A program made the translations under genes and the position numbers. Source: Pontimonas sp. (GTDB lineage: Bacteria; Actinomycetota; Actinomycetes; Actinomycetales; Microbacteriaceae). From it: DNA of 55,608 nucleotides. Location: assembly GCA_030728325.1 (NCBI GenBank), contig JANQZT010000074.1:1-55608 (forward strand), given 5' to 3'. This document shows positions 1 to 55,608 of this stretch, in pieces (position 1 is the first letter of the stretch; every line of letters starts with the position of its first letter). Below the pieces are notes generated by a model, which had not been told where the DNA came from, ran no database searches, and saw only the letters and a list, made by a program, of their open reading frames with translations.

Positions 1-16
1 TTCCGACACGCCCGGG

Positions 17-45
17 TTGCGGGAAATACCGGGGTGTGGCATAGT
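17..45 (+). promoter_or_regulatory. Candidate S10 operon promoter
   Basis: TTGCGG (17-22) and CATAGT (40-45) are separated by 17 bp, an acceptable sigma-A-type pair, predicting a start near 52. No other good pair was seen nearer to rpsJ. This is read from sequence only. Confidence 0.4.
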
Positions 46-275
46 TTGTGAGGTTCAATACGCGCTCTTTCGAGAGTGCTCACTGCCAGGTAGTGCATAG
101 GGTCGCGAATCGCGAGTAAACCTAGGCCGCAGGTAGCAGAACTAAACGTCATCGACGAATCCCGTTCTCGGGTGTATGCCTGAGAGTGCTGGAGACTGCC
201 GCCTGGCATGTCGAGTTGTGTTGATAGAAGAACAGTGGTGTGTGCCCTAGGGAGTGAAATCCCTGGAGCCCAAAG

Positions 276-295
276 TGCGCAACGAAAGTTGTGCG
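276..295 (+). promoter_or_regulatory. GAAA-tetraloop hairpin just before the rpsJ start
   Basis: Positions 276-283 and 288-295 pair over 8 bp (two G-U) around a GAAA GNRA loop. The hairpin ends 18 nt before the rpsJ ATG and just upstream of the purine-rich ribosome binding region, so it could influence translation of the first cistron. Function is inferred. Confidence 0.35.
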
Positions 296-313
296 AGTGA
301 GAGAGAGAAAATC

Positions 314-622
314 ATGGCGGGACAGAAAATCCGCATTCGACTGAAGTCGTATGACCACGCAGGTCTTGACGTTTCAGCACGAAAGATTGTTGACACGGTA
401 ACCCGTGCCGGTGCGACCGTTGTTGGTCCCGTTCCGCTTCCTACGGAAAAGAACGTGATCCCCGTGATTCGCTCCCCCCACAAGTACAAGGATTCACGCG
501 AGCACTTTGAGAAGCGCACCCACAAGCGTCTCATCGACATCATTGACCCCACACCTAAGGCTGTGGATTCTCTGATGCGCTTGGACTTGCCCGCTGACGT
601 CAACATCGAGATCAAGCTTTAA
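314..622 (+). CDS. rpsJ: 30S ribosomal protein S10
   Basis: S10 of the small subunit head, also NusE, the NusB partner in transcription antitermination. The 102-residue product has the family length and begins [15 protein letters not shown], with the conserved HxHKR-like segment [14 protein letters not shown] near the C terminus. An upstream in-frame ATG at 254 would add 20 residues not found in S10, so the ATG at 314 is chosen; it follows a GAGAGAGAAA purine tract. It is the first gene of the S10 operon, and rplC follows after 9 bases. Confidence 0.97.
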
Positions 623-631
623 GGACCGACC

Positions 632-1282
632 ATGTCAACCATCACAGCTACTAGAGGAGTACTCGGCACCAAGCTGGGTATGACTCAGGTGTGGGACGAG
701 AACAACCGCATGATTCCGGTAACCGTTGTTGCGGTTGCCCCCAATGTGGTCACTCAGATCCGCACCGTGGACAAAGATGGCTATGAAGCCATTCAGATTG
801 CTAGCGGTCACATCGACCCCCGCAAGGTCACCTCACCCCTCAAGGGTCACTTTGAGAAGGCCGGCGTCACGCCTCGCCGTCACGTGACCGAGATCCGTAC
901 CAACGATGCAGCCAACTACGAGGTTGGCCAGGAACTGACCGCCGAGGTTTTCGAAGCCGGTCAGATGGTCGACGTGGTCGGAACCAGCAAGGGTAAAGGT
1001 TTCGCCGGTGTCATGAAGCGTCACAACTTCAAGGGTGTCTCCGCCTCACACGGTTCTCACCGTAACCACCGCAAGCCAGGCTCCATTGGTGCCTCGGCCA
1101 CTCCGTCACGTGTGTTCAAGGGAATGCGCATGGCAGGACGTATGGGTGGAGAGCGCGTCACCGTGATGAACCTCACCATCCACTCGGTGGATGCTGAGCG
1201 CGGTCTTCTCCTGGTCAAGGGTGCCGTTCCCGGTGCCAAGGGCCGTCTGGTTTTCGTTCGTAACGCCAGGAAGGGAGCCTAA
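632..1282 (+). CDS. rplC: 50S ribosomal protein L3
   Basis: L3, an early 50S assembly protein whose long loop reaches toward the peptidyl transferase centre. The 216-residue product carries the signature [17 protein letters not shown] followed by the conserved glycine-rich loop [15 protein letters not shown] in the C-terminal half. TAAGGA overlapping the rpsJ stop is the likely ribosome binding site. It lies in the standard order rpsJ-rplC-rplD. Confidence 0.97.
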
Positions 1283-1284
1283 CC

Positions 1285-1926
1285 ATGGCCGCAGTTGACG
1301 TCCTGGACCAGACCGGTAAGAAGTCTGGCTCCATCGATCTTCCCGCCGACCTCTTTGATGTGGTGACCAACGTCCCCCTCATGCACCAGGTCGTCGTGGC
1401 GCAGCTTGCTGCTGCCCGCCAGGGAACCCACAAGACCAAGGGTCGCGGTGAGGTTTCCGGTGCTGGTCGCAAGCCTTTCAAGCAGAAGGGAACCGGTCGC
1501 GCCCGTCAGGGTTCGATCCGTGCCCCTCAGCACCGCGGTGGTGGAATTGTCCACGGACCCGTACCCCGCGATTACTCGCAGCGCACCCCCAAGAAGATGG
1601 TGCAGAAGGCTCTGCTCTCTGCCCTGTCTGACCGCGCTCGCGCCGATCGCATTCACGTCGTCAAGGGTCTGGGAACCGACAAGGCTCCCTCCACCAAGAT
1701 TGCTGCCAAGCTCATTGCTCAGACCGCTCCCGGTGTGAACGTGCTGGTGGTTATTGGTCGCGAGGACCTGAACGGTCAGAAGAGTGTTCGGAACCTTCCC
1801 GGTATCCACGCTGTTCACCCCGACCAGCTGAACGCCTATGACGTCTTGAACTCTGATGACATCATCTTCACCGCTGACGCGCTCGAAGCTTTTGTCGCCT
1901 CGAAGACAGATAAGGGAGACAAGTAA
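1285..1926 (+). CDS. rplD: 50S ribosomal protein L4
   Basis: L4, a globular 50S protein with a long loop lining the exit tunnel. The product has 213 residues, and the loop is visible around residues 50-95 ([21 protein letters not shown]). In E. coli L4 represses its own S10 operon; whether it does so here through the rpsJ leader is unknown. It starts 2 bases after rplC and ends in TAATG, overlapping the rplW start by one base. Confidence 0.97.
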
Positions 1927-2237
1927 TGAGCATCCACGCTGTTGCCTGGAACAAGGACCCCAGAGACGTTGTCTTCCGCCCCGTCGTGAGCGAGAAGAGC
2001 TACACCCTGATCGATCAGGGCAAGTACACGTTTGAGGTTGACCCCCGCGCGACCAAGACCGAGATCAAGCTCGCTATCGAGAAGATCTTCAACGTCAAGG
2101 TTTCCGGAGTTAACACTCTCAACAAGACCGGCAAGACCCGCCGTACCAAGTTTGGAACAGGGAAGCGCAAAGACACCAAGCGTGCCATTGTGACCCTGTC
2201 GTCCGGTTCGATCGACATCTTCACGGCTGTCGGATAG
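1926..2237 (+). CDS. rplW: 50S ribosomal protein L23
   Basis: L23 sits at the tunnel exit and is the docking site for SRP and trigger factor. The 103-residue product contains [21 protein letters not shown] and the extended basic loop [17 protein letters not shown]. Its ATG overlaps the rplD stop as TAATG, which suggests coupled translation; AAGGGAG lies just upstream inside rplD. Confidence 0.97.
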
Positions 2238-2250
2238 GTAAGGGACAGAC

Positions 2251-3087
2251 ATGGCTATTCGTAAATACAAGCCCACGACCCCAGGTCGTCGTGGCTCCTC
2301 GGTTGCTGATTTCCAGGAAATCACCCGCAGCACCCCCGAGAAGTCGCTGCTCAAGCCCCTGCCGAAGACCGGTGGTCGTAACAACACCGGTCGCATCACG
2401 ACTCGTCACATCGGTGGTGGCCACAAGCGCCAGTACCGCATGATCGACTTCCGTCGTCACGACAAGGATGGCGTCAACGCCAAGGTCGCTCACATCGAGT
2501 ACGACCCCAACCGGACCGCTCGTATCGCTCTGCTCCACTTCGTGGATGGCACCAAGCGCTACATCATCGCTCCCAACAAGCTCCGTCAGGGAGACATTGT
2601 GGAGTCGGGTCCCGGTGCTGACATCAAGCCCGGTAACAACCTGCCCCTGCGCAACATCCCCGTGGGAACCGTTGTGCACGCCATCGAGCTTCGCCCCGGT
2701 GGAGGAGCCAAGATGGCTCGCTCCGCAGGAGCGGCTGTTCGTCTCGTCGCCAAGGATGGCCCTAACGCTCAGCTGCGTTTGCCCTCCGGTGAAATCCGCA
2801 ACGTCGACGCGCGCTGCCGCGCGACCGTCGGTGAGGTCGGAAACGCCGAGCAGAGCAACATCAACTGGGGTAAGGCCGGCCGTAAGCGGTGGAAGGGTGT
2901 TCGCCCGACTGTCCGTGGTGTTGCCATGAACCCCGTGGACCACCCCCACGGTGGTGGTGAGGGTAAGACCTCTGGTGGTCGTCACCCGGTCAGCCCCTGG
3001 GGCCAGGCCGAAGGCCGCACTCGCTCGCCCAAGAAGGCCAGCAACTCTCAGATTGTCCGTCGTCGCAACGCCGGCAAGAAGCGCTAG
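2251..3087 (+). CDS. rplB: 50S ribosomal protein L2
   Basis: L2, required for subunit association and peptidyl transferase assembly. The 278-residue product has the highly conserved C-terminal block [20 protein letters not shown], including the histidine implicated in catalysis-related function, and a basic tail ending [15 protein letters not shown] precedes the ATG. Standard position between rplW and rpsS. Confidence 0.98.
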
Positions 3088-3100
3088 TAGGAGATAGAAG

Positions 3101-3382
3101 ATGCCTCGTAGTCTGAAAAAGGGACCCTTCGTGGATGACCACCTCCTGCAAAAGGTGGTGCGTCAGAACGAAGCCAACTCCAAGAACGTGATCAAGACCT
3201 GGTCTCGTCGCTCGATGATTGTGCCGGCCATGCTCGGTCACACCATCGCTGTGCACGACGGTCGCAAGCACATCCCCGTGTTCGTAACGGAAACCATGGT
3301 GGGACACAAGCTCGGTGAGTTTGCCCCCACTCGTACCTTCCGTGGTCACGAAAAGGACGACAAGAAAGGCCGTCGCCGCTAA
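3101..3382 (+). CDS. rpsS: 30S ribosomal protein S19
   Basis: S19 of the 30S head, which contacts S13 and the A-site finger region. The 93-residue product begins [19 protein letters not shown], and the conserved segment [17 protein letters not shown] lies near the C terminus. AGGAGA precedes the ATG by a suitable distance. It is followed by rplV in the usual order. Confidence 0.97.
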
Positions 3383-3404
3383 GCGGCGATAGGGAGGTAG
3401 AGAC

Positions 3405-3803
3405 ATGGTTGAGTCCATTGCGAAGGTCCGCAACATTCGCGTGACCCCTCAGAAGGCCCGCCGCATCGTGGATCTGATTCGTGGAATGCAGGCTGAAGAA
3501 GCACTCGCTGTGCTGAAGTTTGCTCCGCAGTCCGCCAGCGAGCCCGTTGCCAAGCTTGTGGCATCCGCCATGGCAAACGCCAAGGTGACCGCTGACAAAG
3601 ACGGTGTGTTCCTGGATGACCAGGACCTCTTTATTGCTCGCGCTTTCGTGGACGAGGGAATTACGCTCAAGCGTTTCCGTCCGCGTGCACAGGGTCGGGC
3701 ATTCCGCATCAACAAGCGCACCAGCCATATCACTGTTGTGCTGGCAACGCCCGACGAGGCTTCGGTGAACACGAAGCGCGAGACACAGAAGGCTGGGAAG
3801 TAA
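3405..3803 (+). CDS. rplV: 50S ribosomal protein L22
   Basis: L22, whose beta hairpin lines the exit tunnel and is a known macrolide-resistance site. The 132-residue product has the family core [20 protein letters not shown] and the hairpin region [20 protein letters not shown], then a short basic C-terminal extension. The ribosome binding site GGGAGG is strong and correctly placed. It precedes rpsC by 2 bases. Confidence 0.97.
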
Positions 3804-3805
3804 GC

Positions 3806-4570
3806 ATGGGTCAGAAAGTTCATCCTTTCGGGTTCCGTCTGGGAATCACGACGGACCACGTGTCCCGTTGGTTCTCTGACTCCACCAAGAAGGGCCAGCG
3901 TTACGCCGACTATGTCGCCGAGGACGTGCGTATCCGCGAGTTCCTGAAGAAGGAGCTGGACCGCGCCGGCATCGCCCGCATCGAGATCGAGCGCACCCGT
4001 GACCGTGTTCGCGTGGACATCCACTCAGCACGCCCCGGAATTGTGATCGGCCGCCGTGGTGCAGAAGCCGAGCGCATTCGTGCCGACCTTGAGAAGATGA
4101 CCGACAAGCAGATTCAGCTCAACATTCTGGAGGTCAAGAACCCCGAAAGTGAAGCTCAGCTGGTTGCTCAGGGAATTGCCGAGCAGCTCTCCGGTCGTGT
4201 GGCGTTCCGTCGTGCGATGCGCAAGGGTCTCCAGGGTGCACAGCGCGCTGGTGCCAAGGGAATCCGTATCCAGGTCTCCGGTCGTCTCGGTGGTGCAGAA
4301 ATGAGCCGCTCCGAGTTCTACCGTGAAGGACGTGTTCCTCTCCACACTCTGCGCGCCAACATCGACTACGGCTTCTACGAGGCTCGTACGACCTATGGCC
4401 GCATCGGTGTGAAGGTCTGGATTTACAAGGGTGACATCACCAACAAGGAACTGGCTCGCGAGCAGGCTGCTCAGCGTTCACAGCGTCCTGACCGTGGTGC
4501 CCCTCGCCGTGGACCGGCTGGTGCTCCAGCCGCTGAGCCCGCAGCTGTCGCTGCAGGAGGTGCTGAGTAA
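3806..4570 (+). CDS. rpsC: 30S ribosomal protein S3
   Basis: S3 forms part of the mRNA entry channel and its helicase activity. The 254-residue product has the KH domain [20 protein letters not shown] at about residues 75-95 and the C-terminal S3 domain with [20 protein letters not shown]. Residues from about 215 are an Arg/Gln/Pro/Ala-rich low-complexity tail longer than in E. coli. The AGGAGG for rplP is inside this tail. Confidence 0.97.
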
Positions 4571-4572
4571 CC

Positions 4573-4989
4573 ATGTTGATTCCTCGCAAAGTTAAGTTCC
4601 GTAAGCAGCACCACCCCAAGCGCGGTGGGCACGCTACCGGTGGCACCACGGTGTCCTTCGGTGAGTACGGCATCCAGGCGACGACCAGTGCTTATGTCAC
4701 GAACCGTCAGATCGAGTCCGCTCGTATCGCGATGACCCGTCACATCAAGCGTGGTGGAAAGGTGTGGATCAACATCTACCCCGACCGCCCCTTGACCAAG
4801 AAGCCTGCAGAAACTCGTATGGGTTCCGGTAAGGGATCCCCCGAGTGGTGGGTAGCCAACGTCAAGCCAGGCCGTGTCCTCTTCGAGGTCGCTGGTGTGA
4901 GCGAAGAGTTGGCCCGTGAAGCAATGACCCGTGCGATCCACAAGCTCCCGCTGAAGGCTCGCATCATCAAGCGTGAGGAGGGCATGTAA
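4573..4989 (+). CDS. rplP: 50S ribosomal protein L16
   Basis: L16, located near the A-site tRNA elbow and 5S rRNA. The 138-residue product starts [20 protein letters not shown] and contains the conserved [20 protein letters not shown] motif. AGGAGG at 4555-4560 in the end of rpsC is the ribosome binding site. Its stop overlaps the rpmC start as TAATG. Confidence 0.97.
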
Positions 4990-5297
4990 TGGCTGTGGGA
5001 TCGAAAGACCTTGCACCGGTCGAGCTGGACACGTTTGAAGACGAGCGTCTCTTGGATGAGTTGCGTCGCGCCAAGGAAGAGCTGTTCAACCTGCGCTTCC
5101 AGGCCGCGACCGGTCAGCTCGATAGTCACGGACGTCTGCGCTCGATCAAGCGCGACATCGCCCGTATCTACACCGTTATTCGTGAGCGCGAGCTCGGAAT
5201 TCGGGCAACCCCTGCTCCGATTGAGAAGCCCGCGAAGAAGACGACCAAGAAGGCAGAGAAGGCCGAGACGCCTGACGCCACTGAGGAGAGTGCATAA
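4989..5297 (+). CDS. rpmC: 50S ribosomal protein L29 with C-terminal extension
   Basis: L29 lies beside L23 at the tunnel exit. The usual length is 60-70 residues; this product has 102. The L29 core is residues 14-75 ([24 protein letters not shown] then [14 protein letters not shown]). The last 25-30 residues are a Lys/Glu/Ala/Thr/Pro low-complexity tail. One-base overlaps on both sides (TAATG) tie it to rplP and rpsQ. Extended L29 tails occur in actinobacteria; the role here is unknown. Confidence 0.95.
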
Positions 5298-5608
5298 TGG
5301 CCGCCGATGTGAAGAAGGGCCACGAGTCCGCCGAACACGACGTTCGCGATAAGGACGCCCGTGGATACCGCAAGACGCGTCGTGGATACGTCACCAGCGA
5401 CAAGATGGACAAGACCATCGTTGTCGAGGTCGAAGACCGCGTGAAGCACCCTCTGTATGGCAAGGTTGTGCGCCGATCCTCCAAGGTGAAGGCTCACGAT
5501 GAGGCCAACACCGCGGGTGTTGGTGACCTGGTCATCATCTCCGAAACTCGTCCGCTCTCCGCAACCAAGCGGTGGCGTCTAGTCAACATCGTTGAGAAGG
5601 CGAAGTAA
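5297..5608 (+). CDS. rpsQ: 30S ribosomal protein S17
   Basis: S17 is a primary 16S rRNA binding protein. The 103-residue product has an N-terminal charged extension of about 25 residues, then the OB-fold core [20 protein letters not shown] and the [12 protein letters not shown] end. GAGGAGAG precedes the ATG, which overlaps the rpmC stop. Confidence 0.96.
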
Positions 5609-5611
5609 CCC

Positions 5612-5983
5612 ATGATTCAGCAGGAATCCCGAGTCAAAGTTGCCGACAACACCGGTGCCAAGGAAATCTTGACCATCCGCGTGCTGGGTGGCTCCGGTCG
5701 TCGCTATGCGGGACTGGGAGACATCATTGTCGCCACGGTGAAGGACGCTATCCCCGGCGGAAACGTCAAAAAGGGTGAAGTTGTCAAAGCCGTCATCGTC
5801 CGTACCGTGAAAGAAACCCGTCGCTCTGATGGTTCCTACATCAAGTTTGACGAGAACGCAGCGGTCATCATCAAGAACAAAGAGGGTGAGCCTCGCGGAA
5901 CCCGCATTTTCGGTCCCGTGGGTCGTGAACTGCGCGACAAGCGCTTCATGAAGATCATCTCCCTCGCCCCGGAGGTTATTTAG
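5612..5983 (+). CDS. rplN: 50S ribosomal protein L14
   Basis: L14 forms inter-subunit bridges with 16S rRNA and is the docking site for the silencing factor RsfS. The 123-residue product begins [18 protein letters not shown] and contains [17 protein letters not shown] near the C terminus, both diagnostic. It begins 3 bases after rpsQ. Confidence 0.97.
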
Positions 5984-5985
5984 TC

Positions 5986-6345
5986 ATGGCAAAAATCAAG
6001 AAGGGCGACCTCGTCGAGGTCATCTCAGGTGGCAAGCAGGAGCGCGGCGGAGACCGCGGCAAGCAGGGTCACGTGATTGAGGTCCTCGCAGAGCAGAACC
6101 GCGTCATTGTGGAGGGTGTCAACTATGTCACCAAGCACGTGCGCGTGGGTCAGAGCCAGCGTGGCGGTAAGACCGGTGGCTTGGAGACTCACGAAGCTCC
6201 CATCCACATCTCGAACGTTGCCGTCGTAGACCCCAAGTCCAAGAAGCCCACCCGGGTTGGTTTCGAGTCGAAGACCGTGACCAAGAGCGGTGTGAAGAAG
6301 CAGGTGCGCGTGCGCATCGCGAAGAAGTCAGGAGAAGAGCTCTAA
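5986..6345 (+). CDS. rplX: 50S ribosomal protein L24
   Basis: L24, an assembly initiator for the 50S subunit. The 119-residue product has the N-terminal KOW motif ([14 protein letters not shown] then GKQGHVIEV) and the conserved [15 protein letters not shown] precedes the ATG. It is somewhat longer than the E. coli protein owing to a basic C-terminal segment. Its stop overlaps the rplE start as TAATG. Confidence 0.97.
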
Positions 6346-6938
6346 TGGCAGACGCAGCAGCTGTGCGCACAGGAGCCAGTGTTCCTAGTTTGAAGAAGGA
6401 ATACCGCGAGGTCATCATTCCTGCCTTGACCGAGAAGTTTGGATACAAGAACCCCCACCAGGTTCCCGGCCTTGTTAAGGTCGTCGTGAACACCGGTGTG
6501 GGCGAGGCAGCTCGTGACTCGAAAGTCATCGAAGGTGCCATCAAGGATCTGACTCTGATTACAGGCCAGAAGCCTGTTGTCACCTTGGCTCGCAAGTCCA
6601 TCGCGCAGTTCAAACTGCGTGAGGGAATGCCCATTGGTGCCCACGTCACCCTGCGCGGTAACCGCGCGTGGGAGTTCGTGGACCGTCTGGTCAACTTGGC
6701 GCTGCCTCGCATCAGAGACTTCCGTGGTCTATCACCCCGTCAGTTCGATGGCAACGGAAACTACACCTTCGGAATCACCGAGCAGTCGGTGTTTCACGAG
6801 ATCAACCAGGACGACATTGATCGCGTTCGCGGTTTTGACATCACCATTGTCACCACCGCCAAGAACGACGATGAAGGTCGTGCTTTGCTGCTCGCACTCG
6901 GGTTCCCGTTTGCTGGGCAAAACACCGAAGAGGCCTAG
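6345..6938 (+). CDS. rplE: 50S ribosomal protein L5
   Basis: L5 binds 5S rRNA and contacts the P-site tRNA. The 197-residue product has a short N-terminal extension, then the core [20 protein letters not shown] and the conserved [20 protein letters not shown]. In many actinobacteria a zinc-type rpsN follows; here only 69 non-coding bases separate it from rpsH. Confidence 0.97.
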
Positions 6939-7007
6939 CGGCCACAAGCTGACGAGGTCGGCCCGGGTGACCCCGGCGTCGAAACCGGCCAGAGAAATGA
7001 GACACCA

Positions 7008-7406
7008 ATGGTAATGACAGATCCGGTCGCAGACCTGCTGACCAGACTGCGCAACGCGAACCAGGCACAGCACGATTCCGTGTCCCTGCCTAGTTCCAAA
7101 CTGAAGACCCACATTGCGGAAATCCTCGAGCGTGAGGGCTACATCGCCGGGTGGAAGGTTGCCGACGCACGCGTCGGAAAGACCCTCACACTCGATTTGA
7201 AGTACGGCCCGAACCGCGAGCGCTCCATTGTGGGCATCAAGCGCGTATCAAAGCCCGGTCTTCGGGTATACGCAAAGTCCACCGAGATCCCCAACGTTCA
7301 CGGAGGCCTCGGTGTCGCGATTTTGTCGACCTCGTCCGGTCTGTTGACCGATAAAGAAGCGACCAAGAAAGGCGTGGGTGGGGAAGTCCTCGCCTACGTA
7401 TGGTGA
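7008..7406 (+). CDS. rpsH: 30S ribosomal protein S8
   Basis: S8, a primary 16S rRNA binder and the autogenous repressor of the spc operon in E. coli. The 132-residue product begins [20 protein letters not shown], and the conserved C-terminal block [19 protein letters not shown] is present. A second in-frame ATG at 7014 could also serve as start. The spacer upstream replaces the usual rpsN. Confidence 0.96.
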
Positions 7407-7412
7407 TCTGAC

Positions 7413-7949
7413 ATGTCACGTATTGGTCGCCTTCCTATTGATGTTCCCGCTGGTGTTACCGTCACCATCGAGGGCCAGAATGTTGCCGTCAAAGGCCCCA
7501 AGGGTGAGCTTTCGCTCACCGTCAAGGAGCCCATTGAAGCCAAGCTGGTCGAGAACCAGGTCATTGTGTCTCGCCCCGATGACGAGCGTGAGTCTCGTTC
7601 ATTGCACGGTTTGACCAGGACCCTGATCCGTAACCAGATCGTCGGCGTGACCGAGGGCTACCAGAAGTCTCTCCAGGTGGTCGGGACGGGATACCGTGTT
7701 GCCTCCAAGGGCCAGGCCATCGAGCTGTCTTTGGGTTACTCGCACTCCATCACCGTCGAGCCTCCTGCAGGCATCGCTCTGGCGGTGGAGGGTAACGACA
7801 AGATCCACGTGAGCGGCATTGATAAGCAAGCCGTGGGTGAGGTCGCTGCCAACATTCGCAAGCTTCGCAAGCCTGAGCCTTATAAAGGCAAGGGTGTGCG
7901 CTACGTCGACGAGCACGTCCGTCGCAAGGCTGGAAAGGCTGGTAAGTAG
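7413..7949 (+). CDS. rplF: 50S ribosomal protein L6
   Basis: L6 sits near the GTPase centre. The 178-residue product has two homologous halves and the typical start [17 protein letters not shown]. The C-terminal signature [22 protein letters not shown] is intact. No strong Shine-Dalgarno is visible, but the gene starts 6 bases after rpsH, so coupling is likely. Confidence 0.97.
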
Positions 7950-7951
7950 TC

Positions 7952-8320
7952 ATGCCATTCGTTAGAGGAAAGAGCCGTTCCGCCGCGAGAGATCGCCGCC
8001 ACACGAGACTCCGTAAGAAGATTGAGGGCACAGCCCTCAAGCCCCGCATGGTCGTGACTCGCTCCGCCCGTCACGTATTCGTGCAGGTTGTAGACGACGC
8101 GAAGGGTCACACCGTCGCTTCGGCATCGACCATGGAGCCCGACTTCCGGTCCTTCACCGGAACGAAGACCGAAAAAGCCAAGAAAATCGGTGGAGTCATC
8201 GCCGAGCGCGCAAAGAAAGCAGGTGTTGCCTCCGTGGTCTTTGACCGTGGCGGTAACCGCTATGCCGGACGTGTCGCCGCTATTGCTGAAGGCGCCAGAG
8301 AAAGTGGATTGGAACTGTGA
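7952..8320 (+). CDS. rplR: 50S ribosomal protein L18
   Basis: L18 binds 5S rRNA with L5 and L25. The 122-residue product has a basic N terminus ([20 protein letters not shown]) and the core [18 protein letters not shown]-like block followed by [20 protein letters not shown]. It overlaps the rpsE GTG start by four bases (GTGA). Confidence 0.96.
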
Positions 8321-8997
8321 GCGAAGAAGTTAAGGACGAGGCAGTGGTCGAAGAAACCACTCCAGCCCCCGAGCCCGAAGCAGAAGCAGCACCGGAGCGC
8401 GAAGCGCGCCGTGGCAGCCGTGAGCGTAACCCCAACGCTCGTGAGCGCGGTACTCGCGATAACGACAAGAGCCAGTTCCTGGAGCGTGTTGTCACGATCA
8501 ACCGTGTCTCCAAGGTTGTGAAGGGTGGACGTCGGTTCAGCTTCACCGCCCTGGTGGTCGTCGGTGACGGTAACGGCATGGTCGGTGTGGGATATGGCAA
8601 GGCCCGCGAGGTGCCCTTGGCTATCTCTAAGGGTGTCGAGGACGCCAAGAAGAACTTCTTCAAGGTTCCCCGTGTTGCCCAGACCATTCCTCACCCCGTA
8701 CAGGGTGAAGCTGCTGCCGGTGTGGTGCTCTTGCGCCCCGCAACGCCGGGTACCGGTGTTATCGCTGGTGGTCCAGTCCGCGCCGTTCTTGAGTGTGCCG
8801 GAATTCACGACGTGCTGAGCAAGTCGTTGGGTTCCTCCAACACCCTCAACATCGTCCACGCGACAGTCGCTGCACTGAAGATGCTCGAAGAGCCTCGCAG
8901 TGTTGCTGCTCGCCGCAACCAGGAGTTCGAGGACATTGCGCCCGCTCACCTGGTTCGCGCTGAAGCAGAAGCTGCCGCAGCAAAGGCAGGTGCCTAA
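8317..8997 (+). CDS. rpsE: 30S ribosomal protein S5 with acidic N-terminal extension
   Basis: S5 works in decoding accuracy and the mRNA entry channel. The 226-residue product starts with GTG overlapping the rplR stop. Residues 1-35 are acidic and Pro/Ala-rich, followed by an Arg-rich stretch; the double-stranded RNA binding core starts near residue 50 ([18 protein letters not shown]) with [18 protein letters not shown]. coli S5 has 167 residues, so the extra length is mostly N-terminal. Confidence 0.96.
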
Positions 8998-9182
8998 TGG
9001 CGAAGAAGCTCAAAGTAACCCAGATCAAGTCGCTCATCAGCGAGAAGCCCAACATTCGCGAAACCGTTCGCAGCTTGGGTCTCAAGAGGATCGGTGACTC
9101 CGTTGTTCGTGAAGACACCAGTGCCAACCGCGGATACATCCGCACCTGTGCACACCTGGTGAAGGTCGAGGAGATTGACTAA
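8997..9182 (+). CDS. rpmD: 50S ribosomal protein L30
   Basis: The 61-residue product matches the family length and core: [20 protein letters not shown] followed by [20 protein letters not shown]. Both ends overlap neighbours as TAATG, with rpsE upstream and rplO downstream. Confidence 0.96.
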
Positions 9183-10018
9183 TGGCCGAAGAGAAGAAGC
9201 CAGCGGCTAAGAAGCCCGCTGCGAAGCCCGCAGCAAAGAAGGAGACCGCGGCCAAGAAGCCTGCCGCGAAGGCTCCTGCTGCTAAGGCACCTGCGGCGAA
9301 AAAGCCTGCAGCGGCAGCAAAGCCAGCAGCGAAAGCTGCTGCTAAGCCTGCGGCCAAGAAAGAGACGGCAGCGAAAGCTCCTGCAGCGAAGAAGCCTGCA
9401 GCAGCCAAGGCTCCCGCCACCAAGACCGCAGCTGCGAAGCCCGCTGCTAAGGCACCTGCTGCAAAAAAGCCCGCAGAGGCTAAAGCTGCAGCCCCCAAGA
9501 AGGAGACCGCTGCGAAAGCAGACGCTCCCGCCAAGCAGGCTAAGTCCAAGAAGGCCGCTACGGATAAGGACGCTCGTCCCGGTGTGGTGAAGCTTCACCA
9601 CCTGCGACCTGCTGCCGGATCGAAAAAGGCCAAGACCCGCGTCGGTCGTGGTGAGGGTTCAAAGGGTAAGACTGCCGGTCGTGGAACCAAGGGAACGAAA
9701 GCTCGTTACCAGGTTCGTCCCGGATTCCAGGGTGGTCAGCTCACCTCGGTGATGCGAGCTCCAAAGCTCCGTGGTTTCACCAACCCCTTCCGCGTCGAGT
9801 ACCAGGTGGTCAACGTTGGCCGCCTCGGTGAGCTTTACCCCAAGGGTGGCGACGTTACTGTCTCCGATTTGGTGGCGAAGGGCGCTGTTCGCAAGAACCA
9901 GAAGGTCAAGGTTTTGGCCGATGGTGATGTGAACGTCGCGTTGACCGTGACCGTTGACAAGGTCTCGAAGCAAGCCGCTGAGAAGATCGTCAAAGCTGGC
10001 GGTTCCGTCAAGGAATAA
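9182..10018 (+). CDS. rplO: 50S ribosomal protein L15 with long histone-H1-like N-terminal tail
   Basis: L15 is a late 50S assembly protein. The normal L15 domain (about 142 residues) occupies residues 137-278, starting [21 protein letters not shown]. Before it lie 136 residues of almost pure Ala/Lys/Pro in PAAKK-type repeats, with 36 Lys in the first 130 residues and three KKETAAK units at residues 19, 59 and 106. This resembles histone H1 or the HupB C-terminal tail. The ATG at 9182 follows GAGGAG and overlaps the rpmD stop, so the extension appears truly translated; an internal GTG at 9584 or 9587 has no ribosome binding site. Confidence 0.95.
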
Positions 10019-10027
10019 GTTCTGTAG

Positions 10028-10069
10028 GTGTCCCAGCGGCGAGCTCTAGGGCTTTTCCGCTGGGGTCAC
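10028..10069 (+). promoter_or_regulatory. Stem-loop between rplO and secY
   Basis: CCCAGCGG (10032-10039) pairs perfectly with CCGCTGGG (10057-10064), and GTG/CAC extend it around a small bulge. No T run follows, so this looks like a processing or attenuation hairpin rather than a full terminator, consistent with lower secY output than ribosomal protein output. Function is inferred. Confidence 0.4.
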
Positions 10070-10121
10070 CGAACAGGTAAGCTCGAATCCACGTGCCACC
10101 AGGCCGGAGCAGGGAGAAGAC

Positions 10122-11444
10122 GTGTTTAGTGCATTAGGCAGAATCTTCAAGACGCCTGACCTGCGCCGCAAAATCTTCTTCACCTTGACGATGGTCGGAC
10201 TCTTCCGTCTCGGCTCGTTCATTCCGGCACCGTTCGTGGACTACCGCAACGTTCAACAGTGTCTTGCGGGGACCAGCGGAACTGCGGGTCTCTATGAACT
10301 CATCAACCTTTTCAGTGGTGGGGCTCTCTTGCAGCTCTCCATCTTTGCGTTGGGGATCATGCCCTACATCACGGCGTCGATTATCACGCAGCTCTTGCGC
10401 GTCGTTATCCCGCACTTCGAGGCTCTCCACAAGGAAGGCCAAGCTGGCCAGGGGAAGCTGACCCAGTACACCCGTTACATGACCATTGGTTTGGCCCTCC
10501 TCCAGTCCACCACCTTGATCACGGTGGCCAGAAGTGGCGCTCTCTTTGGATCCTCAGGTGTGCCCGCCTGTAACCAGTTGCTCTCTAATGACGCTTGGTA
10601 CGCCATCATGCTGATGGTCATCACCATGACCGCAGGTACTGGTCTCATCATGTGGTTCGGCGAAATGATTACCGAGCGTGGTGTGGGTAACGGAATGTCG
10701 CTCTTGATTTTCGTGTCGATTGCCGCAACATTCCCCTCGGCTCTGTGGGCCATTGCGCAGGCAAACGGTTTCGAGATTTTCCTCATCGTGTTGGCGGTGG
10801 GTCTGGTCATCATGGGACTCGTCGTCTTCGTGGAGCAGTCCCAGCGTCGCGTTCCCGTCCAGTACGCAAAGCGGATGGTGGGTCGCAGGGCCTATGGCGG
10901 TAACAACACCTACATCCCGATCAAGGTCAACATGGCTGGTGTGATTCCCGTCATCTTCGCCTCTTCGCTGTTGTATCTCCCCGCACTCTTTGCTCAGTTC
11001 AACCAGCCCACAGCGGGAGGCACTGCGTCTGAGTGGGTTGTCTGGATTCAGAACAACCTCACCTCCGGTGACAACCCGCTCTACATGGCTATCTACTTCT
11101 TGCTCATCGTCGGCTTTACCTACTTCTACGTGGCGATTATCTTCAACCCCGAAGAGGTTGCCGACAACATGAAGCGCTACGGCGGCTTCATCCCCGGTAT
11201 CCGTGCGGGCCGTCCTACCGCGGAGTACCTGGACTATGTTCTGACTCGCATCACGTTGCCGGGATCGCTCTACCTTGGTTTGGTGGCTCTCATCCCGCTG
11301 ATTGCGTTGGCCACGGTGAACGCAAACCAGAACTTCCCCTTTGGTGGCGCAAGCATCTTGATCATCGTGGGTGTTGGTCTTGACACGGTGAAGCAGATTG
11401 ATTCGCAGCTGCAGCAGCGTCACTATGAGGGATTGCTCAAGTGA
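10122..11444 (+). CDS. secY: Preprotein translocase subunit SecY
   Basis: Central channel of the Sec translocon in the cytoplasmic membrane. The 440-residue product shows about ten hydrophobic segments; the first follows FKTPDLRRKIFFTLTMVGLF, the plug region carries NLFSGGALLQLSIFALGIMPYI, and the cytoplasmic loop holds GGFIPGIRAGRPT. It starts with GTG after AGGGAG. The GTGA overlap couples it to adk. Confidence 0.98.
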   Translation: MFSALGRIFKTPDLRRKIFFTLTMVGLFRLGSFIPAPFVDYRNVQQCLAGTSGTAGLYELINLFSGGALLQLSIFALGIMPYITASIITQLLRVVIPHFEALHKEGQAGQGKLTQYTRYMTIGLALLQSTTLITVARSGALFGSSGVPACNQLLSNDAWYAIMLMVITMTAGTGLIMWFGEMITERGVGNGMSLLIFVSIAATFPSALWAIAQANGFEIFLIVLAVGLVIMGLVVFVEQSQRRVPVQYAKRMVGRRAYGGNNTYIPIKVNMAGVIPVIFASSLLYLPALFAQFNQPTAGGTASEWVVWIQNNLTSGDNPLYMAIYFLLIVGFTYFYVAIIFNPEEVADNMKRYGGFIPGIRAGRPTAEYLDYVLTRITLPGSLYLGLVALIPLIALATVNANQNFPFGGASILIIVGVGLDTVKQIDSQLQQRHYEGLLK

Positions 11445-12034
11445 CCAGTGGCACCCGTCTTCTCCTGATTGGCCCCCCTGGCGCAGGCAAAGGCACTCAG
11501 GCAGCGCAATTGTCTGAGGCGCTGGGTGTCCCCGCGATTTCTACAGGAGATATCTTCCGTCACAACGTGAAGAACGAAACCCCTCTGGGCCTGAAGGCGA
11601 AAGCCTTCATGGATGCAGGTGACAATGTCCCCGATTCCCTGACGAACGACTTGATCAACGATCGGCTCGAGCACGATGATTGTGCGGGTGGATTCCTGCT
11701 CGATGGTTACCCCCGCACCACAGATCAGGTTCGACACCTCGACGGTTTCCTCGCAGACCATGGCACTTCGCTCGACGTGGTGGTGCAGCTCGTCGCCGAT
11801 GCCGACGTAGTAGTCGAGCGTTTGCGCAAGCGTGCTCTCGATCAGGGTCGATCTGATGACGACGAATCTGTTGTCCGCCACAGACTTGAGGTCTATGAAG
11901 AGCAAACAGCCCCGCTGATTGATGTTTATGGGAGTCGAGGGCTGGTTGTCGCGATCGATGGGATCGGAGAAATCTCCGAAGTCACCGGTCGCATTATGGA
12001 CAAGCTCGCCGAGCGGGGAATTTCGGGCTCCTAA
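11441..12034 (+). CDS. adk: Adenylate kinase
   Basis: Interconverts ATP plus AMP and two ADP. The P-loop GPPGAGKGTQ is at residues 11-20, the AMP-binding DGYPRT segment follows in mid-protein, and the product is 197 residues with a short LID, as is usual in actinobacteria. It starts with GTG overlapping the secY stop. map (methionine aminopeptidase), often next in related genomes, is absent; infA follows after a promoter-containing gap. Confidence 0.97.
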   Translation: MTSGTRLLLIGPPGAGKGTQAAQLSEALGVPAISTGDIFRHNVKNETPLGLKAKAFMDAGDNVPDSLTNDLINDRLEHDDCAGGFLLDGYPRTTDQVRHLDGFLADHGTSLDVVVQLVADADVVVERLRKRALDQGRSDDDESVVRHRLEVYEEQTAPLIDVYGSRGLVVAIDGIGEISEVTGRIMDKLAERGISGS

Positions 12035-12050
12035 GCCTGACAAGTAGGAC

Positions 12051-12079
12051 TTGTGCCGGCGCAGAAGCCGGTCTAAGAT
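12051..12079 (+). promoter_or_regulatory. Candidate infA promoter
   Basis: TTGTGC (12051-12056) and TAAGAT (12074-12079) are separated by 17 bp. The spacer contains an inverted repeat CCGGC-GCAGAA-GCCGG (12056-12071). This would let infA-rpmJ-rpsM-rpsK-rpoA-rplQ be transcribed independently of secY-adk. Confidence 0.45.
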
Positions 12080-12165
12080 AGTGCTTTGGTGTCAAAAAGG
12101 CTCTTGTGGCTTTCTACCACCACGCATGACCAGTGCAACAACTCGTTACAACAAGATATGAGGCT

Positions 12166-12387
12166 ATGGCCAACAAAGACGGTGTCATTGAAATCGAAGG
12201 CTCGGTTGTCGAAGCTCTTCCGAATGCGATGTTCCGCGTGGAGTTGACCAACGGTCACAAGGTTCTTGCCCACATTTCGGGGAAAATGCGTCAGCATTAC
12301 ATCCGAATTTTGCCGGAAGACAAAGTCATTGTGGAGCTCAGCCCTTACGACCTGACCCGTGGCCGCATCGTCTACCGCTACAAGTAA
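12166..12387 (+). CDS. infA: Translation initiation factor IF-1
   Basis: IF-1 binds the 30S A site during initiation. The 73-residue OB-fold protein begins [19 protein letters not shown] and ends RGRIVYRYK, matching the family closely. An in-frame ATG at 12133 would add 11 residues foreign to IF-1, so the ATG at 12166 is chosen. It is first in the alpha-operon segment, with rpmJ next. Confidence 0.97.
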
Positions 12388-12451
12388 GCACTGAGAAGGA
12401 ACGGCCCCGGGAACCACTGGGGCACGAGGCCAGCGAGAAAAAGGAAAGACC

Positions 12452-12565
12452 ATGAAGGTTAGCGCCAGTGTTAAGCCCATGTGCGACAAGTGCAAAGTCA
12501 TTCGTCGTCACGGCAATGTCATGGTGATTTGCGAGAACCCGCGTCACAAGCAGCGCCAAGGCTAA
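12452..12565 (+). CDS. rpmJ: 50S ribosomal protein L36
   Basis: Small zinc-ribbon ribosomal protein of 37 residues, beginning [17 protein letters not shown] and ending RHKQRQG. The zinc ligands C11, C14, C27 and H32 are all present, so it is the zinc-binding C-plus type rather than a zinc-independent paralogue. AAGGAAAG precedes the ATG. The gene is short and easily missed by length cut-offs. Confidence 0.96.
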
Positions 12566-12677
12566 ATAACTCAATACATACAAGGCAGGATCAAGAACCC
12601 ATTCGTGGGGGACTCCTCGGGGGAAGGCCCGGGCGCAGATTCTGTCACAGACCTTCCAGTTCCACAGGAGAAATACC

Positions 12678-13052
12678 ATGGCACGTCTTGCCGGAGTCGA
12701 CATTCCCCGCGATAAGCGGGTTGAGGTCGCTTTGACCTACATCTACGGTGTGGGTCGTACCCGTTCCAAGCAGACACTCGAGAACACGGGCATTGACCCC
12801 AACACTCGCGTGAAAGATCTCAGTGACGAGCAGTTGCTCAAGCTGCGTGAGCACATTGAAGGAACCTACAAGGTGGAGGGTGACCTTCGCCGTGAGGTAA
12901 CCGCCGATATTCGTCGCAAGGTGGAAATTGGTAGCTACGAAGGCCTGCGTCACCGCCGTGGCCTCCCCGTGCGCGGTCAGCGCACCAAGACCAACGCTCG
13001 TACCCGTAAGGGTCCTAAGCGCACCGTTGCTGGCAAGAAGAAGGCCAGCTAG
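12678..13052 (+). CDS. rpsM: 30S ribosomal protein S13
   Basis: S13 of the 30S head contacts the P-site tRNA and forms bridges to the 50S. The 124-residue product has the helix-hairpin core [20 protein letters not shown] and the basic tail [28 protein letters not shown] is a good ribosome binding site. A 112-base spacer separates it from rpmJ. Confidence 0.97.
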
Positions 13053-13099
13053 ACCCAGTTTTGGTTCACTAACCGACTAAGAATTACGGAGAGAAAACA

Positions 13100-13498
13100 A
13101 TGGCAGCACCCAAGGCGGCAGCGAGAAAGCCTCGTCGCAAGACCAAGAAGAACATTGCTGTGGGCCAGGCCCACATCAAGTCGACATTCAACAACACCAT
13201 CATTTCGATCACCGACCCCTCTGGATCTGTTATCTCTTGGGCGTCCTCCGGTGGCGTGGGCTTCAAGGGCTCACGGAAGTCAACCCCCTTCGCAGCTCAG
13301 CTGGCTGCCGAGTCTGCTGCCCGTCAGGCGCAGGAGCACGGCATGAAGAAGGTCGATGTTTTCGTCAAGGGACCGGGCTCCGGTCGTGAGACAGCGATTC
13401 GTTCACTCCAGGCCGCCGGCCTGGAGGTGGGCTCGATTACCGATGTGACCCCTCAGGCTCACAACGGTTGCCGTCCGCCCAAGCGTCGTCGCGTGTAG
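13100..13498 (+). CDS. rpsK: 30S ribosomal protein S11
   Basis: S11 lies on the 30S platform near the E site. The 132-residue product contains [19 protein letters not shown] and ends with the diagnostic [13 protein letters not shown]-type block ([13 protein letters not shown]). Many actinobacteria have rpsD next; here rpoA follows directly. Confidence 0.97.
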
Positions 13499-13587
13499 TT
13501 CCGGGAAGGACTGCGGGAGTATCCGCTGACCTTCTCACCCCCACCACAACCTCATAGTTCGTCGCGGCCCCGGTCGCATCCTCAACC

Positions 13588-13609
13588 AAGTGTCATATAG
13601 CGGACACTT
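13588..13609 (+). promoter_or_regulatory. Inverted repeat just upstream of rpoA
   Basis: AAGTGTC (13588-13594) and GACACTT (13603-13609) are perfect 7-bp arms around an 8-base loop, ending 5 bases before the AAAGGA ribosome binding site of rpoA. It may form an mRNA hairpin controlling rpoA translation or be an operator. It sits where rpsD is missing. Confidence 0.35.
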
Positions 13610-13628
13610 AGCCGAAAGGAACACCACA

Positions 13629-14621
13629 GTGCTCATTGCACAACGCCCCACCCTGTCAGAAGAAACACTGTCCGACTTCCGCTCAGCCTTTGTGATTGAG
13701 CCCCTGGAGCCTGGCTTCGGATACACGCTCGGTAACTCCCTGCGCCGTACCCTGTTGTCCTCCATCCCCGGCGCGGCCGTAACCAGCATCCGTATCGACG
13801 GCGTGCTGCACGAGTTCTCCACTGTTGCCGGTGTGAAGGAAGACGTCACCGAAATCATCCTGAACATCAAGAACCTTGTTGTCTCCAGCGAGCACGACGA
13901 GCCCATCACCGCGTACCTCCGCAAGACAGGTGCCGGTGCTGTCAGCGCTGCTGACATTCAGGCTCCCGCTGGTGTGGAAATCCACAACCCCGAGCTGCAC
14001 ATCGCGACCCTGAACGCCAAGGCAAGCTTCGAGTTGGAGCTCACCATCGAGCGTGGCCGTGGATATGTGTCCTCGGTTCAAAACCGCAACGAGTACGCCG
14101 AAGCCGGTCAGATTCCTGTCGACTCGATCTACTCTCCCGTCCTGAAGGTGACCTACCGCGTCGAGGCAACTCGTGCCGGTGAGCGTACTGACTTCGACCG
14201 CCTTGTGGTCGACGTCGAGACCAAGCCCTCCATGAGCCCCCGCGACGCTGTTGCGTCCGCTGGTCGCACCCTGGTGGAGCTCTTCGGTCTGGCTCGCGAC
14301 CTCAACCAAGAGGCCGAGGGAATCGAAATTGGCCCCGCACCTGTGGAGGCTGTCCTCTCCAGTGAAATGGCGATGCCGATCGAGAGCCTCGACTTGTCTG
14401 TGCGCAGCTACAACTGCCTCAAGCGCGAGGGAATCAACAACGTGAGTGAACTCGTCGCACTCTCTGAGCACCAGCTGATGAACATCCGCAACTTCGGTCA
14501 GAAGTCGGTGGATGAGGTCCGCGACAAGCTCATCGAGATGGGACTGTCCCTCAAGGACCCGATGCCCGGATTCGACGGAGCCGCCTTCTACAGCGGCCTG
14601 GAGTCAGAAGAAGAGTACTAA
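13629..14621 (+). CDS. rpoA: DNA-directed RNA polymerase subunit alpha
   Basis: Alpha subunit, the assembly platform of RNA polymerase and contact for UP elements and activators. I choose the GTG at 13629 (330 residues, [11 protein letters not shown]) because AAAGGA lies 8 bases before it; the ATG at 13590 adds 13 atypical residues. The N-terminal dimerisation domain covers about 1-230 with [20 protein letters not shown], and the C-terminal domain about 245-315 carries [20 protein letters not shown]. Confidence 0.97.
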
Positions 14622-14671
14622 GAGTCGACCCCACGTCGATTCCCCTGTGAAACACGGAAGAGAACACAACA

Positions 14672-15337
14672 ATGCCTAGACCCACTAAAGGACCCCGCCT
14701 GGGAGGCGGAGCGGCCCACGAGCGCCTGATGTTGGCGAACCTCGCAACCGCTTTGTTCACCCACGGTCGTATCCAGACCACGGAGACCAAGGCCAAGCGC
14801 CTGCGCCCGCTCGCCGAGCGCATGGTGACCTTTGCCAAGCGCGGTGACCTGCACGCTCGTCGCAAGGTGATGACCGTCATCCGCGACAAGTCCGCGGTCC
14901 ACAAGTTGTTCATGGAGATCGCACCTCAGGTCGACAAGCGCGAAGGTGGTTACACCCGCATTGTGAAGACCGGCTACCGCAAGGGTGACAACGCCCCCAT
15001 GGCCGTCATTGAGTTGGTTCTCGAGCCAGTCAACCCGAAGCCCAAGACAAAGAAGGCAAAGCCAGAAGCTGAGAAGCCCGCTGCTAAGCCTGTCGTGGCC
15101 GACGAGGTCGTCGAGACGACCGAAGCTCCTGAGGCAATCGAGGAGACCACGGAAGCAGTAGAGGCACCCGTGGAGGAGACCGAAGCAACGGATGCTCCTG
15201 CAGAGGAAGCACCTGCTGAGGATGTTGTTACCGAGGAGCCCGCATCAGAGGAGGCCCCCGCTGAGGAGCCTGTCGCTGACGAAGCTCCTGCTGAGGATGC
15301 ACCGGCAGAGGATGAGGCAAAGGAAGACTCTAAGTAG
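14672..15337 (+). CDS. rplQ: 50S ribosomal protein L17 with long acidic C-terminal tail
   Basis: L17 sits close to the tunnel exit. The normal L17 domain is residues 1-120 ([20 protein letters not shown] through IELVLEPV). It continues with a Lys/Pro linker (121-140) and then an 81-residue tail (141-221) with 32 Asp/Glu and only two Lys, in AEEAPAED-like repeats. The usual bacterial length is 115-130. The tail is in frame without interruption, ends the alpha operon and has charge opposite to the L15 tail. Confidence 0.95.
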
Positions 15338-15354
15338 TCTTCTGGCTCCTTCTC

Positions 15355-15360
15355 TACACT
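15355..15360 (+). promoter_or_regulatory. -10 box for leaderless truA
   Basis: TACACT ends 7 bases before the truA GTG, placing the predicted transcription start on or next to the start codon. No Shine-Dalgarno is present. Confidence 0.45.
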
Positions 15361-15367
15361 GTCTGAG

Positions 15368-16195
15368 GTGAGTACCCGCCTTCGGATAGACCTGGGGTAT
15401 TTGGGCACCAATTTTTCGGGGTGGGCCATTCAGCCAGGTCTTCGGACGGTGCAGGGTTCCCTGGAAGAGGCGTTAGCGATTGCACTGCGGTGTGATCGAA
15501 AGCTCGTCACCTTGGTGGTGGCCGGGCGCACGGATGCAGGAGTTCACGCGCTGCACCAGGTCTGTCACGTGGATATCCCTGAGGGAGTGAAGCTGGGCAA
15601 TCTGGAGTCACTCCAGAAGAGAGTCCAAGGCACCCTGCGGACCGACGACATTGCGTTGCACCAAATATCTCTAGCGCCCGAGGGTTTTGAGGCTCGTTTT
15701 TCTGCGCTGTCTCGAGAGTATGAGTACCGCATCGATGACCGGAGCTCCAAGCGCAACCCGCTGCACCACCTCTTCACCTATCGCAGCCCCTACGCACTGG
15801 ACGATGCCGCCATGAACACGCTCAGCAGGAAATTGCGTGGCCTTCACGATTGGGCGGCTTTTTGCCGACCGAAGCCTGGGGCCACCACCATTCGCACGCT
15901 CACTCATTTCGAGTGGACGAGAGATGCCGATGGCATCCTGACCGGCTCTGTCATTGCTGATGCTTTCTGCCACTCCATGGTGCGTTCGTTGGTGGGCTCC
16001 GCTGTGGCAGTGGGGCGCGGAAAATTGAGCGCCACGGAAGTACTGAGGCTGCGCGATAAGGGAGAGCGAACGAGCGCGTGGACCACGATGCCCGCAAAAG
16101 GGCTGACTCTGATCTCGGTGGAGTACCCCTCCGATGATCAGCTCGCCCAACGTGCCACGGACACCAGGGCCAAACGAGGTCCCACCTCGGATTGA
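15368..16195 (+). CDS. truA: tRNA pseudouridine(38-40) synthase
   Basis: Isomerises uridines 38-40 in the anticodon arm. The 275-residue product has the catalytic aspartate D56 in the motif AGRTDAGVHALHQV, and FHSMVR-like FCHSMVRSLVGSAVAVGRG in the C-terminal half. GTG start; TACACT seven bases upstream suggests a leaderless message. The position after rplQ is common across actinobacteria. Confidence 0.95.
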   Translation: MSTRLRIDLGYLGTNFSGWAIQPGLRTVQGSLEEALAIALRCDRKLVTLVVAGRTDAGVHALHQVCHVDIPEGVKLGNLESLQKRVQGTLRTDDIALHQISLAPEGFEARFSALSREYEYRIDDRSSKRNPLHHLFTYRSPYALDDAAMNTLSRKLRGLHDWAAFCRPKPGATTIRTLTHFEWTRDADGILTGSVIADAFCHSMVRSLVGSAVAVGRGKLSATEVLRLRDKGERTSAWTTMPAKGLTLISVEYPSDDQLAQRATDTRAKRGPTSD

Positions 16196-16220
16196 CCCCT
16201 GGAATTCTGTCCTCTAAGCT
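16192..16220 (+). promoter_or_regulatory. rplM-rpsI promoter
   Basis: TTGACC (16192-16197) and TAAGCT (16215-16220) have a 17-bp spacer, the best sigma-A match in the window, overlapping the truA stop codon. It predicts a leader of about 110 nt before rplM. Confidence 0.6.
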
Positions 16221-16337
16221 AGAGCGCTGGTGTCAATCGCCGATTGTCATCAGGTTGAGCCCTCCACCGGGGAGTTCCTTAGTGAACACCCACCGGAGCG
16301 GGATTCACGAACAACTCGAACCGTAAAGGAATGTCGC

Positions 16338-16784
16338 ATGACGCGCACATTTTCACCTAAGCCCGCTGATGTTCAGCGCGAGTGGCTGGTAATCGACGCC
16401 ACTGATGTGGTGCTGGGACGCTTGGCGTCTCACGCTGCTGCTCTCCTGCGTGGAAAGCACAAGACCACGTTTGCCCCTCACATGGACATGGGAGACCACG
16501 TCATCATCGTGAACGCAGACAAGGTTGCCCTGACGGGGTCCAAGCTCACTCAGAAGATGGCCTACCGTCACTCCGGTTACCCGGGTGGACTTACCGCCAC
16601 CAGCTACCAGGACCTCATGGAGCAAAATCCTGTGCGCGCTGTAGAGAAGGCCATCCGTGGCATGCTCCCCAAGAACACTCTGGGTCGCGAGCAGATGTCC
16701 AAGCTCAAGGTCTACTCCGGTAGCGAGCACCCCCACCAGGCTCAACAGCCCAAGCCTTACTCCATCGACCAGATCGCGCAGTAG
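16338..16784 (+). CDS. rplM: 50S ribosomal protein L13
   Basis: An early 50S assembly protein. The ATG at 16338 gives 148 residues, the family length, beginning [20 protein letters not shown], and follows AAAGGA by 7 bases. A start at 16230 would add 36 unrelated residues. The conserved block [20 protein letters not shown] and [19 protein letters not shown] are present. It forms a two-gene operon with rpsI. Confidence 0.96.
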
Positions 16785-16808
16785 CGCCAACACTAAGGAC
16801 TTCATACC

Positions 16809-17312
16809 GTGGCTAACACCGACGAAACCCCCGATGTCACCGCTGAGGAAATCCCTCAGAACTTCACCACTGAGACCCCCGTCACGGAGGCAGTGGCTGC
16901 CAAGAAGCCTCGACCCGCACTCACCGTGGGTGGTCAGGCTGTAGGCCGTCGCAAGCAGGCAATTGCTCGCGTACGCCTCGTCCCCGGCTCCGGAAACTAC
17001 ACCGTGAACGGTCGCACCCTCGAGGACTACTTCCCCAACAAGCTTCACCAGCAGCTCATCAACGATCCGTTCACGGTTCTGGAGCTCGGTGGCAGCTATG
17101 ACGTCATCGCCCGCATTACCGGTGGTGGACCCTCCGGTCAGGCTGGTGCGTTGCGCCTGGGTATTGCTCGTGCACTGAACCAGATTGACGAAGAGAACAA
17201 CCGCGCGTCCCTCAAGAAGTCCGGCTTCCTCACCAGAGATGCTCGGGTCAAGGAGCGCAAGAAGGCTGGTCTCAAGAAGGCTCGTAAGGCTCCTCAGTAC
17301 TCGAAGCGTTAA
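16809..17312 (+). CDS. rpsI: 30S ribosomal protein S9 with N-terminal extension
   Basis: The C-terminal tail of S9 reaches the P-site tRNA. The core begins near residue 39 ([20 protein letters not shown]) and ends with the conserved KAPQYSKR. The first 38 residues are an acidic Thr/Glu/Pro-rich extension, as in other actinobacterial S9 proteins. GTG start with AAGGA upstream. Confidence 0.95.
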
Positions 17313-17335
17313 TCGCTTCTGGAACCCGAGTCGAC

Positions 17336-18697
17336 ATGGGTCGCCTATTTGGGACAGATGGGGTTCGTGGGCTCGCCAATGGCGAACTCACGGCCGACAT
17401 GGTCGTGCGCCTGTCGCAGGCAGCGGCATTCGTCCTCACCAAGGGCCGTCACGCTGAAGAGTTAAAGGCGGAAGGCCGCAGGCCCCGGGCTGTTATTGCA
17501 CGGGATCCCCGGGTCTCAGGAGAGTTCTTGAGTTCCGCGGTGTCGGCTGGACTCGCAAGCTCAGGAATTGATGTGTGGGATGCGGGCGTGGTTCCCACAC
17601 CTGCGTGCGCCTATTTGGTGCGTGATGGTGGCTTTGACTTTGGTGTCATGGTTTCGGCGTCCCACAACCCGGCACCCGATAACGGCATCAAGTTCTTCTC
17701 CTTTGGTGGAACCAAGCTGCCCGATGAGGTCGAGGACCGCATTGAAGGCGCGATGGCGAAACAGGCCCTCTCACCGACCGGCGCTGGCGTGGGACGCATT
17801 AAGCGTTTTGCGGATGCTGAAGATCGCTACGTGATGCACCTGCTCTCTACTTTGGATCGCGATCTGACCGGACTGCATGTGGTCCTGGACTGCGCTCATG
17901 GTGCTGCCTCTGGAATTTCTCCCCGAGTGTTTCGTGATGCCGGGGCCACCGTCACGGTCATCGGTGATGACCCGGACGGCTTGAACATCAACAAGGGGTA
18001 TGGGTCCACCCATCTCGAGAATCTGCAGAGCACTGTTCTCTCCGTGGGAGCCGACTTTGGTATCGCCCACGATGGTGACGCAGATCGGGCGCTTGCCATT
18101 GATCACACCGGTCGCGTTATCGACGGGGATCACATCATGGCGATTCTCGCTCTCGGGATGAAAGAGGAGGGCACGCTGACCTCCGACACCCTGGTGGCGA
18201 CGGTGATGTCGAACCTCGGGCTTCGCAAATCTATGGCCCAGCACGGAATCACTCTGATCGAATCAGCTGTGGGTGACCGTTACGTCCTCGAGGACTTGGC
18301 AACCAGCGGTGCAAGCCTTGGCGGAGAACAATCGGGACACATCATCCTGACCGAGCATTCCACCACCGGTGACGGGATTCTGACGGGCATCCAGCTCGCC
18401 CGCGAAGTGGTGAGAACAGGTAAGACGTTGGCAGAGTTGGCTGACGTCATGGATGTTTACCCGCAGGTCCTGATTAACGTCTCGGGAGTTGACCGTAGCC
18501 GTCTAGCCGATGATGATGAAGTTCAGGCAGCCATCGTCGCTGCAGAAGCTGAACTGGGAGACACCGGTCGGGTGCTGTTGCGTCCCTCGGGGACTGAAGC
18601 CCTGATTCGTGTCATGGTCGAAGCGGCAGACGAGTCCACCGCCACCCGAGTGGCCGAGAGTCTGGCGGCCGTCGTGAAGGATCGCCTTCAGACCTAG
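17336..18697 (+). CDS. glmM: Phosphoglucosamine mutase
   Basis: Converts glucosamine-6-phosphate to glucosamine-1-phosphate for UDP-GlcNAc and peptidoglycan. The 453-residue product begins [11 protein letters not shown], has the phosphoserine loop [12 protein letters not shown] with catalytic S109, the metal loop DGDADR at 247-252, and the phosphate-binding [12 protein letters not shown] near the C terminus. It lies close to glmS, the preceding step. Its TAG stop overlaps the coaA stop on the other strand. Confidence 0.97.
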
Positions 18698-19641
18698 ATT
18701 CGGCGGAGCAGAATCTTCCGAATGCGGTGATCTGCCTCTTTTTGCAAAATCAGGGATGCCCTCGGCCTAGTGGGCAGGATGTTATCCACGAGGTTGGGTT
18801 CATTGATACTCGACCAGATCCTCTGGGCCTCGGCACGAGCCTCTGATTCCTCCAACATCGCGTAACGGTGGAAATAGCTCTCGGGATTTTGAAACGCTCC
18901 CTGTTGGAGCTGGAGGAAACGGTCTTCATACCACCGGGCAATATCCGGGGTTCTCGCGTCCACAAAGATTCCAAAGTCGAAGAGATCACTCACGGCCAGG
19001 GCAGACGATGTCGCCGGCGGTGCGAGGACGTTGAGTCCTTCAATGATGAGAATGTCGGGTTGGTCTATGTCGATCGTCTCACCCTCGACCCGGTCATAAC
19101 TCAGGTGTGAGTACACGGGAGCGCTGACCGACCCCACTCCGCTCTTAATCTGGGACACAAACCTCAGAAGGGCGCGGGTGTCATAGCTCTCCGGGAATCC
19201 TTTGCGCTCCAGTAGGCCCTGATTCTGCAGCTCCGCCAGAGGCAACAAGAAACCATCGGTGGCCACCAAGGCCACGCGCGGGGTGTCGGGATTCCTGGAC
19301 AGAAGCTCCTGCAGGACTCGAGACGTGGTGGATTTGCCAACCGCCACACTCCCCGCAACACCAATGACAAAAGGGGTGTGGGACACATCGTCCCCCAAGA
19401 ACTCCCTCGTGAGGGAATGAAGGTGGCGTGCTCCTTCGACGTAGAGCGACAGAAGCCTAGCCAGTGGCTGGTAAACCTCGACAACCTCTGAGGCATCGAG
19501 CATGTCGCCGACGGAGCGAACCCTCGCGATGTCGTCCTCTGAGAGCGGCAGGGGCGCTTTGGGGGCCAGATCTGCCCAAGTCTCTCGGTCATATTCGACG
19601 AAGGGGCTGCTGTTATCGCTACCGCCGGGGGGCCTTGCCAT
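18694..19641 (-). CDS. coaA: Type I pantothenate kinase
   Basis: Phosphorylates pantothenate, the first and regulated step of CoA synthesis. With the ATG at 19641 the product has 315 residues; the P-loop GSVAVGKST is at about 97-105, and [20 protein letters not shown] lies near the C terminus, diagnostic of the bacterial type I enzyme. The start at 19680 is rejected because TAGCCT lies 7 bases before 19641, a leaderless arrangement. It is convergent with glmM and divergent from glmS. Confidence 0.95.
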
Positions 19642-19648
19642 ACTCACC

Positions 19649-19654
19649 AGGCTA
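19649..19654 (-). promoter_or_regulatory. -10 box for leaderless coaA
   Basis: On the minus strand TAGCCT is followed by 7 bases and the coaA ATG at 19641. This supports the shorter coaA start. Confidence 0.45.
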
Positions 19655-19684
19655 GTGCGGAAGAGGCGGTGGCACCCCATCGCC

Positions 19685-19690
19685 TAGACT
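19685..19690 (+). promoter_or_regulatory. -10 box for leaderless glmS
   Basis: TAGACT ends 7 bases before the glmS ATG; the intervening CGCTTGC has no Shine-Dalgarno. The glmS and coaA promoters are divergent, with their -10 boxes about 30 bp apart. Confidence 0.5.
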
Positions 19691-19697
19691 CGCTTGC

Positions 19698-21548
19698 ATG
19701 TGTGGAATTGTGGGATATGTGGGCATGCGCCCCTGCCAGGACGTCCTGATGGGCGGCCTGAAGCGCCTCGAATACCGCGGATATGACTCCGCCGGCCTCG
19801 CCATTCTGGGGCCTAGCGGTGACTTGGTGAGCCACAAAAGAGCTGGCAAGCTCAGCATCCTCGCTGATGATCTGGCGACACGACCTCTGACCGCGGGAGG
19901 GACCGGTATTGCCCACACCAGGTGGGCCACCCACGGTGCCCCCAATGATGTGAACGCTCACCCTCACCTCGCGGATGGCGGCAAACTGGCCCTCATCCAC
20001 AACGGCATTATCGAAAACTTTCAGGAGCTGAAAGCTGAGCTGCTCGCAGCGGGGGAAGAGTTCCTCAGCGAGACGGACTCCGAGGTTGCGGCACTCATGG
20101 TTGCCCACGAATTTCGCACACACGGTGACCTCACCCAGGCGATGAAGGCTGTCGTGGGGCGACTGGAGGGTGCTTTCACCCTGTTGGCGGTCCACTCCGA
20201 TGCTCCCGATGTTGTCGTGGGCGCGAGGCGCAATTCACCGCTCGTCGTGGGGCTGGGAGAGGGAGAGAACTTCCTGGGCTCCGATGTGGCCGCCTTCGTT
20301 GCCTATACGCAAAAAGCTTTGGCCCTGGGTCAGGATCAGATTGTGACCATCACGCCCAACTCGGTGGAAGTCATCACCTTTGAGGGCGAAACTGTCACAC
20401 CCGGTGAGTTCACCATCGACTGGGATGCTTCAGCCGCTGAAAAAGGTGGCTGGTCAAGCTTCATGGCTAAAGAAATTTCCGAGGAACCCGAAGCCGTCGC
20501 CAACACTTTGCGGGGCCGGATTGCTGCTGATGGTGTGGTGACTCTCCCGGAATTGAGCTCGCTCGTTGACGGTGATACCTCGCTGTCCCGAATTATCTTC
20601 ATTGCGTGTGGAACGGCGGCCTATGCCTCCATGCTCGGCGCGTATGCGATCGAGAAGTGGTCGGGGATTCCCGTTTCGGTAGAGCTTTCGCATGAATTTC
20701 GTTACCGCGAACCCGCAGTCGGTCCCGAGACTCTCGTGGTTTCGGTGAGTCAGTCGGGCGAAACCATGGACACCCTGATGGCGGTCCGGTATGCGGCGGA
20801 GCGCGGCGCTAAGACACTCTCCATCTGTAACACTCAGGGCGCCACGATTCCTCGCGAATCGGACGCGGCTCTCTACACGCACGCGGGACCCGAGGTTGCT
20901 GTCGCCTCGACCAAGGCCTTCCTCTCCCAGGTGGTGGCCTCCTATCTTCTGGGAATGTATCTCGGCCAAGCCCGAGGCGTTCTTGGGGCAGAGGAGTCCA
21001 AGGCCCTGGCGCGAGACTTCGACGCCCTTCCGGCTCAGCTGGAGGAGATGGTGCAGACCGGTCCTCGGATCAAAGAGCTTGCCGGGTGGATGGCAGATAC
21101 CCGCTCCGTTTTGTACTTGGGTCGCCACGTGGGCTACCCGGTGGCACTTGAGGGTGCACTCAAACTCAAGGAGCTCGCCTACATCCACGCGGAAGGCTTC
21201 GCTGCGGGAGAGCTCAAGCACGGGCCCATCGCGTTGATTGAGCCCGGCCAGATTGTTTTTGTGATTGTTCCGAGCCCCCGTGACCCCTCCTCCCTTCATA
21301 GCAAGGTGGTCTCCAACATCCAGGAGATTCGCGCCAGGGGTGCCAGAGTTATTGCTCTGGCGGAAAAGGGCGACGCTGCAGTGTTGCCGTTTGCCGATGA
21401 GGTCATCCCCATCCCGCTGGCCTCGACCTTCATGGAGCCTCTGCTAGCCGTCGTTCCCCTGCACATCTTTGGAATGGAACTGGCGGGAGCAAAAGGACTC
21501 GACATTGATCAACCTCGGAACCTGGCAAAGTCAGTGACGGTCGAGTAG
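19698..21548 (+). CDS. glmS: Glutamine-fructose-6-phosphate aminotransferase (isomerizing)
   Basis: Makes glucosamine-6-phosphate from fructose-6-phosphate and glutamine. The 616-residue product has the N-terminal nucleophile C2 (MCGIVGYVG), an N-terminal glutamine amidotransferase domain to about residue 230, two SIS sugar-isomerase domains (SVSQSGETMDTLMA in the first), and the typical C terminus DQPRNLAKSVTVE. It heads the cluster glmS-acpS-alr-tsaE-tsaB-rimI-tsaD. No glmS ribozyme was seen upstream. Confidence 0.98.
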   Translation: MCGIVGYVGMRPCQDVLMGGLKRLEYRGYDSAGLAILGPSGDLVSHKRAGKLSILADDLATRPLTAGGTGIAHTRWATHGAPNDVNAHPHLADGGKLALIHNGIIENFQELKAELLAAGEEFLSETDSEVAALMVAHEFRTHGDLTQAMKAVVGRLEGAFTLLAVHSDAPDVVVGARRNSPLVVGLGEGENFLGSDVAAFVAYTQKALALGQDQIVTITPNSVEVITFEGETVTPGEFTIDWDASAAEKGGWSSFMAKEISEEPEAVANTLRGRIAADGVVTLPELSSLVDGDTSLSRIIFIACGTAAYASMLGAYAIEKWSGIPVSVELSHEFRYREPAVGPETLVVSVSQSGETMDTLMAVRYAAERGAKTLSICNTQGATIPRESDAALYTHAGPEVAVASTKAFLSQVVASYLLGMYLGQARGVLGAEESKALARDFDALPAQLEEMVQTGPRIKELAGWMADTRSVLYLGRHVGYPVALEGALKLKELAYIHAEGFAAGELKHGPIALIEPGQIVFVIVPSPRDPSSLHSKVVSNIQEIRARGARVIALAEKGDAAVLPFADEVIPIPLASTFMEPLLAVVPLHIFGMELAGAKGLDIDQPRNLAKSVTVE

Positions 21549-21561
21549 CGAGCGCTTCGTC

Positions 21562-21930
21562 ATGGTGGTGGGTATTGGAGTAGATCTGGTGGATGTTGAG
21601 CGCTTTGAGCGCGCACTCACCAGAACACCGAAACTCCGGGATCGTTTGTTCGGCAGCTCGGACCTGTCTCGCGAGGACCTGAGTGCACAATCTTTCGCCG
21701 CGCGATTCGCTGCGAAAGAAGCGACTCTGAAGGCCTTGGGGGGCCATCTCCAAGGCTTTAGCTGGCATGACATTCAGGTCACCGGTGAGGCGGGACAACC
21801 ACCCACGCTGGTTCTGGCAGGCGCCGCACTTGCTCGGGCGCGCGAGCGGGGTGCGTCATCCTGGCATCTTTCCCTGAGCCATGACAAGGGAATGGCCCTC
21901 GCCTTTGTGGTGATGGAGGGTGTGCAGTGA
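21562..21930 (+). CDS. acpS: Holo-[acyl-carrier-protein] synthase
   Basis: Transfers 4'-phosphopantetheine from CoA to acyl carrier protein. The 122-residue product has the metal-binding GIGVDLVDVERFERAL near the N terminus and FAAKEATLKALGG in the middle, the two hallmark motifs, with the late SLSHDKGMALAFVV. It overlaps the alr GTG by four bases. Confidence 0.95.
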   Translation: MVVGIGVDLVDVERFERALTRTPKLRDRLFGSSDLSREDLSAQSFAARFAAKEATLKALGGHLQGFSWHDIQVTGEAGQPPTLVLAGAALARARERGASSWHLSLSHDKGMALAFVVMEGVQ

Positions 21931-23018
21931 GGGAGGCGCTGATTCGACCCGCCGCCATTTCCCACAACGTGGGTGTGTTAGCGGAGATGGCAAAGACCCC
22001 CAACCTCTTGATCGTGGTGAAAGCCGATGGTTATGGTCACGGTGCTCTCACAGCTGCGAGGGCCGCCCTCGAAGGTGGGGCGAATTGGTTAGGCACTGCG
22101 GACACCTCGGAAGCTCTCGAGCTTCGAGCTGGAGGTATTGATTCTCGGGTCTTGGCCTGGCTTTTTGGTCCTACCGAGGACCTCTCCCCAGCTCTCGAGG
22201 CAGGAATCGATTTAGGGGTGTCCTCACTCACACAACTGGATCAGGTCATCAGAGCGGTAACTCCGGGCAGGCCTGCTCGAATCCACCTGAAGGTCGACAC
22301 CGGTCTGGGTCGAAGCGGCGCGGACCCCAGGGAGTGGGAAGCACTATTCCAGGCCGCAAAGTCGGCCCAGGACTCCGGCGTGGTCGTTGTGGTCGGGCTT
22401 TTCACCCACCTCTCGGGAACCTCGCCAGAGGCTGATGCCAAGCAGGGCCTGGTCTATGAGGACGCTCTTGCCGTGCTGGATTCTGTCGGGCTCCAGCCTG
22501 AGATCCGCCATGTCACCTCGAGTATTGGGACGAGTGACTCTCCCGCTCTTGCTCACGACATGGTGCGGGTGGGAGCTGCCGCGTATGGAGTTCCCGTGAC
22601 TCCCCGCTATCACGAGGTGGGCCTTATCCCCGCGATGCGAGTCAGCGGTCAGCTCATCCTGGTGAAACGGGTCCAGGAGGGACTGGGGGTCGGCTATGGC
22701 CACACCTACCGCACCAGCTCGGAGACAACGCTCGCTCTCGTTCCGCTGGGCTATGCCGATGGAATTCCCCGTCATGCCTCCAATACGGGACCCGTCACTA
22801 TTGAGGGTCAACGCTTCCATGTGTCTGGTCGTATTTCGATGGATCAGTTCACGGTAGACGTGGGTGATTCTGCCGTTCATGAAGGTCAGTGGGCCGTGTT
22901 GTGGGGGGACCCGGCACACGGTGAACCCAGTGCCAATGAGTGGGCAGAAGCTGCCGGCACTATTGCCTATGAAATCGTCACCCGGTTGGGATCCAGAATT
23001 CCTCGCGTGGTGGCGTAA
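21927..23018 (+). CDS. alr: Alanine racemase
   Basis: PLP enzyme making D-alanine for peptidoglycan. The 363-residue product has the PLP lysine K32 in VVKADGYGHG and the second catalytic residue Y257 in GVGYGHTYRT, with LVPLGYADGIPR following. GTG start overlapping the acpS stop (GTGA). Its position before tsaE is conserved in actinobacteria. Confidence 0.96.
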   Translation: MREALIRPAAISHNVGVLAEMAKTPNLLIVVKADGYGHGALTAARAALEGGANWLGTADTSEALELRAGGIDSRVLAWLFGPTEDLSPALEAGIDLGVSSLTQLDQVIRAVTPGRPARIHLKVDTGLGRSGADPREWEALFQAAKSAQDSGVVVVVGLFTHLSGTSPEADAKQGLVYEDALAVLDSVGLQPEIRHVTSSIGTSDSPALAHDMVRVGAAAYGVPVTPRYHEVGLIPAMRVSGQLILVKRVQEGLGVGYGHTYRTSSETTLALVPLGYADGIPRHASNTGPVTIEGQRFHVSGRISMDQFTVDVGDSAVHEGQWAVLWGDPAHGEPSANEWAEAAGTIAYEIVTRLGSRIPRVVA

Positions 23019-23524
23019 TGAAACTGGTCATCCCGACAAGCGCCGAGATGGAGAGCTGGGGGCAGCTCTGTGGGGCAGCCGCGAGAGCAGGTGATGTTCT
23101 GGTGCTGACGGGTGACTTAGGTGCCGGAAAAACTACTTTCGCGAGGGGTTTTGGTGAGGCACTGGATCTTGAGACCCCGGTGGCAAGCCCGACCTTCATT
23201 GTTGCGAGAACTCATTCCCGCCAGCAGCCCGAGTTGCCTGCTCTGGTGCATCTGGACGCCTATCGCTTGGGATCAGCAGCGGAACTCGATGAGCTCGACA
23301 TTGATGTGGAGAATTCGATTGTTCTCGCCGAGTGGGCAGCGCCCTACGCTGGGGCACTGGCATCCTCCTGGGTGGAAATCTCGATTGCCAGGCCGGTGGG
23401 GGATTCGCCAGACCTGGACAGTGATGAACCCCGCGAGGTCAGCCTGAGTGCTCACGGCGATCAAGGGGACCTTTTCGATCGACTGAGAGCAGCAAGCGAG
23501 GAATTCCGTGTTTCTGGCAGTTGA
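23018..23524 (+). CDS. tsaE: tRNA t6A biosynthesis ATPase TsaE
   Basis: P-loop ATPase that resets the TsaBD complex during threonylcarbamoyladenosine (t6A) formation on tRNA. The Walker A GDLGAGKTTFARG is at about 32-44, and the VASPTFIV motif follows. The product has 168 residues. Its ATG overlaps the alr stop by one base, and its end overlaps the tsaB start by 17 bases. Confidence 0.94.
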   Translation: MKLVIPTSAEMESWGQLCGAAARAGDVLVLTGDLGAGKTTFARGFGEALDLETPVASPTFIVARTHSRQQPELPALVHLDAYRLGSAAELDELDIDVENSIVLAEWAAPYAGALASSWVEISIARPVGDSPDLDSDEPREVSLSAHGDQGDLFDRLRAASEEFRVSGS

Positions 23525-24095
23525 TTCATCTCTCGGGACGTCAGTCGCTGTGGTGTCCTCGGAAGGTCACATTCTGTCCGAGAGCTCCAGCGACGATACG
23601 CGAGGCCATGCCGAGAACATCGGTGCTCTCCTGCAGGACGCACTCACCAGCGCCGGAATAGCGGCGTCAGATGTCACCCACGTCGTGATGGGGGTCGGGC
23701 CGGGGCCCTTCACAGGTTTGCGTGTGGGGATGGCCGCTGCCGAAGCCTTCGCCCACTCGAGATCTCTTCCCCTGTTTCCTCTGGTGAGTCATGATGCTGA
23801 AGCTCTCGGTGCGGGTGATGTGGTCATCGTGACAGATGCGAGGCGCGGAGAAGTTGCCTACTCCGTCTATCAGGGGGAGTCCGTCTTCAGGCGAATCCTA
23901 GGACCAGCCCTTGCTCGACCCGAGAATCTTGAGCACGAGCTCGGGGAGCATAGTTCGCTCCCGCGCATCCAGGCGGAGACCATCTCTGCTGGGAAACTGG
24001 GGCAGGTGGCCAACGCCTACCTCACAGCCGGAGTCTCCCCTGAATCCAGAGCCCCACGGTACCTCCGCGCCCCGGATGTGACGGTGGCTCCATGA
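23508..24095 (+). CDS. tsaB: tRNA t6A biosynthesis scaffold TsaB
   Basis: Inactive ASKHA-fold partner that activates TsaD. The 195-residue product begins VFLAVDSSLGTSVAVVSSEG-like and contains the family motif GVGPGPFTGLRVGMAAAEAF. It starts with GTG inside the end of tsaE and overlaps rimI by four bases, indicating tight coupling in the t6A cluster. Confidence 0.94.
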   Translation: MFLAVDSSLGTSVAVVSSEGHILSESSSDDTRGHAENIGALLQDALTSAGIAASDVTHVVMGVGPGPFTGLRVGMAAAEAFAHSRSLPLFPLVSHDAEALGAGDVVIVTDARRGEVAYSVYQGESVFRRILGPALARPENLEHELGEHSSLPRIQAETISAGKLGQVANAYLTAGVSPESRAPRYLRAPDVTVAP

Positions 24096-24586
24096 CGTAT
24101 GTGTTGAGTCAAGCCCAGCTCGAAGACCTGCCTCCGATGATTGAGCTAGAGGCTGCCCTGTTTGGGAGTGATGCCTGGCCACCGGAGCTGATGGTCGCGG
24201 AAGTTTCCTATCCCGAGAGCTACTACCTGGTGGCCAGGGAGCACGGTCGTGATGAGATTGTCGGCTACGGAGGTCTGCGCGCAGCGCGCCGGGATGCCTG
24301 GCAAGGAGACATTCAAACTCTCGCTGTGGTGCCGGAGCACCGTCGGACGGGTCTCGGTCGAATACTCCTCCGCGGGCTCCTTGCGGAGGCGTCAGCTCGT
24401 GGAGTTGGCGATGTCTTTCTCGAAGTACGTGCCGACAATGACGCTGCGGTGGCGTTGTATGAGTCGGAGGGGTTTGAAGCGATTGATCGGCGTGTGGGGT
24501 ACTACCAGCCTGATGGGGTGGACGCGATCGTGATGCGCATGCAGAGTCTTTCACCCCAGGCTGGATGGGCGGTGGCTCATGAGTGA
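24092..24586 (+). CDS. rimI: Ribosomal-protein-alanine N-acetyltransferase (GNAT)
   Basis: GNAT acetyltransferase of the RimI type, which in E. coli acetylates the N terminus of S18. The acetyl-CoA loop [19 protein letters not shown] at about 79-97 has the RxxGxG pattern, and the [12 protein letters not shown] strand is typical. The 164-residue product lies between tsaB and tsaD, where rimI sits in actinobacteria; the target cannot be read from sequence. Confidence 0.9.
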
Positions 24587-25628
24587 GCCCTTGGTGCTGG
24601 GGATTGAGACCAGCTGTGATGAGACCGGTGTTGGAATTGTCCGTGGCTCGACCCTCCTCGCCCACAGCGTTGCCTCCTCGATGGAGGAGCACGCTCGATA
24701 CGGCGGGGTGGTCCCAGAAGTTGCCGCACGAGCCCACTTGGAGGCTCTTCCTCAGGTGCTCTCCGATGCTCTAGCGAAGGCTGGAGTCTCCTATTCGGAC
24801 CTGGATGGGATTGCGGTGACGAGCGGGCCGGGCCTTGCAGGAGCGCTTATGGTCGGAGTCGGGGCTGCCAAAGCATTAGCCGTGAGTCTTGGGTTGCCTC
24901 TCTACGCAGTGAACCATCTCGTCGGTCACGTGGGGGTGGAGTGCCTGGCGGAGGGAGACGACGCTCTGGCAACGCCCACCATTGCGTTACTGGTGTCTGG
25001 TGGTCACACCTCGCTCCTATTGGTGCGAGACCTGGTCAACGATGTGGAGTTGCTGGGGGAGACCATCGATGACGCCGCAGGTGAGGCTTTTGACAAGGTC
25101 GCTCGCGTGCTCGGATTGCCCTATCCAGGGGGACCAGAAATCGACCGGGTTGCGAAAGAGGGCGATCCTGAGTTTTTCCGATTCCCTCGGGGTCTCACCG
25201 CGCACAAAGATCAAGAGAAGCATCGCTACAACTTCTCGTTCTCTGGTCTGAAGACCGCGGTTGCTCGCTATGTCGAGTCCGCGAGGGCTCGTGGCGAAGT
25301 GATCGATGTGCCCTCCATCGCCGCTTCTTTTCAGGAAGCTGTTGCAGATGTTTTGATCCAGAAATCGATTCAGGCCTGCCACGATTACGACACTCCCCGC
25401 TTGCTCTTGGGTGGGGGTGTTGCCGCGAACTCCCGAGTGCGGGGCCTCGCCCAGGAGCGCTGTGACCAAGCAGGGATTGACCTTCGGGTGCCACCTCTTT
25501 CACTCTGCACAGACAACGGAGCCATGATTGCGGCGTTGGGTGCTCAGAGGATGATGGCAGGGTTTGAACCCTCGTCGATCTCGAGTGGGGTCTTCTCGAC
25601 TCTCTCGCCCTCCATCATTCAGCTCTAG
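24579..25628 (+). CDS. tsaD: tRNA N6-adenosine threonylcarbamoyltransferase
   Basis: Catalytic subunit adding threonylcarbamoyl to A37 of ANN-decoding tRNAs. The 349-residue product has [14 protein letters not shown] at the N terminus, metal ligands H113 and H117 in NHLVGHVG, and [12 protein letters not shown] in the centre. It overlaps rimI by 8 bases and ends the glmS-to-tsaD cluster. Confidence 0.97.
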
Positions 25629-25640
25629 GGTCTGCCTGGG

Positions 25641-25646
25641 TAGTCT
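25641..25646 (+). promoter_or_regulatory. -10 box for a leaderless membrane protein gene
   Basis: TAGTCT ends 6 bases before the ATG at 25653. The gap GGGAGC also resembles a weak Shine-Dalgarno but is too close to the start. Confidence 0.4.
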
Positions 25647-25652
25647 GGGAGC

Positions 25653-26042
25653 ATGAGCGACCAGTTGCAGCCCTCCGACAAGGAGTCACCCGAGGTCATT
25701 ACCGAGGTCTCGGTGTCAGAAATCTCTGTGGAGCGCACAGGTTCGCTTCCCGCCCGGAGCGAGCCGAAAACCGGCAGCACGCTCTCCAGGGTTGCCTTAG
25801 GGGTCGGTGTTTTTAGTCTTCTCTTTGCCCCAGTTTTTGGCGTCGGCATTGTGCCCGCCATCGTGGGCATCATTCTGGGTCACATCGCCAGGCGCGGTGA
25901 GCCGGTGAGTCGTATTCGAGCCACCATCGGTGTGGGCCTCAGCTACGTGGCATTGGTCATCGGGACCGCGGTGTTGGTGTTGGTCGCACTGCCCATCGTC
26001 TTGGCCTTCTTGGTCAGCACGGGTTACGTACTCGCCGACTAA
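25653..26042 (+). CDS. Small two-helix membrane protein, DUF4190-like
   Basis: 129 residues: a hydrophilic acidic N-terminal part (1-50), then two hydrophobic segments at about 55-75 and 90-120. Between and around them lies VPAIVGIILGHIARRGEPVS, the G-x-x-L-G-H-I-A pattern of DUF4190 proteins. Function unknown. The gene is convergent with the downstream methyltransferase gene and shares an overlapping stop (CTAA, 26039-26042). Confidence 0.8.
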   Translation: MSDQLQPSDKESPEVITEVSVSEISVERTGSLPARSEPKTGSTLSRVALGVGVFSLLFAPVFGVGIVPAIVGIILGHIARRGEPVSRIRATIGVGLSYVALVIGTAVLVLVALPIVLAFLVSTGYVLAD

Positions 26043-27217
26043 GCCACCCGATCGGCCAGGATGGCTGTCTTTTCACCGGCGACGCGGGTGAGGATGAGTG
26101 TGGCGGTGCTGGCTCCCCCGAGGGGAAGGGTTGTGCGCAATGCCGCTGGGTCCACATCGATACCGCGCTTCTTGATTTCCAGTGTTCCCAGGTCAGCGAC
26201 GCGGATAAGTGCCTGAACGTTCTTGGTGGAATAGGGCACGCTCTCGCGCACTCGAAAGCACTGGACAAGAGGCGAGTCAACGGGCTCGGGGCTTGTCATA
26301 TAGGCGATGGTGGGATCAATCATGTGAGCACCGTGCGCTCGGGCGAGGTCGCCAATCAGGCGGGCGCGAATGACGGCGCCATCGGGTTCCGACAGGTAGT
26401 CCTGGAGTTCACCTATCGGCGCATCAGGAGAATCCTTCGGGCCAGTGATCTCAGCTCCTCCACCATCTCTCAGCACCAAAGCGCTCCTGGTGATGCCCTC
26501 GCGCGCCAGTGCGCCGAACCAGAGCACTACCTCGACAACGCTGCCCTTCCAGGAGACCCACTGTGCTTCGCAGCCCTCGGGGATGAGGTCTCGATCCATC
26601 CCCGGGGCAAGTTTGATCCCGGTGGGGCGGGATCTGGCCTGCTGGAATACCCACTCCAGCGAGGGTGACCAATCTTCGGGGTTCTGGAAGCGAGTCTTTC
26701 CTTCGCGCCTCGCGGGATCGAACCACAGTCCTTCAGTGAGTGAGAGGTCCGCTGACTCAGCATCCCCGCGTTCGACGGTGACCGTGTCGAAGGGCTGCAG
26801 GTTATAGGCGGCGAGTGCTGCGGTGACGTCATCTCTTTCCAGCGCCCGAACGGTGAGTCCCGCTCCGGCAAAAGCAAGGGAGTCACCGCCCAGTCCGCAA
26901 CCGGCATCGGTAACCGAGGTGACCCCTGTCTGGAGAAATCGTCCCGCGTGATGGCTCGACACTTCTAGTCGCGAGGCAACTTCGAGCCCTTCCGGGGAAA
27001 ACAGCATCTGCTTCGCAAAATCTCCAAACTTGTCGTGCGCTTTTGCGCGCAGTGCGACCTGTCCCATGACAGCACTCACCGTGTCCAAGGAATGACCTTG
27101 TTTTCGCAAATGTGCCACGGTGCGGAGAACATCATCCGGGGAGTGTGGCTCGTCCATGCTGGCCAGAAGACGGAGAGCGTCCGGCGTGAGAAGTGCGTCT
27201 AGTTCGTGTCGCTCCAC
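26039..27217 (-). CDS. Class I SAM-dependent methyltransferase with THUMP-like domain
   Basis: 392 residues. An N-terminal helical part (1-95) precedes a Rossmann methyltransferase core with motif I DAGCGLGGDSLAF at about 104-116 and the catalytic-type FDPARR near 166-171; the C-terminal part resembles the THUMP-like domain of actinobacterial proteins of this family, so an RNA substrate is plausible but not shown. GTG start; CAGAAT six bases upstream suggests a leaderless message. It shares the region upstream of groES. Confidence 0.85.
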   Translation of the reverse strand: MERHELDALLTPDALRLLASMDEPHSPDDVLRTVAHLRKQGHSLDTVSAVMGQVALRAKAHDKFGDFAKQMLFSPEGLEVASRLEVSSHHAGRFLQTGVTSVTDAGCGLGGDSLAFAGAGLTVRALERDDVTAALAAYNLQPFDTVTVERGDAESADLSLTEGLWFDPARREGKTRFQNPEDWSPSLEWVFQQARSRPTGIKLAPGMDRDLIPEGCEAQWVSWKGSVVEVVLWFGALAREGITRSALVLRDGGGAEITGPKDSPDAPIGELQDYLSEPDGAVIRARLIGDLARAHGAHMIDPTIAYMTSPEPVDSPLVQCFRVRESVPYSTKNVQALIRVADLGTLEIKKRGIDVDPAALRTTLPLGGASTATLILTRVAGEKTAILADRVA

Positions 27218-27244
27218 GGCCCCATTCTGTCAGGGCGACACGAA

Positions 27245-27271
27245 CTGGCACTCGTATTGCGCGAGTGCTAA
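27245..27271 (+). promoter_or_regulatory. CIRCE operator 1 (HrcA site)
   Basis: The right arm GAGTGCTAA (27263-27271) is perfect; the left arm CTGGCACTC (27245-27253) matches TTAGCACTC at 7 of 9 positions, with the canonical 9-bp spacer. The repeat overlaps the predicted -35 region. Confidence 0.8.
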
Positions 27272-27286
27272 TGGGTTCGCTACAGT
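27257..27286 (+). promoter_or_regulatory. groES promoter
   Basis: TTGCGC (27257-27262) and TACAGT (27281-27286) are separated by 18 bp, predicting a start near 27293 inside the second CIRCE element. Confidence 0.55.
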
Positions 27287-27290
27287 TGGG

Positions 27291-27317
27291 TTAGCACTCG
27301 AATAGTGAGTGTGCTAA
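27291..27317 (+). promoter_or_regulatory. CIRCE operator 2 (HrcA site)
   Basis: The left arm TTAGCACTC (27291-27299) is perfect; the right arm GTGTGCTAA (27309-27317) has one mismatch, with a 9-bp spacer. It covers the predicted transcription start, so HrcA binding would block initiation. Confidence 0.9.
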
Positions 27318-27343
27318 CTAAGAGTCTCAGAAAGAGGTCAACC

Positions 27344-27640
27344 GTGTCGGTCTCCATCAAACCGCTCGAAGATCGCATTGTGATCAAGCAGGTCGAAGCA
27401 GAGCAGACCACTGCTTCTGGTTTGGTCATTCCTGACACCGCGAAAGAAAAGCCTCAGGAAGGCGAAGTTGTCGCGGTAGGTCCCGGTCGCTTCGATGACA
27501 ATGGCAACCGAGTTCCCATGGATGTTGCTGTGGGAAATCGCGTGCTCTACTCGAAGTACGGCGGCACCGAAGTGAAGTTCGGCGCAGACGAGTATCTCGT
27601 CCTGTCGGCTCGCGACGTGCTTGCCATCGTGGAGCGCTAA
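27344..27640 (+). CDS. groES: Co-chaperonin GroES
   Basis: 10-kDa lid of the GroEL chamber. The GTG at 27344 gives 98 residues starting [20 protein letters not shown], with the mobile loop [27 protein letters not shown] precedes it by 6 bases. A start at 27305 would overlap the second CIRCE element and add 13 atypical residues. groEL is not adjacent: a terminator follows immediately, so groES is monocistronic here. Confidence 0.97.
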
Positions 27641-27659
27641 GAGCGAAAACAACTGTAAA

Positions 27660-27688
27660 AGAAGGCCCGCACACTGTGTGGGCCTTCT
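27660..27688 (+). terminator. groES terminator
   Basis: GAAGGCCC (27661-27668) pairs with GGGCCTTC (27680-27687). The inner stem continues with one G-U pair to a 3-base loop, and an A-T pair closes the base. The tail is only moderately T-rich (TGGTGTT). Confidence 0.75.
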
Positions 27689-27713
27689 GGTGTTAAGGCG
27701 ATAAACCCGGGTA

Positions 27714-27719
27714 TAGCCT
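27714..27719 (+). promoter_or_regulatory. -10 box for leaderless rarD
   Basis: TAGCCT lies 6 bases before the rarD GTG at 27726. No Shine-Dalgarno is evident. Confidence 0.4.
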
Positions 27720-27725
27720 GAGGCG

Positions 27726-28640
27726 GTGAATGAGTCCACCCGCCAGAGAGACGGTTTCCTTGCCGCTGCTGCGGCATATGGGCTCTGGGGGCTCCTCCCC
27801 GCCTACTTCGTGGCGCTCGACCCCAGTGGGCCCATCGAAATTCTTGCGTTTCGTATTGTCTTGTCCCTGATCTTTTGTGTGGTGATTTTGGCCATCATGC
27901 GCAGGTTGCCGCGAACGGCAGCGCTGCTGCGGGATCCCAACATTTTGAAGCTATCGGCAATGGCCGCCGTTTTGATCCTGATCAACTGGTCGGTCTATGT
28001 CTACGCGTCATTGAACCAATTCATCGTGGAGGCGGCGCTCGGCTATTTCATCAACCCCCTGGTGACGGTGGCGTTGGGTGTCGTCGTGTTGAAAGAGAAG
28101 TTGCGCCCCCTGCAATGGAGCGCTCTTGCCCTCGCTGTGGTGGCGGTTGTTGTACTCGCAGTCGGTTACGGATCAGTACCCGTGATTTCTTTGACGCTCG
28201 CGTTCTCATTTGGGTTTTACGGTTTTGTGAAAAACCGCATGGGGCCTACGGTCAAGTCTCTGGACAGTCTGACCCTGGAGACTCTCTGGCTGACCCCGAT
28301 TGCCCTGGGACTGCTGGCCTGGGTCTACCTCAGCAGCGGCCTGACTCTGGGAACGCTTGGCCCCGGTCACACAGTGCTGTTGCTGATGGCGGGAGCCGTC
28401 ACGTCTATTCCTTTGCTGTTTTTTGGTGCCGCGGCACGTCGTCTTCCCCTGTCCGTTATCGGCTTGATGCAGTATCTAGCACCAGTGATGCAGTTCACTT
28501 TTGGGGTGGCAATCATGGGCGAGCCGATGCCTCTGGAGCGCTGGATTGGCTTTTCTCTGGTCTGGGTTGCGTTGGTCATTCTCAGCATTGATGCCCTCAC
28601 ACACCGCCGGAACCGGTTGGTCAATCCCGCTAATCACTGA
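27726..28640 (+). CDS. rarD: RarD-type EamA permease
   Basis: Ten-helix drug/metabolite transporter superfamily protein, 304 residues, with two EamA repeats. The N-terminal AAAYGLWGLLPAYFVALDPS is characteristic of RarD (chloramphenicol-sensitivity family); substrate unknown. Two later glutamates in VVLKEKLRPLQW and IMGEPMPLERW match the repeat ends. It is flanked by the groES terminator and the livK regulatory region. Confidence 0.88.
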   Translation: MNESTRQRDGFLAAAAAYGLWGLLPAYFVALDPSGPIEILAFRIVLSLIFCVVILAIMRRLPRTAALLRDPNILKLSAMAAVLILINWSVYVYASLNQFIVEAALGYFINPLVTVALGVVVLKEKLRPLQWSALALAVVAVVVLAVGYGSVPVISLTLAFSFGFYGFVKNRMGPTVKSLDSLTLETLWLTPIALGLLAWVYLSSGLTLGTLGPGHTVLLLMAGAVTSIPLLFFGAAARRLPLSVIGLMQYLAPVMQFTFGVAIMGEPMPLERWIGFSLVWVALVILSIDALTHRRNRLVNPANH

Positions 28641-28677
28641 CACGTGGGCTCATTGCAGGTTTATCCGGCTTTTGCCC

Positions 28678-28693
28678 GTTACAGGGATGTAAC
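28678..28693 (+). promoter_or_regulatory. GlnR-box-like palindrome upstream of livK
   Basis: GTTAC-N6-GTAAC forms perfect 5-bp arms and fits the actinobacterial GlnR pattern GTnAC-n6-GnAAC. It is centred about 53 bp before the predicted livK start, just upstream of the -35, a typical activator position. Confidence 0.4.
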
Positions 28694-28702
28694 CAAACCA
28701 GC

Positions 28703-28731
28703 TTGTTTCCGCCACAAATTAGCCCTACGTT
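28703..28731 (+). promoter_or_regulatory. Candidate livK promoter
   Basis: TTGTTT (28703-28708) and TACGTT (28726-28731) with a 17-bp spacer predict a start near 28738 and a leader of about 57 nt. Confidence 0.4.
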
Positions 28732-28794
28732 AGTTACTTGTGGCTGTGTTTGGCATGGCCACTTTCTTTACACCAAGTAAACATAAGGAGCATC

Positions 28795-30057
28795 ATGAGC
28801 GTATTTTCGAAGGCTGGGAGTGGACTTGCCATTCTCGCTGCTTCGGCGCTAGTGCTCAGCGGCTGTGCAGCCGCTGAAGAAACCGAAGAGGCAGTAACTT
28901 CTACCGAAGAGGCTGTCGTTGGGGATTTGACCCTCAAGATCGGTACCGCACTTCCGCAGACCGGTAACCTTGCATTCCTCGGACCCCCCGAAGAAGCGGG
29001 TGTTGCTCTCGCCATCAAGGACATCAACGAGGCTGCCGCAGGCATCACCGTTGAGGTTGAGTGGGGCGACTCCGGAGACACTGACAACAAGGCATATGAG
29101 ACCGAGATCCCCCGTCTGCTCAACGCAGGCGTATCGGCTATCTTGGGTGCCGCATCGTCGGGTACCTCCCTTCAGTTCATCGACCAGGTCATTGCAGCAG
29201 ACGTAATTCAGTTCTCGCCAGCAAACACCTCGGCCGCATTCACCACCTACGAGGACAATGGTCTGTACTGGCGTACAGCTCCTTCCGACGTTCTCCAGGG
29301 TGAGGTGCTCGGAAACTGGCTCGCTGAAGACGGTCACCAGAACATCGCAATGCTCGTTCTGAACGACTCCTACGGCACCGGCCTTGCACAGTTCACCACG
29401 GAGACCTTCGAGGCTGCCGGTGGTTCTGTGCTCGCAGCGCCTACCTACAACACGGGAGACACCAACTTCACCTCTCAGATCAACGAGGTGCTCGCAGTTG
29501 ACCCCGACGCCATTGTCCTCATCACCTTCGAAGAGGCCAAGACCATCATTCCTGAGCTGTTGAGCCAGTACCCCTCCGACCAGATTTACATGGTCGACGG
29601 TAACCTCGCCAACTTCAGCGAGGACTTCGCTGCCGGCACCATGACCGGCGCAAAGGGAACCCTTCCTGGTCTGGACACCAACGCAATCGGTGACTTCACC
29701 GTTCGCATGAACGACAACTGGGTTGCCGAAGGCAACGCAGACCTCGCTGGTGTCTTCGCCTACGGTGCTGAGTCCTACGACGCAGTCGTATTGCTCGCAC
29801 TTGCTGCTCTCGCAGCCGGTGCAACCGATGGTCCTACTGTCGCTGGCAAGCTCCAGGAAGTTTCTGGTGGCACCGGTGGTGGCGAGAAGTGCACCAGCTT
29901 CGCTGAGTGTGCAGCCATCATCAACGCTGGTGGCGTTGCCGACTATGACGGCGTGTCCGGTCCTATCACCTTCAACGAGGTGGGCGACCCGACTGAAGCC
30001 AGCATTGGCAAGTACATCTACCTCGAAGACAACACCTACGAGCCTTACGCAGGCTAG
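28795..30057 (+). CDS. livK: Amino-acid-type ABC transporter substrate-binding lipoprotein
   Basis: Periplasmic-binding type I protein (Leu/Ile/Val family). The ATG at 28795 follows AAGGAG by 5 bases and gives 420 residues; an earlier ATG at 28738 has no ribosome site. A signal peptide ends in the lipobox LSGC with lipid cysteine C24, then an acidic Glu/Thr linker. The binding domain starts TLKIGTALPQTGNLAFLGPP. It faces the livFGMH operon, so it probably feeds that permease. Substrate could be branched-chain amino acids, amides or urea; sequence does not decide. Confidence 0.93.
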   Translation: MSVFSKAGSGLAILAASALVLSGCAAAEETEEAVTSTEEAVVGDLTLKIGTALPQTGNLAFLGPPEEAGVALAIKDINEAAAGITVEVEWGDSGDTDNKAYETEIPRLLNAGVSAILGAASSGTSLQFIDQVIAADVIQFSPANTSAAFTTYEDNGLYWRTAPSDVLQGEVLGNWLAEDGHQNIAMLVLNDSYGTGLAQFTTETFEAAGGSVLAAPTYNTGDTNFTSQINEVLAVDPDAIVLITFEEAKTIIPELLSQYPSDQIYMVDGNLANFSEDFAAGTMTGAKGTLPGLDTNAIGDFTVRMNDNWVAEGNADLAGVFAYGAESYDAVVLLALAALAAGATDGPTVAGKLQEVSGGTGGGEKCTSFAECAAIINAGGVADYDGVSGPITFNEVGDPTEASIGKYIYLEDNTYEPYAG

Positions 30058-30083
30058 TAGCACGTTGCCTCGATAGAGGTAAA

Positions 30084-30117
30084 AGTGTGGGCCCCGGGGC
30101 AACCCGGGGCCCACACT
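30084..30117. terminator. Strong bidirectional terminator between livK and livF
   Basis: A perfect 15-bp stem (30084-30098 with 30103-30117) is closed by a GCAA tetraloop. CGTTT follows on the plus strand and TTTTACC on the minus strand, so it can end both the livK and the livFGMH transcripts. Confidence 0.88.
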
Positions 30118-30203
30118 CGTTTAATCCCAAGTTGCAGCCGAGGATGTACGCAGGCAGACAAAAATGCCAACTCTTCAAAGAGGTTATTGCGCAGTAGGGG
30201 CGT

Positions 30204-30935
30204 TTAGGTTCCGAGGGTTCCGAGGTACAGGCTGATGACCTTAGGGTCATTCAAGAGCTCACGACCGGTGCCCGTGTAAGCGTCCGTGCCCTGGTCAAGA
30301 ACATACGCCCGGTCACAGATCTGGAGACAACGCCTTGCGTTCTGCTCAACCATGATGGTGGTCACACCAGCTTTGTTGATCTCTGAAACACGGATGAATG
30401 CCTCATCTTGGCGCACAGGGGAGAGACCTGCTGAGGGCTCGTCCAGTAGAAGAACTTTGGGGTTCATCATCAACGCGCGGCCCATCGCGACCATCTGGCG
30501 CTCACCGCCTGAGAGAGAGCCGGCCCGTTGCTTAAGGCGCTTCTTCAGCTCGTCAAACAAGCTCATAACAAACTCGAGGCGCTCGTTGTAGTGCTGAGGC
30601 TCTTGGAAGATACCCATCTGGAGGTTTTCTTCAATAGTGAGGCTGGGGAACACGTTGTTGTTCTGGGGAACCATTCCCACACCGCGTTCAACGAGCTTGT
30701 TGGCCTTGAGGCCTGTGATGTCATCACCATTAAGGGAGATGTGACCACCGCGGATGTTGACCTGGCCGAAGATCGCTTTAAGCAACGTGGACTTTCCCGC
30801 ACCGTTGGGGCCGATAATTCCAATCAACTCGCCTTGGCGCGCCTCAATGGAACATCCGTTCAGGATGTTCACACCGGGGAGGTAGCCGGCGATCAGGTTG
30901 TCGACGTGGATGACGGGGGTGGTGTTCTCAGCCAT
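30204..30935 (-). CDS. livF: Branched-chain amino acid-type ABC transporter ATPase LivF
   Basis: Second ATPase of the importer, 243 residues. Walker A GPNGAGKST is at 42-50, the Q loop near VPQNNNVFP, the signature LSGGERQ at 141-147 and Walker B LLLDEPSAGL at about 162-171. The short C terminus ending in YLGTLGT is typical of LivF. It is last in the minus-strand order livH-livM-livG-livF. Confidence 0.95.
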   Translation of the reverse strand: MAENTTPVIHVDNLIAGYLPGVNILNGCSIEARQGELIGIIGPNGAGKSTLLKAIFGQVNIRGGHISLNGDDITGLKANKLVERGVGMVPQNNNVFPSLTIEENLQMGIFQEPQHYNERLEFVMSLFDELKKRLKQRAGSLSGGERQMVAMGRALMMNPKVLLLDEPSAGLSPVRQDEAFIRVSEINKAGVTTIMVEQNARRCLQICDRAYVLDQGTDAYTGTGRELLNDPKVISLYLGTLGT

Positions 30936-30962
30936 TTAGCTTCTCGCTCTTCTGTATCCGGC

Positions 30963-31853
30963 TTATTCGGAAATCTTTGGGATTCGTCCGGTCACAGTGC
31001 CCAGGTCGACGTCCTGGTGTGATCCTAGGTAGGCGTCAATCACGGCAGGATTCTTCATGACCTCGGTGGGTGGTCCTTCTGCCACAACACGGCCCTCAGC
31101 GAGAACCACAACCCAGTCTGCGATGTGGCTGACCATGTGCATGTCGTGCTCGACGAACAGTACGGTCATGCCCTCTTTCTTAAGGTCGAGGATGTGGTCC
31201 AACAATGACTGGGTCAGTGCAGGATTCACACCCGCCATAGGCTCATCCAGCATCACGAGTTCCGGATCACTCATGAGCGCCCGCGCCATTTCAAGGAGCT
31301 TGCGTTGGCCACCGGAGAGGCTGGCTGCAAAGTCATCCTTCTTGGCGTCAAGCTTGAACTTCGTGAGCAGGCGCATTGCCTTCTCTGCAATTTCATCGTC
31401 CTGCTTTTTCCACAGGAAGGGGAAAAGTGACCTGAGGAAGCTTTCACCCTTTTGGTTCTTCGCGCCCAGCTTCATATTCTCCAGTACTGTCAGCAGCCCA
31501 AGAGCTTTGGTGAGCTGGAAAGTCCTGACCTGACCCATCTGGGCAAGCTTGAACGCAGGAACACCGGCGATGTTGCGACCATCGAACGTCCATTCACCTG
31601 TGTCTGGCTTATCGAACCCCGTGAGGAGATTGAACAGCGTCGTCTTTCCCGCTCCATTGGGCCCAATGAGCGCTGTGATAGCACCTCTAGGGATCTCGAG
31701 GTGCTCGACGTCGACGGCTGTCAGACCACCGAACTGGCGGTGCACGTGGTCCATCGAGATGATCGCATCGACCTTTTTTACGCCTGGCTCAATTGTGCCA
31801 ACGTGAAGGCCGGTGGTCTTCTGTACTTTTTCGGGGCTGCTATTACTTGACAA
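30963..31853 (-). CDS. livG: Branched-chain amino acid-type ABC transporter ATPase LivG
   Basis: First ATPase of the importer, 296 residues. Walker A GPNGAGKTT is at 64-72, the signature LSGGQRK at about 179-185, and MLDEPMAGVNP is the Walker B/D-loop region. The start is TTG at 31853, seven bases after AGAGGGAG and overlapping the end of livM by 11 bases. The N-terminal 33 residues precede the ABC domain; M34 is an alternative start. Confidence 0.93.
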   Translation of the reverse strand: MSSNSSPEKVQKTTGLHVGTIEPGVKKVDAIISMDHVHRQFGGLTAVDVEHLEIPRGAITALIGPNGAGKTTLFNLLTGFDKPDTGEWTFDGRNIAGVPAFKLAQMGQVRTFQLTKALGLLTVLENMKLGAKNQKGESFLRSLFPFLWKKQDDEIAEKAMRLLTKFKLDAKKDDFAASLSGGQRKLLEMARALMSDPELVMLDEPMAGVNPALTQSLLDHILDLKKEGMTVLFVEHDMHMVSHIADWVVVLAEGRVVAEGPPTEVMKNPAVIDAYLGSHQDVDLGTVTGRIPKISE

Positions 31854-32823
31854 AGGTCAACTCCCTCTTATCGCCAAGGATTCCTTGCGGTCGGAATATG
31901 ACCAGTAGTACAAGTCCTAGCCCCACCAGCACAAAACGCAGCGTTGCTGCCTGCTGAGAGGAGACCATAGGAAGTAATCCTGAGGACACTAAAGCCGGCA
32001 GAAGGTTGGACAGGAAAGACTGGAGGACCCAGAAGAGAACTGCACCCAAGAGTGGACCAAATACCGTGGCAGCTCCACCGAGCAAGAGTGCAGTCCACAC
32101 GAAGAACGTCAACGACGTCACATAGACGTTTGGGTTCACCGCACTTGGGAGTGCGTAGACAATTCCACCTACCGCGGCGATGACACCACCGATGATGAGA
32201 GCCTGCATCTTGTAGGCAAAAACGTTCTTACCCAATGCCCGGACGGCGTCTTCGTCTTCTCGAATTCCTTTAATGACTCGACCCCAGGGGCTGTGCATTA
32301 GACGCCAGACAAACAGTGCGGCGAGTGCCACAAGGACAAGTCCAATGACGAGAACCCAGAATTCGACCTCGTTATAGGTCCAGGGGCCAAACCCGTAGGT
32401 CCCCTCGGGGAAAGGATTCGAAGCACGGAAGCTGGCGTGGTAGCCAAACAGACCGTCGGCTGAGCCTGTGACTTCCTCGAACGCTGTAGTGAGGAAGAGT
32501 AAGCGAAGAATTTCCGCTGCCGCGATAGTCACGATGGCCAGGTAGTCGCCTCTCAATCGCAGTGTCGGGACACCCATGATGATGGCGAAGACCACCGATG
32601 CGCCCAATCCCACCAACGCGGCACCCCACCAGGGGAGACCGAACGTGAGAATTGAGATCGCATAGCCATAGGCGCCCACGGCCATGAAGCCAGCGATACC
32701 GAAGTTCAGCAGGCCCGCGAAGCCGAAGTGAACCGCAAGTCCGAGTGCGGCAAGGGCAAAAGCCATCGTCGCTGGACTCAGCAGCGATTGGGCCGTATTC
32801 GAGAGAATTGATCCCCAGTCCAT
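31843..32823 (-). CDS. livM: Branched-chain amino acid-type ABC transporter permease LivM
   Basis: Membrane subunit, 326 residues, with eight to ten hydrophobic segments. The family motif FAGLLNFGIAGFMAVGAYGY is near residues 34-53, and RLRGDYLAIVTIAAAEILRL follows. The C terminus overlaps livG. It pairs with LivH to form the translocation path. Confidence 0.94.
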   Translation of the reverse strand: MDWGSILSNTAQSLLSPATMAFALAALGLAVHFGFAGLLNFGIAGFMAVGAYGYAISILTFGLPWWGAALVGLGASVVFAIIMGVPTLRLRGDYLAIVTIAAAEILRLLFLTTAFEEVTGSADGLFGYHASFRASNPFPEGTYGFGPWTYNEVEFWVLVIGLVLVALAALFVWRLMHSPWGRVIKGIREDEDAVRALGKNVFAYKMQALIIGGVIAAVGGIVYALPSAVNPNVYVTSLTFFVWTALLLGGAATVFGPLLGAVLFWVLQSFLSNLLPALVSSGLLPMVSSQQAATLRFVLVGLGLVLLVIFRPQGILGDKRELTFVK

Positions 32824-32832
32824 GTGCGTCCC

Positions 32833-34137
32833 CTAACCTATGCGTTCTTTTCGGCCCAGAAGACCCTGGGGTCTTACGAGCAAGATTGCGATGAGCAGAA
32901 CTAGCGCTCCGACGTACTTCAGGTCGGATGGAATCACCAGCGCAGATGTCTCCACCAGGATTCCGACAATCAGCGCGCCTATCAGAGCACCAAACGCAGT
33001 GCCCAGGCCTCCAAGGACGACCGCAGCGAACATCAGGAGAAGGATTTTCTCTCCCATGTCCCACTTGATTCCTGGACGGAAGTAGGCCCACAAGATTCCC
33101 GAAAGACCAGCGAGCATGGACGCCAAAATCCAGACTATTCTCACCACTCGATCGACATCGATCCCTGAGGCGGCTGCGAGAGCTGCGTTGTCGGAAATGG
33201 CGCGGGTAGCTTTACCGGTCTTGGAGTAGAGCAACCACAGTGCCAGCAAGATGATGACGACCAAGCTGATTGCCATGCTGGCCAGATCCACAGTGCTCAG
33301 AGCCACGGCGCCAAACAGCGGAATCTTTGTCGCGCCGGACCCAGGAAGCTGCATCGTGCCACCGCCGACGAAGAACTGGAACACATACCGAACGGCGAGG
33401 GACAAGCCGATGCTGACGATCATCAACTGGACCAGCCCTAAGCCGCGCACCCGCAAGGGTTTCCACAGGCCCGCGTCTTGGACCCAACCGAGACCAGCGC
33501 TAGCGGCAACTGCCAGGGGGAATGCCAGCCACAATGGCAAAGCAAGCACCACGCCGAATGCGTATGCCATCAACGCGCCGAAGGTGACTAGCTCAGCGTG
33601 AGAAAAGTTTGAGAGCCCGGTCGTCCCGTAGACCAGTGATAATCCGATAGCAGCAAGACCGAGCATGAGCCCGAAGTTGACGCCATAAATCAGGCGCTGA
33701 ACTAGTTGGTCAAAGAGTGTGATGACCACGCGTTCACCCTCGCCGATGAAGAAATTCTGAACGACGCTCCCGCTGGGACCGATCTCGACGGACTGCGTTG
33801 CTCCACCTTCAAGGACAGCGATTCCCTCGGGCAAGGTCGACTCATCCAGAGTTACCTCGTAGATGGCGCGCTCGGGGACTCCAATGGCCCACTTGCCATC
33901 TGCATCTGTGACAACCTCAGCGCTGTAGCCATCACCGGAAACCACAATCCGAACAGAGGCGAGAGGCTCGCCTTCATTCTTGACGTTTCCGGATATCCGG
34001 TAGTCGTGTTCTTCGCCCACGGTGTCAGCAAGCGCGGGGGAGGCAACCATGAGGCCGAGGAAGCTCAGGAGGAGCACAAACACCGCGATTACGGCCCGTT
34101 TGGAGGAAGAAATTCCTCGGTCCATCACGCTTTCCAC
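32833..34137 (-). CDS. livH: LivH-type ABC permease with exported N-terminal beta domain
   Basis: The GTG at 34137 (434 residues) follows AGGAGG by 4 bases; an ATG at 34218 without a ribosome site would add 27 residues. Residues 1-37 form a signal peptide ending SPALA, and about 45-135 look like a carboxypeptidase-regulatory/Cna-B-like beta sandwich (RISGNVKNEGEPLASVRIVV then TDADGKWAIGVPE). The permease starts near 150 with GLMLGLAAIGLSLVYGTTGL. E. coli LivH lacks this domain; UrtB-type permeases can carry N-terminal extensions. First gene of the operon. Confidence 0.9.
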   Translation of the reverse strand: MESVMDRGISSSKRAVIAVFVLLLSFLGLMVASPALADTVGEEHDYRISGNVKNEGEPLASVRIVVSGDGYSAEVVTDADGKWAIGVPERAIYEVTLDESTLPEGIAVLEGGATQSVEIGPSGSVVQNFFIGEGERVVITLFDQLVQRLIYGVNFGLMLGLAAIGLSLVYGTTGLSNFSHAELVTFGALMAYAFGVVLALPLWLAFPLAVAASAGLGWVQDAGLWKPLRVRGLGLVQLMIVSIGLSLAVRYVFQFFVGGGTMQLPGSGATKIPLFGAVALSTVDLASMAISLVVIILLALWLLYSKTGKATRAISDNAALAAASGIDVDRVVRIVWILASMLAGLSGILWAYFRPGIKWDMGEKILLLMFAAVVLGGLGTAFGALIGALIVGILVETSALVIPSDLKYVGALVLLIAILLVRPQGLLGRKERIG

Positions 34138-34256
34138 GGTGCCTCCTGGTGCTGGTGCAACAGACAACCGGAACCGGTTTCTCTGTGCGTCGTCGTTGAC
34201 ACGATCAGTATGGGTCATATGTGTTCTGTCTTTGCCTCACAGTAAACAGTTACCCC

Positions 34257-34262
34257 ATTATG
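34257..34262 (-). promoter_or_regulatory. Candidate -10 for livHMGF
   Basis: On the minus strand CATAAT matches TATAAT at 5 of 6 positions, and GGGGTAACTG follows downstream. The -35 is weak. A near-palindrome GTAAACAGTTAC (34241-34252) lies in the predicted leader. Confidence 0.35.
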
Positions 34263-34291
34263 CCGATGTATCGCGCTGGGGTCGAACCAGT

Positions 34292-34297
34292 TACGAT
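34292..34297 (+). promoter_or_regulatory. Candidate -10 for guaB
   Basis: TACGAT gives a leader of about 55 nt before guaB. A small hairpin CCGGG-CATAAA-CCCGG (34323-34338) lies in that leader shortly before the ribosome site. The -35 is not convincing. Confidence 0.3.
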
Positions 34298-34344
34298 GGA
34301 GACACACCACAGTGAGCGCTTTCCGGGCATAAACCCGGCGATAA

Positions 34345-35862
<1,518 letters not shown>

Positions 35863-35870
35863 TCCCCGGG

Positions 35871-35876
35871 TAGGGT
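35871..35876 (+). promoter_or_regulatory. -10 box for leaderless guaB3
   Basis: TAGGGT ends 7 bases before the GTG at 35884, just after the guaB stop. It would allow expression separate from guaB. Confidence 0.4.
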
Positions 35877-35883
35877 AGAGCAC

Positions 35884-36993
35884 GTGAATGAGGTCGAAAT
35901 TGGTCTGACCAAGCGCGCCATTCGGGGGTACTCCTTCGATGACGTCGCGGTGGTCCCCTCCAGGAGAACCCGAGACCCAGAAGATGTGTCGGTGAGTTGG
36001 AGCATCGATGCCTTTACGTTCTCCATGCCCGTGATCGCTGCCCCCATGGACTCGGTGATGTCACCTGAAACAGCAATCGCTGTGGGAAAACTTGGTGGTT
36101 TGGGAGTTCTCAACTTAGAGGGCCTGTGGACGCGGTATGAAGACCCCTCCTCCGCTTACGAGGAAATCGCGAACCTCACCGAAGAGGATGCCACCGAAGG
36201 TTTGCAAAGAATCTATGCGGAGCCCATTAAAGAGGAGCTCATTACCGCCAGGCTGCAGCAGATCCGTGATGCCGGAGTTCCGGTAGCAGGAGCACTCTCG
36301 CCTCAGCGGACTCAAGAATTTTCCAGCACAGTTCTCTCCGCCGGGGTGGACCTGTTTGTCATTCGTGGCACCACCGTGAGCGCCGAGCACGTGAGTCAGA
36401 ACCGCGAGCCTTTGAATTTGAAGCAGTTCATTTACGACCTCGACGTTCCCGTCATCGTCGGAGGTGCAGCGACCTACACCGCAGCTCTCCACCTGATGCG
36501 CACCGGAGCCGCTGGCGTACTGGTCGGCTTTGGTGGGGGAGCAGCGTCCAGCACAAGAGCTGCACTGGGCATCAATGCCCCCATGGCTACCGCCATCTCC
36601 GACGTCGCGAGCGCTCGTCGTGATTACTTGGATGAATCCGGTGGGCGCTACGTCCACGTCATTGCCGATGGTGGTCTCGGTCGAAGTGGAGACATCGTGG
36701 CAGCCATCGCAACCGGAGCCGACGCAGTCATGCTCGGGTCTACTCTGGCTCGCTCCCATGAAGCTCCGGGACGCGGCTGGCACTGGGGTCCAGAAGCTCA
36801 CCACCCCACTCTGCCCCGGGGCTATCGCGTCCACGTCGGTGTTGATGGAAGCCTGGAACAGGTTTTGCTCGGCCCCGCGCACTCTGCTCACGGACGCACA
36901 AACCTGGTCGGGGCGCTTCGTCACTCGATGGCAACCTGTGGTTACTCGGACCTCAAAGAGTTCCAGCGCGTCGACGTCATCGTCCAACGCTAA
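35884..36993 (+). CDS. guaB3: GuaB3-family IMP dehydrogenase-related protein
   Basis: 369-residue IMPDH-like barrel without CBS domains. The N-terminal block SFDDVAVVPSRRTRDPEDVS and APMDSVMSPETAIAVGKLGG match the family. Where IMPDH has GSICTTR this protein has GGGAASSTR (217-225), so the catalytic cysteine position is occupied by Ser or Ala. The phosphate-binding ADGGLGRSGD at 261-270 is kept. IMP dehydrogenation as in GuaB is therefore doubtful; a related nucleotide role is likely but unproven. Confidence 0.9.
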   Translation: MNEVEIGLTKRAIRGYSFDDVAVVPSRRTRDPEDVSVSWSIDAFTFSMPVIAAPMDSVMSPETAIAVGKLGGLGVLNLEGLWTRYEDPSSAYEEIANLTEEDATEGLQRIYAEPIKEELITARLQQIRDAGVPVAGALSPQRTQEFSSTVLSAGVDLFVIRGTTVSAEHVSQNREPLNLKQFIYDLDVPVIVGGAATYTAALHLMRTGAAGVLVGFGGGAASSTRAALGINAPMATAISDVASARRDYLDESGGRYVHVIADGGLGRSGDIVAAIATGADAVMLGSTLARSHEAPGRGWHWGPEAHHPTLPRGYRVHVGVDGSLEQVLLGPAHSAHGRTNLVGALRHSMATCGYSDLKEFQRVDVIVQR

Positions 36994-37035
36994 GGATTCG
37001 GGTCACACCCAGCCACGAGCTCTAGCCTGGAGGCT

Positions 37036-37068
37036 GTGAAACGAGGGGGTCGCTTGTGTGGCGTGTAG
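37036..37068 (+). other. Possible leaderless 10-codon upstream ORF
   Basis: TAGCCT (37023-37028) is followed by 7 bases and GTG at 37036, opening a 10-codon frame (MKRGGRLCGV) that ends at 37068, 12 bases past the SURF1 start. It fits the local leaderless pattern but is too short to prove coding. Confidence 0.2.
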
Positions 37069-37781
37069 CGACGCGTCCGAAATGGATTGCGGCACTCTTC
37101 CTTGCCCTTGGTGTTGCCTCCATTTTCGGCCTCCTGGGCCAATGGCAACTTGATCGCAGTATTGAACAGGCCACTGTTCTGGAGCGCGACACGGAGACTG
37201 TCGTCCCGCTGGAGTCGGTGGCCACACCCCAGAGTGTGACCACCTCGGAGGCCTCTGGCCGGATGGTCAGTGTGGAGTGCCACTATGTCGAGGGTGATGA
37301 TGTGGTGCTCACCAACCGGCGAACGCTCCAAGGTGTTGGTGAGTGGCTGGTGCGCCACTGTATGACAGAGGATGGTTCATCGCTGGCCGTCGCGGTGGGG
37401 TTCGCGCCCTCCGGTCTGACCGAGGGAATGCTGCCGGCAGGGACAACAACCCTCATCGGGCGCTATGTACCCACGGAGTCTCCGCAACAGTCCAACTTCA
37501 TGGACGGGGAAATGTCCACCGTCGCTATCCCCGAGCTTCTGAACCTGTGGGAAAACCCGGGACCCGTCTATGGCGGCTATGTGGTTCTCGCGAGTGCTCC
37601 CGACGGTCTCTCCACGATTGGCACGGAACCACCTCCCACCGAGAGCGAGCTCAACTGGTTGAACCTTTTCTATGCGATGCAGTGGGTCATCTTCGGGGTT
37701 TTCGCGCTCTACCTGTGGTGGCGACTGGTTCGTGACGAGTGGGAGCGTGAAGCCGAGAATCCTCCCACCCGAGCCCCCTAA
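37056..37781 (+). CDS. SURF1 family cytochrome oxidase assembly protein
   Basis: 241 residues with the SURF1 layout: an N-terminal membrane helix (about 9-27, starting after RVATRPKWI), an extracytoplasmic domain with GQWQLDRSIEQATV and TNRRTLQGVGEWLV, and a C-terminal helix (about 207-227) ending YLWWRLVRDEW. SURF1 proteins assist haem insertion into cytochrome c oxidase. GTG start with GAGGGGG upstream. It sits between guaB3 and guaA, as in related genomes. Confidence 0.88.
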   Translation: MWRVATRPKWIAALFLALGVASIFGLLGQWQLDRSIEQATVLERDTETVVPLESVATPQSVTTSEASGRMVSVECHYVEGDDVVLTNRRTLQGVGEWLVRHCMTEDGSSLAVAVGFAPSGLTEGMLPAGTTTLIGRYVPTESPQQSNFMDGEMSTVAIPELLNLWENPGPVYGGYVVLASAPDGLSTIGTEPPPTESELNWLNLFYAMQWVIFGVFALYLWWRLVRDEWEREAENPPTRAP

Positions 37782-37784
37782 ACT
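37779..37784 (+). promoter_or_regulatory. -10 box for the leaderless DUF3817 gene
   Basis: TAAACT overlaps the SURF1 stop codon and ends 6 bases before the ATG at 37791. Confidence 0.45.
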
Positions 37785-37790
37785 TGTGAC

Positions 37791-38216
37791 ATGACCACGG
37801 ATTCTCCCCGCACCCCTACCGTGGTTCCCGACAGGCTGCAGACGGCCCTCAAGTGGTATCGGATTGCCGCCTGGATTACGGGAATTTTGCTCCTCCTTCT
37901 CGCCGTCGAAATCATCGCCAAGTATGGCTACGGCTATGAGGTAGAGATGTTCGGTGATCAAGGTCTGTTTGCTCTCGTTCCCAATGACACCGTCCAAGCG
38001 TTCAACCTGTCCCAGGCAACCGTCATCGCCCATGGATGGTTCTATGTTGTCTATCTTTTTGCGTGTTTTCGGGTGTGGAGCATTCTGCGGTGGCCTTTCT
38101 GGCGCTTCCTCTGGTTGGCTTCGGGTGGACTCCTCCCGATCCTCTCCTTCGTGATTGAGCACTATGCCACCAAGACTGTGACCGCCATCGTGGTGGACCT
38201 GCGAGGTGGGGAGTGA
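37791..38216 (+). CDS. DUF3817 integral membrane protein
   Basis: 141 residues with three hydrophobic segments (about 24-43, 78-95 and 103-122). The family pattern is visible: [20 protein letters not shown], then [17 protein letters not shown], a conserved His in a membrane helix. Function unknown. It overlaps the guaA GTG by four bases, so the two are co-translated; a direct link to GMP synthesis is not evident. Confidence 0.87.
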
Positions 38217-39790
38217 CTCTGAGCGAAGGGCCCCGCCCAGTTTTGGTTGTCGATTTCGGCGCGCAATATGCGCAGCTCATTGCGCGCCGGGTCCGTGAAG
38301 CTGGCGTGTATTCAGAAATCGTGTCCCACGAAGCCAGCGCCGACGAGATCCGGGCGAAGGATCCCGTTGCCATCGTTCTCAGTGGTGGACCCTCCAGCGT
38401 CTATGAAGAAGGATCGCCCAGCCTGAGCCCGGGAATTCTCGAGCTTGGAATCCCCGTCTTCGGTATTTGCTATGGATTCCAGGTCATGGCGAGGGAATTG
38501 GGTGGCGAGGTTGGCAAGACCGGGTTGCGGGAATACGGTGCCACCAGTGCGTCTGTGAAACCCGAGGCAAGCCCGCTGTTTGCCGGTCAGCCCGAGAACC
38601 AAACGACCTGGATGTCCCACGGCGACCAAGTCCAGAAGGCGCCTCCCGGATTTGATGTTCTCGCCTCCACCGATGCGACCTCGGTCGCGGCGTTTGGGTC
38701 ATCGGAGAAGAAAATGTTCGGTGTGCAATGGCACCCCGAGGTCAAGCATTCAGAGCATGGCCAGGCAGTGCTCGAGAACTTTCTTCACGACATTGCAGGA
38801 CTCCCGAATGACTGGAACAGCGGCAATGTCATTGCCGCTCAAGTTGACGCCATCTCCACACAGGTGGGCAGCGCTCGAGTTATTTGTGGTCTCTCCGGTG
38901 GGGTGGATTCGGCTGTGGCAGCGGCGCTCGTCCATGAAGCAGTGGGGGACCAGCTGGTGTGTGTGTTCGTGGACCACGGACTTCTGCGCCAGGGCGAGCG
39001 CGAACAGGTAGAGAAGGATTTTGTGGCGGCCACGGGCGTGCGACTGGTCACTATCGATGCGGAAGCCCAGTTCCTGGAGGCGCTTGCCGGTGTGAGCGAC
39101 CCCGAAACTAAGCGCAAGATCATCGGTCGTGAATTTATCCGCACGTTCGAGAAGGCAGCAGCGGACTTAGTCGCTGAAGCTGCCGAGGAGGGTGGCGAGG
39201 TCAAGTTCTTGGTCCAGGGAACCCTCTATCCCGACATCGTCGAGAGTGGTGGGGGCTCAGGAACCGCCGTCATCAAGAGCCACCACAACGTGGGGGGCCT
39301 GCCCGATGACCTGGAGTTCGACTTGGTCGAACCCCTTCGCACACTCTTCAAAGATGAGGTCCGTGCAATTGGTCGCCAGCTGGGTCTTCCTGAAGAGATT
39401 GTTGGTCGACACCCCTTCCCTGGTCCGGGTTTGGGAATCCGAATCATTGGCGAGGTGACGAAGGAACGCCTCGACACTTTGCGGGCAGCCGACGCGATTG
39501 TGCGAGCCGAGCTCACCCTGGCAGGACTGGATCCAGAGATTTGGCAGTGCCCCGTCGTTCTCCTCGCGGATGTCCGCTCGGTGGGTGTTCAAGGCGATGG
39601 CCGAACCTACGGACACCCCATTGTGCTGCGACCGGTCTCGAGTGAAGACGCCATGACCGCTGATTGGACCAGGCTCCCCTACGACGTGCTCGCGAAAATC
39701 TCGAATCGCATCACCAACGAGGTGGCGGAGGTCAATCGAGTCGTCCTCGATGTGACCTCAAAGCCCCCCGGCACTATTGAGTGGGAGTAG
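38213..39790 (+). CDS. guaA: GMP synthase (glutamine-hydrolysing)
   Basis: Aminates XMP to GMP. The 525-residue product has the class I amidotransferase domain with C86 (FGICYGFQ), H174 and E176 (WHPE), then the ATP pyrophosphatase domain with [14 protein letters not shown] (227-240) and the C-terminal dimerisation domain ending [12 protein letters not shown] start overlapping the DUF3817 gene. It completes the guaB-guaA route. Confidence 0.98.
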
Positions 39791-39800
39791 AGCTACTCCC
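39783..39800. terminator. Short hairpin at the guaA / Bax-inhibitor gene junction
   Basis: GGGAGTAG (39783-39790) and CTACTCCC (39793-39800) are perfect arms two bases apart. The guaA stop TAG and the opposing gene's stop both lie inside the arms. There is no T run, so terminator strength is uncertain. Confidence 0.4.
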
Positions 39801-40578
39801 CGCGGAGAATGGCGAGCAGTCGCAGAATCTCGACGTAGAGCCAGACAACGGTGACCATAATCCCAAAGGCAGCCTGCCAGCCGAATACTCGAGGGGCGCC
39901 CTGCTCAACACCGGCCTGAATGGACTCAAAGTCCATCACCAGTGAGTAGGCGGCGAGGAACACAACCAGGATTCCGAGGAAAACTCCCAGCGGAATTCCG
40001 AAGATTTCCATGCTGCGAAGACCGAACATGCCATCGGTGGCGCCGAAGACCATGAGGCCGAAGTTCACCAGCGAGAACACCATGTAGCCGACCATGGCCA
40101 CCAACACAATGCGGGTCATGCGAGGTGATGTGCGGAACTTTCCATTGAGGAAGAGGAACAATGTCACACCGATGACCGCGAGGGTTCCAAAGACTGCCTG
40201 GGGAACAATGCCTTCCCACATTTGGGAGAAGATGGCGGAGAGCCCACCGACGAAGAGTCCCTGGAAAGCCGCGTAGGTCAGGATGAGGCCCCTCGAGGGC
40301 TGCTTTTTGAAGATGTTGACCAGGGCCAAGACAAAACCGACGATGAAGCCGGGGATGGCAAGAACAGGGACAATCCATCCGACAATGGCGCCGGCCACCA
40401 AGATCCCGAAAGAAATCAGGGTCTTCATGATGGTGTCCTCATAGGACATGCGGCCGGTGTCTGTGCTCGACGCGGACGGACGACCATACATTTCGTCGAG
40501 TTGGTCGGCACTCGGGGTCGCCAGAGAGCTCTCACGGAACGCGAGGGAACGCGCAAATGCGGGGTTGGAGTTCGACAT
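39793..40578 (-). CDS. Bax inhibitor-1/YccA family membrane protein
   Basis: 261 residues: a soluble N terminus (1-45, Ser-rich, ending GRMSYEDTIMKT) and about seven hydrophobic helices. The TMBIM family core is seen in ILTYAAFQGLFVGGLSAIFS and in the late segment YSLVMDFESIQAGVEQGAP, whose acidic residues form the calcium-leak pore in characterised homologues. Role in bacteria unclear. AAAAGG precedes the ATG; the promoter overlaps a palindrome. Confidence 0.9.
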   Translation of the reverse strand: MSNSNPAFARSLAFRESSLATPSADQLDEMYGRPSASSTDTGRMSYEDTIMKTLISFGILVAGAIVGWIVPVLAIPGFIVGFVLALVNIFKKQPSRGLILTYAAFQGLFVGGLSAIFSQMWEGIVPQAVFGTLAVIGVTLFLFLNGKFRTSPRMTRIVLVAMVGYMVFSLVNFGLMVFGATDGMFGLRSMEIFGIPLGVFLGILVVFLAAYSLVMDFESIQAGVEQGAPRVFGWQAAFGIMVTVVWLYVEILRLLAILRGE

Positions 40579-40598
40579 TGTCTGCCTTTTCGCTCGAC

Positions 40599-40620
40599 CA
40601 ATAGGGACATTCCTATTGTA
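40599..40620 (-). promoter_or_regulatory. Palindrome overlapping the -10 of the Bax-inhibitor gene
   Basis: CAATAGG-N6-CCTATTG has perfect 7-bp arms (40599-40605 and 40612-40618). On the minus strand the last bases form the -10 TACAAT (40615-40620), so a protein on the palindrome would block the promoter. The binding factor is unknown. Confidence 0.4.
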
Positions 40621-40656
40621 GAGAGCTTGCTTGAGCCTTGCTGAGGAATTCCCTAA

Positions 40657-41121
40657 CTACAGCTGAAGCCAGGTAGCACCGAGCGTGACGCCCAGAACCA
40701 CCCATCCGATGGTCCAGAGCCATCCCAGTCCCACCGATAACCAGGCAAGTGCTTCACCTCGCTGGCGGGATCGTCGAGTTTGTCCGACCGCGATGTAGCC
40801 AAAGACCATCGCGAACGGACTGAGCGTGAACGCCAAAATCAAGGAAATGACGGAAAGGATGTTGAGTCCGGTCCGGTTGGTCTCCTGGCTGGGCTCCGAC
40901 TCGATGGGCCCGTCGGAGCTGCTCTCGCGGGGGGCTGAGTCAACGTCGAGGGAATCTGACTCTTGGCTGTCCTCTTCGAGGTCAGGAATCTGGAGTGATC
41001 CGGTGTCTCTCAAAATGCGCCCGGTGTCCAAGGACCCGAGATCGACAGTGGGCGCAGGGCGTTCCGGTTCGATCAGACCTGGACCTTCGTCGGGAGAAGC
41101 AGGGGGAGGGGGCATGCTCAC
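40657..41121 (-). CDS. DUF4190-like membrane protein with acidic N terminus
   Basis: 154 residues. The first 85 are Pro/Glu/Asp/Ser-rich and soluble; two hydrophobic segments follow (about 87-107 and 125-150) with SPFAMVFGYIAVGQTRRSRQ between them, the DUF4190 pattern. Function unknown; it resembles in layout the protein at 25653-26042. GTG start; TACCCT six bases upstream (41128-41133) suggests a leaderless message. Divergent from the helicase gene. Confidence 0.75.
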   Translation of the reverse strand: MSMPPPPASPDEGPGLIEPERPAPTVDLGSLDTGRILRDTGSLQIPDLEEDSQESDSLDVDSAPRESSSDGPIESEPSQETNRTGLNILSVISLILAFTLSPFAMVFGYIAVGQTRRSRQRGEALAWLSVGLGWLWTIGWVVLGVTLGATWLQL

Positions 41122-41127
41122 GTCCCC

Positions 41128-41133
41128 AGGGTA
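41128..41133 (-). promoter_or_regulatory. -10 box for the leaderless DUF4190-like gene
   Basis: Minus-strand TACCCT, then GGGGAC, then the GTG at 41121. Confidence 0.4.
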
Positions 41134-41157
41134 TCTTGGGCCATCAGATGTGGGCTT

Positions 41158-41163
41158 TAGACT
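41158..41163 (+). promoter_or_regulatory. Candidate -10 for uvrD1
   Basis: TAGACT ends 9 bases before the uvrD1 ATG, predicting a leader of only two or three bases. Confidence 0.4.
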
Positions 41164-41172
41164 GAGCCAGCT

Positions 41173-43518
41173 ATGTCAGATTCCCCGTCCCCCTTGGTTG
41201 AAGGGTTGAACCCTCGGCAGGTGGAGGCGGTGGAGTATCGGGGGCCCGCCCTCTTGATTGTGGCGGGTGCCGGCTCGGGAAAGACCAGTGTTTTGACCAG
41301 GCGGATCGCCGGTTTGCTGCAGACCCGGGACGCGTGGCCGAGCCAAATTCTTGCCATCACCTTCACCAATAAAGCTGCTGGAGAAATGCGTGAGCGCATC
41401 AGCGGATTGATTGGCGATGCGGCAACGGGAATGTGGATCTCGACCTTCCACTCGGCGTGCGTTCGAATCCTGCGAGCAGAACACGACCGCTTTGGGTACT
41501 CGAGCTCCTTCACCATCTATGACTCTGCTGACCAGCGAGCTCTGGTGAAGAGGATCCTCAAAGAACTTGGGGGCGATGATTTTGGGCTCACCCCTAACGC
41601 CGTCATCGGCAAAATGTCGAGGCTGAAAAACGAGCTGGCCGATGTGGAGTCGTATCGTCGCACCTCCAACTCCCAGGACCCTGCCGATGCGCTATTCATT
41701 GAGGTGTGGGATCGATACCAGCGTCAGCTGCAGAGATCACAGGCGTTTGATTTTGATGACCTGATTGGTCAAACCGTGTACCTCCTGCGGGCGTTCCCCG
41801 ATGTGGCCGCCCGCTACCAGGCACGTTTTCGCCACGTGCTGGTGGATGAGTACCAGGACACTAACCACGCGCAATACGCGCTTATTCGAGAACTCACCAG
41901 ACCCATCCCGCCAGAGCGCGTTCCCGAGAAGCCCGCCGTCCAACGCGCGGACGATGGGTCTGTCCCTGGCGCTTCGCTGACGGTGGTCGGCGACTCAGAT
42001 CAGTCGATCTATGCGTTCCGAGGCGCCGATATCCGCAACATCACCGAGTTTGAGCGGGATTTCCCCGGCGCGAAGGTTGTTCTTTTGGAGCAGAACTATC
42101 GCTCAACGCAAAATATCTTGGATGCCGCCAACGCGGTGATTGGGAACAACTTTGATCGGAAGGCCAAGAACCTCTTTACCGATTTTGGTGCGGGCGAGCA
42201 GATTGTGGGATTTACCGGGTACAGCGCTCACGACGAGGCGCAGTTTGTTGCCGACCAGATCGTCCAGCTCTCCTCGGAAGGTCTTCCCTACTCCGAAATG
42301 GCGGTGTTCTATCGCACGAACGCCCAGACCAGAGCCCTGGAAGACATCTTCATTCGCTCGGGCATCCCCTACCGGGTCATCGGGGGAACCAAGTTCTATG
42401 AGCGTGCGGAGATCAAGGACGCTATTGCCTATTTGGTGACGATTGCGAACCCCGCTGACTCTCTGGCGTTCCGCCGCATCTTGAATACTCCCAAGCGAGG
42501 TATTGGTCCTGCGACCGAGAATGCTCTCGTTCTCCTGGCAGAGAAAGAAGACATCACTCTGCGCGAGGCACTTCGCCGGAGTGGAGAGCTGGGGCTCGGT
42601 CCCAAAGTCACGCAGGCCATGCTCTCCCTGGCGGAATCACTCGATGAAGCCGAAAAGCTCTCCTACACCGAACCCCCGGTGGCAACCCTGGAGAAGATTC
42701 TCAACAACACCGGGTACCTCGCTCTGTTGCAAAACTCTCGTGACCCCCAAGATGAAGCCCGCGCAGAAAACGTGGGAGAGCTCTTGGCTGTCACCCGAGA
42801 GTTTGGACGCAACAATCCCGATGGCACACTCAGTGATTTTCTGACCGAGGTGTCTCTCGTGGCAGCTGCGGACGAGCTCGATGATGCCACCGGGACGGTA
42901 TCGCTAATGACCTTGCACACCGCCAAAGGCCTCGAGTTTGATGTGGTGTTCCTGACTGGGTTGGAGGAGGACCTCATCCCGCATCGGATGAGCGCTCATG
43001 AGCCCGGTGGTCTTCAAGAAGAGCGTCGTCTGCTTTATGTGGGCATTACTCGAGCCAGGCAACGCTTGCACCTGTCGTTAGCAATGACCAGGAGCACCTT
43101 TGGGGACACCGCGATTGCCTCACCGAGCCGGTTCCTCGCCGAGATTCCGCAAGAGCTCATCTCCTGGAGGGAATCTCGGGCGGCCACCGGTGGCTCCGGT
43201 CATGAGCTTGGAGGGCCGATTCGCAGCTCGGGGTGGCAAGGGTCAGGAACCGGCGGTGGTCGATCGCTGACGATGCGGGATCAACTTCCCCCAGCACCCA
43301 AGAAGTCCACTGCCTGGGCCAATCGCGTCACGTCGAGTGTTCGTGACAATGGTGATCTCACCCTGGTTGCGGGTGATCGCATCGAGCACGATGACTTTGG
43401 CCAGGGGAGTGTTCGCCAGGTCAGTGGTGAGGGGGCTAAGCGCATCGCCGAAGTCGACTTTGATACTGCCGGGCGCAAACGCTTGCTGATCAAGATTGCG
43501 CCGATAACCAAGCTCTAG
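41173..43518 (+). CDS. uvrD1: ATP-dependent DNA helicase UvrD1/PcrA
   Basis: Superfamily 1 3'-5' helicase for nucleotide excision repair and replication conflicts. The 781-residue product has Walker A AGAGSGKTS at 32-40, motif II DEYQDTNHAQY, motif III GDSDQSIYAFRGAD, and motif VI VGITRARQRLHLSL. The last 60 residues (GDRIEHDDFGQGSVRQVSGE) form the Tudor-like domain that binds RNA polymerase in homologues. Synteny with sucCD matches mycobacterial uvrD1. Confidence 0.96.
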   Translation: MSDSPSPLVEGLNPRQVEAVEYRGPALLIVAGAGSGKTSVLTRRIAGLLQTRDAWPSQILAITFTNKAAGEMRERISGLIGDAATGMWISTFHSACVRILRAEHDRFGYSSSFTIYDSADQRALVKRILKELGGDDFGLTPNAVIGKMSRLKNELADVESYRRTSNSQDPADALFIEVWDRYQRQLQRSQAFDFDDLIGQTVYLLRAFPDVAARYQARFRHVLVDEYQDTNHAQYALIRELTRPIPPERVPEKPAVQRADDGSVPGASLTVVGDSDQSIYAFRGADIRNITEFERDFPGAKVVLLEQNYRSTQNILDAANAVIGNNFDRKAKNLFTDFGAGEQIVGFTGYSAHDEAQFVADQIVQLSSEGLPYSEMAVFYRTNAQTRALEDIFIRSGIPYRVIGGTKFYERAEIKDAIAYLVTIANPADSLAFRRILNTPKRGIGPATENALVLLAEKEDITLREALRRSGELGLGPKVTQAMLSLAESLDEAEKLSYTEPPVATLEKILNNTGYLALLQNSRDPQDEARAENVGELLAVTREFGRNNPDGTLSDFLTEVSLVAAADELDDATGTVSLMTLHTAKGLEFDVVFLTGLEEDLIPHRMSAHEPGGLQEERRLLYVGITRARQRLHLSLAMTRSTFGDTAIASPSRFLAEIPQELISWRESRAATGGSGHELGGPIRSSGWQGSGTGGGRSLTMRDQLPPAPKKSTAWANRVTSSVRDNGDLTLVAGDRIEHDDFGQGSVRQVSGEGAKRIAEVDFDTAGRKRLLIKIAPITKL

Positions 43519-43533
43519 GCGCGCAAGGCGTGA

Positions 43534-43558
43534 CTCCTCACCGGGTAGGGTTGAGGAG
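43534..43558 (+). terminator. Possible terminator after uvrD1
   Basis: CTCCTCA (43534-43540) and TGAGGAG (43552-43558) are perfect arms around an 11-base loop, without a T run. It lies in the gap before sucC. Confidence 0.35.
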
Positions 43559-43632
43559 GTTCCGCGCTCTCACCGGTGCGAGTCTTTGGCGGAATCATCT
43601 CCCAACCGACATAACCGGAAGGACCTTCGGGC

Positions 43633-44796
43633 GTGGATTTATACGAGTATCAAGCCAGAGACATGTTTGAGCGACACGGTGTTCCCGTGTTGGCGGGCCT
43701 CATCGCCGACACTCCTGAGCAGGCGAAAGCAGCGGCCGAGAAGCTCGGCGGTCTCACCGTCGTGAAAGCCCAGGTCAAGACCGGTGGTCGAGGCAAAGCC
43801 GGTGGAGTCAAGGTTGCCCCCACAGCTGAGGACGCTTTCACCGCCGCACAGGCAATCCTGGGACTCGACATCAAGGGCCACATCGTTCACCGTGTCATGG
43901 TCGCCGCCGGTGCCGCAATCGCCCAGGAGTTCTACTTCTCGGTGTTGCTGGATCGTGCGAACCGCAACTACCTCGTGCTCTGCAGCTACGAGGGCGGTAT
44001 GGAGATTGAGCAGCTTGCCGAGGAGCGTCCGGAAGCGCTCGCTCGCGTTGCCATTGATCCCTCTCAGGGCATCGACCTAGCGAAGGCCACCGAGATTGCT
44101 CATCAAGCCAAGTTCCCGGCTGAGCTGGTCGACCTCGTCGCCCCTGTGTTTGTGAAGCTCTATGACGTGTTCGTGAAAGAGGACGCCACCCTGGTGGAGG
44201 TGAACCCCCTGGTGTTGACCGAGTCCGGCGACATCATCGCTCTGGATGGCAAGGTCACCCTGGATGAAAACGCCGAGTTCCGTCAGCCTCACCACGCTGA
44301 GCTTGCGGATTCCGCCACCGCGGACCCACTGGAAGAAAAAGCCAAAGCTCACGACCTGAACTACGTGAAGCTCGATGGTGAGGTCGGGGTCATCGGAAAC
44401 GGTGCCGGGTTGGTGATGTCCACCCTCGACGTCGTGGCGTATGCCGGCGAGAAGCACGGGGGTGTGAAGCCCGCGAACTTCCTCGATATCGGTGGTGGAG
44501 CATCCGCCGAGGTCATGGCCGCTGGGCTCGATGTGATTTTGGGAGACCCGCAGGTCAAGAGCGTCTTTGTGAACGTCTTCGGAGGCATCACCGCCTGTGA
44601 CGCGGTGGCTAACGGAATCGTCAAGGCCCTCGAGATGATTGGCGAGGGTGCGACTAAGCCTCTCGTTGTTCGTCTGGATGGCAACAGTGTCGAGAAGGGT
44701 CGCGAGATTCTTGCGGCTGCCAACCACCCGTTGGTCACTCTCGCCGACACCATGGATCAGGGCGCGGATCGCGCCGCCGAATTAGCGTCGAAGTAA
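43633..44796 (+). CDS. sucC: Succinyl-CoA synthetase beta subunit
   Basis: ADP/GDP-binding subunit of the TCA step making ATP from succinyl-CoA. The 387-residue product starts [20 protein letters not shown] (GTG start after GGAAGG), has an ATP-grasp domain with [16 protein letters not shown], and ends in the CoA-ligase domain containing [20 protein letters not shown]. sucD follows after 9 bases. Confidence 0.97.
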
Positions 44797-44805
44797 GGAC
44801 AGAAC

Positions 44806-45690
44806 GTGTCAATTTTTCTGACTAAAGATTCCAAAGTCATCGTTCAGGGCATCACCGGTGGTGAAGGTTCGAAGCACACAGCACTAATGCTGGCCGCGGG
44901 TACTCAGGTCGTGGGCGGTGTGAATGCTCGTAAGGCGGGCACGACCGTGACTCACGGCGATGTCGAGCTCCCAGTCTTCGGCACGGTGAAAGAGGCCATG
45001 GAGAAGACCGGCGCAGATGTGTCAGTTGCCTTTGTGCCTCCTGCTTTTGCCAAAGATGCCGCCATCGAGGCAATCGATGCCCACATTCCCCTGCTGGTGA
45101 TCATCACCGAGGGCATCCCCGTTCAAGACACCGCCGAGCTGTGGGCTCACGCGGGAAGTGTCGGCAAGACCCGCATCATCGGCCCGAACTGCCCCGGCAT
45201 TATTACCCCCGGTGAAGCGCTCGCCGGCATCACCCCGGCAACAATTACCGGTAAGGGACCCATCGGATTGGTGTCCAAGTCGGGAACACTGACCTACCAA
45301 ATGATGTTTGAGTTGCGCGACATTGGCTTCTCCACCGCTATTGGTATCGGTGGTGACCCGATTGTGGGGCCCACCCACATCGATGCACTGGAAGCTTTTG
45401 AAAATGATCCAGAGACGAAGGCGATTGTGATGATTGGTGAGATTGGTGGCGACGCCGAAGAGCGCGCTGCCGACTTCATCAAGGCTCACGTGACCAAGCC
45501 CGTGGTGGGTTACGTTGCGGGCTTCACTGCGCCTGAGGGCAAAACTATGGGTCACGCGGGAGCCATCGTGTCAGGGTCTGCGGGAACCGCAGCTGCGAAG
45601 AAAGAAGCTCTCGAAGCTGCTGGCGTGAAGGTGGGGAAGACTCCTTCGGAGGCTGCCGCACTGATGCGCGAGATTATTCAGTCGCACTAG
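44806..45690 (+). CDS. sucD: Succinyl-CoA synthetase alpha subunit
   Basis: CoA-binding subunit with the phosphorylated histidine H250 in [13 protein letters not shown]. The 294-residue product begins with a Rossmann domain ([20 protein letters not shown]) and contains [21 protein letters not shown] start. It forms a heteromer with SucC. Confidence 0.97.
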
Positions 45691-45718
45691 TGTCGGGCCT
45701 CCTGTGGGGGGCTAGCGA

Positions 45719-45724
45719 TAGGCT
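45719..45724 (+). promoter_or_regulatory. Candidate -10 for perM
   Basis: TAGGCT ends 9 bases before the ATG at 45734, predicting a two- or three-base leader. Confidence 0.3.
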
Positions 45725-45733
45725 CATGTCGCC

Positions 45734-46978
45734 ATGAATGCCCGTCTTAATGCGCTTGCCACCGTGCTGGATGTTGTGGTGCTGGTGGGCCTCGGACTGG
45801 GGTTGTTTTTTGCACCCCTGACGCTCGTGTGGGCTTTTGATGATGGTTTTGCCACCGATCTCTTGTTGTCCTGGGCCATCGCGGTGGACGGTTGGATGTT
45901 GGGCCACGGTGTTCCCCTGACGTTTACGTTGGACCCCCTGCTGGCGCAGTCCCTGTCGCTCGGGGACACCAACAGCAACTTTGTGGTTGACGTCGCGTTG
46001 TTGGGTGTGGGGCTGCTCACTCTTCTGTGGGGCTACCGCATCGGTCGACGCAGTGGCACTCGCATTTATCCGGTCTCTACCTGGTTCTTGGCGGTGGGGA
46101 CGCTCGTGGCTTTGAGCTTCGCCATGGTCTTTTTCCTCCCCGCGCACATGGTCTCGATGGAGCTCATGGATGCTCTGGTGAGGCCAGCCCTGTTCCTCGC
46201 GGCCGGACTTGCACTTGCCACCTGGGTGGGGTCGAGAGCTCCTGGAGGGCAAGTCTTGGAGGGTGTCCTACCGGAAGGCCTGCTCGCTGTTCTTCGAACC
46301 GGAGTCAAAGCGGGCGGGGCGTCTTTGGTTGGTCTCGTGGGAGTTGCGGCACTCAGTGTCGCGGGTCTTGTCCTGGTGTCGTTTGGCACCATGATCACCC
46401 TCTATGAGTCTTTGCAACCGGGAGTGTGGGGCATCATCGTGTTGTCGATGGCTCAACTGGCACTCTTACCCACCGCCATTGTGTGGAGCGTGATGTGGAT
46501 GGTCGGCCCTGGCTTCGCTCTGGGAACCGGAGCCTTGGTGTCTCCCTTGGGCTCGACTCTTCAAGCTGTCCCAGCGCTGCCGATATTGGGCATTATTCCG
46601 GCGAATCCCCCGGTGGGCGCCATCATGGTTATCGCCATTCCGTTGGCGGTGTCCTTCATTGCAGGAGTCGCTGCCACCGCCATGCTGCTGGGCGAGAAGC
46701 CCGGCAGCCTCTGGCGCAGCGTTCAGAGCACCGAGATTCACCAACAACCGCTGCTGCGGATTGTTGCAGCCTCCGCCTTGGCAGGCGGCCTCGGCGCCTT
46801 CGGTGGTTTTCTGCTCGCTGCGATGACGAGTGGTGCTGCCGGACCTGGCCGATTCCAGAATGTTGGTGCTGACCCAGCGCAGATCGCGCTCTGGTGGGGC
46901 GTGGAAATCTTTGTCGGAGTGCTGTTGGGCCTGGTCTCGGGCGCTCTGGGGCGTCGCAGCCAGATGGCTGCTCGATAG
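45734..46978 (+). CDS. PerM-type membrane protein (DUF6350)
   Basis: 414 residues with ten or so hydrophobic helices; WSVMWMVGPGFALGTGALVS in the middle is the recognisable family segment. Position between sucD and purN matches mycobacterial Rv0955/PerM, linked there to cell division and FtsB stability. That function is inferred by family and synteny only. Confidence 0.8.
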   Translation: MNARLNALATVLDVVVLVGLGLGLFFAPLTLVWAFDDGFATDLLLSWAIAVDGWMLGHGVPLTFTLDPLLAQSLSLGDTNSNFVVDVALLGVGLLTLLWGYRIGRRSGTRIYPVSTWFLAVGTLVALSFAMVFFLPAHMVSMELMDALVRPALFLAAGLALATWVGSRAPGGQVLEGVLPEGLLAVLRTGVKAGGASLVGLVGVAALSVAGLVLVSFGTMITLYESLQPGVWGIIVLSMAQLALLPTAIVWSVMWMVGPGFALGTGALVSPLGSTLQAVPALPILGIIPANPPVGAIMVIAIPLAVSFIAGVAATAMLLGEKPGSLWRSVQSTEIHQQPLLRIVAASALAGGLGAFGGFLLAAMTSGAAGPGRFQNVGADPAQIALWWGVEIFVGVLLGLVSGALGRRSQMAAR

Positions 46979-46981
46979 GCT
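46976..46981 (+). promoter_or_regulatory. -10 box for leaderless purN
   Basis: TAGGCT overlaps the perM stop and is followed by 6 bases and the GTG at 46988. This favours 46988 over the in-frame GTG at 46982. Confidence 0.4.
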
Positions 46982-46987
46982 GTGAGG

Positions 46988-47563
46988 GTGCGCCAGAGAC
47001 TTGTTGTCCTCATTTCCGGGTCTGGCACCAACCTTCTCTCCCTGCTGGAGAACCTGCCTCAGATGGACATTCCTGCAGATGTGGTGGCCGTAGGGTCCGA
47101 GACTCACGCACCAGGGCTTCGTTATGCGACGGAGCGCTCACTGCCCACATTTGTGGTCCCACTGAGCGAGTTCTCGTCCAGAGAAGAGTGGGGAGTAGCG
47201 CTGGGGGACGCGCTCGACTCCTATAGTCCTGACCTGGTTATCCTCAGCGGCTTCATGAAACTTCTCCCCGCAAGCGTGGTGAGTCGATTCGCCCCCCGCA
47301 TCCTGAACACTCACCCGGCCTATTTGCCAGAATTCCCTGGAGCGCATGCGGTGAGGGATGCGCTGGAGGCGGGAGTCTCCCAGACGGGGGCGTCAGTGAT
47401 TGTCGTGGATGAGGGAATTGATACCGGGGAAATTCTTGCCCAAGAACGGGTGCACCTTGAGCCGGGTGATGATGAGTCGGCTCTGCACGACCGGATCAAG
47501 GTCGTCGAGAGGCGACTTCTGCTCCAGGTGCTGGCCAAACTGTGTTCGGAGAAGGGAAACTAG
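46988..47563 (+). CDS. purN: Phosphoribosylglycinamide formyltransferase (10-formyl-THF)
   Basis: Third step of purine synthesis: formylates GAR using 10-formyl-THF. With the GTG at 46988 the 191-residue product starts [20 protein letters not shown], as typical. Catalytic N107 and H109 lie in [13 protein letters not shown], and D145 in [10 protein letters not shown]. The GTG at 46982 would add two residues. purH follows with a six-base gap. Confidence 0.94.
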
Positions 47564-47568
47564 CCACC

Positions 47569-49092
47569 ATGACCGATGAACGGATAATGCCTCGACGCGC
47601 GCTGGTGTCAGTGAGTGACAAGACCGGTCTGCTCGAACTAGGACAGGCTTTGGCGCAGGCTGGCGTGGAGATTGTCTCCACCGGCTCGACTGCCCGCACA
47701 CTGCGCGATGCCGGCGTGCCCGTCGCGGAAGTGAGCGAGGTTACCGGATTCCAAGAAGCTCTCGATGGTCGGGTCAAGACCCTGCACCCCAGTATTCACG
47801 GAGGAATCCTCGCGGACCGGAGAAACCCCGAACACGTTGCCGCTCTCGAGGAGCTTGGCATCACGGCCATCGATTGGGTGATCGTGAACCTGTATCCGTT
47901 TGTGGAGACACTCGCCTCCGGCGCGGAGGACGAGGACATCATCGAGCAGATCGATATTGGCGGTCCTGCGATGGTGCGGGCCGCAGCGAAGAACCACCAC
48001 AGCGTCGCCATTGTCGTCAGCCCCTCACGCTATGACAACCTCATCGAGTCTCTAGCTGAGGGTGGGACGACGCTGGAGTGGAGGCGCGAACTCGCCGGGG
48101 AGGCTTTCACGCACACCGCGCGATACGACAGCGCGGTGTCTCAGTGGTTGACCGGGGGCGAATCCCTCAGCTTCCATGCGACCAAGCAGGGCGAGCTTCG
48201 CTATGGCGAGAATTCACACCAGGCCGCATCCGTCTATACCGGGTACGCGATGGCACCGGGGCTTGCTTCGGCGACGGTACTTCAGGGCAAAGAGATGTCC
48301 TACAACAATTACCTCGATGCTGATGCGGCGCTTCGCGCAGCTCTTGATCACGAGGGTCCCGCCATTGCCATCATCAAGCACCAGAATCCTTGCGGGATAG
48401 CGACTTCGGAGTCGCTGGTCGCAGCGCACGAGCTCGCCCACGCGTGTGACCCGGTGTCTGCTTTTGGAGGAGTGATCGCCGCCAACCGAGTACTGGATGG
48501 TGACACTGCCCGCTCTATTGTTGAGATCTTTACCGAGGTAGTGGTGGCTCCCGGTTTCACCCCCGAGGCCCGCGAGGTCTTTGCAGCGAAATCTAATCTC
48601 AGGATTGTCGAACTACCCGAGGGTTTCGAGCAAGCCACGACTGAGTGGCGACACATCTCCGGTGGAGTGCTCGTTCAGGACGTAGATCGACACTTTGCTG
48701 ATCCCTCCACCTGGACATTGGTCGCCGGTGATCCGGCTGACCCCTCGGACCTTGCGTCCCTGGAGTTTGCGTGGCGAGCAGTCCGGGCCGTCAAATCCAA
48801 TGGAATATTGCTCGCCCAGGGTGGCGCGAGTGTGGGCATTGGAATGGGCCAGGTCAACAGAGTGGATTCTTGTCAGCTCGCAGTGTCGAGAGCGGGAGAG
48901 CGGGCCACCGGCAGCGTCGCTGCGTCCGATGCCTTTTTCCCCTTTGCCGATGGCCTGCAACTGTTGATCGATGCGGGAGTGCGGGCTGTGGTGCAACCTG
49001 GCGGGTCTGTGCGGGATGACGAGGTGATTGCTGCAGCGCAGGCTGCCGGCGTCACCATGTATCTCACTGGTGAGCGCCACTTTTTCCACTAA
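47569..49092 (+). CDS. purH: Bifunctional AICAR transformylase / IMP cyclohydrolase
   Basis: Last two steps to IMP. The 507-residue product has the MGS-like cyclohydrolase domain ([20 protein letters not shown] and [16 protein letters not shown]), then the transformylase domain with [11 protein letters not shown] and the characteristic C terminus [11 protein letters not shown]. The ATG at 47569 is chosen over the GTG at 47542 that would overlap purN. Its substrate AICAR (ZMP) is the precursor of the ligand sensed by the glyA riboswitch. Confidence 0.95.
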
Positions 49093-49571
49093 AGAGTGAG
49101 CGATCCGATCGTGTCACCGTATTCGGTGCTACCCGTTTCGTGGAATCCGAGGTGACGGAAGAATTCTCCTGGGCCTTCTTCGCCGCCTGACCACACTGCC
49201 TGCAAGGTGGTGAATCCTTGCGCGCGGGCCTCCTCGGTGACGGCATCAATAGCGAATCGGCCCACGCCTTGTCCCTGCACGTTAGCGGCAACACTCACCC
49301 GCCACACACAACAGCGCAGCGCCTCATCAGGGTGAGTGGAATCAAAATACGCGCGAATGAAGCCCACCACCTGGTCATCAAGGGTGATGACGCGACTCCA
49401 CGTTTTGGAGTGATCAAGGCTTGCGTCAGCGTTGGCATAGGTAACCGGGGTTTCAAATTGCTCCTGCCCTGGCCTTAACTCGAGCGAGTTTGCCTGCATC
49501 GCGGTGTCGGCAGAGAGTTCCCGAAGAATCAACCCAGTCATGAAATCAGCGTAGAGCGTTTGCGTGAACAT
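49089..49571 (-). CDS. GNAT family N-acetyltransferase
   Basis: 160 residues with the acetyl-CoA loop [18 protein letters not shown] at about 93-110 (QxxGxG) and the late [17 protein letters not shown]. The R/Q-x-x-G-x-G pattern and length fit GNAT; substrate unknown. The start at 49571 is preferred because GATACT lies six bases upstream; M11 at 49541 is an alternative. It shares a stop overlap with purH and a palindrome with icd. Confidence 0.8.
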
Positions 49572-49579
49572 CCGGTAAG

Positions 49580-49597
49580 TATCTTTATGTAAAGATA
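49580..49597. promoter_or_regulatory. 18-bp perfect palindrome between the GNAT gene and icd
   Basis: TATCTTTA-TG-TAAAGATA is a perfect 8-bp dyad. It lies 9 bases upstream of the GNAT start on the minus strand and about 30 bp before the likely icd start, so one regulator could affect both. The motif resembles MarR-type operators in layout, but no regulator gene is nearby. Confidence 0.5.
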
Positions 49598-49617
49598 TAT
49601 ACGGCGCCTTTCGAGAT

Positions 49618-49623
49618 TAGACT
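49618..49623 (+). promoter_or_regulatory. Candidate -10 for icd
   Basis: TAGACT predicts a start near 49630 and a leader of about 35 nt; GAAGGGA precedes the icd GTG. No good -35 was seen, in keeping with possible activation. Confidence 0.35.
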
Positions 49624-49664
49624 TTCTCGGGCCAGAGCGCCCGTTCGTAGAGAAGGGATTCCCC

Positions 49665-50879
49665 GTGGAAAAGATCAAGGTTGATGGCGTCGTCGTAGAG
49701 CTCGATGGCGACGAAATGACACGTATTATTTGGCAGGCCATCAAGGACCGCCTCATCCACCCCTACCTCGATCTCACCCTGGAGTACTACGACCTGGGAA
49801 TCGAGAAGCGTGACGAGACGGACGACCAGATCACCATCGACGCTGCTCATGCCATTCAGAAGCACGGAGTCGGCGTCAAGTGCGCCACCATCACTCCTGA
49901 TGAAGCCCGCGTGGAAGAGTTTGGTCTCAAGAAGATGTGGCGCAGCCCCAACGGGACCATCCGCAACATCCTCGGCGGCGTGATTTTCCGCGAGCCGATC
50001 ATCATCTCCAACATCCCCCGGCTCGTTCCCGGCTGGAACAAGCCCATCATTGTTGGACGTCACGCGTTTGGTGATCAGTACCGCGCCACGGACTTTGTGT
50101 TCGAAGGACCGGGAACGCTCACCATTAGCTTCCAGCCGAAAGACGGTGGCGAAGCCCAGAGCTTCGAGGTCTTTGAGGCACCCGGTGGCGGTGTTGCCAT
50201 GGCGATGTATAACCTCGACGCCTCCATCCGCGATTTCGCTCGTGCATCCTTGAACTACGGTCTGAACCGCGGATACCCGGTCTACCTCTCGACCAAGAAC
50301 ACCATCTTGAAGGCCTATGACGGACGCTTCAAGGACATCTTCCAGGAGATCTTCGAAGCAGAGTTCCAGGACAAGTTTGAGAAGGCCGGCATCACGTATG
50401 AGCACCGCCTCATCGATGACATGGTGGCAGCTGCCCTCAAGTGGGAGGGTGGCTACGTCTGGGCTACCAAGAACTACGACGGTGACGTCCAGTCCGACAC
50501 GGTGGCCCAAGGGTTTGGATCTCTCGGCCTGATGACCAGTGTGCTCACCACTCCTGACGGCGCAATTGTCGAGGCGGAGGCAGCTCACGGAACGGTGACA
50601 CGTCACTACCGCGAGCACCAGAAGGGCAACCCCACCTCGACAAACCCCATTGCCTCGATCTTCGCCTGGACACGGGGTCTAATGCACCGCGGGAAGCTCG
50701 ACTCGAACCAGGCCCTGATTGATTTCGCCCAGACGCTGGAGGACGTGGTCATCAAGACTGTGGAGTCTGGAGCCATGACGAAGGACCTCGCGATGCTCGT
50801 CGGTGGCGACCAGAAGTGGCAGACCACCGAGGACTTCTTGGCCACCTTGGATGAGAATCTGAAGGCACGACTCGGCTAG
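49665..50879 (+). CDS. icd: NADP-dependent isocitrate dehydrogenase (homodimeric type)
   Basis: Oxidatively decarboxylates isocitrate to 2-oxoglutarate. The 404-residue product resembles eukaryote-like NADP-IDH: it starts [20 protein letters not shown], has the substrate loop [19 protein letters not shown] and the metal region [17 protein letters not shown] with [20 protein letters not shown]. It is not the large monomeric IDH found in some actinobacteria. GTG start. It is followed directly by a promoter for the Cys-rich ORF. Confidence 0.96.
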
Positions 50880-50908
50880 TAGCCAAAATACCCCCAGGGG
50901 TATATACT
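50880..50908 (+). promoter_or_regulatory. Promoter with CsoR/CstR-like operator
   Basis: TAGCCA (50880-50885) and TATACT (50903-50908) have a 17-bp spacer. Within the spacer lies the perfect palindrome ATACCCC-CA-GGGGTAT (50888-50903), which resembles operators of the CsoR/RcnR/CstR family of copper-, nickel- or persulfide-sensing repressors. Binding would occlude the promoter. The repressor gene is not in the window. Confidence 0.6.
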
Positions 50909-50948
50909 CTGAGAGTCGTGATTACTTCAACACTCAAGGAGAACCATC

Positions 50949-51065
50949 GTGTGTAGCCCAGCGCGTTGTAACCGCTGCAGCAAGGTCACCTGGACCGGTT
51001 GCGGAGAGCACATTGAACAGGCTTTGGCTGGTTTCGGACCAGACGAGCTTTGCAAGTGCGCCTAG
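50949..51065 (+). CDS. 38-residue cysteine-rich small protein
   Basis: GTG start seven bases after AAGGAGAA. The product begins MCSPARCNRCSKVTWTGCGE and ends ELCKCA: six cysteines in 38 residues (C2, C7, C10, C18, C35, C37), plus H21, with a CNRC ribbon-like pair and CKC at the end, suggesting a metal or thiol-binding site. I recall similar short CxxC-KTTWxGCGxH proteins in other actinobacteria, without known function. The operator upstream suggests metal or sulfur-stress control. A strong terminator follows, so it is monocistronic. Confidence 0.75.
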   Translation: MCSPARCNRCSKVTWTGCGEHIEQALAGFGPDELCKCA

Positions 51066-51080
51066 TCCTTAGCTGACTCT

Positions 51081-51110
51081 CTCATCCCTAGGCCACGGCC
51101 TAGGGATGAG
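51081..51110. terminator. Bidirectional terminator between the Cys-rich ORF and purU
   Basis: A perfect 14-bp inverted repeat (51081-51094 with 51097-51110) has a two-base centre. It lies between two convergent genes and would serve both transcripts; T-rich sequence (TCATTT) follows on the plus strand. Confidence 0.85.
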
Positions 51111-51968
51111 TCATTTAAAGATGATGGTGCGCACACCATCGAGCAAGATTCGGTGCTCAGCAAACCACCGCACGGCCTGGGTCAGGGTGCGAGATTCCTC
51201 ATCCTGGCCGATAGCCCGAAGCTCTTCGGCAGAGTGAGAGTGATCCACCCGCACCACATTCTGCTCAATGATGGGTCCCTCATCGAGTTCCGTCGTCACA
51301 AAGTGTGCGGTCGCGCCGATGAGTTTCACACCCCGTTCGTGGGCTTGGCGATAAGGGCTCGCTCCCTTGAAGCCGGGGAGGAACGAATGGTGGATATTAA
51401 TCATGCGGCCCTCGAGTGCTGTACACAGTTCAGGGCTCACGATCTGCATGTACCGCGCCAACACGACCAACTCAATGTCATGCTTCTCCACCAGAGCGAG
51501 GACTTCCGCCTCAAACTGAGCTTTGCTGGCCTGGTCGGTAATCGGAAGTGCTCGGAAGGGAACGCCATAGAACTGTGCGACAGGCTCGAGGGCGTCGTGG
51601 TTGGAAAGAACCTGGGGAATATCAATTGTGAGGTGACCATCTCGCTGACGCACCAGAAGGTCGGTCAGACAGTGGCCGGCGCTTGAGGCAAGGATCAGAG
51701 TTCGAAGGGGTCGCCCCACGGTGTTGATCTCTGCGGTCATGTCATAGCGCTCAATCACAGGGGCAAGAGCGGCCTGGAAGCTGTCATAGTCCGAGGTGGT
51801 TTCCACCTGCACCCGCATAAAGAAGCGCCCCGTGTCCTCCGAAGAGAACTGTTGAGACTCGGTGATGTTGCCCTTGGCTTCGACGATTGCCCCGCTGACA
51901 GCGTGGACAATACCGGGCTTGTCATCACAGACGAACGTCACCACAAAGTGAAAAGGAGAGCTTGGCAC
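51111..51968 (-). CDS. purU: Formyltetrahydrofolate deformylase
   Basis: Hydrolyses 10-formyl-THF to formate and THF. The 285-residue product has an N-terminal ACT domain (about 8-85, HFVVTFVCDDKPGIVHAVSG) and a C-terminal formyltransferase-like domain with the catalytic NIHHSFLPGFKGASPY. The ACT domain and the HHSFLP sequence separate it from PurN. GTG start, with TAAGCT six bases upstream, so leaderless. It balances the folate pool near purN, purH, glyA and folD. Confidence 0.95.
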   Translation of the reverse strand: MPSSPFHFVVTFVCDDKPGIVHAVSGAIVEAKGNITESQQFSSEDTGRFFMRVQVETTSDYDSFQAALAPVIERYDMTAEINTVGRPLRTLILASSAGHCLTDLLVRQRDGHLTIDIPQVLSNHDALEPVAQFYGVPFRALPITDQASKAQFEAEVLALVEKHDIELVVLARYMQIVSPELCTALEGRMINIHHSFLPGFKGASPYRQAHERGVKLIGATAHFVTTELDEGPIIEQNVVRVDHSHSAEELRAIGQDEESRTLTQAVRWFAEHRILLDGVRTIIFK

Positions 51969-51974
51969 CCCCCT

Positions 51975-51980
51975 AGCTTA
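51975..51980 (-). promoter_or_regulatory. -10 box for leaderless purU
   Basis: Minus-strand TAAGCT, then AGGGGG, then the GTG at 51968. The AGGGGG touches the start codon and is too close to act as a Shine-Dalgarno. Confidence 0.45.
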
Positions 51981-52023
51981 GGGTTTTCGCGTGGTCCACC
52001 GGGGTGCTCCCAGCGACCTCGGT

Positions 52024-52029
52024 TAGACT
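52024..52029 (+). promoter_or_regulatory. Candidate -10 for glyA
   Basis: TAGACT predicts transcription beginning near 52036, at the 5' edge of the riboswitch aptamer. Confidence 0.4.
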
Positions 52030-52033
52030 GGTG

Positions 52034-52108
52034 CTACGCAACTGGCGTAATGATGGATAACCATCGGGGAGCGTAAGGAAGCGTGCTGGCCGTACGCCTG
52101 GGCTGACA
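52034..52108 (+). ncRNA. ZTP (pfl) riboswitch aptamer upstream of glyA
   Basis: The pfl signature is complete: AACTGGCG (52040-52047), helix GATGG-ATAA-CCATC (52052-52065) followed by GGGGAGCG (52066-52073), then the second domain GCCGTACGCCTGGGC (52089-52103). GGCG (52044-52047) can pair with CGCC (52095-52098) as the family pseudoknot. ZTP riboswitches sense ZTP/ZMP, which rises when 10-formyl-THF is low, and turn on folate genes; glyA-folD are classical targets. Confidence 0.9.
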
Positions 52109-52144
52109 CGACAATTCCATATCCGTGTAACCAAGGGAGAGCCC
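52100..52144 (+). promoter_or_regulatory. Predicted riboswitch expression platform
   Basis: GGGCT (52100-52104), the 3' strand of the aptamer hairpin, is complementary to AGCCC (52140-52144), which lies between the GGGAG ribosome site and the glyA GTG. Ligand binding would hold GGGC in the aptamer and free the start region; without ligand it could pair and mask it. Translational control is inferred, as no terminator is visible. Confidence 0.45.
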
Positions 52145-52145
52145 C

Positions 52146-53435
52146 GTGAACCCCACAACAACCCCAGCACTCGACGCTTTTACTGCAACGCTCGCCGAGA
52201 TCGACCCCGAGATTCAGGATGTCCTGGATAAGGAACTTGGTCGCCAGCGCGGCACGCTGGAAATGATTGCCAGCGAAAACTTTGTGCCCCACGCAGTCTT
52301 GGAAGCCCAAGGCAGCGTGCTCACGAACAAATATGCCGAGGGCTACCCCGGTAAGCGCTACTACGGCGGCTGCGAATTCGTGGACATCGCCGAGAACCTC
52401 GCGATTGAGCGGGCAAAAGAACTCTTCGGTGCCGCGTATGCGAATGTCCAGCCTCACTCGGGTGCGAGCGCCAGTGCCGCTGTATTGCACGCACTCGCGC
52501 AGCCCGGCGACACCATCTTGGGTCTTGAATTGGCTCACGGTGGTCACCTGACTCACGGTATGAAGCTCAACTTCTCCGGCAAGGTCTACAACGCCACCTC
52601 CTATGGCGTAGAGCCCGACACCTTCTTGATTGACATGGACAAAGTCCGTGACAAGGCCCTGGAGCACAAGCCCACCGTCTTGATTGCGGGCTGGTCGGCG
52701 TATCCCCGTCACACTGACTTTGCGGCATTCCGTGCCATCGCCGACGAGGTGGGAGCAAAGCTCTGGGTCGACATGGCGCACTTTGCTGGCTTGGTCGCAG
52801 CGGGTCTGCACCCCTCGCCCATCCCTCACGCAGATGTTGTCTCGACAACCGTTCACAAGACCCTCGGTGGTCCTCGCTCTGGAATCATCCTGAGCCGGGA
52901 TGAGTCACTGGCTAAGAAGCTGAATTCCGCGGTGTTCCCGGGACAGCAGGGTGGACCTCTCATGCACGTGATCGCGGCAAAAGCGGTCGCCTTCAAGCTC
53001 GCCATGACTCCTGAGTTCCGCGATCGTCAAGAGAGAACCATCCAGGGCGCGAAGCTCCTGGCCGAGCGCTTGGTCCAGGACGACACCAAGGCTGCCGGAG
53101 TGGACGTTCTGACCGGCGGAACTGATGTTCACCTTGCCCTCGTGGACTTGCGGAACTCGCCCGTGGACGGGCAGCAAGCCGAGGACCTTCTGCACCACGT
53201 GGGAATCACCGTGAACCGTAACGCGGTTCCCTTTGACCCCAGGCCCCCCATGGTCACCTCCGGTGTGCGCATCGGAACCCCAGCGCTCGCGACACGAGGA
53301 TTCGGTGAGACGGAATTCACCGAGGTGGCGGACATCATCGCTCACACTCTGATGCCAAACCCCGATATCTCGGCTTTGCAGGGGCGAGTGGCGCAGTTGA
53401 CCCAGGCGTGGCCGCTCTATCCCGAGCTTTCCTAG
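52146..53435 (+). CDS. glyA: Serine hydroxymethyltransferase
   Basis: PLP enzyme converting serine plus THF to glycine plus methylene-THF. The 429-residue product has the PLP lysine K238 in [14 protein letters not shown], the folate/PLP loops [20 protein letters not shown] and [18 protein letters not shown], and [16 protein letters not shown] near the C terminus. GTG start after AAGGGAG. Under the ZTP riboswitch, with folD 6 bases downstream. Confidence 0.97.
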
Positions 53436-53441
53436 CCACCT

Positions 53442-54326
53442 ATGAGAGCAACCACTCTTGATGGGACCGCTACGGCCCAGGTCATCAAAGCGGAAATTGC
53501 TGACCAGGTCCGTGTTCTCCACGAAGTGGGAGTGACTCCGGGCCTGGGCACAATTCTGGTCGGAGAGGACCCGGGGTCAACGTGGTACGTCGCGGGGAAA
53601 CACAAGGACTGCGGCGAGGTGGGAATTGAGTCCTACCGAATCGATTTGCCCGCAAGCGCAACCCAGGACGAAGTCCTCGCGGCGATTGACGAGTTCAATG
53701 ACAACCCCGGTGTGACCGGCTACATCGTTCAGCTTCCACTGCCGGATCACATTGACCAGGACGCTGTGTTGGAGCGCATCGACCCCGTCAAGGACGCCGA
53801 TGGGCTGCACCCGATGAACTTGGGTCGTCTGGTGAATCAGGTCGGTGGCGACATGGACTCACCCATGCCCTGCACTCCTCAAGGAATCGTGGAGCTGGTT
53901 GAGCGCCACGGAATTTCGTGGTCGGGCAAACACGTCGTGGTGCTGGGGCGCGGTGTGACAGTGGGTCGACCGATCGGTTTGTTGTTGACCAGGCGCGGGC
54001 TGGATGCGACGGTGACTCTCACTCACACCAAGACAGCCAACCTCGCTGAGTTGGTTGCTCAGGCCGATGTGATTGTGGCGGCTGCGGGGGTTGCAGGCAT
54101 CGTGACTGCAGACATGGTGAAGCCAGGCGCGGTGGTCTTGGACGTTGGAGTGAGTCGAGTGGTGGTTGGCGGGAAAGCTCAGGTTGTGGGGGACGTCGCT
54201 CCGGATGTCTGGAAGGTTGCCGGGTATGTCTCGCCAAACCCCGGGGGTGTCGGGCCCATGACGAGAGCTCTTCTTCTTCGGAATGTGGTGGAGATTGCCC
54301 AGAGGGGAGTAGCTGGTCGTGGCTAA
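53442..54326 (+). CDS. folD: Methylene-THF dehydrogenase / methenyl-THF cyclohydrolase
   Basis: Converts methylene-THF to 10-formyl-THF. The 294-residue product has the YVxxK catalytic motif at 49-53 (WYVAGK, K53) and the second signature [18 protein letters not shown] for NADP binding, then [20 protein letters not shown]. In an operon with glyA; together they supply the formyl-THF used by PurN and PurH. Its end overlaps tdk by 8 bases. Confidence 0.96.
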
Positions 54327-54984
54327 GTTGTATTTCCGCTACGGAGCGATGAATTCCGGTAAGTCAACAGCGCTGTTGCAGGCTGCTCATAACTATGAGG
54401 AGCGTGGGCAGAGAGTTGTACTCGCGAAACCCATGGTCGACACTAAGGGCGACCGCACGATTGTCTCGAGACTGGGGGTGTCGCGAGAGGTTGACCTGAT
54501 CATTGGTCCCGCAACCGATGTCGTGAACATGATCGACAACGAAGCAGATGTCATCGCACGCCAGACCGGGGAGACAATTTCCTGTCTCCTCGTTGATGAG
54601 TCCCAGTTCTTGAGTCCCCGCCAGGTCGATGACCTGTTCATCATCGCGATTCGTCGCAACATTCCGGTGTTGGCCTACGGAATCCGCACCGACTTCCAGA
54701 CGGTGGCTTTTCCCGGTTCGAGGCGCCTCTTGGAGATTGCCCATTCCTTGGAAGAGCTCAAAACCATCTGCCGTTGCGGGCGAAAAGCTGTCTTCAACAC
54801 CAGGAAAGTGAATGGTCAGTTTGTCTTCGATGGAGCGCAGGTCGCCATTGATGGCGGCGAGGTCACTTATGAATCGCTGTGTGGGGAGTGTTACTTGGAC
54901 GAAAGTGGTGGTCGGCTTGCCAGTGGCTACGTCCCGCAGGAGATTATCCAGGAGCTAGCGGAGCCGGACCCAGACTTCAGTTAG
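54319..54984 (+). CDS. tdk: Thymidine kinase
   Basis: Type II thymidine kinase of the salvage pathway. The 221-residue product has the P-loop GAMNSGKST at 9-17, the DESQF motif ([13 protein letters not shown]), and zinc cysteine pairs (ICRCGRK and LCGECYLD). GTG start inside the end of folD. Thymidine salvage placed beside folate genes is logical, but shared control is an inference. Confidence 0.94.
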
Positions 54985-55061
<77 letters not shown>

Positions 55062-55090
55062 CGATGTGGAAGTGCCCTGTGAGGCAGGGC

Positions 55091-55608
55091 TCAAGCGTAC
55101 CCGATGTCGTCCGCCACGAGCGTGACGAGTACGGCTTCGGGTGGGCAGAACAGGCGCACCGGCGCGTAGATGCTGGTGCCAAGACCAGCGGACACTTGGA
55201 GGTAGGACGCTTTGCCCGCGTGGGTCCACACATGGACTCCAGAGGCCATCGACGTGGGGAGATCGCAGTTGGTGGTGAGCGCTCGCCCTCCAGGCAAACA
55301 CACCTGTCCACCGTGAGTGTGCCCCGCAAAGATGACCTCAGCACCGTTGTTCTGGAGGGCGTTGAGAACTCGTTGATAGGGGGCATGTGTCACACCCAGT
55401 GTCGTGATCGAAGTGGTGCCGGCTTCGGTTTCCTCCCGCTCCTTATCGAGCAGTCCGGGAAGGCCAGGAAGGTCATCGAGGCCATAGTGGGCGTCCCCCA
55501 CACCGACCCACTCCAGCGAGCTGCCGCGAATGTCCATGCGAGCGACACCGTTGTCAATGTCGCTCCATCCCAGCGTTTGGTAGAGCTCCTGAAGACCTGC
55601 AAAATTCA
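55091..55608 (-). CDS. Metallophosphoesterase, partial (5' end beyond the window)
   Basis: The minus-strand frame is open to the edge and encodes at least 172 residues, with NFAGLQELYQTLGWSD at the truncated start. Metallophosphoesterase metal motifs GVTHAPYQRV and IFAGHTHGGQVCLPGG (GHTHGGQ) are present; the N-terminal GDxxD motifs would lie outside. The layout resembles YkuE-like membrane-associated phosphoesterases. An internal ATG at 55537 is not the true start. Substrate unknown. Confidence 0.88.
   Translation of the reverse strand, partial: NFAGLQELYQTLGWSDIDNGVARMDIRGSSLEWVGVGDAHYGLDDLPGLPGLLDKEREETEAGTTSITTLGVTHAPYQRVLNALQNNGAEVIFAGHTHGGQVCLPGGRALTTNCDLPTSMASGVHVWTHAGKASYLQVSAGLGTSIYAPVRLFCPPEAVLVTLVADDIGYA

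Follow-up and report, generated by a model that had tools for sequence, protein, structure and literature searches.

S. aureus CstR, the two-cysteine per- and polysulfide sensor of the CsoR family that governs the cst operon, controls sulfide oxidation and detoxification, and the term "small protein" is absent from the main text on this system (PMC5480029). In Streptomyces coelicolor, ScCsoR is a sulfane-sulfur sensor with the operator ATACCn6GGTAT, is released by polysulfide, and controls a persulfide dioxygenase and a rhodanese; in the available part of that article, the circuit consists of the regulator, the dioxygenase, the rhodanese, and a sulfite transporter, without mention of any small protein rich in Cys (PMC7533328). 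In M. tuberculosis, according to the accessible text, the copper metallothionein MymT belongs to the five-locus regulon of the CsoR-family protein RicR (PMC10470581). The kind of circuit considered here is already known from CstR and ScCsoR; for copper, MymT under RicR is a known case of a small Cys-rich protein controlled by a CsoR-family repressor.

Descriptions of bacterial persulfide defence comprise a sensor and a number of enzymes; at the locus analyzed here, a tiny and easily missed protein shares the operator. The window is a stretch of 55,608 nucleotides from a Pontimonas sp. genome (1.24 Mb, 91.8% complete), and the locus of a 38-codon ORF occupies positions 50880–51065. As in the S. 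aureus system, the regulator is a CsoR-family protein with two sensor cysteines; unlike the cst operon, the Pontimonas system has five dispersed operator sites, which serve a CoADR-like rhodanese fusion, a rhodanese, a thioredoxin, a DUF4395 protein, and the 38-residue protein. As with ScCsoR, the system is actinobacterial, and the window operator fits ATACCn6GGTAT. The 38-residue peptide is not described in the available portions of PMC7533328, PMC8557817, PMC10318464, PMC5480029, and PMC10470581, and neither the family itself nor any persulfide regulon with a small Cys-rich member was found in the accessible parts of the literature searched, which excluded subscription papers and preprints. 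The family, which is widespread in actinobacteria and often unannotated, is a strong candidate for a new, small component of sulfur-stress defence.

Layout of the locus

The -35-like hexamer TAGCCA (50880–50885, + strand) begins on the base that immediately follows the upstream ORF's stop codon, the perfect palindrome ATACCCCCAGGGGTAT (50888–50903, +), a CsoR/CstR-type operator, fills the promoter spacer, and the -10 hexamer TATACT (50903–50908, +) shares one base with the operator. This placement of an operator inside a promoter, which a sequence-only reading of the window had proposed, held up in a promoter scan, where the TAGCCA/TATACT pair, with a 17-nt spacer and 9/12 consensus matches, was found once, compared to 0.1 on average in 50 shuffled sequences. 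Downstream, as the same reading had it, the ribosome binding site AAGGAGAA (50936–50943, +), with 7 nt from AAGGAG to the GTG, precedes the 38-codon ORF MCSPARCNRCSKVTWTGCGEHIEQALAGFGPDELCKCA (50949–51065, +), which starts with GTG at 50949, encodes six cysteines, and has a stop codon that ends at 51065. The upstream ORF of 404 codons (49665–50879, +), which we take to encode isocitrate dehydrogenase, has a counterpart preceding the small ORF at loci L007, L008, L015, and L022. The next ORF downstream (51111–51968) is convergent, and a strong hairpin (51081–51110, no strand assigned; -29.2 kcal/mol, z -4.9) lies between the two. There is only partial support for the proposal that the small gene has a terminator of its own, because this hairpin, whose terminator role is uncertain, stands between convergent ORFs and a scan found no intrinsic terminator.

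Compared with four close relatives, differences in the 38-codon ORF summed to 9, 11, and 47 at codon positions 1, 2, and 3, respectively, and because they pile up at the third position the ORF looks selected as a protein. In one of these relatives (L007), five codons differed nonsynonymously and four synonymously from the window ORF. A chance ORF was ruled out by the excess of third-position differences together with the at least 577 confirmed relatives found in a scan of species genomes. Cys-responsive leader peptides carry several Cys codons in a row ahead of the gene that they regulate, and a short, Cys-rich ORF that is often near sulfur genes might be an attenuator of this type, with no working protein product. 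This explanation is extremely improbable and was rejected: the ORF has no adjacent Cys codons, the next ORF in the window is convergent, the position relative to sulfur genes varies among loci, and 140 sequences share a conserved residue pattern (CxxC, GCGxH, and CxC or CxGH).

The operator, its genes, and the regulator

The pattern ATACCCNNNNGGGTAT occurs five times in the 1.24-Mb genome, compared to ~0.06 occurrences expected from the base composition of the window; four of these sites are exact matches to ATACCCCNNGGGGTAT and one has a single mismatch. Among 150 host-family genomes, the true motif was present in 60, and a control pattern read backward had 0 occurrences in each of the 150. 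The operator copies are not due to chance. With three mismatches to ATACCCCNNGGGGTAT allowed, there was no enrichment in the Pontimonas genome (41 sites vs 47 for the control), and thus only near-exact sites count.

Four of the five Pontimonas operators precede genes other than the small one. The first stands upstream of a fusion of a pyridine-nucleotide-disulfide reductase with a rhodanese, followed by the CsoR-family gene; the best NCBIfam model for the fusion, CoA-disulfide reductase, scored 398.6 bits, below its cut-off of 578.8. The others stand upstream of a thioredoxin, a DUF4395 protein, and a rhodanese with a start that reads as lipoprotein-like, and at the fusion and DUF4395 sites a further ORF is present across the operator. 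Among 28 operator sites in five relatives, the small protein was the most frequent target (eight sites), followed by CoADR-like proteins, thioredoxins, and rhodaneses (five each); the remaining five targets, assigned by Pfam where the rest were assigned by reading ORFs, were a peroxidase-family protein that reads as a catalase-peroxidase, cytochrome bd subunit I, a YgaP-like membrane protein, a SLAC1-family channel, and a DUF2202 protein. At several sites (including L214, L217, L222, L223, L235, and L237) a second sizeable ORF starts across the operator, which leaves the choice of target gene ambiguous there. Together, the operator-linked genes look like a reactive-sulfur regulon.

Some of these sites carry features of their own. 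The operator upstream of cytochrome bd subunit I (L225 1501–1516, genome G128) and that upstream of the peroxidase-family gene (L222 1501–1516, genome G030, with another ORF on the other side) suggest that respiration and peroxide defence may also come under the regulon. DUF4395 recurs under or beside the operator, in the Pontimonas genome (L037 1135–1150), on a Microbacterium plasmid (L182 6404–7150), and at 4 of 145 loci, a set that contains two same-stretch pairs (L010/L082 and L017/L148); this uncharacterised family may belong to sulfane-sulfur handling. The start codon lies ~9–11 nt past the operator both for the reductase-rhodanese fusion (operator at L039 3773–3788) and for the Pontimonas DUF4395 gene, where the start was chosen by eye, and therefore both transcripts may be leaderless.

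A CsoR-family regulator, which the sequence-only reading had presupposed, is present in the genome as a single PF02583 match (80.3 bits, cut-off 22.8). Its signature is C-A-C, and in an alignment alanine stands opposite the metal-ligand histidine of the copper CsoR 4m1p. The PDB matches 7mq3 and 7mq1, which are named CsoR and which we take to be pneumococcal CstR, have Ala or Asn at this position. The same regulator scored 38.9 bits against the RicR model, for which the cut-off is 175. Near the small protein, all 50 CsoR-family proteins likewise had a residue other than His (Ser in 19, Gly in 17, Ala in 13, Asn in 1), as an alignment of these proteins confirmed, in a set that is biased towards the Pontimonas regulator's kind by its use as the query. 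In a control, the 30 best-scoring host-family CsoR-family loci were all C-H-C (29 by script, L066 by reading, as the script had picked a cysteine pair further upstream), and none had the operator (at most one mismatch) or the small-protein pattern in the stretch examined. By its sequence, the Pontimonas regulator is of the CstR type, sharing with the persulfide-sensing CstR the absence of the metal-ligand histidine.

The operator is a predicted binding site of the same form as the ScCsoR site, a G/C-rich inverted repeat that overlaps the promoter. Operator type alone is no proof of sensor type, because in Thermus the CsoR-family protein that regulates sulfur oxidation recognises another site, according to the available part of its description (PMC10318464).

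A small Cys-rich protein behind a CsoR-family palindrome is also the layout of RicR and MymT, as far as the accessible text describes it (PMC10470581), and the window protein might by analogy be a copper metallothionein under a copper-sensing CsoR or RicR. We consider this very improbable. The MymT system differs in being copper-responsive, and the window protein, which was compared with MymT by description only, matched no metallothionein model in Pfam or NCBIfam; nor did such a model appear among the listed NCBIfam matches of 82 family members. The copper-ligand histidine is missing from the single CsoR-family protein that was found, in a genome that is 91.8% complete, so that a second regulator could be missing. 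In addition, the HMA (copper) locus on contig C48 carries no operator, with at best four mismatches in the 4500 bases checked, and the four other Pontimonas operators serve thiol and sulfur genes plus DUF4395. Copper or nickel as the leading reading was ruled out by the C-A-C regulator and the operator-free copper locus. Between the two roles first suggested for the peptide, a metal chaperone or buffer and a thiol-stress protein, the evidence favours persulfide or thiol stress, because the regulator is of the CstR type and the operator-linked genes are, DUF4395 aside, thiol and sulfur genes and not genes for copper or nickel; a metal-buffer role within that response is still compatible with these results. 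Conservation, the operator, the genes that share it, and the regulator type are seen directly and support the regulon, and we conclude that the small protein very probably belongs to a regulon of the CstR type, with a CsoR-family regulator that would sense persulfide.

Distribution of the small protein and its link to the operator

Homologues with conserved cysteines, whose existence had been left to database searches, are present in large numbers. Small-protein matches were found in 64 of 150 host-family genomes, in 94 of 198 host-order genomes (composite query), and in at least 48 of 396 host-phylum genomes, the last a lower bound because at most 19 candidates were scored per genome. Among plasmids, 68 records had a match with the composite query, 34 of them from Rhodococcus and 16 from Clavibacter. 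A phage-labelled record (MT835623.1, from human faeces, unverified, and possibly bacterial DNA) also holds an unannotated relative (L187, 4001–4102).

The gene and the operator travel together in the host family, in line with the expectation that homologues carry the same operator. Both were present in 52 of the 150 genomes, the gene only in 12, the exact motif only in 8, and neither in 78; the exact motif was thus found in 52/64 genomes with the gene vs 8/86 without it (Fisher's exact test, 4e-20, which overstates the significance because related genomes are not independent). Among 40 of the host-family matches listed, the motif was 36–123 bases upstream in 27, 278–2401 bases upstream in 11, and not within 5 kb in 2.

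Loci were also scored for either the operator or a relative of a sulfur gene nearby. First, in the host family, 27 of 30 loci, including the window locus and a decayed copy (L013), had one or the other when one operator mismatch was allowed, and three had neither. Second, the same was true of 23 of 25 host-order loci, compared to 0/25 for the backward control motif; this set comprised the 26 new loci L188–L213 minus L199, in which the script did not find the peptide pattern. Third, all seven plasmid loci scored positive. Fourth, among species genomes, 65 loci had the operator or a sulfur gene and 15 had neither, counted in the best 80 of at least 577, a selection biased towards the window's kin. 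Finally, in a phylum-wide sample of 28 loci (30 minus L153, which is the same place as L019, and L156, which is the window), 15 had the operator or a sulfur gene and 13 had neither within 1.5 kb on each side. Neighbours at phylum-wide loci, as read, were unrelated to sulfur, and because 13 of the 28 lacked both features the gene may serve something broader in distant relatives. The link to the operator and sulfur genes is strong in the order and in the plasmids examined and looser phylum-wide. Neighbours in these counts were recognised by their similarity to six reference proteins, so that other sulfur genes were missed; some rhodanese neighbours may be unrelated housekeeping rhodaneses, and the sulfur-neighbour figures are raw counts that include any chance proximity.

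Three genomes (G005, G088, and G112) had a small-protein match and no CsoR-family protein that we could find. The match in G005 is the decayed copy (L013 1501–1611), with an internal TGA and His21 changed to Arg; since G005 lacks the regulator, this one case fits a gene that is kept only where the regulon exists. The match in G088, a genus-mate of G005 that also lacks the regulator, is free of stops.

Seven plasmid loci, hand-picked from the 68 records, were examined with neighbours taken from public annotation. Near the small ORF, a "metal-sensitive transcriptional regulator" was listed in six of the seven, an MBL-fold hydrolase in four, a TauE exporter in four, a thioredoxin in three, and an MMPL transporter in five. 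The MMPL family transporters were those of L180, L181, L183, L184, and L186, in each case with a CsoR-family gene listed nearby. The gene had been expected to be invisible to annotation, and five of the seven loci (L182–L186) leave it uncalled: the annotation has no entry at the position of the ORF, and the locus tags on either side follow each other without a gap. It is these consecutive tags, not missing rows, that carry the argument, as the PLSDB table is incomplete. In L181, no listed CDS covers the ORF, and one ends on its first base. The only annotated copy among the seven is RHA1_RS51140 on pRHL3 of Rhodococcus jostii RHA1 (L180), a hypothetical protein. A small gene beside persulfide-type genes is present on both chromosomes and plasmids, with this Rhodococcus gene as an annotated counterpart in a strain used in the laboratory.

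Residue pattern and proposed role

Across 141 distinct sequences, Cys2, Cys7, Cys10, Gly17, Cys18, and Gly19 were invariant, and position 15 was Trp in 140. His21 and Cys35 were absent only in the decayed L013, and Cys2, Cys7, Cys10, Cys18, His21, and Cys35 were present in all 140 untruncated sequences. Position 37 was Cys in 127 of the 141 and Gly in 13; among the latter, 12 ended in C-x-G-H, with histidine at position 38, and one in C-x-G-K-H, with histidine at position 39. Exchange of Cys for His is typical of metal ligands, and the swap of Cys37 for Gly-His is as a metal ligand might behave. The spacing C7-x2-C10-x7-C18-x2-H21 is zinc-knuckle-like. Met aminopeptidase is expected to expose an N-terminal Cys when Cys follows the initiator Met, as Cys2 does here.

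An AlphaFold model of the 38-residue protein had a mean pLDDT of 87.9 and a pTM of 0.51, with strands at residues 3–6 and 13–16, a helix at 22–25, and the CxxC between the two short strands. Fold searches with a chain so small were uninformative: with this model, Foldseek gave a best E of 6.4 and VIA-align placed 0 of 11 chains at a Z of 2 or more. Among PDB sequences, searched with a profile, nothing rose above chance-level matches (best E 0.34, to a zinc-finger protein), and scans of the small proteins found no Pfam or NCBIfam model at its cut-off. Among described families, YyzF/TIGR04129, with a CxxH-CxxC pattern, was one to which residues 18–26 (CGEHIEQAL) matched weakly (Pfam E 0.32, 11.5 of the 27 bits required; NCBIfam E 0.052, 13.8 of 35 bits), far below both cut-offs; 7 of 82 members matched TIGR04129 at an E of up to 0.1. 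From the ligand-like cysteines, which are seen directly, a metal-thiolate fold appears likely. Taken as a whole, and leaving aside any step of sulfur acceptance, we hold with good confidence that this is a real, conserved small protein of a CstR-type regulon, probably a zinc metal-thiolate mini-domain.

What such a domain would do is a more tentative matter, as the regulon is well supported and the biochemistry is what we infer. In the resting state, the repressor would sit on the operator within the promoter spacer and block transcription; persulfide or polysulfide would then modify its cysteines, causing it to leave, and the small protein would be produced together with the CoADR-like rhodanese fusion, the rhodanese, the thioredoxin, and the DUF4395 protein. 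The mini-domain, formed by C7-x2-C10 and C18-x2-H21 with Cys2, Cys35, and Cys37 or His38, would probably bind zinc and might accept, buffer, or relay sulfane sulfur between rhodanese-type enzymes and thioredoxin. A specific role as sulfur acceptor or relay is possible and is proposed tentatively. Somewhat more doubtful is a wider version, in which actinobacterial zinc-thiolate proteins of ~38–60 residues might be sulfane-sulfur carriers or buffers, in effect a "thionein for sulfur", that pass sulfur from rhodanese-type enzymes to thioredoxin; the invariant Cys beside the initiator Met, N-terminal if Met is removed, would be part of that carrier.

The main rival to the acceptor or relay role is a zinc buffer, which would bind zinc and protect or re-supply zinc that sulfide or persulfide strips or precipitates. 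The same Cys/His pattern with its change from Cys37 to Gly-His would suit this role, and in S. aureus sulfide stress brings a zinc-limitation response, as reported in the accessible text (PMC5480029). Neither a zinc transporter nor a Zur-type gene was recognised among the five Pontimonas and 28 relatives' operator targets, assigned mostly by reading, and a zinc buffer would not account for the association with rhodanese, thioredoxin, and PDO-like genes; we judge it unlikely, although it ranks as the chief competitor. With acceptance or relay of sulfane sulfur as the tentatively preferred role, the question of how such sulfur is buffered and passed on becomes addressable through one deletable gene and one synthesisable peptide.

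The small protein could instead be an adaptor or regulatory microprotein, acting by binding to and modulating either an enzyme of the regulon or the repressor. Its very small size, the nearly invariant Trp15, and the invariant GCG core are compatible with docking, and among 170 members examined, 34 of the 74 longer than 44 residues have, after the Cys core, a hydrophobic and basic C-terminal tail (for example GFFARLFGR or GFLSRLFGR), which suggests attachment to a membrane or partner; such a tail is also present at L214, L220, and L221. This alternative is improbable: the window protein has no C-terminal tail of this kind, and most of the invariant residues are ligand-like Cys and His. Genomes G083, G128, and G067 each encode one tail-less and one tailed paralogue, each behind its own operator.
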